41,475 nucleotides of DNA from an uncultured Eubacteriales bacterium (GTDB taxonomy: Bacteria > Bacillota > Clostridia > Oscillospirales > Oscillospiraceae): positions 1 through 41,475 of the forward strand of contig ONOL01000012.1 of the NCBI GenBank assembly GCA_900319465.1. The letters are read 5' to 3'. A model generated the notes under the pieces. That model had not been told where the DNA came from. It did no database searches and worked only from the letters and a program-made list of their open reading frames with translations. Each line of letters begins with the position of its first letter. The stretch's first letter is position 1. The translations under genes were made by a program, and so were the position numbers. Positions 1 through 41,475 of the stretch are shown piece by piece.

Positions 1-377
1 TGCAGCACCCGGTAGGCCGTGTCCCGCATGGAGCGGGAGACCCGCACCGCGCTCCGGTCGCGCAGAAACCGCCTCAGCTCCCCGGCGATCATCGGAACGC
101 CGTAGGTGGAAAACTGGACATTCTGGCTCAGGTCGAAGCAGTCCACGGCCTTGATGAGGCCGATGACCCCCACCTGGAACAGGTCGTCCATGCTCTCGCC
201 GCGCCCGGCGAAGCGCTGCACAACCGACAGCACCAGCCGGAGGTTCCCGGAGATCAGCTCCTCCCGGGCCCCTTCCTCGCCCGCCCGCGCCTTTTTCAGC
301 AGCGCGCGCGTCTGCGCCGCCGTCAGCCGCGGCAGCTCCGCCGTGTTTACCCCGCAGATTTCGACCTTTCCCTGCAT
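1..377 (-). CDS. sigG: RNA polymerase sporulation sigma factor SigG (5' part)
   Basis: The N-terminal 125 residues read on the minus strand; the gene runs off the left edge. The protein opens with KVEICGVNTAELPRLT and continues with GNLRLVLSVVQRF, MDDLFQVGVIGLIKAVD and FSTYGVPMIAGELRRFLRD. These are the diagnostic N-terminal and region 2 motifs of sigma-G, the forespore late sigma factor that directs sporulation genes after engulfment. The start ATG (375-377) has a strong GGAGGGG ribosome site. Upstream (around 435-465 on the minus strand) a GCATT box lies 17 nt from CGTATCA, a loose match to a sigma-F/sigma-G promoter; this is weak and inferred only. In most Firmicutes sigG follows sigE; that side lies outside the window. 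Identity is sure, regulation is not. Confidence 0.95.
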   Translation of the reverse strand, partial: MQGKVEICGVNTAELPRLTAAQTRALLKKARAGEEGAREELISGNLRLVLSVVQRFAGRGESMDDLFQVGVIGLIKAVDCFDLSQNVQFSTYGVPMIAGELRRFLRDRSAVRVSRSMRDTAYRVL

Positions 378-928
378 CGACACCCCTCCGTTTCCGTTTT
401 CGGGTGCCGTTATTATTTCCCGGGCCGGGAAATTTGATACGGACGGTGCGGCGCGAAAAATGCTTGACACGCGTCACGCATTGCGGGGAAAATGATTGCG
501 AAAGATACGTGATCGACATTTGCGAAAATTTTGCCGGTTATGATAGTTGCCGCGGCAATGATCGTCATAAAAACCGTTTTCTTTTTGCGCCTTTGGTGTG
601 CTCCGGACAATTACCGCAAAACTTACAGATTCCGTTCGTAGCTGAAGATCGACAAGCCTTTACGCGATGCTTCCGCAATCGCAATTCAGATAAAGCGCAA
701 AACCAAATGCTCCCCAAACAGACCAAATGCGCCGAACAGTTGAAGATCAGATAAACAGAGGATACCTTTTTCTCATAGAGCGACTGCGCGTTGCTGAAAC
801 GATGGAAAGGGATGCGGGCGGATGAAACCACTCAAACGGCTATTTGCGGGGATGCTGGCGCCCCATGTGAAGCTGGGCGCGGCCGGGCCTGACGGTTTGA
901 TTTATTACTCTGGTAATAATATTATCGG
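378..928. other. Gene-poor region without a recognisable gene
   Basis: About 550 bases between the sigG start and the transposase relic. Reading frames here are short, lack ribosome sites and carry no family motif I recognise. Base composition is mixed and lower in GC than the flanking genes, consistent with decayed accessory DNA. A short minus-strand peptide around 623-686 faintly resembles the end of ParA-type proteins but is too short to call. Confidence 0.5.
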
Positions 929-1084
929 ATGGCGAAATCGATCGAGGATTCGATTGATTCTCATTGCAATGAATATACACTGAAACGAAACCTGGCGCTT
1001 ATTAACGCCAGACCTCGTAAGGGTCTTAACTTCCTTTCTGCTCAGTCCCTCTGGGATCTTGAGCTGCTTAACTGCTGCACTTAG
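929..1084 (+). pseudogene. IS30-family transposase C-terminal remnant
   Basis: A 51-codon open stretch ends with LKRNLALINARPRKGLNF followed by a short tail and TAG. The pattern of a run of residues, then N-x-R-P-R-K-x-L-x-F, is the conserved C-terminal end of the DDE domain in IS30-family transposases, just after the catalytic Glu helix. Nothing upstream in any frame supplies the N-terminal helix-turn-helix or the first catalytic Asp residues, and no inverted repeats are visible. I read it as the last trace of an insertion sequence. The match is short, so the family call is tentative. Confidence 0.5.
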
Positions 1085-1123
1085 TTTGACAAATCACTGA
1101 AAGAAGCGGGAACAGGCGGCGGT

Positions 1124-1152
1124 TTGACAAGCGCGCCCGCATAGGATATTCT
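1124..1152 (+). promoter_or_regulatory. Possible sigma-A promoter of unknown target
   Basis: TTGACA (1124-1129) is separated by 17 nt from TATTCT (1147-1152). The -35 box is perfect and the -10 box matches 4 of 6. No convincing gene follows within 400 bases; a transcript would run toward the ribosomal protein leader. It may be a relic or drive a small RNA. Confidence 0.4.
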
Positions 1153-1570
1153 ATATAATAACAGACGCAGACATTGACGATATGAAAAACGGGGAGTAAG
1201 GCACCGTGAAATACATACGGATAAGCATAAATCAAGGTACGTTTTTTTAATCCGAGCACAAAAGGAGTGTATACATCCCCCCAATTCCACTAAATTCTTT
1301 TTATGGCCGAACGTTATTACACTTGTTTGTGCCTTTGCGCTTTTTCTGTTCCCTACGTGTATGAATACTCTTTAAATATAGAGCTTTTAATTGTATTGTT
1401 GATCGGTATCACTTCTGCAGTTTGCATTTGTATATTCCTCTCTATAAAAAGCCAAGAAATAATCTATGATTATTTTATCCTTTTCCGCAGCGCGGCCGCC
1501 GGGACCCGCGGCGGCTGCGGGGAAATTTTTCTTCCGCGCGGGAAAAGCTGCTAAAAATGCGAAAAAACGC
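1153..1570. other. AT-rich spacer, no supported gene
   Basis: The stretch holds a hydrophobic 83-codon frame (1303-1554) whose first half could form a membrane helix, but it lacks a properly spaced ribosome site and its second half is low-complexity GC-rich sequence running into the rplJ promoter region. I see no family motif. Treated as non-coding or degenerate. Confidence 0.45.
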
Positions 1571-1599
1571 TTGACAAGCGCCGCGCTTTGGTTTATATT
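1571..1599 (+). promoter_or_regulatory. rplJL promoter
   Basis: TTGACA (1571-1576) and TATATT (1594-1599) with a 17-nt spacer. It is close to sigma-A consensus, as expected for a ribosomal protein operon, and lies just upstream of the L10 leader. Confidence 0.85.
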
Positions 1600-1605
1600 A
1601 GCGGA

Positions 1606-1717
1606 GCGCTCCGAAGACAGCAGGTGGGTTTTGCCCGTAAATCCTGCCGAGGACATCAACAAGCTTTGATTGTTTTTGTGCCTTTGCGTCTTTGCGGATG
1701 CAGGGGCTTTTCTTTTT
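1606..1717 (+). ncRNA. L10 leader with attenuator hairpin
   Basis: The leader contains AGACAGCAGGTG (from about 1615) and CCTGCCGAGGA (from about 1643), the paired conserved segments of the bacterial ribosomal L10 leader, which binds the L10-L12 complex. After it comes an 11-bp hairpin (1680-1690 with 1697-1707, several G-U pairs) followed by a T-rich run (1708-1717), an intrinsic terminator. The known mechanism in Bacillus-type leaders is feedback: excess L10-L12 binds and favours termination before rplJ. The arrangement here fits that model. Confidence 0.85.
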
Positions 1718-1756
1718 GGGCGCGACTGATCTATCGTGTGGAGGTGAAAAACACAC

Positions 1757-2290
1757 ATGCCGAACGCAAAGGTTCTTAGCGAAAAGCAGGCGATCGTCGA
1801 AGCCCTCGCCGAGCGCATCAAGAACGCGGGCGCCGGCCTCCTCGTCGACTACAAGGGAATCACCGTGGCCGAGGATACCGCTCTGCGTACCGAGCTGCGC
1901 AAGGACGGAGTGGAATACACCGTCGTCAAGAACACCCTGACCAGAAAGGCGCTGGACAAGCTGGGGATGAGCTCTCTCGATCACGTCCTCAACGGCACCA
2001 CCTCTCTGGCTACCGCCGAGAAGGATCCCATCGCTCCTTTCCGCATCATCAGCGATTACAGCAAGAAGCTGGGTGACCGCTTCAACATCAAGGCCGCCTT
2101 CATGGAGGGCAAGGTCCTGAATGATTCTGAGATCGCCGAGATGGCAGAGCTGCCCGGCAAGGACGCTCTGTACGCCAAGGTCCTGGGTACCATGATCGCT
2201 CCCATCACCGGTCTGGCCGTCTGCCTGGGTCAGATCCTCGAGCAGAAGGGCGGCTCCCTGGAGTCCGCCGAGGCCGAAGCCGCCGAATAA
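1757..2290 (+). CDS. rplJ: 50S ribosomal protein L10
   Basis: 177 residues, usual length for bacterial L10. It starts MPNAKVLSEKQAIVEALAER and contains the L10 signature around GLLVDYKGITVAED and EYTVVKNTLTRKAL. L10 is the base of the ribosomal stalk, binding 23S rRNA with its N-terminal domain and carrying L7/L12 dimers on its C-terminal helix. The start ATG follows GGAGGTG. The gene is first in a two-gene operon with rplL and is controlled by the L10 leader upstream. Genes for L11 and L1 are not upstream in this window. Confidence 0.97.
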   Translation: MPNAKVLSEKQAIVEALAERIKNAGAGLLVDYKGITVAEDTALRTELRKDGVEYTVVKNTLTRKALDKLGMSSLDHVLNGTTSLATAEKDPIAPFRIISDYSKKLGDRFNIKAAFMEGKVLNDSEIAEMAELPGKDALYAKVLGTMIAPITGLAVCLGQILEQKGGSLESAEAEAAE

Positions 2291-2326
2291 TCCGGCGCAC
2301 TGAATTTTTTAATGGAGGAAATTACC

Positions 2327-2695
2327 ATGAGTGAAAAAATCGCTGCCATGATCGAAGAGATCAAGGGTCTGTCCGTTCTCGAGCTGGCTGAGCTCGTTCA
2401 CGCCCTGGAGGACACCTTCGGTGTCTCCGCCGCCGCTGTCGCCGCCGGTCCCGCCGTTGCTGCCGGTCCCGTCGTCGAAGAGCAGACTGAGTTTGACGTT
2501 GTCATGACCGGCTTCGGCGCCGCCAAGCTGGCTGTCATCAAGGAAGTCCGCGGCATCACCGGCCTGGGTCTGGCCGACGCCAAGAAGCTGGTCGAAGGCG
2601 TTCCCGCCAAGATCAAGGAAGGCGTTTCCAAGGAAGACGCCGAGGCCATCAAGGCTCAGCTCGAAGCTGCCGGCGCTACCGTCGAGCTCAAGTAA
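2327..2695 (+). CDS. rplL: 50S ribosomal protein L7/L12
   Basis: 122 residues. The N-terminal dimerisation domain ([20 protein letters not shown]) is followed by an Ala/Val-rich hinge and the globular factor-binding domain with [20 protein letters not shown] and [12 protein letters not shown]. The ATG at 2327 is chosen over an in-frame ATG at 2312 because GGAGG lies just before it and family members begin MSEK. L7/L12 recruits translational GTPases to the stalk. A terminator follows at once, so rpoB/rpoC, which usually come next, are not in this operon. Confidence 0.97.
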
Positions 2696-2713
2696 TTCGA
2701 GTTTTCGCGAACG

Positions 2714-2748
2714 AAAAAAGGGATGTGATGGTTCACATCCCTTTTTTT
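2714..2748 (+). terminator. Bidirectional terminator after rplL
   Basis: A-rich left arm plus GGGATGTGA pairs with TCACATCCC plus T7; loop of four bases. It serves rplJL on the plus strand and, by its A-tract, the converging deaminase gene on the minus strand. Confidence 0.9.
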
Positions 2749-2766
2749 CGTTCTTTTTGTCTTTCT

Positions 2767-3255
2767 TTATTCCCCGATCCAGACGATGCTGTCGTCGTTC
2801 TCGATCCAGTCGCTGACCGGGATCGTGCGGTAGATCTTCTCGTCCACACGGATGACGATCCTCTCGATGCCGGCGTTGATGATCTGCCGCTTGCACATCG
2901 AGCAGGACATGGCGTCGGGCAGGAGGGCGTTGGTCTTGGCGTCGCGCCCCACGAGGTAGATCGTGGCGCCGATCATGTCCCGCCGGGGGGCGGAGATGAT
3001 CGCGTTGGCCTCGGCATGGACGCTGCGGCAGAGCTCGTAGCGCTCGCCGGAGGGGATGTGCAGGTTCTCCCGGTTGCAGAAGCCAAGATCCGTGCAGTTG
3101 CGCCGGCCGCGCGGCGCGCCGTTGTAGCCGGTGGAGATAATCTCGTCGTTGCGCACGATGATGGCCCCGTACTTCCGGCGCAGGCAGGTGGAACGCTCCA
3201 GGACGGAGTCGGCGATGTCGAGATAATAGTTCTGTTTGCTGGTGCGGTTATCCAC
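2767..3255 (-). CDS. Deoxycytidylate deaminase family protein (ComEB-like)
   Basis: 162 residues. Zinc-site motifs of the cytidine/dCMP deaminase family are present: HAEAN (His80, proton-shuttling Glu82) and SCSMC (Cys118, Cys121). Family members of this size convert dCMP to dUMP, supplying dTMP synthesis; Bacillus ComEB is the nearest named relative. Translation starts at GTG 3255 because no in-frame ATG lies nearby and GAGGGATG precedes it. A sigma-A promoter sits at 3285-3313. Substrate could be dCMP or a related free nucleotide; the fold and zinc ligands are clear, the exact substrate is inferred. Confidence 0.88.
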   Translation of the reverse strand: MDNRTSKQNYYLDIADSVLERSTCLRRKYGAIIVRNDEIISTGYNGAPRGRRNCTDLGFCNRENLHIPSGERYELCRSVHAEANAIISAPRRDMIGATIYLVGRDAKTNALLPDAMSCSMCKRQIINAGIERIVIRVDEKIYRTIPVSDWIENDDSIVWIGE

Positions 3256-3284
3256 AGGGCATCCCTCTTTTTCTCGTTTTCCTT

Positions 3285-3313
3285 ATCTTATCGCAGCTTC
3301 CTCCCGCCGTCAA
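3285..3313 (-). promoter_or_regulatory. Promoter of the dCMP deaminase-like gene
   Basis: On the minus strand TTGACG (3308-3313) is followed after 17 nt by TAAGAT (3285-3290). It places the transcription start some 25 bases before the GTG start. Confidence 0.7.
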
Positions 3314-3360
3314 GCGTCGATATTTTCGTTTCAGTTTTCGTAGCTTTTTTGGGATTAGTA

Positions 3361-3369
3361 TGGTATGAT
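3361..3369 (+). promoter_or_regulatory. Extended -10 promoter giving a leaderless queH
   Basis: TGGTATGAT, an extended -10 element (TG at 3361-3362, hexamer 3364-3369). The -35 region is poor. The seventh base after the hexamer is the A of the queH ATG (3376), so the predicted transcript begins at or within a base or two of the start codon. Confidence 0.6.
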
Positions 3370-3375
3370 GAACCT

Positions 3376-4050
3376 ATGAACAGAAATTACCAGAAGGAAC
3401 TGGATCGTATCATCCAGAAGCAGGGCGGAAAAATGCCCCGCGTGCTGCTGCACAGCTGCTGCGGCCCCTGCTCCAGCGCCGTGCTGGAATACCTGACCCA
3501 ATATTTTGACGTGACCCTCCTGTGGTACAACCCAAACCTCTACCCCCAGGCGGAGTTCGACCGGCGCTTTCAGACCCAGCTCGCGCTGATCGAGAAAATG
3601 GGTCTGACCGAGAAGGTGAGCGTGCTGGCGGAGCCCTGGAAGCACGAGGACTACGACCGGCGCGTCAAGGGTCTGGAGAAGGAGCCGGAGGGCGGAAGCC
3701 GCTGCACCGAGTGCTTCCGGCTGCGGCTGCTCGAATGCGCGCGGCTTGCCAGACACTACGGCTTCGACTACTTCTGCACCACGCTGACGCTCTCCCGCCA
3801 CAAGGACGAGAAGCGCATCAACGCCCTGGGGGAGGAGATCGGCCGCGCCGCCGGTGTGAGCTGGCTCCCCTCGGACTTCAAAAAGCAGGGCAGGGAAATG
3901 CGCGCAAGCGAGCTGGCGGAGCAGTACGGCCTCTATCGGCAGCTCTACTGCGGCTGCGAATACTCCCTGCACAAGCGGGAGGAGAAGGGCGAGGCGCCCT
4001 CCGCCCCCGAAACAAACGCCATGGATGGCGCGGAAAGGAGCGAGCCATGA
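3376..4050 (+). CDS. queH: Epoxyqueuosine reductase QueH
   Basis: 224 residues of the QueH (former DUF208) family, which carries out the last step of queuosine biosynthesis, reducing epoxyqueuosine to queuosine in tRNA, replacing QueG. The Cys-rich metal-site motifs are visible: HSCCGPCS near the N-terminus, RCTECFRLR in the middle and YCGCEYS near the C-terminus. The start MNRNYQKELD agrees with clostridial relatives. There is no ribosome site before it; the predicted promoter would start the mRNA at the ATG. The stop TGA overlaps the galU ATG (ATGA), indicating translational coupling with galU. Confidence 0.93.
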   Translation: MNRNYQKELDRIIQKQGGKMPRVLLHSCCGPCSSAVLEYLTQYFDVTLLWYNPNLYPQAEFDRRFQTQLALIEKMGLTEKVSVLAEPWKHEDYDRRVKGLEKEPEGGSRCTECFRLRLLECARLARHYGFDYFCTTLTLSRHKDEKRINALGEEIGRAAGVSWLPSDFKKQGREMRASELAEQYGLYRQLYCGCEYSLHKREEKGEAPSAPETNAMDGAERSEP

Positions 4051-4922
4051 AAGTCCGCAAAGCGATCATCCCCGCGGCCGGTCTGGGGACCCGTCTGCTG
4101 CCCAACACCAAGAGCATCCCCAAGGAAATGCTGCCGCTGGTGGATAAGCCGGTGATCCAGTACATCGTGGAGGAGGCCGTCTCCGCCGGCGTGGAGCAGA
4201 TCCTCATCATCACCAACCGCGGCAAATCCCCCATTGAGAATTATTTCGACTACGCCCCCGACCTGGAGGAGCGTCTGCGCGAGGACGGGAAGCTCCGCGA
4301 GGCCGAGGCCATCCGCCGGGTGGCCGACATGGCCGACGTGTTCTTCCTGCGCCAGAAGGAGACCAAGGGCCTCGGCCACGCCGTCTGGCGGGCGAAGAGC
4401 TTTGTGGGCAACGAGCCCTTCGGCATCCTGCTCGGCGACGACATCATGCTCGGGCAGAAACCCGTGCTCAAGCAGCTCGTGGAGGCCGCCGAGGCCAACG
4501 AGTGCAGCGCCGTGGCCATCCACCGGGTACCGGACGAGCTGATCGTCAAGTACTCCTCCGTCAAGCTCGAGGAGCCGCGCGGCGAGCGCGTCTACCGCAT
4601 CAGCGATATGAACGAGAAGCCCACCCTGCCGGAGAAGCTCTCGGATTACGCGATCCTCGGCCGCTACGTGCTGACGCCCGCCATTTTTGACATTCTTGAG
4701 CACACCGCCCCCGGCCGCAACAACGAGATCCAGCTCACCGACGGCATGAAGGAGCTCGTGCGGCACGAGCCCATGGTGGGCGTAGACTTTGAGGGCCGCC
4801 GCTACGACACCGGCAACCTCAAGGGCTACCTGGAGGCCATCATCGACTTCGCCCTGCAGAACGAGGAGGCCGGCGCCTGGCTGCGGCAGTTCATCCTCGA
4901 CAAGGCGGAGATCCTCAGGTAA
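4047..4922 (+). CDS. galU: UTP-glucose-1-phosphate uridylyltransferase
   Basis: 291 residues, usual length for GalU. The nucleotide-binding start AAGLGTRLLPNTKSIPKEML and the following LVDKPVIQYIVEEA are diagnostic. The enzyme makes UDP-glucose from UTP and glucose-1-phosphate for cell-envelope glycans and glycolipids. It overlaps queH by 4 bases and is followed without a gap by a polytopic membrane protein likely to act in glycan modification, so the two may share a pathway. GGAG at 4036-4041 in the end of queH serves as ribosome site. Confidence 0.96.
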   Translation: MKVRKAIIPAAGLGTRLLPNTKSIPKEMLPLVDKPVIQYIVEEAVSAGVEQILIITNRGKSPIENYFDYAPDLEERLREDGKLREAEAIRRVADMADVFFLRQKETKGLGHAVWRAKSFVGNEPFGILLGDDIMLGQKPVLKQLVEAAEANECSAVAIHRVPDELIVKYSSVKLEEPRGERVYRISDMNEKPTLPEKLSDYAILGRYVLTPAIFDILEHTAPGRNNEIQLTDGMKELVRHEPMVGVDFEGRRYDTGNLKGYLEAIIDFALQNEEAGAWLRQFILDKAEILR

Positions 4923-6503
4923 GTGACTGGGAGTGCGCATTTCGTGAAACAAAGACTCGACAAAGGAAAACTGGTTTTTCTCGCGGTCCTGCTGCTGAGC
5001 TTCGGCTTCTATCTCTGGTACGCCTGCCAGCTCCCCTATACCCACGACGACTGGGACTGGGGTATAAACAGCGGGATGCAGCACCTGCTGAACGCGGACG
5101 TCAACAGCCGCTACGCCGGGAACCTGTTCGAGGTGCTCGTGACCCGCTCGGTGCTGCTGAAGGATCTGGCCATCTCCCTCATCATGACGGGCATCCCCCT
5201 CTGCGCCGTATCTTTCGCGCTCCGCTTCAGCGGGACGGAGCTCTCCGAGCCGCTGACCGCGCCCGTCCTCCTGATCGCCGCCAACATCCTCCAGCTCGCC
5301 ACGATCCCGCTCATCTGGCAGGAGACCTACGGCTGGATCGCGGGCTTCTCCAACTTCACCGTCTCCGCCCTGATGCTGAGCGTGTACCATATCCTGCTGG
5401 CGAAAGGGCTGTGCTCGCCCTCCCGCGCAAGCGTGCGGAGCGTGCCCGCCCTCTTTCTCTTCGGCCTCGCGCTCCAGCTTTTTCTGGAAAACGTCACGGT
5501 CTACGTCGTGTTCGTCACGCTGGTCTATCTCGCCGTGAAGGCCGTGCGGCGGCGCCGGATCACCGGAAACGACCTCGCGCTGCTCGCGGGAATCGTGCCG
5601 GGGACGGTCCTGATGTTCTCCAGCAGCATTTACGGGACGCTGCTGAACACCGGTTACGCGGTGGGCGGCTACCGCCAGCTCACCTTCGAGCTGGACCAGA
5701 GCCTCCCCGCCATCGCCTTTTCCCTCGCCAAGCGCTTCCTGCTGCTCTTCCCGCCCAGCCTCTGGGCGGCGAGCCCGGTCCCCATCGCCGCGGCGCTGCT
5801 GCTGACGGCGGGGCTGATGCTCAGGCGCAGGCTTCGCGGCGCGCCGGTCTTCGCGGCCGTCAACGCCGCGCTCGCGCTCTATGTGATCTATCTGTACTTT
5901 TTCGGCGATTTCGGGCGGCTCAAGCTCGAAAGCAGCTGGTGGTCCAACGCCCTCTCGGCCCTGATCGGGCTGGGCATCGGCGCGCTGGTGCCGCTTGAGT
6001 TCATCCTGCTCTGGCGGCGGGAGCCGAAGCCGCTCCTCTTTGCGCTCTTCTGCTGGTTCTCCCGTCCGGCCGTGATGCTGCCGATGGTGGTCATCCACAA
6101 CGCCGACCCCCGCTCCTTCCTCACCACAGACGTGCTGCTCGCGCCCGTCGTGCTGCTGCTTCTGGCGCGGCTCTGGCCGGAGAAGGCCGGGCTGCGGCGC
6201 AGGCTGGCCTGCGGCGTCGTGCTCGCGATGCTGTGCGCCGCGCTCGTGCACATCGCCGTACCCTTCGCGGCGATCGGGCGCGTTTCCCGGCAGCGGGACG
6301 CCATGATCCGTGAGGCGCGGGAGCACCCGGGCGAGCCGCTGCTTCTGCCGGACTTTCCCGCGGCGTACCGCGAGCTGCTCTGGGACCCGGACCCCGTTTC
6401 GCCCCGCAGCGAATACGTCGGCTATTTCCGGATCTTTTACGGCATCCCGGACGAGACGCCGCTCTGGTTCGAAAGCTGGGGGGACGGGGCGGAAAAGCCT
6501 TGA
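4923..6503 (+). CDS. DUF6056-like polytopic membrane protein
   Basis: 526 residues with roughly eleven hydrophobic segments. A first helix (about residues 16-35) is followed by an outside loop LPYTHDDWDWG and, further on, NSRYAGNLFE; paired acidic residues after helix 1 are typical of GT-C type lipid-linked glycosyltransferases and of the DUF6056 group. A sugar-transfer or flippase role for surface polysaccharide is plausible, supported by the abutting galU, but is inference. The first codon is GTG directly after the galU stop; a second GTG at 4944 has GGGAG at better spacing and is an alternative. Its TGA stop lies inside the -35 box of the TPP riboswitch promoter. Confidence 0.7.
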   Translation: MTGSAHFVKQRLDKGKLVFLAVLLLSFGFYLWYACQLPYTHDDWDWGINSGMQHLLNADVNSRYAGNLFEVLVTRSVLLKDLAISLIMTGIPLCAVSFALRFSGTELSEPLTAPVLLIAANILQLATIPLIWQETYGWIAGFSNFTVSALMLSVYHILLAKGLCSPSRASVRSVPALFLFGLALQLFLENVTVYVVFVTLVYLAVKAVRRRRITGNDLALLAGIVPGTVLMFSSSIYGTLLNTGYAVGGYRQLTFELDQSLPAIAFSLAKRFLLLFPPSLWAASPVPIAAALLLTAGLMLRRRLRGAPVFAAVNAALALYVIYLYFFGDFGRLKLESSWWSNALSALIGLGIGALVPLEFILLWRREPKPLLFALFCWFSRPAVMLPMVVIHNADPRSFLTTDVLLAPVVLLLLARLWPEKAGLRRRLACGVVLAMLCAALVHIAVPFAAIGRVSRQRDAMIREAREHPGEPLLLPDFPAAYRELLWDPDPVSPRSEYVGYFRIFYGIPDETPLWFESWGDGAEKP

Positions 6504-6528
6504 CTTTTTCCGTGCGCGGGACTACAAT
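6500..6528 (+). promoter_or_regulatory. Promoter of the TPP riboswitch-thiT unit
   Basis: TTGACT (6500-6505) and TACAAT (6523-6528), 17-nt spacer. The -35 box includes the stop codon of the preceding gene. Confidence 0.8.
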
Positions 6529-6593
6529 GAGCCCGTCGACGGAACAGGAGGGGCTTTTTCAGGGTCCCGGCCGCCGCTGCACGCAAAACTGAA

Positions 6594-6684
6594 CAAGGGG
6601 AGCTGGGTCTTTCCCGGCTGAGACAGAGGTAAGAGAGCCTCTGAGACCCTGGAACCTGATCCGGGTAATGCCGGCGTAGGAAAC
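6594..6684 (+). ncRNA. TPP riboswitch (THI element)
   Basis: The aptamer shows its conserved parts in order: GGGGAGCTGGG, CTGAGA, ACCCTGGAACCTGATCCGGG and TAATGCCGGCGTAGGAAA. These form the two sensor arms that bind thiamine pyrophosphate. An intrinsic terminator (6700-6735) follows 16 bases later, so control is at transcription: thiamine pyrophosphate should stabilise P1 and allow termination before thiT. Confidence 0.97.
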
Positions 6685-6699
6685 AGAGTACGCGATTTG

Positions 6700-6735
6700 C
6701 CGCAGGTTCATTTTTCGAGCCTGCGGTTTTCTTTC
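6700..6735 (+). terminator. Riboswitch expression-platform terminator
   Basis: CCGCAGGTTC pairs with GAGCCTGCGG around a 7-base loop, followed by TTTTCTTT. It lies directly after the TPP aptamer. Confidence 0.85.
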
Positions 6736-6806
6736 CCTGTGAAACAGCGTTTCACAGGGAGAACACTCGCGCTTATCGCACGCGGCGCACGAGGGACGCG
6801 CCGCGT
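6735..6806 (+). repeat. Two further hairpins in the thiT leader
   Basis: A perfect 10-bp stem CCCTGTGAAA/TTTCACAGGG (6735-6744, 6750-6759) follows the terminator T-run immediately, and a 9-bp stem ACGCGGCGC/GCGCCGCGT (6780-6788, 6798-6806) comes next. Neither has a T-run. They leave a leader of some 200 bases between terminator and thiT with no gene. Confidence 0.55.
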
Positions 6807-6933
6807 TTGATCGGCGCGAGGGCTCGCTTGACTCGCCTCAAAAACGATTTCAATTCCCTTCAAGGTAAAAAATCAAGTTCATTTGCGACTTTCGCAATCG
6901 GCTGGCAAATAAAAACATTGGGAGGTACAGAAA

Positions 6934-7491
6934 ATGAAAAAGAATCTCACGCTCCGCGCACTGACCGAAGGCGCCATCTTCGTGGCCCTGGCCTGGCTGA
7001 TCGGCTATCTGAAGCTCTTTGAGCTGCCCCAGGGCGGTTCGGTCAATCTGGCCATGCTGCCCATCTTCCTCTACTGCGCCCGCTGGGGCTTCGGACCCGG
7101 CATGCTGGCGAGCTTCGTTTACAGCCTTTTGAAGCTGATGCTCGACGGCGCGTACGCCTGGGGCTGGCAGTCCATGCTGGGCGACTACATCGTCGCTTTC
7201 ACGGTGCTCGGTCTCGCGGGCCTCTTCCACGCGCAGAAATACGGCTTCTTTACCGGCACCGCGGTCGGCGCCCTCGCCCGCTTCCTCGTCCACTGGCTGG
7301 TGGGCGTGTGGGTCTGGGGCGAGTACATGCCCGAGACCTTCTTCGGCATGACCATGACCACACCCTGGTTTTACTCCTTCCTGTACAACGGCAGCTTCAT
7401 GCTCATCGACACGGTGCTCTGCCTTGTGATCGGCGCGCTGCTGTGGAAGCCGATGGGCAGGTACCTGCGCGGCGAGGATCTGAGAAAGTAA
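6934..7491 (+). CDS. thiT: Thiamine ECF transporter S component ThiT
   Basis: 185 residues, six predicted membrane helices, matching ThiT (YuaJ) in size and in the stretch YLKLFELPQGGSVNLAMLPI, the loop and helix that shape the thiamine pocket, and in LLKLMLDGAYAWGWQ further on. It binds thiamine at the membrane and works with the shared energising module EcfA-A'-T, not encoded here. GGGAGG precedes the ATG. Its control by the TPP riboswitch supports the substrate assignment directly. Confidence 0.95.
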   Translation: MKKNLTLRALTEGAIFVALAWLIGYLKLFELPQGGSVNLAMLPIFLYCARWGFGPGMLASFVYSLLKLMLDGAYAWGWQSMLGDYIVAFTVLGLAGLFHAQKYGFFTGTAVGALARFLVHWLVGVWVWGEYMPETFFGMTMTTPWFYSFLYNGSFMLIDTVLCLVIGALLWKPMGRYLRGEDLRK

Positions 7492-7498
7492 CTTTTTA

Positions 7499-7528
7499 TT
7501 GACAAGCCCGGGCCTGATACGCTATAAT
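7499..7528 (+). promoter_or_regulatory. rpmH operon promoter
   Basis: TTGACA (7499-7504), 18-nt spacer, TATAAT (7523-7528): both boxes perfect. The predicted start (about 7535) falls inside the left arm of the terminator hairpin at 7531-7561. Confidence 0.85.
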
Positions 7529-7530
7529 GA

Positions 7531-7561
7531 CCACTCGGCACCCCAAGTGCCGAGTGGTTTT
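7531..7561 (+). terminator. Terminator of thiT overlapping the rpmH start point
   Basis: A perfect 11-bp stem CCACTCGGCAC/GTGCCGAGTGG (7531-7541, 7547-7557) with a 5-base loop, then TTTT. It should end thiT transcripts. A transcript begun at the rpmH promoter would retain only about seven base pairs of the stem. Confidence 0.8.
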
Positions 7562-7632
7562 CCCTGTCAACTACTTCGTTCCGCCCCCGGCGGGGCGATG
7601 TTGAGTATTACTGATCGAAAGGAGTGCACCAC

Positions 7633-7767
7633 ATGCTTCGTACCTACCAGCCCAAGAAGCTCCAGCGCAAGAAAGAGCACGGCTTCCGCAAGAGAATGAA
7701 GACCGCCAACGGCCGCAAGGTTCTCGCCCGCCGCAGAGCCAAGGGCAGAGCCAAGCTCAGCTACTGA
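7633..7767 (+). CDS. rpmH: 50S ribosomal protein L34
   Basis: 44 residues, the standard length, starting [20 protein letters not shown] and ending in the basic [13 protein letters not shown]34 binds 23S rRNA near the exit side of the large subunit. GAAAGGAG precedes the ATG. It heads the classical cluster rpmH-rnpA-yidD-yidC-jag. Confidence 0.98.
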
Positions 7768-7868
7768 TCCCCGAGCACCCCGTGAGCAGGAAAGAACGAT
7801 ATGGATTTTAGGCCGGAGCGATCCGGCCTTAAGGTGTTTGTGCCAAAGCAATACGGCGAGGTTTTTCG

Positions 7869-8216
7869 GTGAAGGTTCGCAATACGCTAAAAAAGAACAG
7901 TGACTTTCGCCGGCTCTACGCCAAAGGCAAGAGCGCGGTCAACCCCTGGCTGGTGGTCTACTGCCGCCGCAACCGCGGGGGCGTCAACCGCTTGGGCTAC
8001 ACCGTGTCCGTCAAGCTCGGGCACGCCGTGGTCCGCAACCGGGTGCGCCGCCGCCTGCGGGAGATCGTCCGCCTCAACGCGCCGAAGCTCAAGAACGGCT
8101 ACGATATCGTCGTCGTCGCCCGCACGCGCTGTGTCGGCGCCGAATACCGCCAGATGGAGGCGGCCTTTCTGCAGCTGTGCGCAAAGCTCGGCCTGACGCG
8201 GGAGGAGGAAGCGTGA
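7869..8216 (+). CDS. rnpA: Ribonuclease P protein component
   Basis: 115 residues. The RNR signature [12 protein letters not shown] (about residues 58-69) contacts the P RNA, and the N-terminus [15 protein letters not shown] is typical. The protein helps the RNA subunit bind pre-tRNA leaders. Start is GTG at 7869. A GC-rich hairpin lies between rpmH and rnpA (about 7804-7830), possibly tuning the ratio of the two products. The stop overlaps the yidD start by 4 bases. Confidence 0.96.
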
Positions 8217-8431
8217 AAAAGCTCCTCATCGCCGCCATCCGTTTCTACCAGCGGCACATCTCGCCCCGCCGGCAGCCCTGCTGCCGCTTCATGCCCACCT
8301 GCTCACACTATGCGATCCAGGCCATCGAAAAATACGGCGCCCTGAAGGGCGGCTGGATGGCGCTGAAGCGCATCTGCTGCTGCCACCCGTTCTATCACGG
8401 GAAACGCGGCATCTACGACCCCGTGCCTTGA
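8213..8431 (+). CDS. yidD: Membrane protein insertion efficiency factor YidD
   Basis: 72 residues with the family landmarks [37 protein letters not shown] and a Cys-rich turn [10 protein letters not shown]. YidD is a small amphipathic protein that assists YidC-dependent insertion. The GTG start overlaps the rnpA stop, with GGAGGAGG just before it. It is missed easily because it is so short. Confidence 0.95.
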
Positions 8432-8469
8432 AGAAGGCACAGCCCCACACTTATTTAGAGGAGAATACT

Positions 8470-9801
8470 ATGTCTTTCGGGGAAATCATTACCTGGCCGT
8501 TTGCCAAGCTGATGGTCTGGCTGTACAACCTGACCGGAAACTATGGCGTCGCGCTGATCCTCTTCGCCCTGGCCGTCAACCTCATCATGACCCCGTTCAT
8601 GGCCAAGAGCAAAGTGAGCATGATGCGCCAAGCCCGCCTGCAGCCCCGCGTGCAGGAGCTGCAGAAGCGGCATGAGGGCAACCCCCAGAAGCTCAACGCC
8701 GAGATGCAGAAGCTCTACCGCGAGGAGGGCGTCAATCCGATGTCCGGCTGCCTCTGGTCCCTCATTCCCTTCCCCATCCTGATCGCCCTGTACAGCGTCG
8801 TGCGCCAGCCCCTGACGCGCATGATGTTCGTCGCCAAGGACTTTGTGACCGTGGCGCAGGACTATTTCGTGGAGAAGGGCCTTTACACCGTGAGCTCCGG
8901 CCGTGCCAGCGCCTACGCCGAGATCGAGCTGACCAAGCTCATCCACGACAACTGGAGCGCCTTCACCGCCGACCTCGCCGACAAGCTCGACCCCAATCTC
9001 CTGAACGTCGACTTCAGCTTCCTGGGCCTCAACCTCGGCGACCAGCCCAACTGGCGCTTCTGGGAGTTCATGACGCCCGGAGTCTTTACCTGGGCTGCTC
9101 TGGGGCTCTTCCTGATCCCCTTTATTTCCGCGGCGCTGTCCTGGGCCAGCATGAAGCTGAGCACCAAGATGAACCCCAATACCGCCGTGCAGGACGAAAA
9201 AGCCCAGGCGACCATGAACAGCATGAATCTGGTGATGCCGCTCACGTCCATCTGGATCTGCTTCGTCATGCCCGCCGCCATGGGCATTTACTGGATCTCC
9301 AACAGCATCTTCGGCATGGCGCGCGACTTCATCCTGACCAAGGTCTTTATGAAGCAGCTTGCCGTCGAGGAGGCCGAGCGCGCCGCGCTGCGCAGCCAGC
9401 GCGAGCTGGAGCTCGAGGAGAAGCGCGCCGAGACCGAGCGTCTCAAGGCCGAGGGCAAGACCGAGGTCAACGCCAACACCAGTAAGAAGAAGCTGCAGGC
9501 CGGCGAGAAGCAGAAGGCCGTCGAGCGCAAGGCCGCCCTTGACCGGGCCGACCGTGCCGCCCGCCGCGAGCGCCTCGGCATCGCCGAGGCGGAGAAGCCC
9601 GCCTCACAGGTGGGCAACCGCCGCTATGCCCGCGGCCGCGCCTACGTTCCCGACCGCTTCACCAATCCTGATAACGCCGAGGCCGCGACGCTGGCCGCCG
9701 CGCAGGAATCCGAGGGCGCCGACGCCATCGACGAGACCGTGGACGAGCTGGTCGAGGCCGTGGAGAACGTCGAGGCCGCCGTCGAGGAGAATAAGGAGTA
9801 A
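8470..9801 (+). CDS. yidC: Membrane protein insertase YidC
   Basis: 443 residues. Membrane segments and motifs of the YidC/Oxa1 core are visible: the first helix with LTGNYGVALILFALAVNL, the cytoplasmic hairpin KSKVSMMRQARLQPRVQELQ carrying the conserved Arg, NPMSGCLWSLIPFPILIALY, and the last helices around residues 220-300. After the core comes a charged tail of about 130 residues (Glu/Arg/Lys/Ala rich, probably coiled coil), longer than in Bacillus SpoIIIJ. ATG 8470 is preceded by GAGGAG. A signal-peptide Cys is not evident, unlike lipoprotein-type YidC of Bacillus. The tail may bind ribosomes; that is inference. Confidence 0.95.
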   Translation: MSFGEIITWPFAKLMVWLYNLTGNYGVALILFALAVNLIMTPFMAKSKVSMMRQARLQPRVQELQKRHEGNPQKLNAEMQKLYREEGVNPMSGCLWSLIPFPILIALYSVVRQPLTRMMFVAKDFVTVAQDYFVEKGLYTVSSGRASAYAEIELTKLIHDNWSAFTADLADKLDPNLLNVDFSFLGLNLGDQPNWRFWEFMTPGVFTWAALGLFLIPFISAALSWASMKLSTKMNPNTAVQDEKAQATMNSMNLVMPLTSIWICFVMPAAMGIYWISNSIFGMARDFILTKVFMKQLAVEEAERAALRSQRELELEEKRAETERLKAEGKTEVNANTSKKKLQAGEKQKAVERKAALDRADRAARRERLGIAEAEKPASQVGNRRYARGRAYVPDRFTNPDNAEAATLAAAQESEGADAIDETVDELVEAVENVEAAVEENKE

Positions 9802-9807
9802 TACAAC

Positions 9808-10611
9808 ATGCAGAAATATCTGGAAAAGACCGGCAGAACGCCGGACGACGCCATCGCCGCCGCCCTTGCCGAGCTGCGGATGGATCGGGACGACGTGTCC
9901 GTGGAGATCCTGGAATTCGGCAAGACCGGCTTCCTCGGCATCGGCGCCTCTCCCGCCGTGGTCCGCGTGAGCTATGAGGCGGAGGACGAGCCCGCACCCG
10001 AAACGGCGGCGCCCGCACCCGCCCCCGCGCCCGTGAAGGCGGAGAAGACCGCCAAGGCCGCCGAACCTGTTAAGGCCGCCGAGCCCGTCAAGGCTGCCGC
10101 GCCCGCGGACGAGGACCCCGACTACGCCGCGATCCGCAGCTTCCTCACGGGGCTTCTGGAGCGCATGGGCATCAAAGCCGAGGTCGCCATCACCGCGCGC
10201 GACAACGGCGGCATCAACGTCAACCTCTCCGGCAACGGCATGGGCGCCATCATCGGCCGCCGGGGCGAGACGCTCGACGCCATCCAGCACCTGACCAACT
10301 ACGCCGTCAACCGCGGCAGCGAGAAGCATCTGCACATCAGCGTGGACGCCGAGAACTACCGCAGCAAGCGCGAGGAGTCTCTGGCGCGCCTGGCCGAGAA
10401 GATGGCGGAGAAGGCCATCAAGTACAAGCGCAGCATGGCGCTCGAGCCCATGAACTCCTACGAGCGCCACGTGATCCACACCGCGCTGCAGAACTACGAG
10501 GGCGTCACCACAAGCTCCACCGGCGTGGAGCCCAACCGCCGCGTCGTGGTTTCCTACGTCAAGCCCGAAACGCCCGCCGGCAGCAAGCCCCAGAGCCGGG
10601 AGTGGGCATGA
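9808..10611 (+). CDS. jag: RNA-binding protein KhpB/Jag
   Basis: 267 residues in the order expected: N-terminal Jag domain ([34 protein letters not shown]), an Ala/Pro/Lys-rich linker (about residues 70-105) with AAEPVKA-type repeats, a KH domain with [15 protein letters not shown], and an R3H domain with [19 protein letters not shown]. KhpB partners with KhpA to bind many RNAs and influences cell division. It lies 6 bases after yidC, the normal position. Confidence 0.95.
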
Positions 10612-10657
10612 CTCCCTTTCATCATCTTTATATGCACAGCACATCGGAGGTATCGCC

Positions 10658-10885
10658 ATGATTTTTGAAAAAGTCAAGAACGCCCTGGCTCAGCAGTTCG
10701 AGCTGGATCCCGAGTCCATCACCGCCGACACCAACCTGATTGACGACCTCGGCGCCGATTCCCTGGACGTGGTGGAGCTGATCATGTCCCTCGAGGACGA
10801 GTTCGGCATCGCCATCTCCGACGAGGACGCCGCCCAGCTCTATACCGTCGGCCGCATCGTCGATTACCTGGAGAAGCTTCAGTAA
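10658..10885 (+). CDS. acpP: Acyl carrier protein
   Basis: 75 residues, acidic, with the phosphopantetheine attachment motif [10 protein letters not shown] (Ser35). ACP carries growing acyl chains in type II fatty-acid synthesis. CGGAGG precedes the ATG. Its position right after jag, where mnmE usually stands in Firmicutes, is unusual; a terminator follows. Confidence 0.94.
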
Positions 10886-10897
10886 GAATTGCACAAG

Positions 10898-10924
10898 AAT
10901 ACGCCCCCTGTCCGGGGGCGTATT
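10898..10924 (+). terminator. Terminator after acpP
   Basis: AATACGCCCCC pairs with GGGGGCGTATT around a 5-base loop; the T-run is weak. Almost the same stem sequence recurs at 27996-28029. Confidence 0.75.
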
Positions 10925-10955
10925 CATTTATCTGTATAATTTTTCCTCTTTTTGA

Positions 10956-10984
10956 TTGACAAACGCCGGGCGAGGGTTTATAGT
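10956..10984 (+). promoter_or_regulatory. metNIQ operon promoter
   Basis: TTGACA (10956-10961), 17-nt spacer, TATAGT (10979-10984). The start point is predicted near 10991, giving a leader of about 250 bases before metN. Confidence 0.85.
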
Positions 10985-11015
10985 ATGCACAATCTTCGAG
11001 AGGAGCGGACCGTCT

Positions 11016-11123
11016 ATGGCTAACATCAGCACCAAGATGATGATGGCTGAGATGCGCATGTGCTGCATGTGCATGATGATGCGCGCGCAAAAATGCGGTT
11101 CGCCCAGTTTCACAGCCATCTGA
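11016..11123 (+). CDS. Met/Cys-rich leader peptide of the metNIQ operon
   Basis: A 35-codon frame, ATG to TGA, with AGGAG at 11001-11005 ten bases before the ATG and a near-consensus promoter 32 bases upstream. Ten residues are Met and four are Cys; codons 7-23 read KMMMAEMRMCCMCMMMR. The peptide has no signal sequence and no similarity I know. A strong terminator begins 17 bases after the stop codon, and metN follows. A short frame full of the regulated amino acid, set before an intrinsic terminator, is the hallmark of ribosome-mediated transcription attenuation. Slow decoding at Met (or Cys) codons would then favour read-through into a methionine importer. Translation and the alternative antiterminator fold are not shown; a small metal-binding peptide is the alternative. 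Confidence 0.75.
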   Translation: MANISTKMMMAEMRMCCMCMMMRAQKCGSPSFTAI

Positions 11124-11140
11124 ATGATCTGACAAATCAT

Positions 11141-11178
11141 CCGGCCGGGAAGCGAGCGAGCTTTCCGGCCGGTTTTTT
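11141..11178 (+). terminator. Attenuator terminator before metN
   Basis: A 13-bp stem (11141-11153 with 11160-11172, one G-U pair) around a 6-base loop, then TTTTTT. It lies between the leader peptide stop and metN, so it must be passed for the operon to be expressed. A 5-bp ATGAT/ATCAT stem (11124-11128, 11136-11140) stacks directly on its base and overlaps the footprint of a ribosome at the stop codon. Confidence 0.88.
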
Positions 11179-11209
11179 GCGGCCCGCACCCTGCGGGCGG
11201 GCCGCAAAA
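11175..11209 (+). promoter_or_regulatory. Second hairpin between attenuator and metN
   Basis: TTTTGCGGCCCGC (11175-11187) pairs perfectly with GCGGGCCGCAAAA (11197-11209). Its left arm includes four bases of the attenuator T-run, so the hairpin could engage that run in a read-through transcript. No T-run follows it. Confidence 0.6.
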
Positions 11210-11238
11210 GAAAAATATTGAGAAAGCCAGAAACCGAC

Positions 11239-12228
11239 ATGATCGAACTGAAACACCTGTGTAAGACCTACGCGGCCCCCGACAAGGAGATCCACGCGCT
11301 CGAGGACATCAACCTGACGATCCGCGACGGCGAGATCTTCGGCATCATCGGCCTCTCCGGCGCCGGCAAGAGCACGCTGGTGCGCTGTATCAACCTTCTG
11401 GAGATCCCCACCTCCGGCCAGGTGCTGGTGGACGGGAAGGACCTGACGCAGCTTCCCCGGAAGGAGCTGCTGCTCCTGCGCCGCTCCATCGGCATGATCT
11501 TCCAGAGCTTCAACCTCCTCGAGCAGCGCAGCGTCCTGCGAAACGTCTGCTTCCCGCTGGAGATCTCGGGCGTCGAACGCAAAAGCGCCGAGAAAAAGGC
11601 GCGCGAGCTGCTGCAGATCGTCGGCCTCGCCGACCGGGCGGACTCCTACCCCTCCCAGCTCTCCGGCGGGCAGAAGCAGCGCGTCGCCATCGCCCGCGCC
11701 CTCGCCACCGACCCCAAGTACATCCTTTGCGACGAGGCCACCTCCGCCCTCGACCCCAACACCACCCGCGCGATCCTCGACCTGCTGCGGCAGATCAACC
11801 GGGATCTCGGCGTGACCATCATCGTCATCACCCACGAGATGAAGGTCATCGACCAGATCTGCGACCGGGTCGCCGTCATCGACCGCAGCCGCATCGCCGA
11901 GGAGGGCAGGGTCAGCGAGGTCTTCACCTCGCCCCAGTCCCAGATCGCCCGGGACCTCATCATCCCGCGGGACCGCGCCGCGCTCGACACCACCGGCGGG
12001 CGCAAGATCCGCCTCACCTTCAACGGCAGCTATTCCCAGGAGCCGGTCATCTCCAACATGGTGCTGGAATGCCAGGCACCGGTCAACATCCTCTTTGCCG
12101 ACACCAAGGAGTTCGAGGGCGTCATCTACGGGCACATGATCGTCGAGCTGCCCTCAGACCCCAAGCAGGCGGAAAAGATCCTGGTCTGGCTGAAAAACAG
12201 CCCGGTCGAATGGCGCGAGGAGGTGTAA
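11239..12228 (+). CDS. metN: Methionine ABC transporter ATP-binding protein MetN
   Basis: 329 residues. The nucleotide-binding domain has Walker A GLSGAGKST, signature LSGGQKQR, Walker B YILCDEATSALD and the H-loop VITHEMK. The last 80 residues form the NIL domain (RLTFNGSYSQEP..., VNILFADTKEFEGVIYG) found in MetN, which binds methionine and inhibits transport when the cell is replete. ATG 11239 gives the family start MIELKHLCKTY; a TTG at 11218 is possible. No good ribosome site precedes either, so expression may be weak or coupled to leader structure. It forms an operon with metI and metQ. Confidence 0.95.
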   Translation: MIELKHLCKTYAAPDKEIHALEDINLTIRDGEIFGIIGLSGAGKSTLVRCINLLEIPTSGQVLVDGKDLTQLPRKELLLLRRSIGMIFQSFNLLEQRSVLRNVCFPLEISGVERKSAEKKARELLQIVGLADRADSYPSQLSGGQKQRVAIARALATDPKYILCDEATSALDPNTTRAILDLLRQINRDLGVTIIVITHEMKVIDQICDRVAVIDRSRIAEEGRVSEVFTSPQSQIARDLIIPRDRAALDTTGGRKIRLTFNGSYSQEPVISNMVLECQAPVNILFADTKEFEGVIYGHMIVELPSDPKQAEKILVWLKNSPVEWREEV

Positions 12229-12231
12229 GCC

Positions 12232-12912
12232 ATGCTTTCGGATATGTTTGTTAAACTCTGGGACGCGGGGCTCATCCAGAAAGGCGTCTGGGAGACGGTG
12301 TATATGACCGTCGTTTCCACCGCGATCTCCTACCTCATCGGCCTGCCCCTCGGCGTGATCCTCACGGTCACCGACAAGGGCGGCATCCACCCCATCCCCT
12401 GGTTCAACCGCGTGCTCGGCGTCATCGTCAATTTCTTCCGCAGCGTGCCCTTCATCATCCTGATGGTGGCGATGCTGCCGGTGGCCAAGCTCGTGGTGGG
12501 CACCTCCCTCGGCAACAAGGCCATGATCGTCATGCTGGTCATCGCCGCCGCGCCCTACATCGCGCGCATGGTGGAGTCCTCCGTCAAGGAGGTCAACGCC
12601 GGCGTCATCGAGGCCGCCCAGGCCATGGGCGCCAGCAATTTCCAGATCGTTTACAAGGTCCTGCTGCCGGAGGCGAAGCCCTCGCTGATCCTCGGCGCGG
12701 TCATCTCCATGGTCACGATCCTCGGCTACTCGGCCATGGCCGCCACGATCGGCGGCACGGGCCTCGGCCAGATCGCCATCAGCTACGGCCACCAGCGCTT
12801 CAACCCGGACATCACCTGGATCTGCGTGTTTCTGACTGTTTTGATCGTTCAGATCATTCAGGAGGTCGGTACCGCCATCGCGCACCGAACCGATAAAAGA
12901 GCCAAGCAATAA
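12232..12912 (+). CDS. metI: Methionine ABC transporter permease MetI
   Basis: 226 residues with five to six membrane helices. The coupling helix region EAAQAMGASNFQIVYKVLLPEAKPSLI is the EAA loop that contacts MetN. Start ATG 12232 lies three bases after the metN stop, with GAGGAGG overlapping the end of metN. It forms the membrane channel of the importer for L- and D-methionine. Confidence 0.95.
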   Translation: MLSDMFVKLWDAGLIQKGVWETVYMTVVSTAISYLIGLPLGVILTVTDKGGIHPIPWFNRVLGVIVNFFRSVPFIILMVAMLPVAKLVVGTSLGNKAMIVMLVIAAAPYIARMVESSVKEVNAGVIEAAQAMGASNFQIVYKVLLPEAKPSLILGAVISMVTILGYSAMAATIGGTGLGQIAISYGHQRFNPDITWICVFLTVLIVQIIQEVGTAIAHRTDKRAKQ

Positions 12913-12956
12913 TCCACGCAAGCCCCAATCAAGTCATGTTTTAGGAGGAAAACAAA

Positions 12957-13823
12957 ATGAAAAAGACTCTTGCACTCGTACTCACCGCCGCCCTGGTCCT
13001 TCTAACCTTCGCGGCCTGCGGCAGCACCGCCGCCCCCGCCGCCACCGAGGCGCCCGCCGCCGAGGAAGCCGCTGCCGCCCCCGAGAGCGTCAAGCTCACC
13101 GTCGGCGCCAGCTCCACCCCCCACGCAGAGCTGCTCGAGATCGTCAAGCCCGCCCTCGCCGAGCAGGGCATCGAGCTCGATATCGTGATCTATGACGACT
13201 ACGTGCTGCCCAACACCGCGCTGCAGGACGGCACGCTGGACGCCAACTACTTCCAGCACACCCCCTACCTCAACAGCTTCAACGCCTCCAACGGCACCGA
13301 CCTGGTCTCTGCCGGCCTCATCCACTATGAGCCCTTCGGCATTTACAGCAAGACCGTCTCCGATCTGAAGGATCTCGCCGACGGCGCCACCATCATCGTG
13401 CCCGACGACGACTCCAACCAGACCCGTGCCCTGCTCCTGCTGCAGCAGGAGGGCCTCGTTGAGCTGCCCGACGGCGCCTCCGTGGAGAACGGCGTGACCC
13501 TGCTCGACATCGCAGACAACAAGGGCTACAACGTGCAGGCCGTGCAGGCCGACGCCGTCCCCTCCCTGCTCGCGAACTCTGACGACGGCACCGTCGCCGT
13601 CATCAACTACAACTACGCGCTGGGCGCCGGCTTCAAGACCACCGACGCGCTCGCCATCGAGGACGCCTCCGGCGACGCCGCCCAGACCTACGCCAACATC
13701 ATCGCCGTCCGCCGCGGCGACGAGAACCGCCCGGAGATCCAGGCCCTGGTGGCCGCTCTGCAGGACGGCGCCGTGGATACCTACAACGCCCAGACCGGCG
13801 CCGGTATCGTCGGCATCCACTGA
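12957..13823 (+). CDS. metQ: Methionine-binding lipoprotein MetQ
   Basis: 288 residues of the NlpA/MetQ family. The signal peptide ends in a lipobox LTFAAC (Cys21), followed by an Ala/Pro/Glu-rich linker. The binding domain includes VGASSTPHAELLEIVKPALA, DGTLDANYFQHTPYLNSF and IVPDDDSNQTRALLLLQQEG, all typical of the family. AGGAGG lies before the ATG. It is last in the operon; the leader architecture makes methionine the likely ligand. Confidence 0.95.
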   Translation: MKKTLALVLTAALVLLTFAACGSTAAPAATEAPAAEEAAAAPESVKLTVGASSTPHAELLEIVKPALAEQGIELDIVIYDDYVLPNTALQDGTLDANYFQHTPYLNSFNASNGTDLVSAGLIHYEPFGIYSKTVSDLKDLADGATIIVPDDDSNQTRALLLLQQEGLVELPDGASVENGVTLLDIADNKGYNVQAVQADAVPSLLANSDDGTVAVINYNYALGAGFKTTDALAIEDASGDAAQTYANIIAVRRGDENRPEIQALVAALQDGAVDTYNAQTGAGIVGIH

Positions 13824-13897
13824 TCCCCGCTTCCGGCGCGTTCCCCCGGAAAGCCGGCCGGTTCTGCGCGGCGCTTTCCGTCCCTGTTTTTCAGCTT

Positions 13898-13928
13898 GTC
13901 AATGAAGTCCGATCCGGACTTCATTGAC
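13898..13928 (+). terminator. Perfect hairpin after metQ
   Basis: GTCAATGAAGTCCG pairs with CGGACTTCATTGAC over a 3-base loop: 14 bp, no mismatch. It lacks a T-run, so it may end or protect the metNIQ transcript by structure. Confidence 0.55.
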
Positions 13929-13933
13929 GGCGC

Positions 13934-14092
13934 TTCTGCCGCCGGGCATTTTGCCCGGCGGCAGAATGCCATGGCCCGAAGAAGGCTGATCCCTCAGCCT
14001 TCTTCGGACGGCGGGTGATCCAAATGCGAGGCGGGCCTTGCCCCCTCGCGCTCCCCCGCGGCTCTGTTTCCGTTCCTCCCCCTTTTTGACAG
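13934..14092. repeat. Dispersed structured repeat, copy 1
   Basis: Two perfect hairpins in series (15 bp, 13934-13948 with 13952-13966; 14 bp, 13976-13989 with 13994-14007) lead into a 69-bp core (14003-14071). The core differs by one base from 27895-27963. The core itself can fold (GCGAGG...CCTCGC). It ends with CCCTTTTTGAC. Both copies lie between converging genes. A minus-strand frame runs through both copies but has no ribosome site and is taken as spurious. Confidence 0.8.
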
Positions 14093-14103
14093 TCATAAAA
14101 AAT

Positions 14104-14135
14104 CCGGAAATACCTCAGGTATTTCCGGTATTTTT
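14104..14135. terminator. Bidirectional terminator
   Basis: CCGGAAATACC pairs with GGTATTTCCGG over TCA, with TATTTTT on the plus strand and a run of T on the minus strand. It lies between metQ and the converging zinc-ribbon gene. Confidence 0.85.
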
Positions 14136-14198
14136 CTATTTTGCCCGAACGGAACGCTCCCTTCAAGGCTGTCGCAGCCCTGGGTGAGTGCGCCGGGA

Positions 14199-15023
14199 TC
14201 ACCAGTCCGAATCCCAGTCGGTCGAGCCGGAGTCCCAGGAGTCCGAGCTGTCCCAGTCCCAGTCGCTGTCGTCCCAGTCGTCAGACCAGGAGCTGTCCTG
14301 GGCGCTCTCCTGATAATACTCGCTGTCGCTGAAGTCGCCGGCGTTGTAGCTGCTGGAATAGTTCGAGCCCGCGTAGTAATCCGAGGCGTTCTCCTGCAGC
14401 TCCTCGTCCACTGTGACGGGATACCAGTCGAGCAGGCTGTTGTCGTACTGGTACCAGGTGTCCGACTGGCTGTAATAGGTGTTGCCGTTGTAATTGTAAT
14501 AGCCGTTGTGCGTCTTGCCCAGTCTTCCCGCAACGAACAGAAAGAGCATGGCGATGAAATAGCAGATGACCAGGATCCAGACCAGTTGGCCGCTCACGCC
14601 CCGCCTGCTCCGGGAAGCGCGGCGGCTGCGGGTCGTTCCGCCGGAGGAGGACGCCTTGCGCTGGCGCTGCTTGATGATCTCCTCCTTCATCTTCTGGAAG
14701 ATCTCATTGACCGCGTAGGCCTCGTCGCCGCCGCGGTATCGCACCGCCCGGGAGCCGTCGCTCTTGTTCTTGTAGACGACGAAATTGCCGTCGTCATCCC
14801 GGAAAATGCCGAAAGCACGCGCGTCCGGGATGTCCTGCCCGAGAAAGAAGCGCATCTGCGCCAGCGGCAGATTGTGCGCCCGGCAGAACTCCTGCAGCTC
14901 CCCGATCGTCTTGGGGACGCCGGCGGCGGAGCGCATCATGCCGTCGTTCGGCGCGCCGCAGTGGGGACATACGGCGTCCGTATCCCGGATATACTGTCCG
15001 CAGTAATCGCATTGGATCCTCAT
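14199..15023 (-). CDS. Zinc-ribbon membrane protein with acidic Trp/Asp/Ser tail
   Basis: 274 residues. The N-terminus is a zinc ribbon (CDYCGQYIRDTDAVCPHCG), followed by a conserved-looking globular part (GIFRDDDGNFVVYKNKSDGS, about residues 70-105), a basic Ser/Arg stretch, one membrane helix (about 145-165), a Tyr/Asn-rich segment and a tail of Asp/Ser/Trp repeats. The layout suggests a cytoplasmic sensor head and an exported tail. Start ATG 15023 is chosen because GGGGGTG lies before it; an in-frame GTG sits at 15032. I do not know a function. Gut Clostridia carry similar zinc-ribbon proteins of unknown role. Confidence 0.75.
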   Translation of the reverse strand: MRIQCDYCGQYIRDTDAVCPHCGAPNDGMMRSAAGVPKTIGELQEFCRAHNLPLAQMRFFLGQDIPDARAFGIFRDDDGNFVVYKNKSDGSRAVRYRGGDEAYAVNEIFQKMKEEIIKQRQRKASSSGGTTRSRRASRSRRGVSGQLVWILVICYFIAMLFLFVAGRLGKTHNGYYNYNGNTYYSQSDTWYQYDNSLLDWYPVTVDEELQENASDYYAGSNYSSSYNAGDFSDSEYYQESAQDSSWSDDWDDSDWDWDSSDSWDSGSTDWDSDW

Positions 15024-15138
15024 TTTTTTCACCCCCGTACCGGGGCATTATACCACGCCGGCGCGTGTTCTGTAAAGGAGCTTCCCTCAGTCTCCCCGCT
15101 CTCCGCGCCGATCTTTTTTCCTTCCGCGCAACCCCCCC

Positions 15139-15194
15139 TTGACTTTAAAAGAAAACGCGCTATAATAAGTCGTGCACGACATGTCGTGTGCGAC
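15139..15194 (+). promoter_or_regulatory. marR promoter with nested dyad operator
   Basis: TTGACT (15139-15144), 16-nt spacer, TATAAT (15161-15166). The start point falls in a dyad: GTCGTGCACGAC (15169-15180) is a perfect palindrome, and with ATGTCGTGTGCGAC (15181-15194) forms a larger near-perfect dyad centred on CGACATGTCG. It covers the transcription start, where MarR repressors commonly bind, so autorepression is likely. Confidence 0.8.
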
Positions 15195-15218
15195 ATTTTA
15201 GGTTTGTGAGATGATTTC

Positions 15219-15689
15219 ATGACGAAGGAGCTTCCGCTCGGCGCGCGCTTTTCCCTGCTGCACCGGGCTTTCAAGCGAAAAATGGACGAGATCCTCAGCG
15301 AGAAGGAGCTGACCGGCGTCCAGTTCGGCGTGCTGGGCAATCTCGCGCGGCTGGAACAGCAGGGCTGCGAGGAGATCAGCCAGCGCGATCTGGAGGAGGT
15401 CTGCCGCATCAGCCACGCCACGATGACGGACATCCTGCGGCGGCTGGAAAAGAAGGAATTCGTCCGCTGCGAACAGAGCAGCCGCGACCGGCGCTTCAAA
15501 TGCGTCTTTACCACGGAGAAGGCGCGCGGGCTCAAGGGCGAGGTCGCCCGGGTCGAACGGGAGACCTTCGACTGGCTCACCCGCGGCCTCGCGCCCGCCC
15601 AGGTCGAAGAGCTGCTCGCCATCACCGACGTGATGCTGGAAAACGTTTGGGCGGGCTGCCGGAAAGGATGTGAGGAAAGCGATGATTAA
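15219..15689 (+). CDS. MarR-family transcriptional regulator
   Basis: 156 residues with the MarR winged helix: helix pair DLEEVCRISHATMTDILRRL, then the wing KKEFVRCEQSSRDRRFKCVF. It is the first gene of an operon with two ABC exporter halves, overlapping the second gene by 8 bases. By the usual logic it represses the operon and is released by a toxic compound carried by the pump. The ribosome site is poor (GTGAG), consistent with low regulator levels. Confidence 0.9.
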   Translation: MTKELPLGARFSLLHRAFKRKMDEILSEKELTGVQFGVLGNLARLEQQGCEEISQRDLEEVCRISHATMTDILRRLEKKEFVRCEQSSRDRRFKCVFTTEKARGLKGEVARVERETFDWLTRGLAPAQVEELLAITDVMLENVWAGCRKGCEESDD

Positions 15690-17424
15690 AACCTTTATCA
15701 AGTGTATCCGGGAATACAAGGCCCCGGCGATCGTCACCCTGCTGTTCATGGTGGGTGAGGTGTTCATCGAGGTGCTGATCCCCTTTTATACCGCCGACCT
15801 GGTCAACGATATCAAGGCCGGCGCGCCGATGAACGAGGTCGTGCGCGTGGGCGTGATCCTCGTGATCATGGCGCTGATCTCCCTCTGCTGCGGCGCGGGC
15901 GGCGGCTACATGGGCTCCAAAGCCTCGACGGGCTTTGCCCGCAACGTCCGGCGCGACGTGTTCGCGCGCATCCAGCGCTTCTCCTTTGAGAACATCGACA
16001 AGTTCTCCACCGCCTCGCTCGTCACCCGCCTGACCACCGACATCAGCAACGTGCAGATGGCCTTCATGATGACCATCCGCCTCGCGGTGCGCGCGCCGCT
16101 GATGTTCGTGTTCGCCATCGTCATGGCCTATACCATGGGCGGTGCGCTCGCGACCACTTTCGTGGTCGTGGTGCCCGTGCTGATCGTCGGCCTGCTCGCG
16201 ATCGCAAAGAAGGCGATGCCCGCTTTCCGCGCGGTGTTCCGCAAGTACGACCGGATGAACGAGTCCATCGAGGAGAACGTGCGCGGCATGCGCGTCGTGA
16301 AGAGCTTCGCGCGCGAGGACTTCGAGAAGCAGAAGTTCGCCGCCGCCTCGGACGACATCCGCCGCGACTTCACGAAGGCCGAGCGCATCGTCGCGCTCAA
16401 CAACCCCCTCATGACCCTGTGCATGAACTTCAACATGATCTTTGTGCTGCTGGTCGGCGCGAAGCTCATCGTCGAGAGCCGCGGCGCCGTCATCGACGTC
16501 GGCCAGATCTCCGCCATGCTGACCTACGGCATGCAGATCCTCATGAGCCTGATGATGATTTCGATGATCTACGTCATGATGACCATGTCCTACGAGTCCA
16601 TGAAGCGCCTGACGGAGGTGCTCAACGAGGAGCCCTCGCTCTCGAGTCCCGCCGACGCGCTCACGGAGGTCGCGGACGGCTCCGTTGACTTTGAGGGCGT
16701 GTCCTTCAAGTACGACCGCAAGGCGCAGGAGGCGGCGCTGGCCGGCATCGACCTGCACATCCCCTCCGGCGCGACCGTCGGCATCCTCGGCGGAACCGGC
16801 GCCGGCAAGACCACGCTCGTGCAGCTCATCCCGCGCCTCTACGACGTGACCGAGGGCTGCGTCAAGGTCGGCGGGCGCGACGTGCGCGACTACGACCTCG
16901 AGACGCTGCGCGGCGCGGTGTCGATGGTGCTGCAGAAAAACGAGCTCTTCTCCGGCACGATCCGCGAGAACCTGCGCTGGGGCGACCCGGACGCCACGGA
17001 CGAGGAGATCGCGGAGGCCTGCCGGCTCGCGCAGGCGGACGATTTCATCCGCTCCTTCCCCGACGGCTACGACACCCACATCGAGCAGGGCGGCACGAAC
17101 GTCTCCGGCGGGCAGAAGCAGCGCCTGTGCATCGCCCGCGCGCTGCTGAAAAAGCCGAAGATCCTGATCCTCGACGACTCCACCTCCGCGGTGGACACCC
17201 GCACCGACGCGCTGATCCGCGCCGGCTTCCAGACTTACATCCCCGAGACCACCAAAATCATTATCGCCCAGCGCGTAGCCTCTGTGGAGGACGCGGATAT
17301 CATCCTCGTGATGGACGGCGGCCGCATCGCCGACCGCGGCACGCACGCCGAGCTGATGGCGCGCAGCCCCATCTACCGCGAGGTCTACGAGCAGCAGACG
17401 AAGGGAGGCGAGGAGCATGAATAA
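15682..17424 (+). CDS. ABC exporter half-transporter, degenerate catalytic site
   Basis: 580 residues: six membrane helices (residues 1-310) fused to a nucleotide-binding domain. Walker A is GGTGAGKTT, the signature VSGGQKQR, Walker B ILILDDSTSAVD. The residue after the Walker B Asp is Asp instead of the catalytic Glu, and the switch His is Gln (IIIAQRVAS). This is the inactive-site half of heterodimeric exporters of the BmrCD/LmrCD/TM287-288 type; the partner is the next gene. Start ATG 15682 has GAGGAAAG before it. Likely a drug or lipid exporter. Confidence 0.92.
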   Translation: MIKTFIKCIREYKAPAIVTLLFMVGEVFIEVLIPFYTADLVNDIKAGAPMNEVVRVGVILVIMALISLCCGAGGGYMGSKASTGFARNVRRDVFARIQRFSFENIDKFSTASLVTRLTTDISNVQMAFMMTIRLAVRAPLMFVFAIVMAYTMGGALATTFVVVVPVLIVGLLAIAKKAMPAFRAVFRKYDRMNESIEENVRGMRVVKSFAREDFEKQKFAAASDDIRRDFTKAERIVALNNPLMTLCMNFNMIFVLLVGAKLIVESRGAVIDVGQISAMLTYGMQILMSLMMISMIYVMMTMSYESMKRLTEVLNEEPSLSSPADALTEVADGSVDFEGVSFKYDRKAQEAALAGIDLHIPSGATVGILGGTGAGKTTLVQLIPRLYDVTEGCVKVGGRDVRDYDLETLRGAVSMVLQKNELFSGTIRENLRWGDPDATDEEIAEACRLAQADDFIRSFPDGYDTHIEQGGTNVSGGQKQRLCIARALLKKPKILILDDSTSAVDTRTDALIRAGFQTYIPETTKIIIAQRVASVEDADIILVMDGGRIADRGTHAELMARSPIYREVYEQQTKGGEEHE

Positions 17425-19327
17425 GCAGGAAAACCGCAATCTGAAGGACAACTTTGCCGCCATCGGCTGGACGCTGAAGAAGTTCTTCGGCTTCTACCCG
17501 GTGCTCGCGCCGCTGACCGTGTTCTGCATCCTCTTCTCGGCCATCGTGGCCGCGATCCCCGCGGTCTTCATCCAGCGCGTCCTCGCCGTCATCGAGCGCT
17601 GGTACCAGAGCGGCAACTGGGCGGCCGCCAGAGCCGAGATCCTGCCCTATATCTTCCTGCTGGTCGGGCTCTACACGCTCTCGATCCTCTCCCTCACGCT
17701 CGAGACGCAGCTCATGGCCGTGATGACCCAGGGCTTCCTCGACAAAATGCGCCGCGAGATGTTCGACGGCATGCAGGATCTGCCCATCCGCTATTTTGAC
17801 ACCAACAAGCACGGCGACATCATGAGCTTCTACACCAACGACATCGACACGATGCGCCAGCTCGTGAGCCAGTCGCTGCCCGCGCTGATCCGTTCCGTCG
17901 CGATCGTGCTGGCCGTGTTCGCGATCATGCTGTATTTCAGCGTCTGGATGACGCTCGTGCTGATGCTCGGCGTGGCCGCGATGTTCTTCGTCACCAAGAC
18001 CATCGGCGGCGGCTCGGCCAAGTACTTCGTCAAGGCCCAGAAGGCCATCGGCGCGATGGAGGGCTTCGCGCAGGAGATGATGAACGGCCAGAAGGTCATC
18101 AAGGTCTTCTGCCACGAGCAGCAGAGCCTTGAGGATTTCGACAAGGTCAACGACGAGCTGCGCGACGTGGCCTTCCGCGCCAACGCCTACGCCAGCACCC
18201 TCGGCCCCATCATCGGCAACATCGGCAACATCCTCTACGTCGGCCTCGCGCTCGCGGGCGGCGTGTTCATCCTCGCGGGCGTGAAGAACCTGAGCTTTTC
18301 GGGCCTCGCCTTCGACATTTCGGTGCTGGTGCCTTTCCTGAATATGTCGCGCCAGTTTACCGGCAACGTCAACCAGCTCTCCCAGCAGATCAACGCCATC
18401 GTCATGGCCGGCGCGGGCGCTCAGCGCGTGCTGACCCTCGTCAACCAGGAGCCGGAGACCGACGACGGCTACGTGACCCTCGTCAACGTCACCGAGGAGG
18501 CCGACGGCAGCCTGCGCGAGACGGAGGAGCACACCGGACGCTGGGCCTGGCGTCACCCCCATACCGACGGCAGCGGCACCACCTATACCCCGCTGCGCGG
18601 CGACGTGCGCATGGTGGACGTGGACTTCTCCTACACCGAGGGCAAGCCGGTGCTGCACGACGTGTCGGTCTACGCCGAGCCGGGGCAGAAGGTCGCCTTC
18701 GTCGGCGCGACCGGCGCGGGCAAAACCACGATCACCAACCTCATCAACCGCTTTTACGACATCGCCGACGGCAAGATCCGCTACGACGGCATCAACGTCA
18801 ACAAGATCAAAAAGGCCGACCTGCGCCGCTCGCTCGGCATCGTGCTGCAGGAGACCAACCTCTTTACCGGAACCGTCATGGAGAACATCCGCTACGGCAG
18901 GCTCGACGCCTCCGACGCCGACTGCATCGAAGCGGCGAAGCTCGCGGGCGCGGACGATTTCATCGCGCGCCTGCCCCAGGGCTACGACACCGAGCTGCAG
19001 AACAACGGCGCGAACCTCTCCCAGGGCCAGCGCCAGCTCATCGCCATCGCCCGCGCCGCCGTCGCCGATCCCCCGGTCATGATCCTCGACGAGGCCACCT
19101 CCTCCATCGACACGCGCACCGAGGCCATCGTGCAGCGCGGCATGGATAAGCTCATGGAGGGCCGCACGGTCTTCGTCATCGCCCACCGCCTCTCCACGGT
19201 CATGAACTCCGACGTCATCATGGTGCTCGACCACGGACGCATCATCGAGCGCGGCAGCCACGAGAAGCTCCTCGCCGACAAGGGCACCTACTACCAGCTC
19301 TACACCGGCGCCTTCGAGCTGGAGTAA
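17417..19327 (+). CDS. ABC exporter half-transporter, canonical catalytic site
   Basis: 636 residues: membrane domain (about 1-340), a linker insert of about 35 residues rich in Glu/Thr/Gly (EEADGSLRETEEHTGRWAW), then the nucleotide-binding domain with Walker A GATGAGKTT, signature LSQGQRQL, Walker B MILDEATSSID with catalytic Glu, and AHRLST with the switch His. It overlaps the partner gene by 8 bases (GAGGAGCATGA). Together they should form an asymmetric exporter in which only one composite site hydrolyses ATP well. The operon repressor is MarR-type. Confidence 0.93.
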   Translation: MNKQENRNLKDNFAAIGWTLKKFFGFYPVLAPLTVFCILFSAIVAAIPAVFIQRVLAVIERWYQSGNWAAARAEILPYIFLLVGLYTLSILSLTLETQLMAVMTQGFLDKMRREMFDGMQDLPIRYFDTNKHGDIMSFYTNDIDTMRQLVSQSLPALIRSVAIVLAVFAIMLYFSVWMTLVLMLGVAAMFFVTKTIGGGSAKYFVKAQKAIGAMEGFAQEMMNGQKVIKVFCHEQQSLEDFDKVNDELRDVAFRANAYASTLGPIIGNIGNILYVGLALAGGVFILAGVKNLSFSGLAFDISVLVPFLNMSRQFTGNVNQLSQQINAIVMAGAGAQRVLTLVNQEPETDDGYVTLVNVTEEADGSLRETEEHTGRWAWRHPHTDGSGTTYTPLRGDVRMVDVDFSYTEGKPVLHDVSVYAEPGQKVAFVGATGAGKTTITNLINRFYDIADGKIRYDGINVNKIKKADLRRSLGIVLQETNLFTGTVMENIRYGRLDASDADCIEAAKLAGADDFIARLPQGYDTELQNNGANLSQGQRQLIAIARAAVADPPVMILDEATSSIDTRTEAIVQRGMDKLMEGRTVFVIAHRLSTVMNSDVIMVLDHGRIIERGSHEKLLADKGTYYQLYTGAFELE

Positions 19328-19427
19328 ACGCGTTTTGCGTCGTGCGTTTTGAGGAGCCGCGCGTAAAAGCCTCCCGGAAGGGGGGAGCCGTACCTTCGTC
19401 ACCTTCGTCCCCCGCTTTCCCCGCCTG

Positions 19428-19455
19428 TTGCATTTTCGCGCCTTCGTGGTATACT
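19428..19455 (+). promoter_or_regulatory. Promoter of lipoprotein gene
   Basis: TTGCAT (19428-19433), 16-nt spacer, TATACT (19450-19455) with an extended -10 TGG. Confidence 0.7.
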
Positions 19456-19495
19456 AAAGATATCTACATCCTTTTTGCGAAAGGAAGGAACTGTC

Positions 19496-20092
19496 ATGAA
19501 ACGAATCGTCACTTTGCTGCTTGCCGTGCTTTTGCTCCTCTCCCTCGCCGCCTGTGCCGCCGCAAAGGAGAGCACGCCTGCCGTTGAGGAGACGCCCGCC
19601 GCCTCCGAAGAGACCCCTGCGGCCGCCGGGGAGACGCCGGGGACGGGCGAGCAGGAGAACGCCGCCCCGGTCGACCAGCCGGATCTGAGCGAGGCGCCCA
19701 ACGCCCTGGGCGACGAGCAGGTGGCCCTGCTCGAGAAGATCCTGCTGATCGACGAGCTCGTCCAGCCCGGCACCGCCGGCGGTTCCCTTCGCGCCGTGGC
19801 CGCCTCGGCCTCCCTGCTCGACTGGGCGGAGACCGCGCAGCTCAGCGAGGAGTCCATCAGCATGATTATGGACTACATCGCGTCCAAGACCCCCGAGGGG
19901 CAGGAGGAATTCAACGCCAAGCTGGACGCCGTGGACGCCACGGTGCAGTACCTGACCGGCAGCGACAGCGAAACCGTGGAGGGGATGCTCTCCGACGCCG
20001 GGATGCTGGATAGCTGCAACTACCCCTGGAGCAAGGCCGCGCCCGAGACCGTGGAGCGCCTGATGCAGGCCCTCGGCCGCCGCAGCGTGTGA
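19496..20092 (+). CDS. Putative lipoprotein, unknown function
   Basis: 198 residues. A signal peptide MKRIVTLLLAVLLLLSLAAC ends in a lipobox with Cys20, followed by a Pro/Glu/Ala/Thr linker (about 25-65) with repeated EETPAA-like units and a helical C-terminal part (about 75-198) without a family I recognise. It is monocistronic: own promoter upstream, a strong terminator downstream. AAGGAAGG precedes ATG 19496. It should be anchored to the outer face of the membrane. Confidence 0.8.
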   Translation: MKRIVTLLLAVLLLLSLAACAAAKESTPAVEETPAASEETPAAAGETPGTGEQENAAPVDQPDLSEAPNALGDEQVALLEKILLIDELVQPGTAGGSLRAVAASASLLDWAETAQLSEESISMIMDYIASKTPEGQEEFNAKLDAVDATVQYLTGSDSETVEGMLSDAGMLDSCNYPWSKAAPETVERLMQALGRRSV

Positions 20093-20141
20093 GGAGATCC
20101 GCTTTCCTTTCCCCGCTCTCCCCCGAAACCCGAAAACGGCA

Positions 20142-20187
20142 AAAAACTGCGTGGATGTGAAGTCTTTTTCCCATCCACGCAGTTTTT
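20142..20187. terminator. Bidirectional terminator
   Basis: AAAAACTGCGTGGATG pairs with CATCCACGCAGTTTTT (16 bp) over a 14-base loop. It sits between the converging lipoprotein and CoA-transferase genes and touches the stop codon of the latter. Confidence 0.9.
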
Positions 20188-21524
20188 CATCGTTTGTTGC
20201 TCCGGCGCCAGATCTTCTGCTTTTCCGCCGCGCAGATCAGCTCGTCCCGGAACGCCGGGTGGGCAAGGGAGACGATCGCCTCCGCCCGCTGCCAGACGGG
20301 CAGGCCGGAGAGGTTCACCGCGCCGTACTCGGTCACGAGCCATGGCGCCTGCGCGCGCGGCGTGGTGATCACGTCGCCGCCGGTAAAGCAGGGGAGGACG
20401 TTGGAATGCCGCACGCCCTGCCGATCCGTGAAGGTGGAGGCGACGGCAAGGAAGGCCATGCCGTGGGCGGACTCGTAGGCCCCGGTCACGAAGTCGAGCT
20501 GGCCGCCGGTGCCGCTGATCTGGCGCAGGCCCGCCGTCTCCGAGCAGACCTGTCCGTAGAGGTCGAAGGCGATGCAGCCGTTGATGGAGACGAAATGCGA
20601 AAACTGCCGGATCACGGCGGGATCGTTGATGTAGCGCATCGGCGCGGAGCGCACGGCGAGGTTCCGGTCGAGAAATGCATACAGCTCCGCCGAGCCGTTG
20701 ACAATGCCGAATACGCCCTTGCCGCGGTTCAACTCCTTTTTGGCGTTCGTGATCTTCCCCGCCCGGTAGAGCGTCAGGTATCCGTCGCTCATCAGCTCGG
20801 TGTGCATGCCGAGGTCCTTCAGATCCGACTCCGCGATCAGGCTCCCCAGCGCGTTCGGCATGCCGCCGATGCCGAGCTGGAGCGTGACGCCGTCGCGCAG
20901 GTGCGGGAAGATGTTCGCCGCGATCTGCCGGTCCACCTCGCTGACCGTGACCGGCGCGGGATGGACGAAGGGCTCGTCGTTCTCCACGATCGCATCCACC
21001 CTCGAGACGTGGATGCAGTCCGCCTCCAGCCCCGGTATCCAGGGCATGTGGGGGTTGACCTCCACGATCACGTGCTCCGCCGCGTCGATCAGCTCCTGCT
21101 GGGCGCAGTTGGTGAGCCCGTAGCTGAAATAGCCGTGGCCGTCCATGGGGGCGACCGTGACCATGGCGACGTTCACCGGCGCAAAGCCTCTCTCGTAGTA
21201 GCTGCCGCAGTGGCGGAAGAGCATGGGCGAAAAGTAGGCGCGGCCCGCATCCAGGTATTTCCGGTCGAGCCCCGAGCAGTGCCAGACGTTGTAGGTGAAG
21301 CTCTCGCCGGCCGGGTCCTGCTCCACCACCTGCACCGGGCGCATGGAGATCGCGCCGCGCACCTTCACGTCCCGCAGCTCGCCCCGCCGCGCCGCCAGCG
21401 CACGGTCCAGCGCCGCCGGGAACGAGGTCCCCTGGCTGTAATCCACCCAGTCGCCGCTCTTGACGAGCCTGACCGCCTCCTCCGGCGTACAGAGCTTTTC
21501 CTGATACAAGGCATGGATGTCCAT
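20187..21524 (-). CDS. Butyryl-CoA:acetate / 4-hydroxybutyrate CoA-transferase family enzyme
   Basis: 445 residues of the acetyl-CoA hydrolase/transferase family. The catalytic Glu lies in GMHTELMSDG (Glu243), preceded by LQLGIGGMPNALGSLIAESD; KQISGTGGQLDFVTGAY-like segment and the C-terminal IWRRSNKR match the But/4-hydroxybutyrate CoA-transferase group of butyrate-producing Clostridia. It moves CoA between short acyl groups, for example from butyryl-CoA to acetate. Which pair is used cannot be told from motifs. GAGGAG precedes the ATG. It is the last of three minus-strand genes, 10 bases after plsY, an unexpected partner. Confidence 0.88.
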   Translation of the reverse strand: MDIHALYQEKLCTPEEAVRLVKSGDWVDYSQGTSFPAALDRALAARRGELRDVKVRGAISMRPVQVVEQDPAGESFTYNVWHCSGLDRKYLDAGRAYFSPMLFRHCGSYYERGFAPVNVAMVTVAPMDGHGYFSYGLTNCAQQELIDAAEHVIVEVNPHMPWIPGLEADCIHVSRVDAIVENDEPFVHPAPVTVSEVDRQIAANIFPHLRDGVTLQLGIGGMPNALGSLIAESDLKDLGMHTELMSDGYLTLYRAGKITNAKKELNRGKGVFGIVNGSAELYAFLDRNLAVRSAPMRYINDPAVIRQFSHFVSINGCIAFDLYGQVCSETAGLRQISGTGGQLDFVTGAYESAHGMAFLAVASTFTDRQGVRHSNVLPCFTGGDVITTPRAQAPWLVTEYGAVNLSGLPVWQRAEAIVSLAHPAFRDELICAAEKQKIWRRSNKR

Positions 21525-21534
21525 GATGTTCTCC

Positions 21535-22185
21535 TCAGTCTTCTTCCGAATAGCCGATCCGGTCCAGCTCCGCCTTTCGCCGCCAGAGGAAGCTCAGCCG
21601 CAGCTCCTCGCCCCGGCGGATGCGCCGGAAGTTCTCCAGATGCCGCAGCCAAATGGGCAGCGCCGGCACCAGCAGCACCGCCGCCCCCAGCCAGAAGGCC
21701 GTCCGCAGCCCGTAATACGCCGGCCAGATCACCGACATGCTCACGGTGGCGACGGCCACATAATTGCTCGCAAAGCCGATGACGAGCGCGACGACGAGCA
21801 TCAGCAGCATGGTCTTCCAGTCATAGGCCAGGATCACGCCGCCGAGGCAGGCCAGGCCCTTTCCGCCGCGGAACCGCAGCCAGATCGGAAACATATGCCC
21901 CAGGATCGCGCCGACCCCGCCCAGAATGCCCGCAAGCCGGAGCGGCGGAAACATCGCGGCGCAGAGCCACCAGGCGCAGGCCGCCTTGAGGATATCCAGA
22001 AGCGCCACCACGAATCCGGCGAGCTTGCCCACCAGGATCACCGTATTGGACGCGCCCGCGTTGCCCGATCCGTCCTCGCACACGTCGTAGCCGCTCAGCT
22101 TCCCGACCACGAAGGAAGGGTTCAGGCTGCCCAGCAGGTAGCCCAGCAGCAGGCAGCAGAGGATCTGGCTGATCAGTTCTTCCAC
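21535..22185 (-). CDS. plsY: Glycerol-3-phosphate acyltransferase PlsY
   Basis: 216 residues with several membrane helices and the three PlsY motifs: GSLNPSFVVGK, SGNAGASNT, and GHMFPIWLRFRGGKG. It transfers the acyl group from acyl-phosphate to glycerol-3-phosphate, the first step of phospholipid synthesis. Start is GTG 22185 with GGAGAG upstream, overlapping the end of the HAD gene by 13 bases. The hydrophilic C-terminal extension of some 20 residues is ordinary. Confidence 0.95.
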   Translation of the reverse strand: MEELISQILCCLLLGYLLGSLNPSFVVGKLSGYDVCEDGSGNAGASNTVILVGKLAGFVVALLDILKAACAWWLCAAMFPPLRLAGILGGVGAILGHMFPIWLRFRGGKGLACLGGVILAYDWKTMLLMLVVALVIGFASNYVAVATVSMSVIWPAYYGLRTAFWLGAAVLLVPALPIWLRHLENFRRIRRGEELRLSFLWRRKAELDRIGYSEED

Positions 22186-23042
22186 ACCGAATCTCTCCCT
22201 TTCTCCAGCAGTTCTCCGATCTTGCGCGCGACGCCGCAGTCCTCGTTTCCGGCCGTCACGCAGTCCGCCGCGGCCTTGACCGCTTCGTCCGCGTTGGCCA
22301 TGGCCACGCCGAGCCCGGCCGCGCGCAGCATTTCGATGTCGTTGCTGCCGTCCCCGAAGGCGACGGAGGCGGAGGCCTCCACCCCCAGCGTCCGGCAGAG
22401 CGCCAGCAGCGCCTTGCCCTTGCCAGCGTCAACGCTGTTGACCTCGATGTTGTTTTTGACCGAGGTGGTGGCCACGAGCGCCGGGAAACGCCGGGGCAGC
22501 TCCCGGATGGTCGCCTGCCGCAGCGCCTCGTCCTCGGGCTTGAAAAACATCTGCAGCTTCTGCAGCCCCTCGCCCCGCTCCCGCAGGGTCTGCTTGAGGT
22601 CGTCCACGGGTTTGCGCAGGCCGTAGAGCAGCTTCAGCACCTCGGGCTCCCGTTCGAAATAGGGCGCGGCGCGCTCGAGCATGGCGCGGCTCATCCAGCC
22701 CTGCTCGTTCTGATAGCAGTCGTAAATGACCGGCAGCGTGTCCAGATACTCATAGCACGACAGCGCCAGCGCCAGCGGGATGTCCGCCCGGAACAGCGTC
22801 CGGTCCGCCCGGCTGTCGTAGACCGCCGCGCCGTTGGACAATATATAATAATGAAGGAAGGGCAGCTCCTTGAGCTGCTCCGGGATGCCGCGGAAGATAC
22901 GCCCCGTGGCCACCACCGGCTCGATCCCGCGCGCCGCCGCCTCCCGCAGGGCGAGGAGGTTTTCGGGCGGGATGCTTTTGTCGTCCCGCAGCAGCGTGCC
23001 GTCGAGATCGAAAGCAATGATTTTGTAAGTTGTTCTGTTCAT
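22173..23042 (-). CDS. Cof-type HAD phosphatase
   Basis: 289 residues. HAD motif I is FDLDGTLLRDD, motif II falls in YILSNGA, motif III is the Lys of KGKAL, and motif IV is FGDGSNDIEML, the Cof/C2B-cap arrangement used by sugar-phosphate and FMN phosphatases. Substrate cannot be inferred. The ATG at 23040-23042 has no ribosome site; a promoter placed so that transcription begins on the A of the ATG (23049-23077) suggests leaderless translation. First gene of the HAD-plsY-CoA-transferase unit. Confidence 0.9.
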   Translation of the reverse strand: MNRTTYKIIAFDLDGTLLRDDKSIPPENLLALREAAARGIEPVVATGRIFRGIPEQLKELPFLHYYILSNGAAVYDSRADRTLFRADIPLALALSCYEYLDTLPVIYDCYQNEQGWMSRAMLERAAPYFEREPEVLKLLYGLRKPVDDLKQTLRERGEGLQKLQMFFKPEDEALRQATIRELPRRFPALVATTSVKNNIEVNSVDAGKGKALLALCRTLGVEASASVAFGDGSNDIEMLRAAGLGVAMANADEAVKAAADCVTAGNEDCGVARKIGELLEKGRDSVWKN

Positions 23043-23048
23043 ACCCGT

Positions 23049-23077
23049 ATTATGCCGCAGATGCAAAGATTTGGCAA
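23049..23077 (-). promoter_or_regulatory. Promoter giving a leaderless HAD-plsY transcript
   Basis: On the minus strand TTGCCA (23072-23077), 17-nt spacer, CATAAT (23049-23054), then six bases and ATG. The seventh base after the -10 box is the A of the start codon. Confidence 0.7.
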
Positions 23078-23292
23078 GCCTTGTTTTCACCGCGGACGGA
23101 GCCGTTTTTCGCCGGAAAGCCCGCCGCTGCGCGGGGAAAGCGCTCGGGGCGCAGCGGCACGCCCCGGCGGGCAAGGCCCGGCTCCTACGCCTTTTGAGCC
23201 CCAAAAAGGGGTATTTTTTCGTCCATCCTGCATAAAAAACCGGTATGGCGGCATACAGATTTGTCTGAATGTCAAAAAATTGCATTTCCCTC
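23078..23292. other. Divergent intergenic region without a gene
   Basis: GC-rich and rich in inverted repeats (for example CCCC-A5-GGGG followed by TATTTTTT at about 23202-23219). It lies between the divergent HAD and TRAP promoters. I see no reading frame with a ribosome site. Confidence 0.5.
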
Positions 23293-23321
23293 TTGCAATC
23301 AGGAGGCAAATCGTGTATTAT
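23293..23321 (+). promoter_or_regulatory. Promoter of the TAXI-TRAP operon
   Basis: TTGCAA (23293-23298), 17-nt spacer, TATTAT (23316-23321). Confidence 0.75.
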
Positions 23322-23337
23322 GGCATCACCGCATAGG

Positions 23338-23354
23338 TGTATACTTGTATACAA
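23338..23354 (+). promoter_or_regulatory. GntR-type operator in the TRAP leader
   Basis: TGTATACTTGTATACA (23338-23353) is an inverted repeat of TGTATAC, and TTGTATACAA (23345-23354) is a perfect palindrome within it. The pattern resembles sites of FadR-type GntR regulators of organic-acid uptake. It lies about 10-26 bases after the predicted start point, suited to blocking elongation. No such regulator is encoded in the window. Confidence 0.5.
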
Positions 23355-23371
23355 TTAAGGAGGACATCAAA

Positions 23372-24388
23372 ATGAAGAAGATATTTGCTTTCGTGCTCGC
23401 GCTGTGCATGGTGTTTGCGCTGTGCGCCTGCGGCAATGCCGCCGCCCCCGCCGCGACCGAGGCGCCCGCCGCCGGCGACGCCCCCGCGGCCGTCTCCGCG
23501 AACCTGACCATGGGCACCGGCGGTGAGGCCGGCACCTACTACGCCTTTGGCGGCGTGCTGGGCAGCTACATCGGCCAGAAAACCGACGTGAGCATCAACG
23601 TCGTTTCTTCCGGCGGCAGCGCCGCGAACATCACCGGCATCGTCCTCGACGGCATCTACGATCTGGCCACCGTCCAGTCCGACGTTATGACCTACGCCTA
23701 CAACGGCACCAACTCCTTCGCCGAGGGCGGCGCCATGAACGGCTTCCGCGTCCTGGGCGGCCTCTACGCCGAGACCGTGCAGATCGTCACCTGCGATCCC
23801 AGCATCACCTCCGTCGCCGATCTGGCCGGCCGCTCCATCTGCGTGGGCGACGTCGGCTCCGGCACCTACTTCAACACCGTTGACATCCTGGCCGCCTACG
23901 GCCTGACCCTGGACGACGTCAACCCCGTTTACCAGTCCTTCAGCGACTCCACCGAGAGCCTTAAGGACGGCAAGATCGACGCCGCCGTCATCACCGCCGG
24001 CGCTCCCACCACCGCCGTTGTCGACCTGGCCACCTCCAACAACGTCTACCTCGTGTCTATCGACGACGAGCACATGACGAAGCTGCTGGCCGATTGCCCC
24101 TGGTACGCTTCCTACACCATCCCCGCCGGCACCTACAACGGCTTTGACTCCGACGCCGTCACCGTTACCGTGAAGGCCACGCTGGTCTGCCGCGCCGACC
24201 TGCCCGACGATGTGGCTTACACCATCGTCTCCAACATCTACAACAACGCGGCCGACATCACCGCGCTGCACGCGAAGGGCGCTGAGCTGTCCCTCGACTT
24301 TGCCACCGACGGCATCGCCGTTCCCTTTGCCAAGGGCGCCGCTCAGTTCTATGCCGAAAACGGCATCACCGTCGCCACGGTCGACTGA
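23372..24388 (+). CDS. TAXI-family TRAP transporter solute-binding lipoprotein
   Basis: 338 residues. The signal peptide ends in a lipobox ALCAC (Cys20), then an Ala/Pro linker. The mature part starts MGTGGEAGTYYAFGGVLGSYI, with SSGGSAANITGIVLDGIYDLATVQSD and LAGRSICVGDVGSGT, the typical TAXI pattern. Such proteins capture dicarboxylates, glutamate or related acids and hand them to the fused TRAP permease, encoded next. Strong AAGGAGG ribosome site. The substrate is unknown. Confidence 0.93.
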   Translation: MKKIFAFVLALCMVFALCACGNAAAPAATEAPAAGDAPAAVSANLTMGTGGEAGTYYAFGGVLGSYIGQKTDVSINVVSSGGSAANITGIVLDGIYDLATVQSDVMTYAYNGTNSFAEGGAMNGFRVLGGLYAETVQIVTCDPSITSVADLAGRSICVGDVGSGTYFNTVDILAAYGLTLDDVNPVYQSFSDSTESLKDGKIDAAVITAGAPTTAVVDLATSNNVYLVSIDDEHMTKLLADCPWYASYTIPAGTYNGFDSDAVTVTVKATLVCRADLPDDVAYTIVSNIYNNAADITALHAKGAELSLDFATDGIAVPFAKGAAQFYAENGITVATVD

Positions 24389-24412
24389 TCGGTCGGAACC
24401 ATCCTGAATCGA

Positions 24413-24444
24413 ACGGAGTGCCGCTCTCCGGAGCGGCACTCCGT
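24413..24444 (+). terminator. Intercistronic hairpin between binding protein and permease
   Basis: ACGGAGTGCCGCT pairs with AGCGGCACTCCGT (13 bp) over six bases, followed by TTTCCC. Only a weak T-run, so partial termination or 3'-end protection is likely. This would give more binding protein than permease, a common need in such operons. Confidence 0.65.
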
Positions 24445-24527
24445 TTCCCGATCTCCTTCCCGATCTCCCCGTGCCCGCGCGCCCTTTTTCCCATCATCTC
24501 AAAAAATCATCACCCGGAGGAAAGCCC

Positions 24528-26651
24528 ATGGCAACCAAGAACAAGAAACAGAAGCTGCACACCGCTCCCGCCGCGGCAGGCGAGCATGACTTCGATCAGG
24601 CCGCGATGGATGAGGTCATGAAAAAATATGACCGTGAGTCCAACACCCGCATCTGGGAGGGCTGGCAGAAATGGGCCGTTTTCGGCGTCATGGCGCTCTA
24701 CTCCCTGTTCGTGATCTACGTCACGCTCTTTGCGACCTGGCTGGATCTGATCCGCTATCCGTCCTTTATCGGCGGCATCCTGCTGGTCGGCTATCTGACC
24801 TACCCCGTCAAAAAGGGCGTGCAGCGCGTCAACCACATCCCCTGGTTTGACTGGATCCTCATGCTCGCAGGGGCGGCGGCCTTCTTCTATGTGGTCGTCA
24901 ACGCCCACAGCCTGACCGTCCGCCTGGGCATGTCCCAGATCCGGCCCTATGAGGTCGCCATCGGCATCGTGGGCATCTTCTCGCTGCTGGAGCTCTGCCG
25001 CCGGGCGGTGGGCATCCCCATCCTCTGCGTCGCGGGCGTTTTCATCGGCTACGCCCTGTATTATTATGCCTTCATCAAGCATCTGACCGTCTACAACACC
25101 GTGCGAAATGTCGCGATCTCGCTCTTCTACAAGGTGCAGGGCGGCGGCATCCTCGGCACGCCCGTACAGGTCTGCGCGAAGTTCATCCTCGTGTTCATCA
25201 TCTTCGGCGCGTTCCTGGAGCGCACCGGCATCGCCCAGTTCTTTATCGACCTGGCCAACTCTCTGGTCGGCCGTTTCTCCGGCGGGCCCGCGAAGGTGGC
25301 GGTCATCTCCTCCGCGCTCTGCGGCATGGTGTCCGGCTCCTCGGTCGGCAACACCGTGACCACCGGCTCGGTCACGATCCCGATGATGAAAAAGACCGGC
25401 TACAAAGCCGAGTTCGCCGGCGCCGTCGAGGCCGCGGCCTCCACCGGCGGCCAGATCATGCCTCCCATCATGGGCGCAGCGGCCTTTCTGATGGCCGAGT
25501 ACGTGGGCGTTCCCTACTCGAACGTCATCATGCGCGCCGTCCTGCCCGCGATTTTGTACTTCACGGGCATCTTCATCGCCGTCCATCTTGAGGCGAAGAA
25601 GCTCGGCCTGCAGGGCATCAGCCCGGAGCTGCTGCCCGTCTTTTCGAAGCTCATCGGCCGCAGCTACCTGCTCCTGCCCCTCGTGATCCTCGTGTATCTC
25701 GTCTCCTCGGGCAGCAACACCATGGCCTTCGCGGCCGCCATCGCGATCCTTTTCGCCGTGCAGGTCGCAAACGCCCACAAGGAGCCGGTCATCAGCGTGA
25801 TCGGCATCGCGGCGCTGCTGTGCTATCTGTTCATCGAGCTGCCCGGCTGGGTGAAGCTCCCGCTGCTGCTCGTGGCGATCGTCTGCGCGGTCACCTGTAT
25901 GTTCAAGAAGGACGCCGTCATGACGCCCGGCGTGTTCTTCGACGCGCTGGCAAACGGCGCCAAGAGCTCCATCTCCGTGGCGGCCGCCTGCGGTGTGGCC
26001 GGCATCATCGGCGGCTGCATCACGGTGACGGGTCTCGCCTCCCAGATCATCACGGCCATCATCACCCTCTCCCACGGCTCGGTGCTGATCGCGCTGTTCT
26101 TCACGATGCTCTGCTGCATCGTGCTGGGCATGGGCGTGCCCACGACCGCCAACTACTGCATCATGGCCTCCACCTGCGCGCCGATCCTGATCCAGCTCGG
26201 CATCCCGGTGATCGCGGCGCACTTCTTCGTGTTCTACTTCGGCATCGTCGCCGACATCACGCCGCCTGTGGCGCTGGCCGCCTACGCAGGCTCTGCCATC
26301 GCCAAGGCGCCGCCGATGAAGACCGCCTTCAACGCCTCGAAGCTCGCCATCGGCGCCTTCGTGGTGCCTTATATCTTCGCCCTGAACCCCGCCATGCTCC
26401 TGATCGACACCACGCCCTTCCAGGTCGTGATTGTCGTGGTCACCTCCATCGTGGGCATCTTCGGCGTGGCGGCCGCGCTCAACGGCTTCCTCCGGCGCCC
26501 GCTGCACCCGCTGCTGCGCGTGGTGATCGGTCTGGGCGGCCTGCTGATGATGGACCCCAGCACCCTCACCGACGTGGTCGGCGTGGTCATGCTGGCCGCC
26601 GTCCTCGTGTTCCAGGCCGTCGGCGCCAACAAGGCAGCCGCGCAGGAATAA
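24528..26651 (+). CDS. TRAP transporter permease, 4TM/12TM fusion
   Basis: 707 residues, very hydrophobic. The first third (after a cytoplasmic Lys-rich N-terminus) carries the small DctQ-like helices; the remainder is the DctM-like domain, with GMVSGSSVGNTVTTGSVTIP and VEAAASTGGQIMPPIMGAAA, the hallmark of TAXI-linked TRAP permeases, and a second half with LGMGVPTTANYCIMA. It imports its substrate with sodium. ATG 24528 follows CGGAGG. Partner of the upstream TAXI protein. Confidence 0.94.
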   Translation: MATKNKKQKLHTAPAAAGEHDFDQAAMDEVMKKYDRESNTRIWEGWQKWAVFGVMALYSLFVIYVTLFATWLDLIRYPSFIGGILLVGYLTYPVKKGVQRVNHIPWFDWILMLAGAAAFFYVVVNAHSLTVRLGMSQIRPYEVAIGIVGIFSLLELCRRAVGIPILCVAGVFIGYALYYYAFIKHLTVYNTVRNVAISLFYKVQGGGILGTPVQVCAKFILVFIIFGAFLERTGIAQFFIDLANSLVGRFSGGPAKVAVISSALCGMVSGSSVGNTVTTGSVTIPMMKKTGYKAEFAGAVEAAASTGGQIMPPIMGAAAFLMAEYVGVPYSNVIMRAVLPAILYFTGIFIAVHLEAKKLGLQGISPELLPVFSKLIGRSYLLLPLVILVYLVSSGSNTMAFAAAIAILFAVQVANAHKEPVISVIGIAALLCYLFIELPGWVKLPLLLVAIVCAVTCMFKKDAVMTPGVFFDALANGAKSSISVAAACGVAGIIGGCITVTGLASQIITAIITLSHGSVLIALFFTMLCCIVLGMGVPTTANYCIMASTCAPILIQLGIPVIAAHFFVFYFGIVADITPPVALAAYAGSAIAKAPPMKTAFNASKLAIGAFVVPYIFALNPAMLLIDTTPFQVVIVVVTSIVGIFGVAAALNGFLRRPLHPLLRVVIGLGGLLMMDPSTLTDVVGVVMLAAVLVFQAVGANKAAAQE

Positions 26652-26723
26652 CTTCCCTTTCGTCCCCGGCCCCCGGAAAATGCCGTTTTCCCGGAGCCGG
26701 GGCGAATGCTTTCTCTCTCCCCC

Positions 26724-26752
26724 TTGACGCTTCCGCTGTTTCCTGTTACATT
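26724..26752 (+). promoter_or_regulatory. Promoter of secreted repeat protein
   Basis: TTGACG (26724-26729), 17-nt spacer, TACATT (26747-26752) with extended -10 TGT. Confidence 0.6.
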
Positions 26753-26802
26753 GGAAGCGGTACCCGGAACGACGCTATGTGCGATATCAAAGGAGGTTTC
26801 CT

Positions 26803-27792
26803 ATGAAAAAATGGCTCTCTGTTCTTCTTGTTCTGCTTCTCCTGTGCTCCCTGTGCGGCGTGACCGCGATGGCGGAGGACGCGGAGGAGCTGCCCGGCGT
26901 TTTCGCCATGGTTAAAATGGTCAGCGACGAGGACGGGGACATGACCGATCAGCTCAAGGCGCTGGTCGCCCTCGGCATGGCACCCACGCTGACGATCGAA
27001 GAAGACGGCAGCGCCGAGCTGGATCTCTTCGGCGAGACCGAGACGATCAAGTTCGACTTTGACGCCGGCACCGTTGACGTCGGTAATGACGTCGTGGTCC
27101 CCTACACCTGGGAGGACGAGGTGTTGAGCTTCGGCGGCGACGGCATTCTCTTTGCCTTCAGCAAGAACGCCTCCGCGGATGTGGAAAAAGGCGTCGGCCC
27201 CTTCCGCTATTATACGCTGGCCGACATCACGGACGGCAGCGGCAAGAGCATCACGGATGAATTTGACGAGGAGTGGTTCGCCACCGTCACGCTCACGGTC
27301 TTTCAAGCGGGCGACGGCTATCTCGAGGACAGCGAAAGCCGGATCGACGTCGTCTTTGATTTTGAGAATATGACCCTGTCCGACGGAAGCGACAGCGACC
27401 CCATGCCCGTCTCGCAGGAGGATACGACGCTGTCGATCGCGATCGAGGAGGATGAGATCCTTGTGTTCGAGCAGGCCGATCCCGGCCGCGTCGGCCCCTA
27501 CGAGCTGGTCAGCTTCGGCGGTGAGGACGAGGAGACGCTCAACGAGCAGCTCGCGGTCCTCAAGGCCATGAGCATGCTGCCCACGCTGACGATCAAGGAG
27601 GACGACTCCGCCGTCATGAGCCTGATGGGGGAAGAGGTGCCGATGTCCTTCGACTTCGACAGCATGACCGTGACCTCCGAGGGGGACGAGGAGGCCGTCG
27701 AATTCAGCTATGAGTACGGCACGCTCTCCATCGGCAACGGCGACAACCTCATGATCTTCGCCCGCGTCATGCCGAAGGCGGACGCCGAATAA
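26803..27792 (+). CDS. Secreted protein with internal repeat, unknown function
   Basis: 329 residues. A signal peptide (MKKWLSVLLVLLLLCSLCGV, likely cleavage after AMA) leads to an acidic mature protein. It contains two related units, near residues 50-120 and 255-325: PTLTIEEDGSAELDLFGETE with FDFDAGTVDV in the first, PTLTIKEDDSAVMSLMGEEV with FDFDSMTVTSE in the second, each followed by a phrase like LSFGGDGILFAFSK or LSIGNGDNLMIFAR. A third, more diverged unit sits between. Similar lipocalin-like or DUF repeats are common in gut Firmicutes; function unknown. AAAGGAGG precedes the ATG. Confidence 0.75.
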   Translation: MKKWLSVLLVLLLLCSLCGVTAMAEDAEELPGVFAMVKMVSDEDGDMTDQLKALVALGMAPTLTIEEDGSAELDLFGETETIKFDFDAGTVDVGNDVVVPYTWEDEVLSFGGDGILFAFSKNASADVEKGVGPFRYYTLADITDGSGKSITDEFDEEWFATVTLTVFQAGDGYLEDSESRIDVVFDFENMTLSDGSDSDPMPVSQEDTTLSIAIEEDEILVFEQADPGRVGPYELVSFGGEDEETLNEQLAVLKAMSMLPTLTIKEDDSAVMSLMGEEVPMSFDFDSMTVTSEGDEEAVEFSYEYGTLSIGNGDNLMIFARVMPKADAE

Positions 27793-27830
27793 GGCACAGG
27801 CGCAAAGCCGAACGGCAGCAAAACATCACG

Positions 27831-27990
27831 CCCCCGGGCCTTTTGCCCGGGGCAAAAGGCCCGGGCCCGAAAAAGCCGGATACCCGCCGCCTTTTTCGGA
27901 CGGCGGGTGATCCAAACGCGAGGCGGGCCTTGCCCCCTCGCGCTCCCCCGCGGCTCTGTTTCCCTTCTTCGCCGCCCTTTTTTGACCGTC
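27831..27990. repeat. Dispersed structured repeat, copy 2
   Basis: A 14-bp hairpin (CCCGGGCCTTTTGC with GCAAAAGGCCCGGG) and a second imperfect hairpin (CCGAAAAAG...CTTTTTCGG) precede the 69-bp core 27895-27963, one base different from the core of copy 1 (14003-14071). The hairpins differ in sequence from those of copy 1 but stand in the same place, so the fold seems kept. It ends with CCCTTTTTTGAC. Located between converging genes, as is copy 1. Confidence 0.8.
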
Positions 27991-27993
27991 TCA

Positions 27994-28031
27994 GCAATAC
28001 GCCCCCGGGGAGCACCCCGGGGGCGTATTGC
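27994..28031. terminator. Long perfect hairpin before the methyltransferase 3' end
   Basis: GCAATACGCCCCCGGGG pairs with CCCCGGGGGCGTATTGC (17 bp) over AGCA. T-runs on both sides are weak. The stem shares AATACGCCCCC with the acpP terminator. Confidence 0.75.
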
Positions 28032-28053
28032 TTCTCTTCCGTTTCCCGTCCGT

Positions 28054-28767
28054 TTACCGGCGGTAAATGCGCCGCAGCTCCTCCGTCTCGTTTCCCGCGC
28101 CGTCGGTGAGCAGCAGGATCGGCTCCAGCTTCAGGCCGGGCCTTCCGCCCCGGCGCCCCTCGACCAGCACGAGATTCGGCGCGCTCCCCGGCCTGTGGCA
28201 GCAGAGGCGCAGCCGCTTGGGCTCGATCGCGTGCGCCGTCATGCACACCAGCAGCTCCGACAGGCGCTCCGGCCGGTACACCACGCACAGGCGCCCGCCC
28301 GTCGGCAGCAGGTAGGCCGCCGCCGCACACAGCTCGTCCAGCGAGCAGTCCGCCTCCTCCCGCGCCGAGGCCCTCTGCGGATCGGGCGCGCTCCGGCCGC
28401 TGCCCTTCGGGAAGTAGGGCGGATTCGAGACCGCAAGGTCAAAGCTCCCGGTCTGAAACAGCTCCCGCACCCGGCGAATATCCCCCTGCCGGATCTCGCC
28501 GCGCAGCGAAAGCCCGCAGCGCTCCAGATTCTCCCGGGCAAGAGCCGCTGCGGCCGCGTTCAGCTCCAGCCCCGTCATCCGCAGCGCCTCCGAGCCGAGC
28601 AGGAGGAGCAGGCTCAAAATCCCCGAGCCGCAGCCCAGGTCGATCCCTCTTTTCCCTTTTCCCGCGGCAAAATCCGCCAGGAGCACCGCGTCCGTCCCCA
28701 CGGGGGCCTGCGCCGTCTGCCGGATCTCCGGGCCGCCCGGCCAGAGCGCGAGCTTCTCCGTGTTCAT
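28054..28767 (-). CDS. tRNA1(Val) adenine-N6 methyltransferase-like protein
   Basis: 237 residues, class I SAM-dependent methyltransferase. Motif I is IDLGCGSGILSLLLL, and the adenine-N6 signature NPPY occurs in FDLAVSNPPYFPKGSG. The layout matches the TrmN6 (YfiC/YabB) group that methylates an adenine next to the anticodon of a tRNA. Its Ser/Arg-rich insert after NPPY is usual. ATG 28767 is used; GAGG lies about ten bases before it. It follows the ferredoxin gene after a terminator. Confidence 0.85.
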   Translation of the reverse strand: MNTEKLALWPGGPEIRQTAQAPVGTDAVLLADFAAGKGKRGIDLGCGSGILSLLLLLGSEALRMTGLELNAAAAALARENLERCGLSLRGEIRQGDIRRVRELFQTGSFDLAVSNPPYFPKGSGRSAPDPQRASAREEADCSLDELCAAAAYLLPTGGRLCVVYRPERLSELLVCMTAHAIEPKRLRLCCHRPGSAPNLVLVEGRRGGRPGLKLEPILLLTDGAGNETEELRRIYRR

Positions 28768-28801
28768 GTGTTAGATGCCTCTAATCTTCTGAAGAAGGAA
28801 A

Positions 28802-28818
28802 GAGCGGTCAAGCCGCTC
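28802..28818 (-). terminator. Terminator after ferredoxin gene
   Basis: GAGCGG/CCGCTC, 6 bp with a 5-base loop; on the minus strand a T/C-rich run follows. It may let part of the transcripts pass into the methyltransferase gene. Confidence 0.5.
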
Positions 28819-28833
28819 GTTCCGTTCGTGTGA

Positions 28834-29004
28834 TTACTCAACAACGATGGCCTCAGCAGGGCACTGGGCAGCGCAGGCGCCGCACTCCAGGCACTTGCCG
28901 GCGTCGATCTCGTAGTGCAGATCGCCCATGTCGATAGCCTCAGCGGGGCACTGCGCAGCGCAAGCACCGCAGGACAGGCACTCGTCGGTAATAACGTAAG
29001 CCAT
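28834..29004 (-). CDS. 2[4Fe-4S] ferredoxin
   Basis: 56 residues, starting MAYVITDECLSCGACAAQCP, with a second identical-type motif CLECGACAAQCP. Eight Cys in two C-x2-C-x2-C-x3-C-P sets bind two [4Fe-4S] clusters: a classical clostridial ferredoxin, electron carrier for pyruvate:ferredoxin oxidoreductase, hydrogenase and Rnf-type enzymes. TAGGAGGTAA precedes the ATG and its own promoter lies upstream, as expected for an abundant protein. Confidence 0.97.
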   Translation of the reverse strand: MAYVITDECLSCGACAAQCPAEAIDMGDLHYEIDAGKCLECGACAAQCPAEAIVVE

Positions 29005-29088
29005 GGTGTTACCTCCTATGTTATTTTTCAGTGCAATTCCCATTGTTAAAATAGGAAATCGCAGGCATTTCCAGCCCTTTTCGGATTC

Positions 29089-29116
29089 ATTGTAGCACAA
29101 GTTTCCGAAAAATCAA
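29089..29116 (-). promoter_or_regulatory. Ferredoxin promoter
   Basis: On the minus strand TTGATT (29111-29116), 16-nt spacer, TACAAT (29089-29094). The leader is about 75 bases. Confidence 0.7.
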
Positions 29117-29245
29117 TGATTATTTTTCCCTGCCTTTCTAAAGGCCGGGGAATCTGGCCATAATGACTTCTGAACGACGCGGATTTTCCGCATTCGGCAC
29201 GGGCCGGGCGGTAGAATAGACGCCGGGAAAGAAGGGATCTCGCAC

Positions 29246-31497
<2,252 letters not shown>

Positions 31498-31510
<13 letters not shown>

Positions 31511-31530
31511 CAAACCGTCACATCCTTTTT
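31498..31530. terminator. Bidirectional terminator overlapping the clpC-like stop
   Basis: AAAAAGGATGTGAC pairs with GTCACATCCTTTTT (14 bp); the stop codon TGA is in the left arm. It resembles the rplL terminator in sequence. The minus-strand lipoprotein gene ends just beyond. Confidence 0.9.
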
Positions 31531-31538
31531 CTTTCGTC

Positions 31539-32156
31539 TTATGCCGCCAGCTCGATCGTGCCGCTCGCGCTCACGATCTGCACCGAGGCCGGGTCGATAT
31601 AGAAGCCCGCCCAGACCTTGGACTCCGGCTGCACGGAGGCCCAGCCGTTGAAGAAGGCGTTGGCGTAGCCCACGCGGGCGTTGTAGTCGGTGCCGAAGGC
31701 GCTCTTGGGCAGGGCGCCCCGGTCAAAGACCGCGGTCTTGGTCGCGTGGTCGGCATAGAGCTTATCGTCCGTGTGCCGATAGGTGTAGTGCTCGGTGTCG
31801 ATCTCCAGCGTCTCCACGTAGATGTCGAAGGCCACGTCGAAGCGGACGCTGAAGCTCCCCTCCGTGTTCAGGTAAGGCAGGTATTCGTCCTTCAGCACCA
31901 CGCAGTAGTTCTGGCAGACCTGGGAAATGATCCCGGTGCTGGTCAGGATATAGAGCGGGATCTCGGCGATCTCAAAATACTGGTTCCAGTTGTCCGCGGT
32001 GATCTCATAGCTGCGGTAGCTGCGCTGCATCCGGACCGGCGTCACGGTCTCGATCGCTTCGGGGGCGGCCGCGATGGGCTCCTCCTGCTTTTTCCCGCAG
32101 GCGCAGAGCGACAGGCACAGCGCCAGACTCAGCAAAAGGGAAAGTATTCTTTTCAT
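31539..32156 (-). CDS. Putative lipoprotein, unknown function
   Basis: 205 residues. The signal peptide ends in lipobox SLCAC (Cys20), then a polar Glu/Ala/Pro linker and a mostly beta C-terminal domain (about residues 45-205). It includes SYEITADNWNQYFEI, a phrase found in several small lipoproteins of gut Clostridia. No function is known to me. ATG 32156 is preferred to an in-frame ATG at 32192, because the -10 box of the likely promoter overlaps the latter. The ribosome site (GGAG) is rather distant. Confidence 0.75.
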   Translation of the reverse strand: MKRILSLLLSLALCLSLCACGKKQEEPIAAAPEAIETVTPVRMQRSYRSYEITADNWNQYFEIAEIPLYILTSTGIISQVCQNYCVVLKDEYLPYLNTEGSFSVRFDVAFDIYVETLEIDTEHYTYRHTDDKLYADHATKTAVFDRGALPKSAFGTDYNARVGYANAFFNGWASVQPESKVWAGFYIDPASVQIVSASGTIELAA

Positions 32157-32190
32157 AACGGCAGATCGTTCTCCTGTTGTGATACCCGCC

Positions 32191-32219
32191 ATTATAGCGC
32201 CAAAACACGCGTTCGTCTA
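32191..32219 (-). promoter_or_regulatory. Promoter of lipoprotein gene
   Basis: On the minus strand TAGACG (32214-32219), 17-nt spacer, TATAAT (32191-32196). Confidence 0.6.
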
Positions 32220-32235
32220 CTCAAAAAACGAAAAC

Positions 32236-32757
32236 TCACGGCGCAAACCGCTTCCGGTACAGCTTCACCACGCCGCACTTCCAGCACAGCAGCAGCGCCA
32301 GCGCGGAGCCGACCGCCGTCTGCAGCACCTGGAAGGGGAATTTTGCCGCGGCGTAGGCCGGCGTGCTGTAGACAAAGGCGCGGCCGAGGGTGTATCCTGT
32401 AAAGGTAATGACCCAGCCGACGATCGCGCCCACGATCGAGGCGGGCACCGGGCGGTTCTTCATCCAGCGGTGGACGAACAGGGAGATCACGAGCGCCTGC
32501 AGCCCGTGCACCGCGAGGGAGACGAACATGGGCGTGGGGTAAAACAGCATGTCGCCGATGAAGGCGCCCACGCCGCCCACGAGGAAGGCGTACAAAGGCT
32601 CGAGCAGCACCGCGGCGGTGACGATGATGACGTCGTTCAAGTACATATGCCCGCCGGGAACCGGGACGGACAGCACACTCGTGCTCATGATGATGTTCAT
32701 GGCCATCAGCAGCGCGGTCACGGTGATCGTTTTTGTGGATTGCCGGCGTTCGTTCAT
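32236..32757 (-). CDS. ECF transporter S component, possibly vitamin B6-type
   Basis: 173 residues, about six membrane helices. The motif VPVPGGHMYLNDVIIVTAAVL and LVGGVGAFIGDMLFYPTPMFV mark an ECF substrate-capture subunit. The substrate is not clear from motifs. It is divergent from a MocR regulator; MocR/PdxR proteins sense pyridoxal phosphate and control B6 synthesis or uptake genes, so a B6 vitamer is the leading guess, by context only. A strong AAGGAGG lies before the ATG. Confidence 0.8.
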   Translation of the reverse strand: MNERRQSTKTITVTALLMAMNIIMSTSVLSVPVPGGHMYLNDVIIVTAAVLLEPLYAFLVGGVGAFIGDMLFYPTPMFVSLAVHGLQALVISLFVHRWMKNRPVPASIVGAIVGWVITFTGYTLGRAFVYSTPAYAAAKFPFQVLQTAVGSALALLLCWKCGVVKLYRKRFAP

Positions 32758-32770
32758 GGTACATGCCTCC

Positions 32771-32850
32771 TTGACAAGGGATCTGCGTTCAGTATAATAG
32801 ATAACTGACCCTATGTATATTGCCAGTTTGAAACTTTTTTATAAGACCAG
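32771..32850 (+). promoter_or_regulatory. Divergent control region with direct repeats
   Basis: A plus-strand promoter, TTGACA (32771-32776), 16-nt spacer, TATAAT (32793-32798), drives the MocR gene. Downstream are two direct repeats of TATA-N4-CCAG (32816-32826 and 32840-32850), 24 bases apart start to start, about two helical turns. MocR regulators usually bind such paired direct repeats. A weak minus-strand promoter for the ECF gene overlaps. Confidence 0.55.
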
Positions 32851-32870
32851 ATCACAGAGGAGGCGGGGAG

Positions 32871-33953
32871 ATGCCGTGGAACATCGACCGGGAAAAGGGC
32901 GCGGAGCACGCCTATCTGCAGCTCTATGAGCAGCTGCGCGCCGCGATCGTCTCCGGCGCGCTGCCGGCGGGACGCCGGCTCCCCTCCAAGCGCAGCCTCG
33001 CCGCGGAGACGGGGCTGAGCCTCATCACCGTGGAGCACGCGCTCGCGCTGCTCTGTGAAGAGGGCTATGCCGAGGCGAAGCCCCGCAGCGGCGTCTTTGC
33101 CGCCTTCGGCGGCGGCAGCGCCCCGCCCTCCCTGCGCCGGGCGGCGCTGGAGGACATGAGCGCGGGCGACGACGCTCCGGAGGACTTCCCCTTCTCGGTC
33201 TGGAGCCGCACGATGCGCGCCGTGCTTGCGGATTATGACCGGCGGGTGCTCTCCCGCTCGCCCAACTGCGGCTGCACGGAGCTGCGCGCGGCGCTCGCGG
33301 GCTATCTGGCACGCAGCCGCGGCCTCGCGGTTAAGCCGGAGCAGATCGTCGTCGGCGCAGGCGCGGAGTATCTCTACGGGCTGGTGGTGCAGCTTCTGGG
33401 GCGCGGCCGGCGCTACGCGCTGGAGGACCCCTGCTACGAGAAGATCCGCCGGGTCTACGAGGCAAACGGCGCGGTTTGCGAGGCGCTCCCCATGGGGGAG
33501 GACGGCATCGTGAGCGCGGCGCTCGCGCAGAGCGGCGCGGGCGTGCTGCACGTCACGCCCTTCCACAGCTACCCCAGCGGCGTCACCGCCCCGGCCGCCA
33601 AGCGCCACGAATACGCGCGCTGGGCGCGGGAGCGGGGGGCCTTTATCGTGGAGGACGACTACGACGCGGAGTTTGCCTCCCTGCGCCGCCAGATCGAAAC
33701 CATCTGCTCTCTCGCGCCGGAGCGGGTGCTGTACCTCAACACCTTCTCCAAGATCCTCGCGCCCTCGATGCGCACGGGCTTCCTCGTGCTGCCGGAGGCG
33801 CTGCTGACCCGCTATCAGGAGCGGCTGGGCTTCTGTTCCTGCACCGTGCCGGTCTTCGACCAGCTCGTGCTGGCGGAGTTTATCGCGCAGGGCCATCTCG
33901 AGCGCTATATCAACCGGAGGAAACGGGCGCTGCTGAAAAAGCAGAACGCCTGA
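32871..33953 (+). CDS. MocR/PdxR-type regulator, C-terminally shortened
   Basis: 360 residues. An N-terminal GntR winged helix (LPAGRRLPSKRSLAAETGLS, residues 31-50) is joined to a fold-type I aminotransferase domain with the cofactor-anchoring Asp in EDDYDAEF (261-268) and the pyridoxal-phosphate Lys294 in TFSKILAPSMRTGF. Family members are usually about 450-500 residues. This one stops shortly after HLERYINRRKRAL, so most of the small C-terminal subdomain is missing, and only 54 bases separate the stop from the next gene. GGAGGCGGGGAG precedes the ATG. Whether it is functional is open; the context suggests control of the ECF gene and of the aldolase operon. Confidence 0.88.
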   Translation: MPWNIDREKGAEHAYLQLYEQLRAAIVSGALPAGRRLPSKRSLAAETGLSLITVEHALALLCEEGYAEAKPRSGVFAAFGGGSAPPSLRRAALEDMSAGDDAPEDFPFSVWSRTMRAVLADYDRRVLSRSPNCGCTELRAALAGYLARSRGLAVKPEQIVVGAGAEYLYGLVVQLLGRGRRYALEDPCYEKIRRVYEANGAVCEALPMGEDGIVSAALAQSGAGVLHVTPFHSYPSGVTAPAAKRHEYARWARERGAFIVEDDYDAEFASLRRQIETICSLAPERVLYLNTFSKILAPSMRTGFLVLPEALLTRYQERLGFCSCTVPVFDQLVLAEFIAQGHLERYINRRKRALLKKQNA

Positions 33954-34007
33954 CAGGCACAGGGGCCTTCGCCCCGGAGGACGGCGCGGTCAGGAAAGGA
34001 GATCGAA

Positions 34008-35027
34008 ATGCTGTACTTTTTAAGCGATTATACCGAAGGCTGCCACCCCAAAGTGATGGCGGCGCTCGCGGAGACGAATCTCGAATCCCAGCCCGGCTAC
34101 GGGGAGGACCGCTGGTGCCGCGCGGCGGCGGACGCGCTGCGCGCGCTCTGCGGCGAGACGGACGTGTATTTCCTCACCGGCGGGACGCAGGCCAACCTCG
34201 TGGTGATCTCGGCGCTGCTGCGGCGGCACGAGGCCGTGATCGCCGCCGAGACCGGGCACATTGCGGTGCACGAAGCCGGCGCCGTCGAATTTACCGGCCA
34301 CAAGGTGATCACGCTGCCCTCCCGCGGCGGCAAGCTCGACGCCGGGGAGCTGGAGGCCTATCTGCAGGGCTTTTACGCGGACGCGACCCATGCCCACATG
34401 CCCTGTCCCGGCATGGTCTATCTCTCCCAGCCCACCGAGCTGGGGACGCTCTATACCAAAGCGGAGCTCCGCGGCCTGTATGAGACCTGCCGCCGGTGGG
34501 AGCTGCCGCTGTTTCTCGACGGGGCGCGGCTGGGCTACGGCCTGAAAAGCCCCTCCTGCGACATGACGCTCCGGGACGTCGCCGCGCTGACCGATGTGTT
34601 CACGCTCGGCGGCACCAAGGTCGGCGCCCTGTGTGGGGAGGCCGTGTGCTTCCGCCCCGGCGTGACGCCGCGCGGCTTTCTGACCATGACCAAGCAGCAG
34701 GGTGCGATGCTCGCCAAGGGGCGGCTGCTCGGCGTGCAGTTCGACGCGCTGCTGCGGGACGGCCTGTATTGGGAGATCTCGCGCCGCGCCGTCGGACTGG
34801 CCCTGGCCCTGAAGGCGGCTTTTGTCGAAAAGGGCTATCCCCTCTACGCCGACTCCCCCACGAACCAGCAGTTCGTGATCCTGACGGCGGCGCAGAAGGA
34901 GAGGCTGGAGAAAGAGGCGGCCTTCAGCGTCTGGGAGCGCCTGCCCGACGGACGCTTCGCCGTCCGCTTCGTGACAAGCTGGGCGACGCAGCCGGAGGAC
35001 GTCGACGCGCTGAAGGCGCTTTTATGA
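34008..35027 (+). CDS. Low-specificity threonine aldolase-like enzyme
   Basis: 339 residues, fold-type I PLP enzyme of the beta-eliminating lyase/threonine aldolase family. It begins FLSDYTEGCHPKVMAAL, has YFLTGGTQANL, the Asp171 in FLDGARLGYG and the Schiff-base Lys204 in LGGTKVGALCGE. It should cleave threonine or allo-threonine to glycine and acetaldehyde. AAAGGAG lies before the ATG. The following aldehyde dehydrogenase could remove the acetaldehyde. Exact substrate is inferred from family. Confidence 0.88.
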   Translation: MLYFLSDYTEGCHPKVMAALAETNLESQPGYGEDRWCRAAADALRALCGETDVYFLTGGTQANLVVISALLRRHEAVIAAETGHIAVHEAGAVEFTGHKVITLPSRGGKLDAGELEAYLQGFYADATHAHMPCPGMVYLSQPTELGTLYTKAELRGLYETCRRWELPLFLDGARLGYGLKSPSCDMTLRDVAALTDVFTLGGTKVGALCGEAVCFRPGVTPRGFLTMTKQQGAMLAKGRLLGVQFDALLRDGLYWEISRRAVGLALALKAAFVEKGYPLYADSPTNQQFVILTAAQKERLEKEAAFSVWERLPDGRFAVRFVTSWATQPEDVDALKALL

Positions 35028-35040
35028 AGGGAGGACCGGC

Positions 35041-36456
35041 ATGATCTGGACACAGGAATCGATCCGCAATACCGTGGAGGCCCAGCGGCGCTTTTTCCGC
35101 AGCGGGGCCACGCTGGACGTGAGCTGGCGCATCGCGCAGCTCAAAGCCCTCAAGGCCGCCGTGCGCGAGCGGCAGGACGCGCTGCTGGAGGCGCTGCGGC
35201 TGGATCTCGGCCGGAGCGACACGGAGTCCTACTTCTGCGACATCGGCAGCAGCATCGTGGAGATCAACGAGGCCATCCGCGGCCTGCGCCGCTGGGCAAA
35301 GCCGGAGACCCGCCGGAGCGGCCTGATGCTCTTTCCGAGCTTCGTCACCAAGGTCTACAAGCTGCCCTACGGCGTGTCGCTGATCATCAGCCCCTTCAAT
35401 TTCCCGATCCTGCTGACGCTGGGCGTGCTGACGGCCTGCATCGCCGGCGGCAACACCGCCGTCATTAAAACCAGCGCCAAATCCCCCAACTGCACGGCGG
35501 CGCTCCGGGAGCTGCTCGCCTCCGTCTTCCCGCCGGAGTACGTCACGCTCGTGGAGGGCGGGCACGAGATCGGCGATCTCTGCCTCGCCGAGCGCTTTGA
35601 CAAGATCTTTTACACGGGCTCGCCCGAGGTGGGGCGGCACGTGCTCTCGATGGCGGCGGAGAACCTGACCCCGGCCGCGCTGGAGCTCGGCGGCGAGACC
35701 GGCAACTGGTGCGTCGTGCGCGCCGACGCGGATCTGAAGGACGCGGCGCGGAAGATCGCCTTCTTCAAGCTCTGCAACAGCGGCCAGATCTGCATCAACA
35801 TCAACCAGGTCGCCGTCGCGCGCGAGGTCGCGGAGGACTTCCTGCGGGAGCTGAAGGCGGCCTTCCGCAGGCAGATCGGGGACGCGCTGCAAAGCGCGGA
35901 GTACCCCCGGCTCATCAGCCGCGCCGCCTACGACCGCTGCGCCGCCTGGGCGGAACGCTACGCCGACCGGATCGTGTACGGCGGGCACGGGGACGCGCCG
36001 GCGCTGCGCTTCGAGCCGACGCTCCTGTATCCCGTGGGCGTCGATGAGGAGATCGTGCAGCGGGAGCTCTTCTGCCCGCTGCTGCCGGTGGTGCCCTTCC
36101 CGGACGGGGAGATCGACCGGCTCATGGACGTGATCGCCGGGCGTGAGCACGGCCTCGCGCTCTATCTCTTCACCAAAGACCTCGACTGGGCGAAGAAGAC
36201 CATGGCCAGCCAGCAATACGGCGGCGGCTGCATCAACGAGGTCTGCCTGCAGCTCATGGTCAAAGGCGCGCCCTTCGGCGGCGTCGGCCACTCCGGCATG
36301 GGCGCCTATCACGGGGAATGGGGCTTCCGGGAGTTCACCCACCCCTCCACCGTGCTCATCGGCTCCACGCGCTTCAACCTCCCCCTGCGCGAACATCCCT
36401 ACACGCGCGGGCGCGGCGCCTGGAAGCTCCCGCTGCTGCGTCTGTTCATGCGATAA
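35041..36456 (+). CDS. Aldehyde dehydrogenase family protein
   Basis: 471 residues. The NAD(P)-binding and catalytic motifs are present: SPFNFPILLTLGVLTACIAGGNT, IFYTGSPEVGRHV, the general base Glu215 in LELGGET, and the nucleophile Cys251 in SGQICININ. It has the short C-terminus and sequence style of class 3-type (YwdH-like) dehydrogenases. It starts 13 bases after the aldolase with AGGGAGG in between, so the two are one operon. Oxidation of acetaldehyde formed by the aldolase is likely but not proven. Confidence 0.92.
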   Translation: MIWTQESIRNTVEAQRRFFRSGATLDVSWRIAQLKALKAAVRERQDALLEALRLDLGRSDTESYFCDIGSSIVEINEAIRGLRRWAKPETRRSGLMLFPSFVTKVYKLPYGVSLIISPFNFPILLTLGVLTACIAGGNTAVIKTSAKSPNCTAALRELLASVFPPEYVTLVEGGHEIGDLCLAERFDKIFYTGSPEVGRHVLSMAAENLTPAALELGGETGNWCVVRADADLKDAARKIAFFKLCNSGQICININQVAVAREVAEDFLRELKAAFRRQIGDALQSAEYPRLISRAAYDRCAAWAERYADRIVYGGHGDAPALRFEPTLLYPVGVDEEIVQRELFCPLLPVVPFPDGEIDRLMDVIAGREHGLALYLFTKDLDWAKKTMASQQYGGGCINEVCLQLMVKGAPFGGVGHSGMGAYHGEWGFREFTHPSTVLIGSTRFNLPLREHPYTRGRGAWKLPLLRLFMR

Positions 36457-36462
36457 CGGCGT

Positions 36463-36485
36463 CCGGGCCTCAGCGCCCGGGTTTT
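36463..36485 (+). terminator. Terminator after aldehyde dehydrogenase
   Basis: CCGGGC/GCCCGG stem with a 6-base loop, then GTTTT. Confidence 0.65.
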
Positions 36486-36551
36486 CGGAGAGAGCCGCGT
36501 TCTTCCCGGCGCCCGTCCCGGCACCCGTCGACACCCGTCGCTAAATTTTAC

Positions 36552-36580
36552 TTGACATAACACCTTCTTCGGGCTAAAAT
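36552..36580 (+). promoter_or_regulatory. rny promoter
   Basis: TTGACA (36552-36557), 17-nt spacer, TAAAAT (36575-36580). A second TATAAT at 36589-36594 lacks a good -35. Confidence 0.8.
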
Positions 36581-36594
36581 GAATTGGATATAAT

Positions 36595-36738
36595 ATTAAA
36601 GGAGCCTGGGGAAGCTCCGTTGATATTCTTTTCAACTTCGGATGAGTTCGCTTGATGGCTCATCTTCTCTTAGATTATTTCAATATAATCAAGTAACCAC
36701 CGCAAAATTCTGAAAGAATGGAGGTGTGTTTACTTACG
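36595..36738 (+). other. Structured 5' leader of rny
   Basis: About 140 bases holding short hairpins in series: GGAGC/GCTCC (about 36601-36618), GATGAG/CTCATC (about 36641-36664) and GATTAT/ATAATC (about 36673-36690). No reading frame. It could be a site for self-cleavage by RNase Y, but that is inference. Confidence 0.45.
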
Positions 36739-38277
36739 ATGCCGTTTTTATGGATCTTGATCGGCCTGGTTGTCGGTGCCGGCGCGGCCGCCGCGTACTT
36801 CATCACGCGGGAAAAGAACGCCGAGAAGCAAATCGCCAACGCCGAGGAACAGGCAAAACAGATAGTCAATGAAGCAATCAAGAGCGCCGAGAGCAAGAAG
36901 AGAGAAGCTCTCGTAGAGGCAAAGGAAGAAATACACAAACGCCGCTCCGAATATGAGCGGGAAGAAAAAGCGCGCCGTGCCGAGCTGCAGAAGCAGGAGC
37001 GCCGCCTTCAGCAGAAGGAGGAGACCCTGGACCGCAAGACCGACGCGGTGGAAAAAAAGAGCGAGACGCTCTCCAACAAGATCGCCGCGGCCGAGGCCCA
37101 GCAGGCCGAGATCGCCCAGATCAAAAAGAGCCAGCTCGAAATGCTCGAGCGGATCTCCGGCTTCTCCGTGGAAGAGGCCAAGGCCTATATCATCGCCAAC
37201 GTGCGCGACGACGTGACGCACGAAATGGCGCTGAAGGTCAAGGAGATCGAGGCGCAGGCCAAGGAAGAGGCGGACGAGCGCGCCCGCAGGATCATCACCA
37301 CCGCCATCCAGCGCTGCGCCGCCGACCATACCAGCGAGATCACCGTCTCCGTCGTACCTCTCCCCAACGACGAGATGAAGGGCCGTATCATCGGCCGCGA
37401 GGGCCGCAACATCCGCAGCATCGAAACGCTGACCGGCTGCGACCTGATCATTGACGACACGCCCGAGGCCATCACGGTCTCCAGCTTCGACCCCGTCCGC
37501 CGCGAGGTGGCACGGCTCGCGCTGGAGAAGCTGATCGCCGACGGCCGCATCCACCCCGCCCGCATCGAGGAGATGGTCGCGAAGGCCCAGAAGGAGGTCA
37601 ACGCCGCCATCAAGGCCGAGGGCGAGCGCGCCGTGTTCGAGACCAATATCCACGGCCTGCACCCCGAGCTGGTGAAGCTGCTGGGCCGGATGCGCTACCG
37701 CACGAGCTACGGCCAGAACGTACTCAACCACTCCATCGAGGTCAGCCATATCGCCGGGCTCCTCGCCGCCGAGCTGGGGGCCGATGTGGCCACCGCCAAG
37801 CGCGCGGGCCTGCTGCACGATATCGGCAAGGCCATCGACCACGAGGTCGAGGGCAGCCACGTCACCATCGGCGTGGACATCGCCCGCAAGTACCATGAGT
37901 CCGACGCCGTGATCCACGCCATCGAGGCCCACCACAACGACGTGGAGCCGACGACCGTCGTCGCCTGCCTGGTGCAGGCGGCCGACGCGATCTCCGCCGC
38001 CCGCCCCGGCGCCCGGCGCGAGAACATCGAGAACTACGTCAAGCGTCTCGAGAAGCTGGAGGAGGTCTCCAAGAGCTTCCCCGGCATCGCGAGCTCCTAC
38101 GCCATCCAGGCCGGCCGCGAGATCCGCATCATGGTGGAGCCCGACAAGGTCAGCGAGGACCAGATGGTCCTGCTCGCGCGGGACATCGCCAAGAAGATCG
38201 AGGAGGAGCTCACCTATCCCGGTCAGATCAAGGTGCATATGCTGCGCGAGACCAAGGTCGTCGATTACGCGAAATAA
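36739..38277 (+). CDS. rny: Ribonuclease Y
   Basis: 512 residues, usual size. An N-terminal membrane helix ([20 protein letters not shown]), a long coiled coil (about 30-165), a KH domain with [15 protein letters not shown], and an HD domain with [14 protein letters not shown] and [12 protein letters not shown] metal-binding residues. It starts mRNA decay at the membrane. ATG 36739 follows GGAGGTG by 12 bases; an ATG at 36718 contains the ribosome site itself and is less likely. Monocistronic. Confidence 0.96.
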
Positions 38278-38282
38278 GCAAA

Positions 38283-38324
38283 GAGGCTGTGAAAAAACTT
38301 CGTTTTTTCACAGCCTCAGTTTTT
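38283..38324 (+). terminator. rny terminator
   Basis: GAGGCTGTGAAAAAAC pairs with GTTTTTTCACAGCCTC (16 bp, 3-base loop), then CAGTTTTT. Confidence 0.92.
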
Positions 38325-38369
38325 GCGTCGTGCGTTTTGCGTTTTGAGAACCTTTCAGCGGATACCCGA

Positions 38370-38499
38370 CAAGACAAAGATTTGCGAGACAGAATCGCGC
38401 CGGACAAGGCGGACTCCGCAGACCATAAGGGTGATATATGGTCAAGGAGCCCAACGCAGCTTGGCGCCATTCCCGCCGCAAAGACCGTCTTGTTTTTTT
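38370..38499. repeat. Long imperfect inverted repeat ending in a T-run
   Basis: CAAGAC (38370-38375) matches GTCTTG (38487-38492); inside, TTTGCG/CGCAAA, GAAT/ATTC, GCGCC/GGCGC, GGACTCC/GGAG and ACCATA/ATGGT pair in register toward a loop near 38436. The right end is followed by TTTTTTT. The whole can form one interrupted stem of about 120 bases. It looks like a short mobile or dispersed repeat that doubles as a terminator between converging genes. Confidence 0.6.
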
Positions 38500-38513
38500 A
38501 TTGGGTAACCGTA

Positions 38514-39047
38514 TCACATCCCCGTTTTCTGCTGTTGCAACAGTGCCTCCATCACCCGGTACAGGGGCTTGTACAGCGCCAGGGTAAAGACAAAGTTTCC
38601 GGCGCAGTGGGTCAGGTCGTAGGGGATGCCCGCCGTCCACATGGCGAAAAACATCTCCCAGCCGCCGTTGATGGCAAAGTATTCCAGATACATCAGCGGC
38701 CCGAACACGAGCCCGAAGATCCCGGCGACCACCGCCCAGATCAGTGCCGAGTCATTTTTCCGCAGCAGCAGCGCCGCGGCGACCAGCACGTCCCAGACGT
38801 AGAGATAGCCGAACCACCACACGGAAAAACCGAAGACCAGCCCCTCCAGCAGCACGTAGACGTAGACCGCGTACAGCGCTTTCCCTCCGAAGAACACCAC
38901 CGTCAGTATGATGAGCACGGAGTTGAGGTTGATATTCGGCAGGCTTGCCAGAGCCACCTTGGTCGAGAAGATCAGCGCCGCCATCAGCGCGAGCAGGCAG
39001 GCCTCCTTTACCGAGAGCTTACCAGCCGACCGTGAAGGTGAACTCAT
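38514..39047 (-). CDS. ECF transporter S component, probably cobalamin
   Basis: 177 residues, about six membrane helices, with ALMAALIFSTKVALASLPNI and FGGKALYAVYVYVLLEGLVFG, then WWFGYLYVWDVL. This pattern is seen in S components located beside DUF4430 proteins. The gene overlaps the DUF4430 gene by 29 bases and both lie downstream, on the same strand, of a cobalamin riboswitch, so cobalamin or cobinamide is the likely cargo. ATG 39047 is taken; a TTG at 39065 is possible. The energising EcfAAT module is elsewhere. Confidence 0.82.
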   Translation of the reverse strand: MSSPSRSAGKLSVKEACLLALMAALIFSTKVALASLPNINLNSVLIILTVVFFGGKALYAVYVYVLLEGLVFGFSVWWFGYLYVWDVLVAAALLLRKNDSALIWAVVAGIFGLVFGPLMYLEYFAINGGWEMFFAMWTAGIPYDLTHCAGNFVFTLALYKPLYRVMEALLQQQKTGM

Positions 39048-39417
39048 ACTGTTCGCCGTCCGCAATCACGGTGTCGTCCACTCCGGTCATGAGCATCTCG
39101 CCGGCCTTGGTGATGCACCACCACTCCTGATTGTTTTCGTTAACCGTCTCGCCGTCCACGGTCTTGACGTACAGGCCGTAGTCGCTCTCGTCGCCGGCGA
39201 TCAGGTTCTGCTCTTCGCAGGCCGCGCGGAGGTTCTCGGCGTCGGTGCTGATCTGGAACTCCCTGCTGCTCTTGTCGGCGTGCACAACGGTCACGACGAT
39301 GTTTTTGCCGCCGGTCTGCGCCTCGGGCCGGCCGGCCCGGTAGATCAGCAGCGCGCCGATCACGAGCACGATCAGCAGCGCAACGGCAATCCCGATGTTT
39401 CTGGTTTTTTTGGACAT
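39019..39417 (-). CDS. DUF4430 (transcobalamin-like) membrane-anchored protein
   Basis: 132 residues: an N-terminal membrane anchor (IGIAVALLIVLVIGALLIYRA) and an exported domain of the DUF4430/transcobalamin-like type, with LRAACEEQNLIAGDESDYGLYVKT-like core and ending WWCITKAGEMLMTGVDDTVI before EYEF-type strand. Such domains are thought to bind cobalamin outside the cell and to hand it to the ECF partner, encoded by the overlapping next gene. AGGAGAG precedes the ATG. The riboswitch upstream supports the role, but a MITE-like element lies between. Confidence 0.85.
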   Translation of the reverse strand: MSKKTRNIGIAVALLIVLVIGALLIYRAGRPEAQTGGKNIVVTVVHADKSSREFQISTDAENLRAACEEQNLIAGDESDYGLYVKTVDGETVNENNQEWWCITKAGEMLMTGVDDTVIADGEQYEFTFTVGW

Positions 39418-39475
39418 AAAAATGCTCTCCTTTCTTTGTTCGGCCGTCCCGTTCCGGGGGATCGGCCATCGGAAA

Positions 39476-39825
39476 TTGTACAAAGAAAAAGAGAGGAAGG
39501 CATGGCAAAGCCCTGCCCGCTGCTTTGGGCAACACCGCATAATCCGCCTTCGGCGCCTCCCGTCGGCACAAGCTCCGAATGGACTCGCTTCCGCCAGGCA
39601 TGGCAAAAGCTCGCTCCCTCCGCTGCGCCTCCTCTTCCCATCAAAGCGTTTGCTTTGATGGAAACCCTGAAAGCTGTGCCCTGATTTTGTCACTTTTCCT
39701 TGAAACGCACAAAGTATTCCTGCGAAAAAGCGCCTTCATCAGAACACAGATTTTCTCGGGATCCACTCTCGCCGAATGATACGGTGTTGCCCCTCTTAGA
39801 CCGGGTTCCGCGGTTCTTTGTACAA
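39476..39825. mobile_element. MITE-like element with nested inverted repeats
   Basis: The ends are TTGTACAAAGAA (39476-39487) and TTCTTTGTACAA (39814-39825). A second inverted pair lies inside: GGGCAACACCGCAT (39527-39540) and ATACGGTGTTGCCC (39779-39792), 13 of 14 matched. In between is a perfect 10-bp hairpin CCATCAAAGC/GCTTTGATGG (about 39638-39661). It encodes no protein that looks real. The 8-bp TTGTACAA at both edges is palindromic and could also be a target duplication. It separates the cobalamin riboswitch from the DUF4430 gene. Confidence 0.6.
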
Positions 39826-39847
39826 CACAGACAACAGAGATGTCGGC

Positions 39848-40005
39848 TGTTCGGGCAGGTTTTCTGACTTCGGGCACGCCGCTGACGCCGGCGTGCCGCT
39901 TCACAGTGACGGCCTCGCGAGGGACTACCGCCGCGATCCCAAAGCTTCCGCTTCCGGACTCCCGGCGTTCACCCAGATTCCCCTGTTAACTATCGCTGAG
40001 GATAG
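39848..40005 (-). ncRNA. Cobalamin riboswitch
   Basis: Read on the minus strand, the conserved parts occur in order: AACAGGGGAATCTGGGTGAA, CGCCGGGAGTCCGG, then GTCACTGTGAAGCGG and GAAGTCAGAAAACCTGCCCG, the core and the receptor of the B12 aptamer. The promoter at 40043-40071 precedes it. Targets are the DUF4430 and ECF genes downstream. No terminator or ribosome-site hairpin is obvious right after the aptamer; the MITE-like element begins about 25 bases beyond. Confidence 0.92.
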
Positions 40006-40042
40006 ATCCCGATCCGATGCGGCGATTTTCGCCGCCTTGCGG

Positions 40043-40071
40043 ATTATAGCATGCCGCGCCGCGGCGCGCAA
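40043..40071 (-). promoter_or_regulatory. Promoter of the cobalamin riboswitch transcript
   Basis: On the minus strand TTGCGC (40066-40071), 17-nt spacer, TATAAT (40043-40048). It starts right after the stop codon of the upstream small gene. Confidence 0.75.
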
Positions 40072-40073
40072 GG

Positions 40074-40406
40074 TCAGGGCGATACTTTTTCGCCGCCCAG
40101 CGCCCCGAGCAGCCGCTCCAGGCTCGCCTGCTTCTCGAGATTCAGGTCGAAGGCGCCCGCCGCCGTGACGAGATGCAGCGAGGGCGTGCGCACCTGCACG
40201 GTCACGCAATGCCCGGCGTTCACGGTGCGGTGGTCGGCCGCGGCCTCCAGGATCTCGCTTCTCGGGATGTACTTCCACTTCAGGCCGGCCGGAATATACA
40301 CGGCGGCCTTCCCCAGCCGGTACTGCTCCACGCGCTCCGCCGCGCGCAGATCCTCGTTCACCCCGTCGATGGTCTTGCCGGGGATCAGCGTTTCGGGACC
40401 AAACAT
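40074..40406 (-). CDS. Small conserved-looking protein, unknown function
   Basis: 110 residues, starting MFGPETLIPGKTIDGVNEDL, with VEQYRLGKAAVYIPAGLKWK and WKYIPRSEI further on. It has no signal peptide or membrane helix. AAGGAGGAG precedes the ATG and a promoter lies at 40438-40467. The clean gene structure argues it is real; I do not recognise a family. It ends against the promoter of the cobalamin riboswitch, and there is no sign of a terminator, so part of its transcripts may run into the riboswitch. Confidence 0.75.
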   Translation of the reverse strand: MFGPETLIPGKTIDGVNEDLRAAERVEQYRLGKAAVYIPAGLKWKYIPRSEILEAAADHRTVNAGHCVTVQVRTPSLHLVTAAGAFDLNLEKQASLERLLGALGGEKVSP

Positions 40407-40437
40407 AGACGTCTCCTCCTTGTGTCGTTCTGACGCC

Positions 40438-40467
40438 ATCATAACGAAAACCGCAGGGGCTTGTCAA
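40438..40467 (-). promoter_or_regulatory. Promoter of the small gene
   Basis: On the minus strand TTGACA (40462-40467), 18-nt spacer, TATGAT (40438-40443). Confidence 0.7.
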
Positions 40468-40505
40468 GGAGCAAGGGGACCGGCCGTTCGAATCCCGACT
40501 GACGC

Positions 40506-40540
40506 AAAAAAGCGGCCGCCCCGATGGGGCAACCGCTTTT
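40506..40540 (-). terminator. Terminator just after the tRNA-Thr 3' half
   Basis: AAAAGCGG/CCGCTTTT outer stem and CCCC/GGGG inner stem; T6 follows on the minus strand. Its place directly after the tRNA 3' end suggests it was the tRNA gene's own terminator. Confidence 0.8.
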
Positions 40541-40541
40541 C

Positions 40542-40588
40542 TGGAGCTGCTGGGCAGATTCGAACTGCCGACCTCATCCTTACCAAAG
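40542..40588 (-). pseudogene. tRNA-Thr 3' half (likely attachment-site repeat)
   Basis: On the minus strand the sequence runs from an anticodon loop TTTGGTAA (anticodon GGT, Thr) through stem GGATG, variable AGGTC, the T-arm GGCAGTTCGAATCTGCC, the acceptor strand CAGCAGC, T and CCA. The matching 5' half (acceptor GCTGCTG, D-arm, anticodon stem CATCC) is absent; bases before the loop are unrelated and AT-rich. A tRNA that begins at the anticodon loop is what an integrase leaves at the far end of an element inserted in a tRNA gene. Confidence 0.8.
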
Positions 40589-40726
40589 GCGAAAAATGAA
40601 GCAATTTGGTCAAAAAAGTTCACAAATTTAAGAATTTCAGTTTAAATACAATCGGCTTCTGCGTAATATTGTTTTGATAAAGCTTGGATAATGTACGGTC
40701 ACGGATCGTGTGTTATCGAGGCTTAA

Positions 40727-41475
40727 TTATTTAACATCTATTATTTCCCAATCCGTATAAATAATAAAATTGCCAGTATTATTTCCGTAATTCACAGTTA
40801 GTTTATATTCATTTCCTGGTTCGATCCGTTCAATATAATCTTCACTGATGTTGAGTATTTGAGTCTCGTCCTGATTGTAGACAGTAAACTCAAAAAGGAC
40901 ATCGAAAGTATATGTTGTGCTGTTTTTAAAAATTGTGTAGCAACTGTTTGGCCCTAAGTAGCTAAACGAATCAAGATTGTTGACGTTTTTCAGAATATCA
41001 GCATTTATTATCTCGAATGCTTTCCTTTCTTTTGTCACTCGTTCGTAATCGGCTATATAACCCGATATAAAATCCGGATCATCACTCATGAAATCGTAAT
41101 GTTTATAAAGGTAATTAAGGGCTGTATAGCGATCAACCATACCGGCTGACCATTCTTCAAGAGCCATAAATCTTCTTTCAATTTTAAAAGACGCTTTCTG
41201 CTTGTCTAGGCCTTCAAGATAAAGCCTTGCCATTTGTTTTATTTTTCCATCAAAGAATTCAGCATTACGAAACTTGTTTAAAAAAGACAATTCTGTATTT
41301 ACTAAGTTTTGCCTGTCGTAAGAATCTTTAGAAGAATCGTTATAACGCTTTGTAACAGATTGCTTCAAAGCTTCCAAGAATTGATAATCGGCGTTTTCTG
41401 ACATGCCCTTTTCTGTTTTTGCTTTTTCCAAATATTCACCGCTGTCAGCATAAGTGTTTTCATCGAGGAAATCAA
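40727..41475 (-). CDS. Hypothetical protein in AT-rich DNA (3' part)
   Basis: The frame stays open to the right edge, so the 5' end is outside; at least 248 codons are visible. The protein is rich in Lys, Asn, Tyr and Asp; the last third looks like a beta domain (YTFDVLFEFTVYNQDETQIL, EYKLTVNYGNNTGNFIIYTD), the rest helical. Base composition and codon use are far more AT-rich than in all other genes of the window, in line with recent acquisition. I do not recognise a family. Confidence 0.7.
   Translation of the reverse strand, partial: DFLDENTYADSGEYLEKAKTEKGMSENADYQFLEALKQSVTKRYNDSSKDSYDRQNLVNTELSFLNKFRNAEFFDGKIKQMARLYLEGLDKQKASFKIERRFMALEEWSAGMVDRYTALNYLYKHYDFMSDDPDFISGYIADYERVTKERKAFEIINADILKNVNNLDSFSYLGPNSCYTIFKNSTTYTFDVLFEFTVYNQDETQILNISEDYIERIEPGNEYKLTVNYGNNTGNFIIYTDWEIIDVK

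Follow-up and report, generated by a model that had tools for sequence, protein, structure and literature searches.

A probable methionine-dependent, ribosome-mediated transcription attenuator ahead of metNIQ in an uncultured Eubacteriales bacterium and its relatives

Leader-peptide attenuators, such as those of the trp, his, leu, thr, phe and ilv operons, rely on a short translated open reading frame (ORF) enriched in end-product codons, on a segment located past these control codons which pairs either upstream or with the terminator, and on an intrinsic terminator placed before the first gene. Ahead of metNIQ, a Met/Cys leader of 29 residues, metL, was proposed in Streptomyces lividans TK24, and the available text of that report describes the typical Rho-independent terminator as missing and the way of termination as unclear (PMC8079986). 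Histidine leader attenuators were proposed in Firmicutes, according to the available text of two studies (PMC2965389, PMC9413887), and the accessible part of a survey of Actinobacteria states that a conserved RNA structure was not observed before methionine operons (PMC1262725). A search of the open-access literature retrieved no described methionine attenuator with a complete set of terminator and antiterminator. We report here a methionine-import operon of an uncultured Eubacteriales bacterium which, with a probability that we put at roughly 0.83 from sequence analysis, is controlled by a ribosome-mediated transcription attenuator, its leader probably switching import on when methionine is short.

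The window, i.e. the whole stretch of 41,475 nucleotides that was analysed (contig ONOL01000012.1), displays on its forward strand a promoter-like site, a Shine-Dalgarno-like site, the leader ORF, a terminator and then metN-metI-metQ, in this order. The promoter-like site (10956-10984), a consensus match only, is composed of TTGACA (10956-10961) and TATAGT (10979-10984) with a spacer of 17 nt. The Shine-Dalgarno-like GAGGAG (11000-11005) precedes an ORF of 35 codons (11016-11123; translation MANISTKMMMAEMRMCCMCMMMRAQKCGSPSFTAI) with 10 Met codons, start included, and 4 Cys codons; nine of the Met codons constitute a run (11037-11081), the presumed control codons for stalling. The intrinsic terminator (11141-11178) associates a 13-bp stem (11141-11153/11160-11172), a 6-nt loop (11154-11159) and six T (TTTTTT, 11173-11178). 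These elements had been pointed out in the first-pass annotation, and all were found present when their coordinates were rechecked. Profiles identified the downstream genes as metN, encoding an ABC ATPase with a NIL domain (11239-12228; TIGR02314 best but below its cut-off, NIL domain above cut-off), the permease gene metI (12232-12912; NF008049 of NCBIfam above cut-off) and metQ, encoding an NlpA-type lipoprotein (12957-13823; PF03180 above cut-off, MetQ models best yet below cut-off). At the sequence level, a short Met-rich ORF with a ribosome site and an intrinsic terminator are found before the first gene of an operon which, by these profiles, concerns the same amino acid.

Over the six frames of the whole window, a density of 9 Met per 20 residues is reached by only six overlapping stretches, all in the leader ORF, and the next density, 8 Met per 20 residues, by the leader ORF and an ABC-transporter-like gene around 16528-16543. 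The fold of 10985-11240, which includes the terminator and a second hairpin starting at about 11179, is well below those of shuffled sequences (z -6.2), and a hairpin within the Met run shows up in some folds. Elsewhere in the window, 1593-1722 corresponds to the leader of ribosomal protein L10 (RF00557), a known element of an ordinary kind.

A search for MetN in 60 related genomes gave 30 loci whose regions upstream of metN were inspected. A Met-rich leader ORF was recognized in 17 of them, the window's own counted; among the 30 loci, L025 has a partial leader at a contig end and L023 has its leader ahead of metQ-metN. T-boxes above the Rfam threshold precede metN at five loci, two others (L016 and L021) look T-box-like by eye, L017 and L027 show neither leader nor T-box, and the upstream sequence of L010 is too short. 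A profile built from the 17 leader peptides matched 66 of 102 genomes of the genus at E <= 1, of which 63 were retained on inspection of the locus, the other three being weak matches only. With the L023 genome, missed by the profile, the total for the genus rises to 64 of 102 genomes, partial L025 included; many of the 38 genomes devoid of a validated leader are incomplete. The frame is thus kept in homologous leaders, as the attenuator interpretation of the first-pass annotation had anticipated, and one counter-example was found: at L014 (328-428, G024 contig C63), what looks like a decayed leader ahead of an intact metN match retains the ribosome site, the start and the first codons (as L072), and lacks most of the Met run, the segment called B below and part of the terminator, through either a genuine loss or a fault of the assembly.

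The number of distinct leaders in the genus, which excludes L025, is also 64. All are located ahead of metN or metQ-metN except one that has too little downstream sequence; 18 were first seen through metN and 46 through the peptide profile, 45 of the latter having the genes. A terminator-like hairpin is found 3' of the leader ORF in the relatives. Two other structures reported at the outset are present in the window and rare beyond it: searched by exact pattern, the second, GC-rich hairpin occurs in one of the 64 distinct leaders, the window's own, and the ATGAT/ATCAT stem in five of 64. One genome (L069, G077 contig C4) has two metNIQ-type operons separated by about 4.5 kb. Both are preceded by a Met-rich leader and a terminator, and their MetN copies share 75% and 40% identity with the MetN of the window.

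Codon changes were compared in 55 close, non-independent pairs of leaders. Within the run, a difference was seen in 9 of 510 comparisons for the Met codons and in 60 of 306 for the other codons; the corresponding counts are 170 of 365 upstream of the run and 146 of 670 downstream. The suggestion that Met codons would stay constant while their flanks drift was borne out by these counts, and the same pairs display 314 nonsynonymous against 71 synonymous differences. Retention of Met together with drift of the peptide is what would be predicted of a ribosome counting codons, and not of a functional peptide. Met codons besides the start number 6-11 per leader and Cys codons 0-6, mostly two to four, in a set of leaders partly found by their Met content; likewise, the distribution of ATG over the three frames within the ORFs (581/20/18) is inflated, as the ORFs were chosen by their Met-rich frame. 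The codons right after the run (R/C/H-A-Q-K), which form a spacer ahead of B, are also well conserved, with Ala at 90% or more and RAQK as the consensus. Simple codon stalling does not require this conservation, which counts against our main reading, and a role of these codons through the nascent chain may be conceived.

Alignment of the leaders on their last Met codon revealed a segment B complementary to two others, A and C. In the window, B (CGGTTCGC, 11096-11103) starts 14 nt past the last Met codon and has A or C as alternative partners. Segment A (GCGGACCG, 11005-11012) overlaps the end of the Shine-Dalgarno-like site, and segment C (GCGAGC, 11156-11161), of which a second copy is found at 11152-11157, is made of the terminator loop and the first bases of the right arm. 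Pairing was analysed in 63 of the 64 distinct leaders, L013 being dropped for its truncated upstream sequence. In a scan of duplex energies with 12-nt windows for each leader, averaged over 17 sequence groups, the best mean pairing with the terminator apex (-8.7 kcal/mol) starts 14 nt past the last Met codon, and the best mean pairing with A (-8.5 kcal/mol) likewise at +14. When partners were re-paired between the 17 groups, using narrow windows picked after the peak of the energy scan had been seen, none of 20000 permutations was as good as the real A:B in any of three draws, and 13, 21 and 39 of 20000 were as good as the real B:C; the corresponding numbers for the control A:C were 3444, 3439 and 6661. 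With wider windows, as-good permutations numbered 0 of 20000 for A:B and 288 of 20000 for B:C among the 17 groups, and 124 and 2831 of 20000, respectively, among 7 groups. A segment just past the control codons and complementary to the terminator is thus supported by sequence comparison, more weakly in the wide-window test, and a segment able to sequester it when the ORF is not translated is supported by sequence comparison and by the folds of seven chosen leaders.

At the level of individual leaders, more than one fifth of B shuffles equal the real B:C in L012, L015, L023, L087 and L088, and the real A:B in L008, L023, L024, L026 and L091. The same B:C pairing is made with other letters in several relatives: ACTCGT in B with ACGAGT in C (L078 and L083), GCCTGT with ACAGGC (L090), and GCAGCTGT with GCAGTTGC (L008). 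The ORF stops inside or just before B in L076, L078, L083, L084 and L086 (directly after RAQK in L078 and L083), and B is still present, which indicates that in these leaders it is conserved at the RNA level and not for the peptide. The elements of the putative switch that recur when leaders are compared are the ORF and its Met codons, the terminator, and a segment B that is complementary to both A and C and lies at a constant distance from the last Met codon. The earlier statement that the left arm of the terminator has no strong competitor is superseded by these data, since the last part of the ORF is able to pair with the apex of the terminator and, in the nascent fold of the window, with part of the left arm as well.

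In 16 of 17 groups, folding of the nascent RNA, from +10 to just past the terminator loop, predicted that the B region pairs with the apex. In 16 groups, L087 being left out of this control for its mis-called terminator, the expected B-apex pairs amount to 8.3 against 3.7 with shuffled B, none of 60 shuffles being as good; taken one by one, half of these groups (8 of 16) reach 5% or less. When the complete RNA is folded to equilibrium, the terminator prevails, with a mean stem probability of 0.82-1.00 in 16 of 17 groups, the exception being the mis-called L087. As the finished terminator is more stable at equilibrium, antitermination would have to be kinetic and occur during transcription, which is also the case for other attenuators. 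In the absence of a ribosome, A:B forms in all seven leaders chosen among the 63 (6.0-16.8 expected pairs), a configuration that would leave the terminator free and mask the ribosome-binding region.

From these elements we infer ribosome stalling, kinetic antitermination, Met-tRNA as the signal and the following order of events. The polymerase would transcribe the leader, followed by a ribosome reading the leader ORF. If charged Met-tRNA is scarce, the ribosome would stall in the Met run. With a Met codon in its empty A site, a ribosome covers the mRNA to roughly 10 nt beyond this codon; as B lies at +14, the front edge of the ribosome would end just short of B, leaving it free for any stall within the run. 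As the polymerase releases the left arm and the loop of the terminator, B, together with the ORF bases that follow it, could then pair with the apex C, which would delay the terminator hairpin and allow the polymerase to continue into metNIQ. With ample Met-tRNA, the ribosome would proceed over B, covering it about two codons after the run, and the terminator would form and end transcription near 11178. Without translation of the ORF, B would pair with A, freeing the terminator and hiding the Shine-Dalgarno site. The attenuator proposed in the first-pass annotation is thus supported by homologous leaders, by the retention of Met codons and by a candidate antitermination pairing.

Searches were extended beyond the genus. 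At E <= 0.01, the leader-peptide profile matched 21 of 300 genomes of the family (three of them in the genus), which is probably Oscillospiraceae to judge from named relatives with discordant labels, corresponding to 14 of 106 sampled genera with the window's own included, and 4 of 394 genomes of the order, one of them outside the family, from which it appears that the profile does not reach far. Most of the divergent leaders came from a MetI search of the contigs of named genomes, restricted to the best 80 of 525 relatives. Among these best 80 of 525 metI loci, 18 have Met-rich leader candidates, some of them from genomes already counted; five have a T-box above the Rfam threshold upstream of metI, five more a T-box by its core motif, and five a SAM riboswitch. 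An origin of the Met-rich ORFs by chance was rejected: of the short Met-rich ORFs with a ribosome-site motif in the same best 80 of 525 loci, 19 are on the coding strand, including one (L123) that was considered spurious, and 1 is on the other strand.

Nine of 39 candidate entries were dropped as duplicates or spurious, and of the 30 further leaders that were tested, 18 certainly lie outside the genus and the other 12 come from named contigs whose genus is not stated. A metN, metI or metQ match is found downstream of 29 of them. Their complementarity is highest at +15 with C and at +18 with A. The A:B pairing is weak in L144, L149, L154, L164 and L165, the B:C pairing is weak in L106, L110, L144, L154, L165 and L177, and the terminator was mis-called by the script in L102, L149 and L165. 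Oscillibacter sp. ER4 is a named carrier, with the same peptide as L106, and more divergent candidate carriers are Anaerobium acetethylicum and assemblies labelled Herbinix, Mogibacterium, Christensenella and Agathobaculum. Seven metNIQ leaders of other Clostridia (L144, L149, L161, L154, L164, L165 and L174) have little peptide resemblance and partly lack A:B; either common descent or repeated origin could account for them.

In the window's genome (88.5% complete), the only SAM riboswitch match precedes a metK-like gene, so named from reading its sequence (L201, G000 contig C30). The same genome contains a second leader-like ORF, MREDRGMLRLPSAMMCRKHMPVCMCLFSHAQKSGLPIFRA (L061:1539-1661, G000 contig C14), with a promoter-like site and a terminator, ahead of an ABC operon for polar amino acids, the permeases of which show a below-cut-off resemblance to those for cystine. 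It is possibly a Cys/Met leader related to that of the window; no convincing relative was found in the 102 genomes of the genus, the best non-self matches being in another genome (E 0.008) and the window leader (E 0.015).

Several other explanations of the locus were weighed against methionine-dependent attenuation. We consider it very improbable that a known RNA sensor (SAM riboswitch or Met T-box) or a protein binding AUG repeats controls the operon. Such sensors do occupy the same place in relatives, but searching 10900-11260 with Rfam at E up to 1 only retrieved three unrelated sRNA models below cut-off, and the T-box (RF00230) and SAM riboswitch (RF00162) covariance models had no match at the locus, as had been noticed from the sequence by eye; moreover, the AUG triplets keep a single reading frame. 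A similarly slim chance is left to a Met/Cys-rich peptide that would be the functional product, for example in metal binding, next to an unrelated terminator. The consensus peptide has a recognisable sequence, but its stop position and C-terminal part vary while B persists as RNA past the stop, and 63 of 64 leaders precede metN or metQ genes; the prevalence of nonsynonymous changes (314 against 71) led us to reject this candidate.

Two alternatives remain. Sensing of cysteine, or of cysteine and methionine together, by the same attenuator is unlikely in our view, although it ranks above the other alternatives: the window leader has four Cys codons and most leaders two to four, the S. lividans leader mixes Cys and Met too in the available text of its report (PMC8079986), and the second leader-like Cys/Met ORF of the genome precedes a polar amino acid transporter. 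Against it, Cys codons fall to none in some leaders while the Met codons persist (with the reservation that Met content partly served to find them), the downstream genes are metNIQ, and the T-boxes of orthologous loci have AUG at the specifier position, as read in alignments of five orthologous metN loci of the genus. The initial proposal of Met or Cys as the signal is accordingly narrowed to Met, Cys being kept as a lower-ranked rival. Unlikely as well, and slightly below cysteine in our estimate, is an arrest peptide in which nascent MMMRAQK would stall the ribosome after the run at high free methionine or SAM, so that the stalled ribosome would cover B and the terminator would form. Its logic suits an importer, the conserved Ala and RAQK consensus after the run could reflect it, and the L078 and L083 ORFs end right after RAQK, as if stalling at the stop codon were possible. 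However, nine near-invariant Met codons are superfluous for an arrest motif, the remaining codons drift with about four nonsynonymous changes per synonymous one, and the position of B just past a ribosome paused on the final Met codon suits stalling on codons.

Methionine-dependent attenuation, if it operates at this locus, would give Firmicutes a third RNA-based way to sense methionine, next to SAM riboswitches and Met T-boxes, and would supply natural cases in which one sensor has taken the place of another at a single operon. It would also be a case in which the sensed amino acid is the initiator too. We regard as tentative, a little short of even odds, a broader reading in which a clostridial class of leaders sensing Met-tRNA has repeatedly replaced Met T-boxes and SAM riboswitches before metNIQ. 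Since every protein begins with methionine, that reading would imply a response in two phases: a moderate shortage would stall ribosomes in the Met run and open the operon, and a failure of initiation would close it through A:B.

By comparison with known systems, the leader of the window would represent a known type of switch, here specific for methionine, with three pairing segments. It shares with trp-type attenuators the codon-rich ORF, the alternative pairing and the intrinsic terminator, and would differ from them by its Met control codon, by an upstream partner that overlaps the ribosome-binding region, by an antiterminator capturing the apex of the terminator, and by the control of importer genes in Clostridia. 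The metL leader of S. lividans, set beside that of the window by its published peptide, is likewise a Met/Cys candidate peptide ahead of metNIQ, but its ORF is leaderless, has few Met codons and belongs to a different phylum, according to the available text (PMC8079986). The histidine leaders of Firmicutes are, in the available text of their reports, candidates for ribosome-mediated attenuation where others use T-boxes (PMC2965389, PMC9413887), as here, with another amino acid and other genes. Finally, the Met T-box (RF00230) and the SAM riboswitch (RF00162) occupy in relatives the same position upstream of the operon, but in these the RNA senses tRNA or SAM directly, and neither model has a match at the locus of the window leader.
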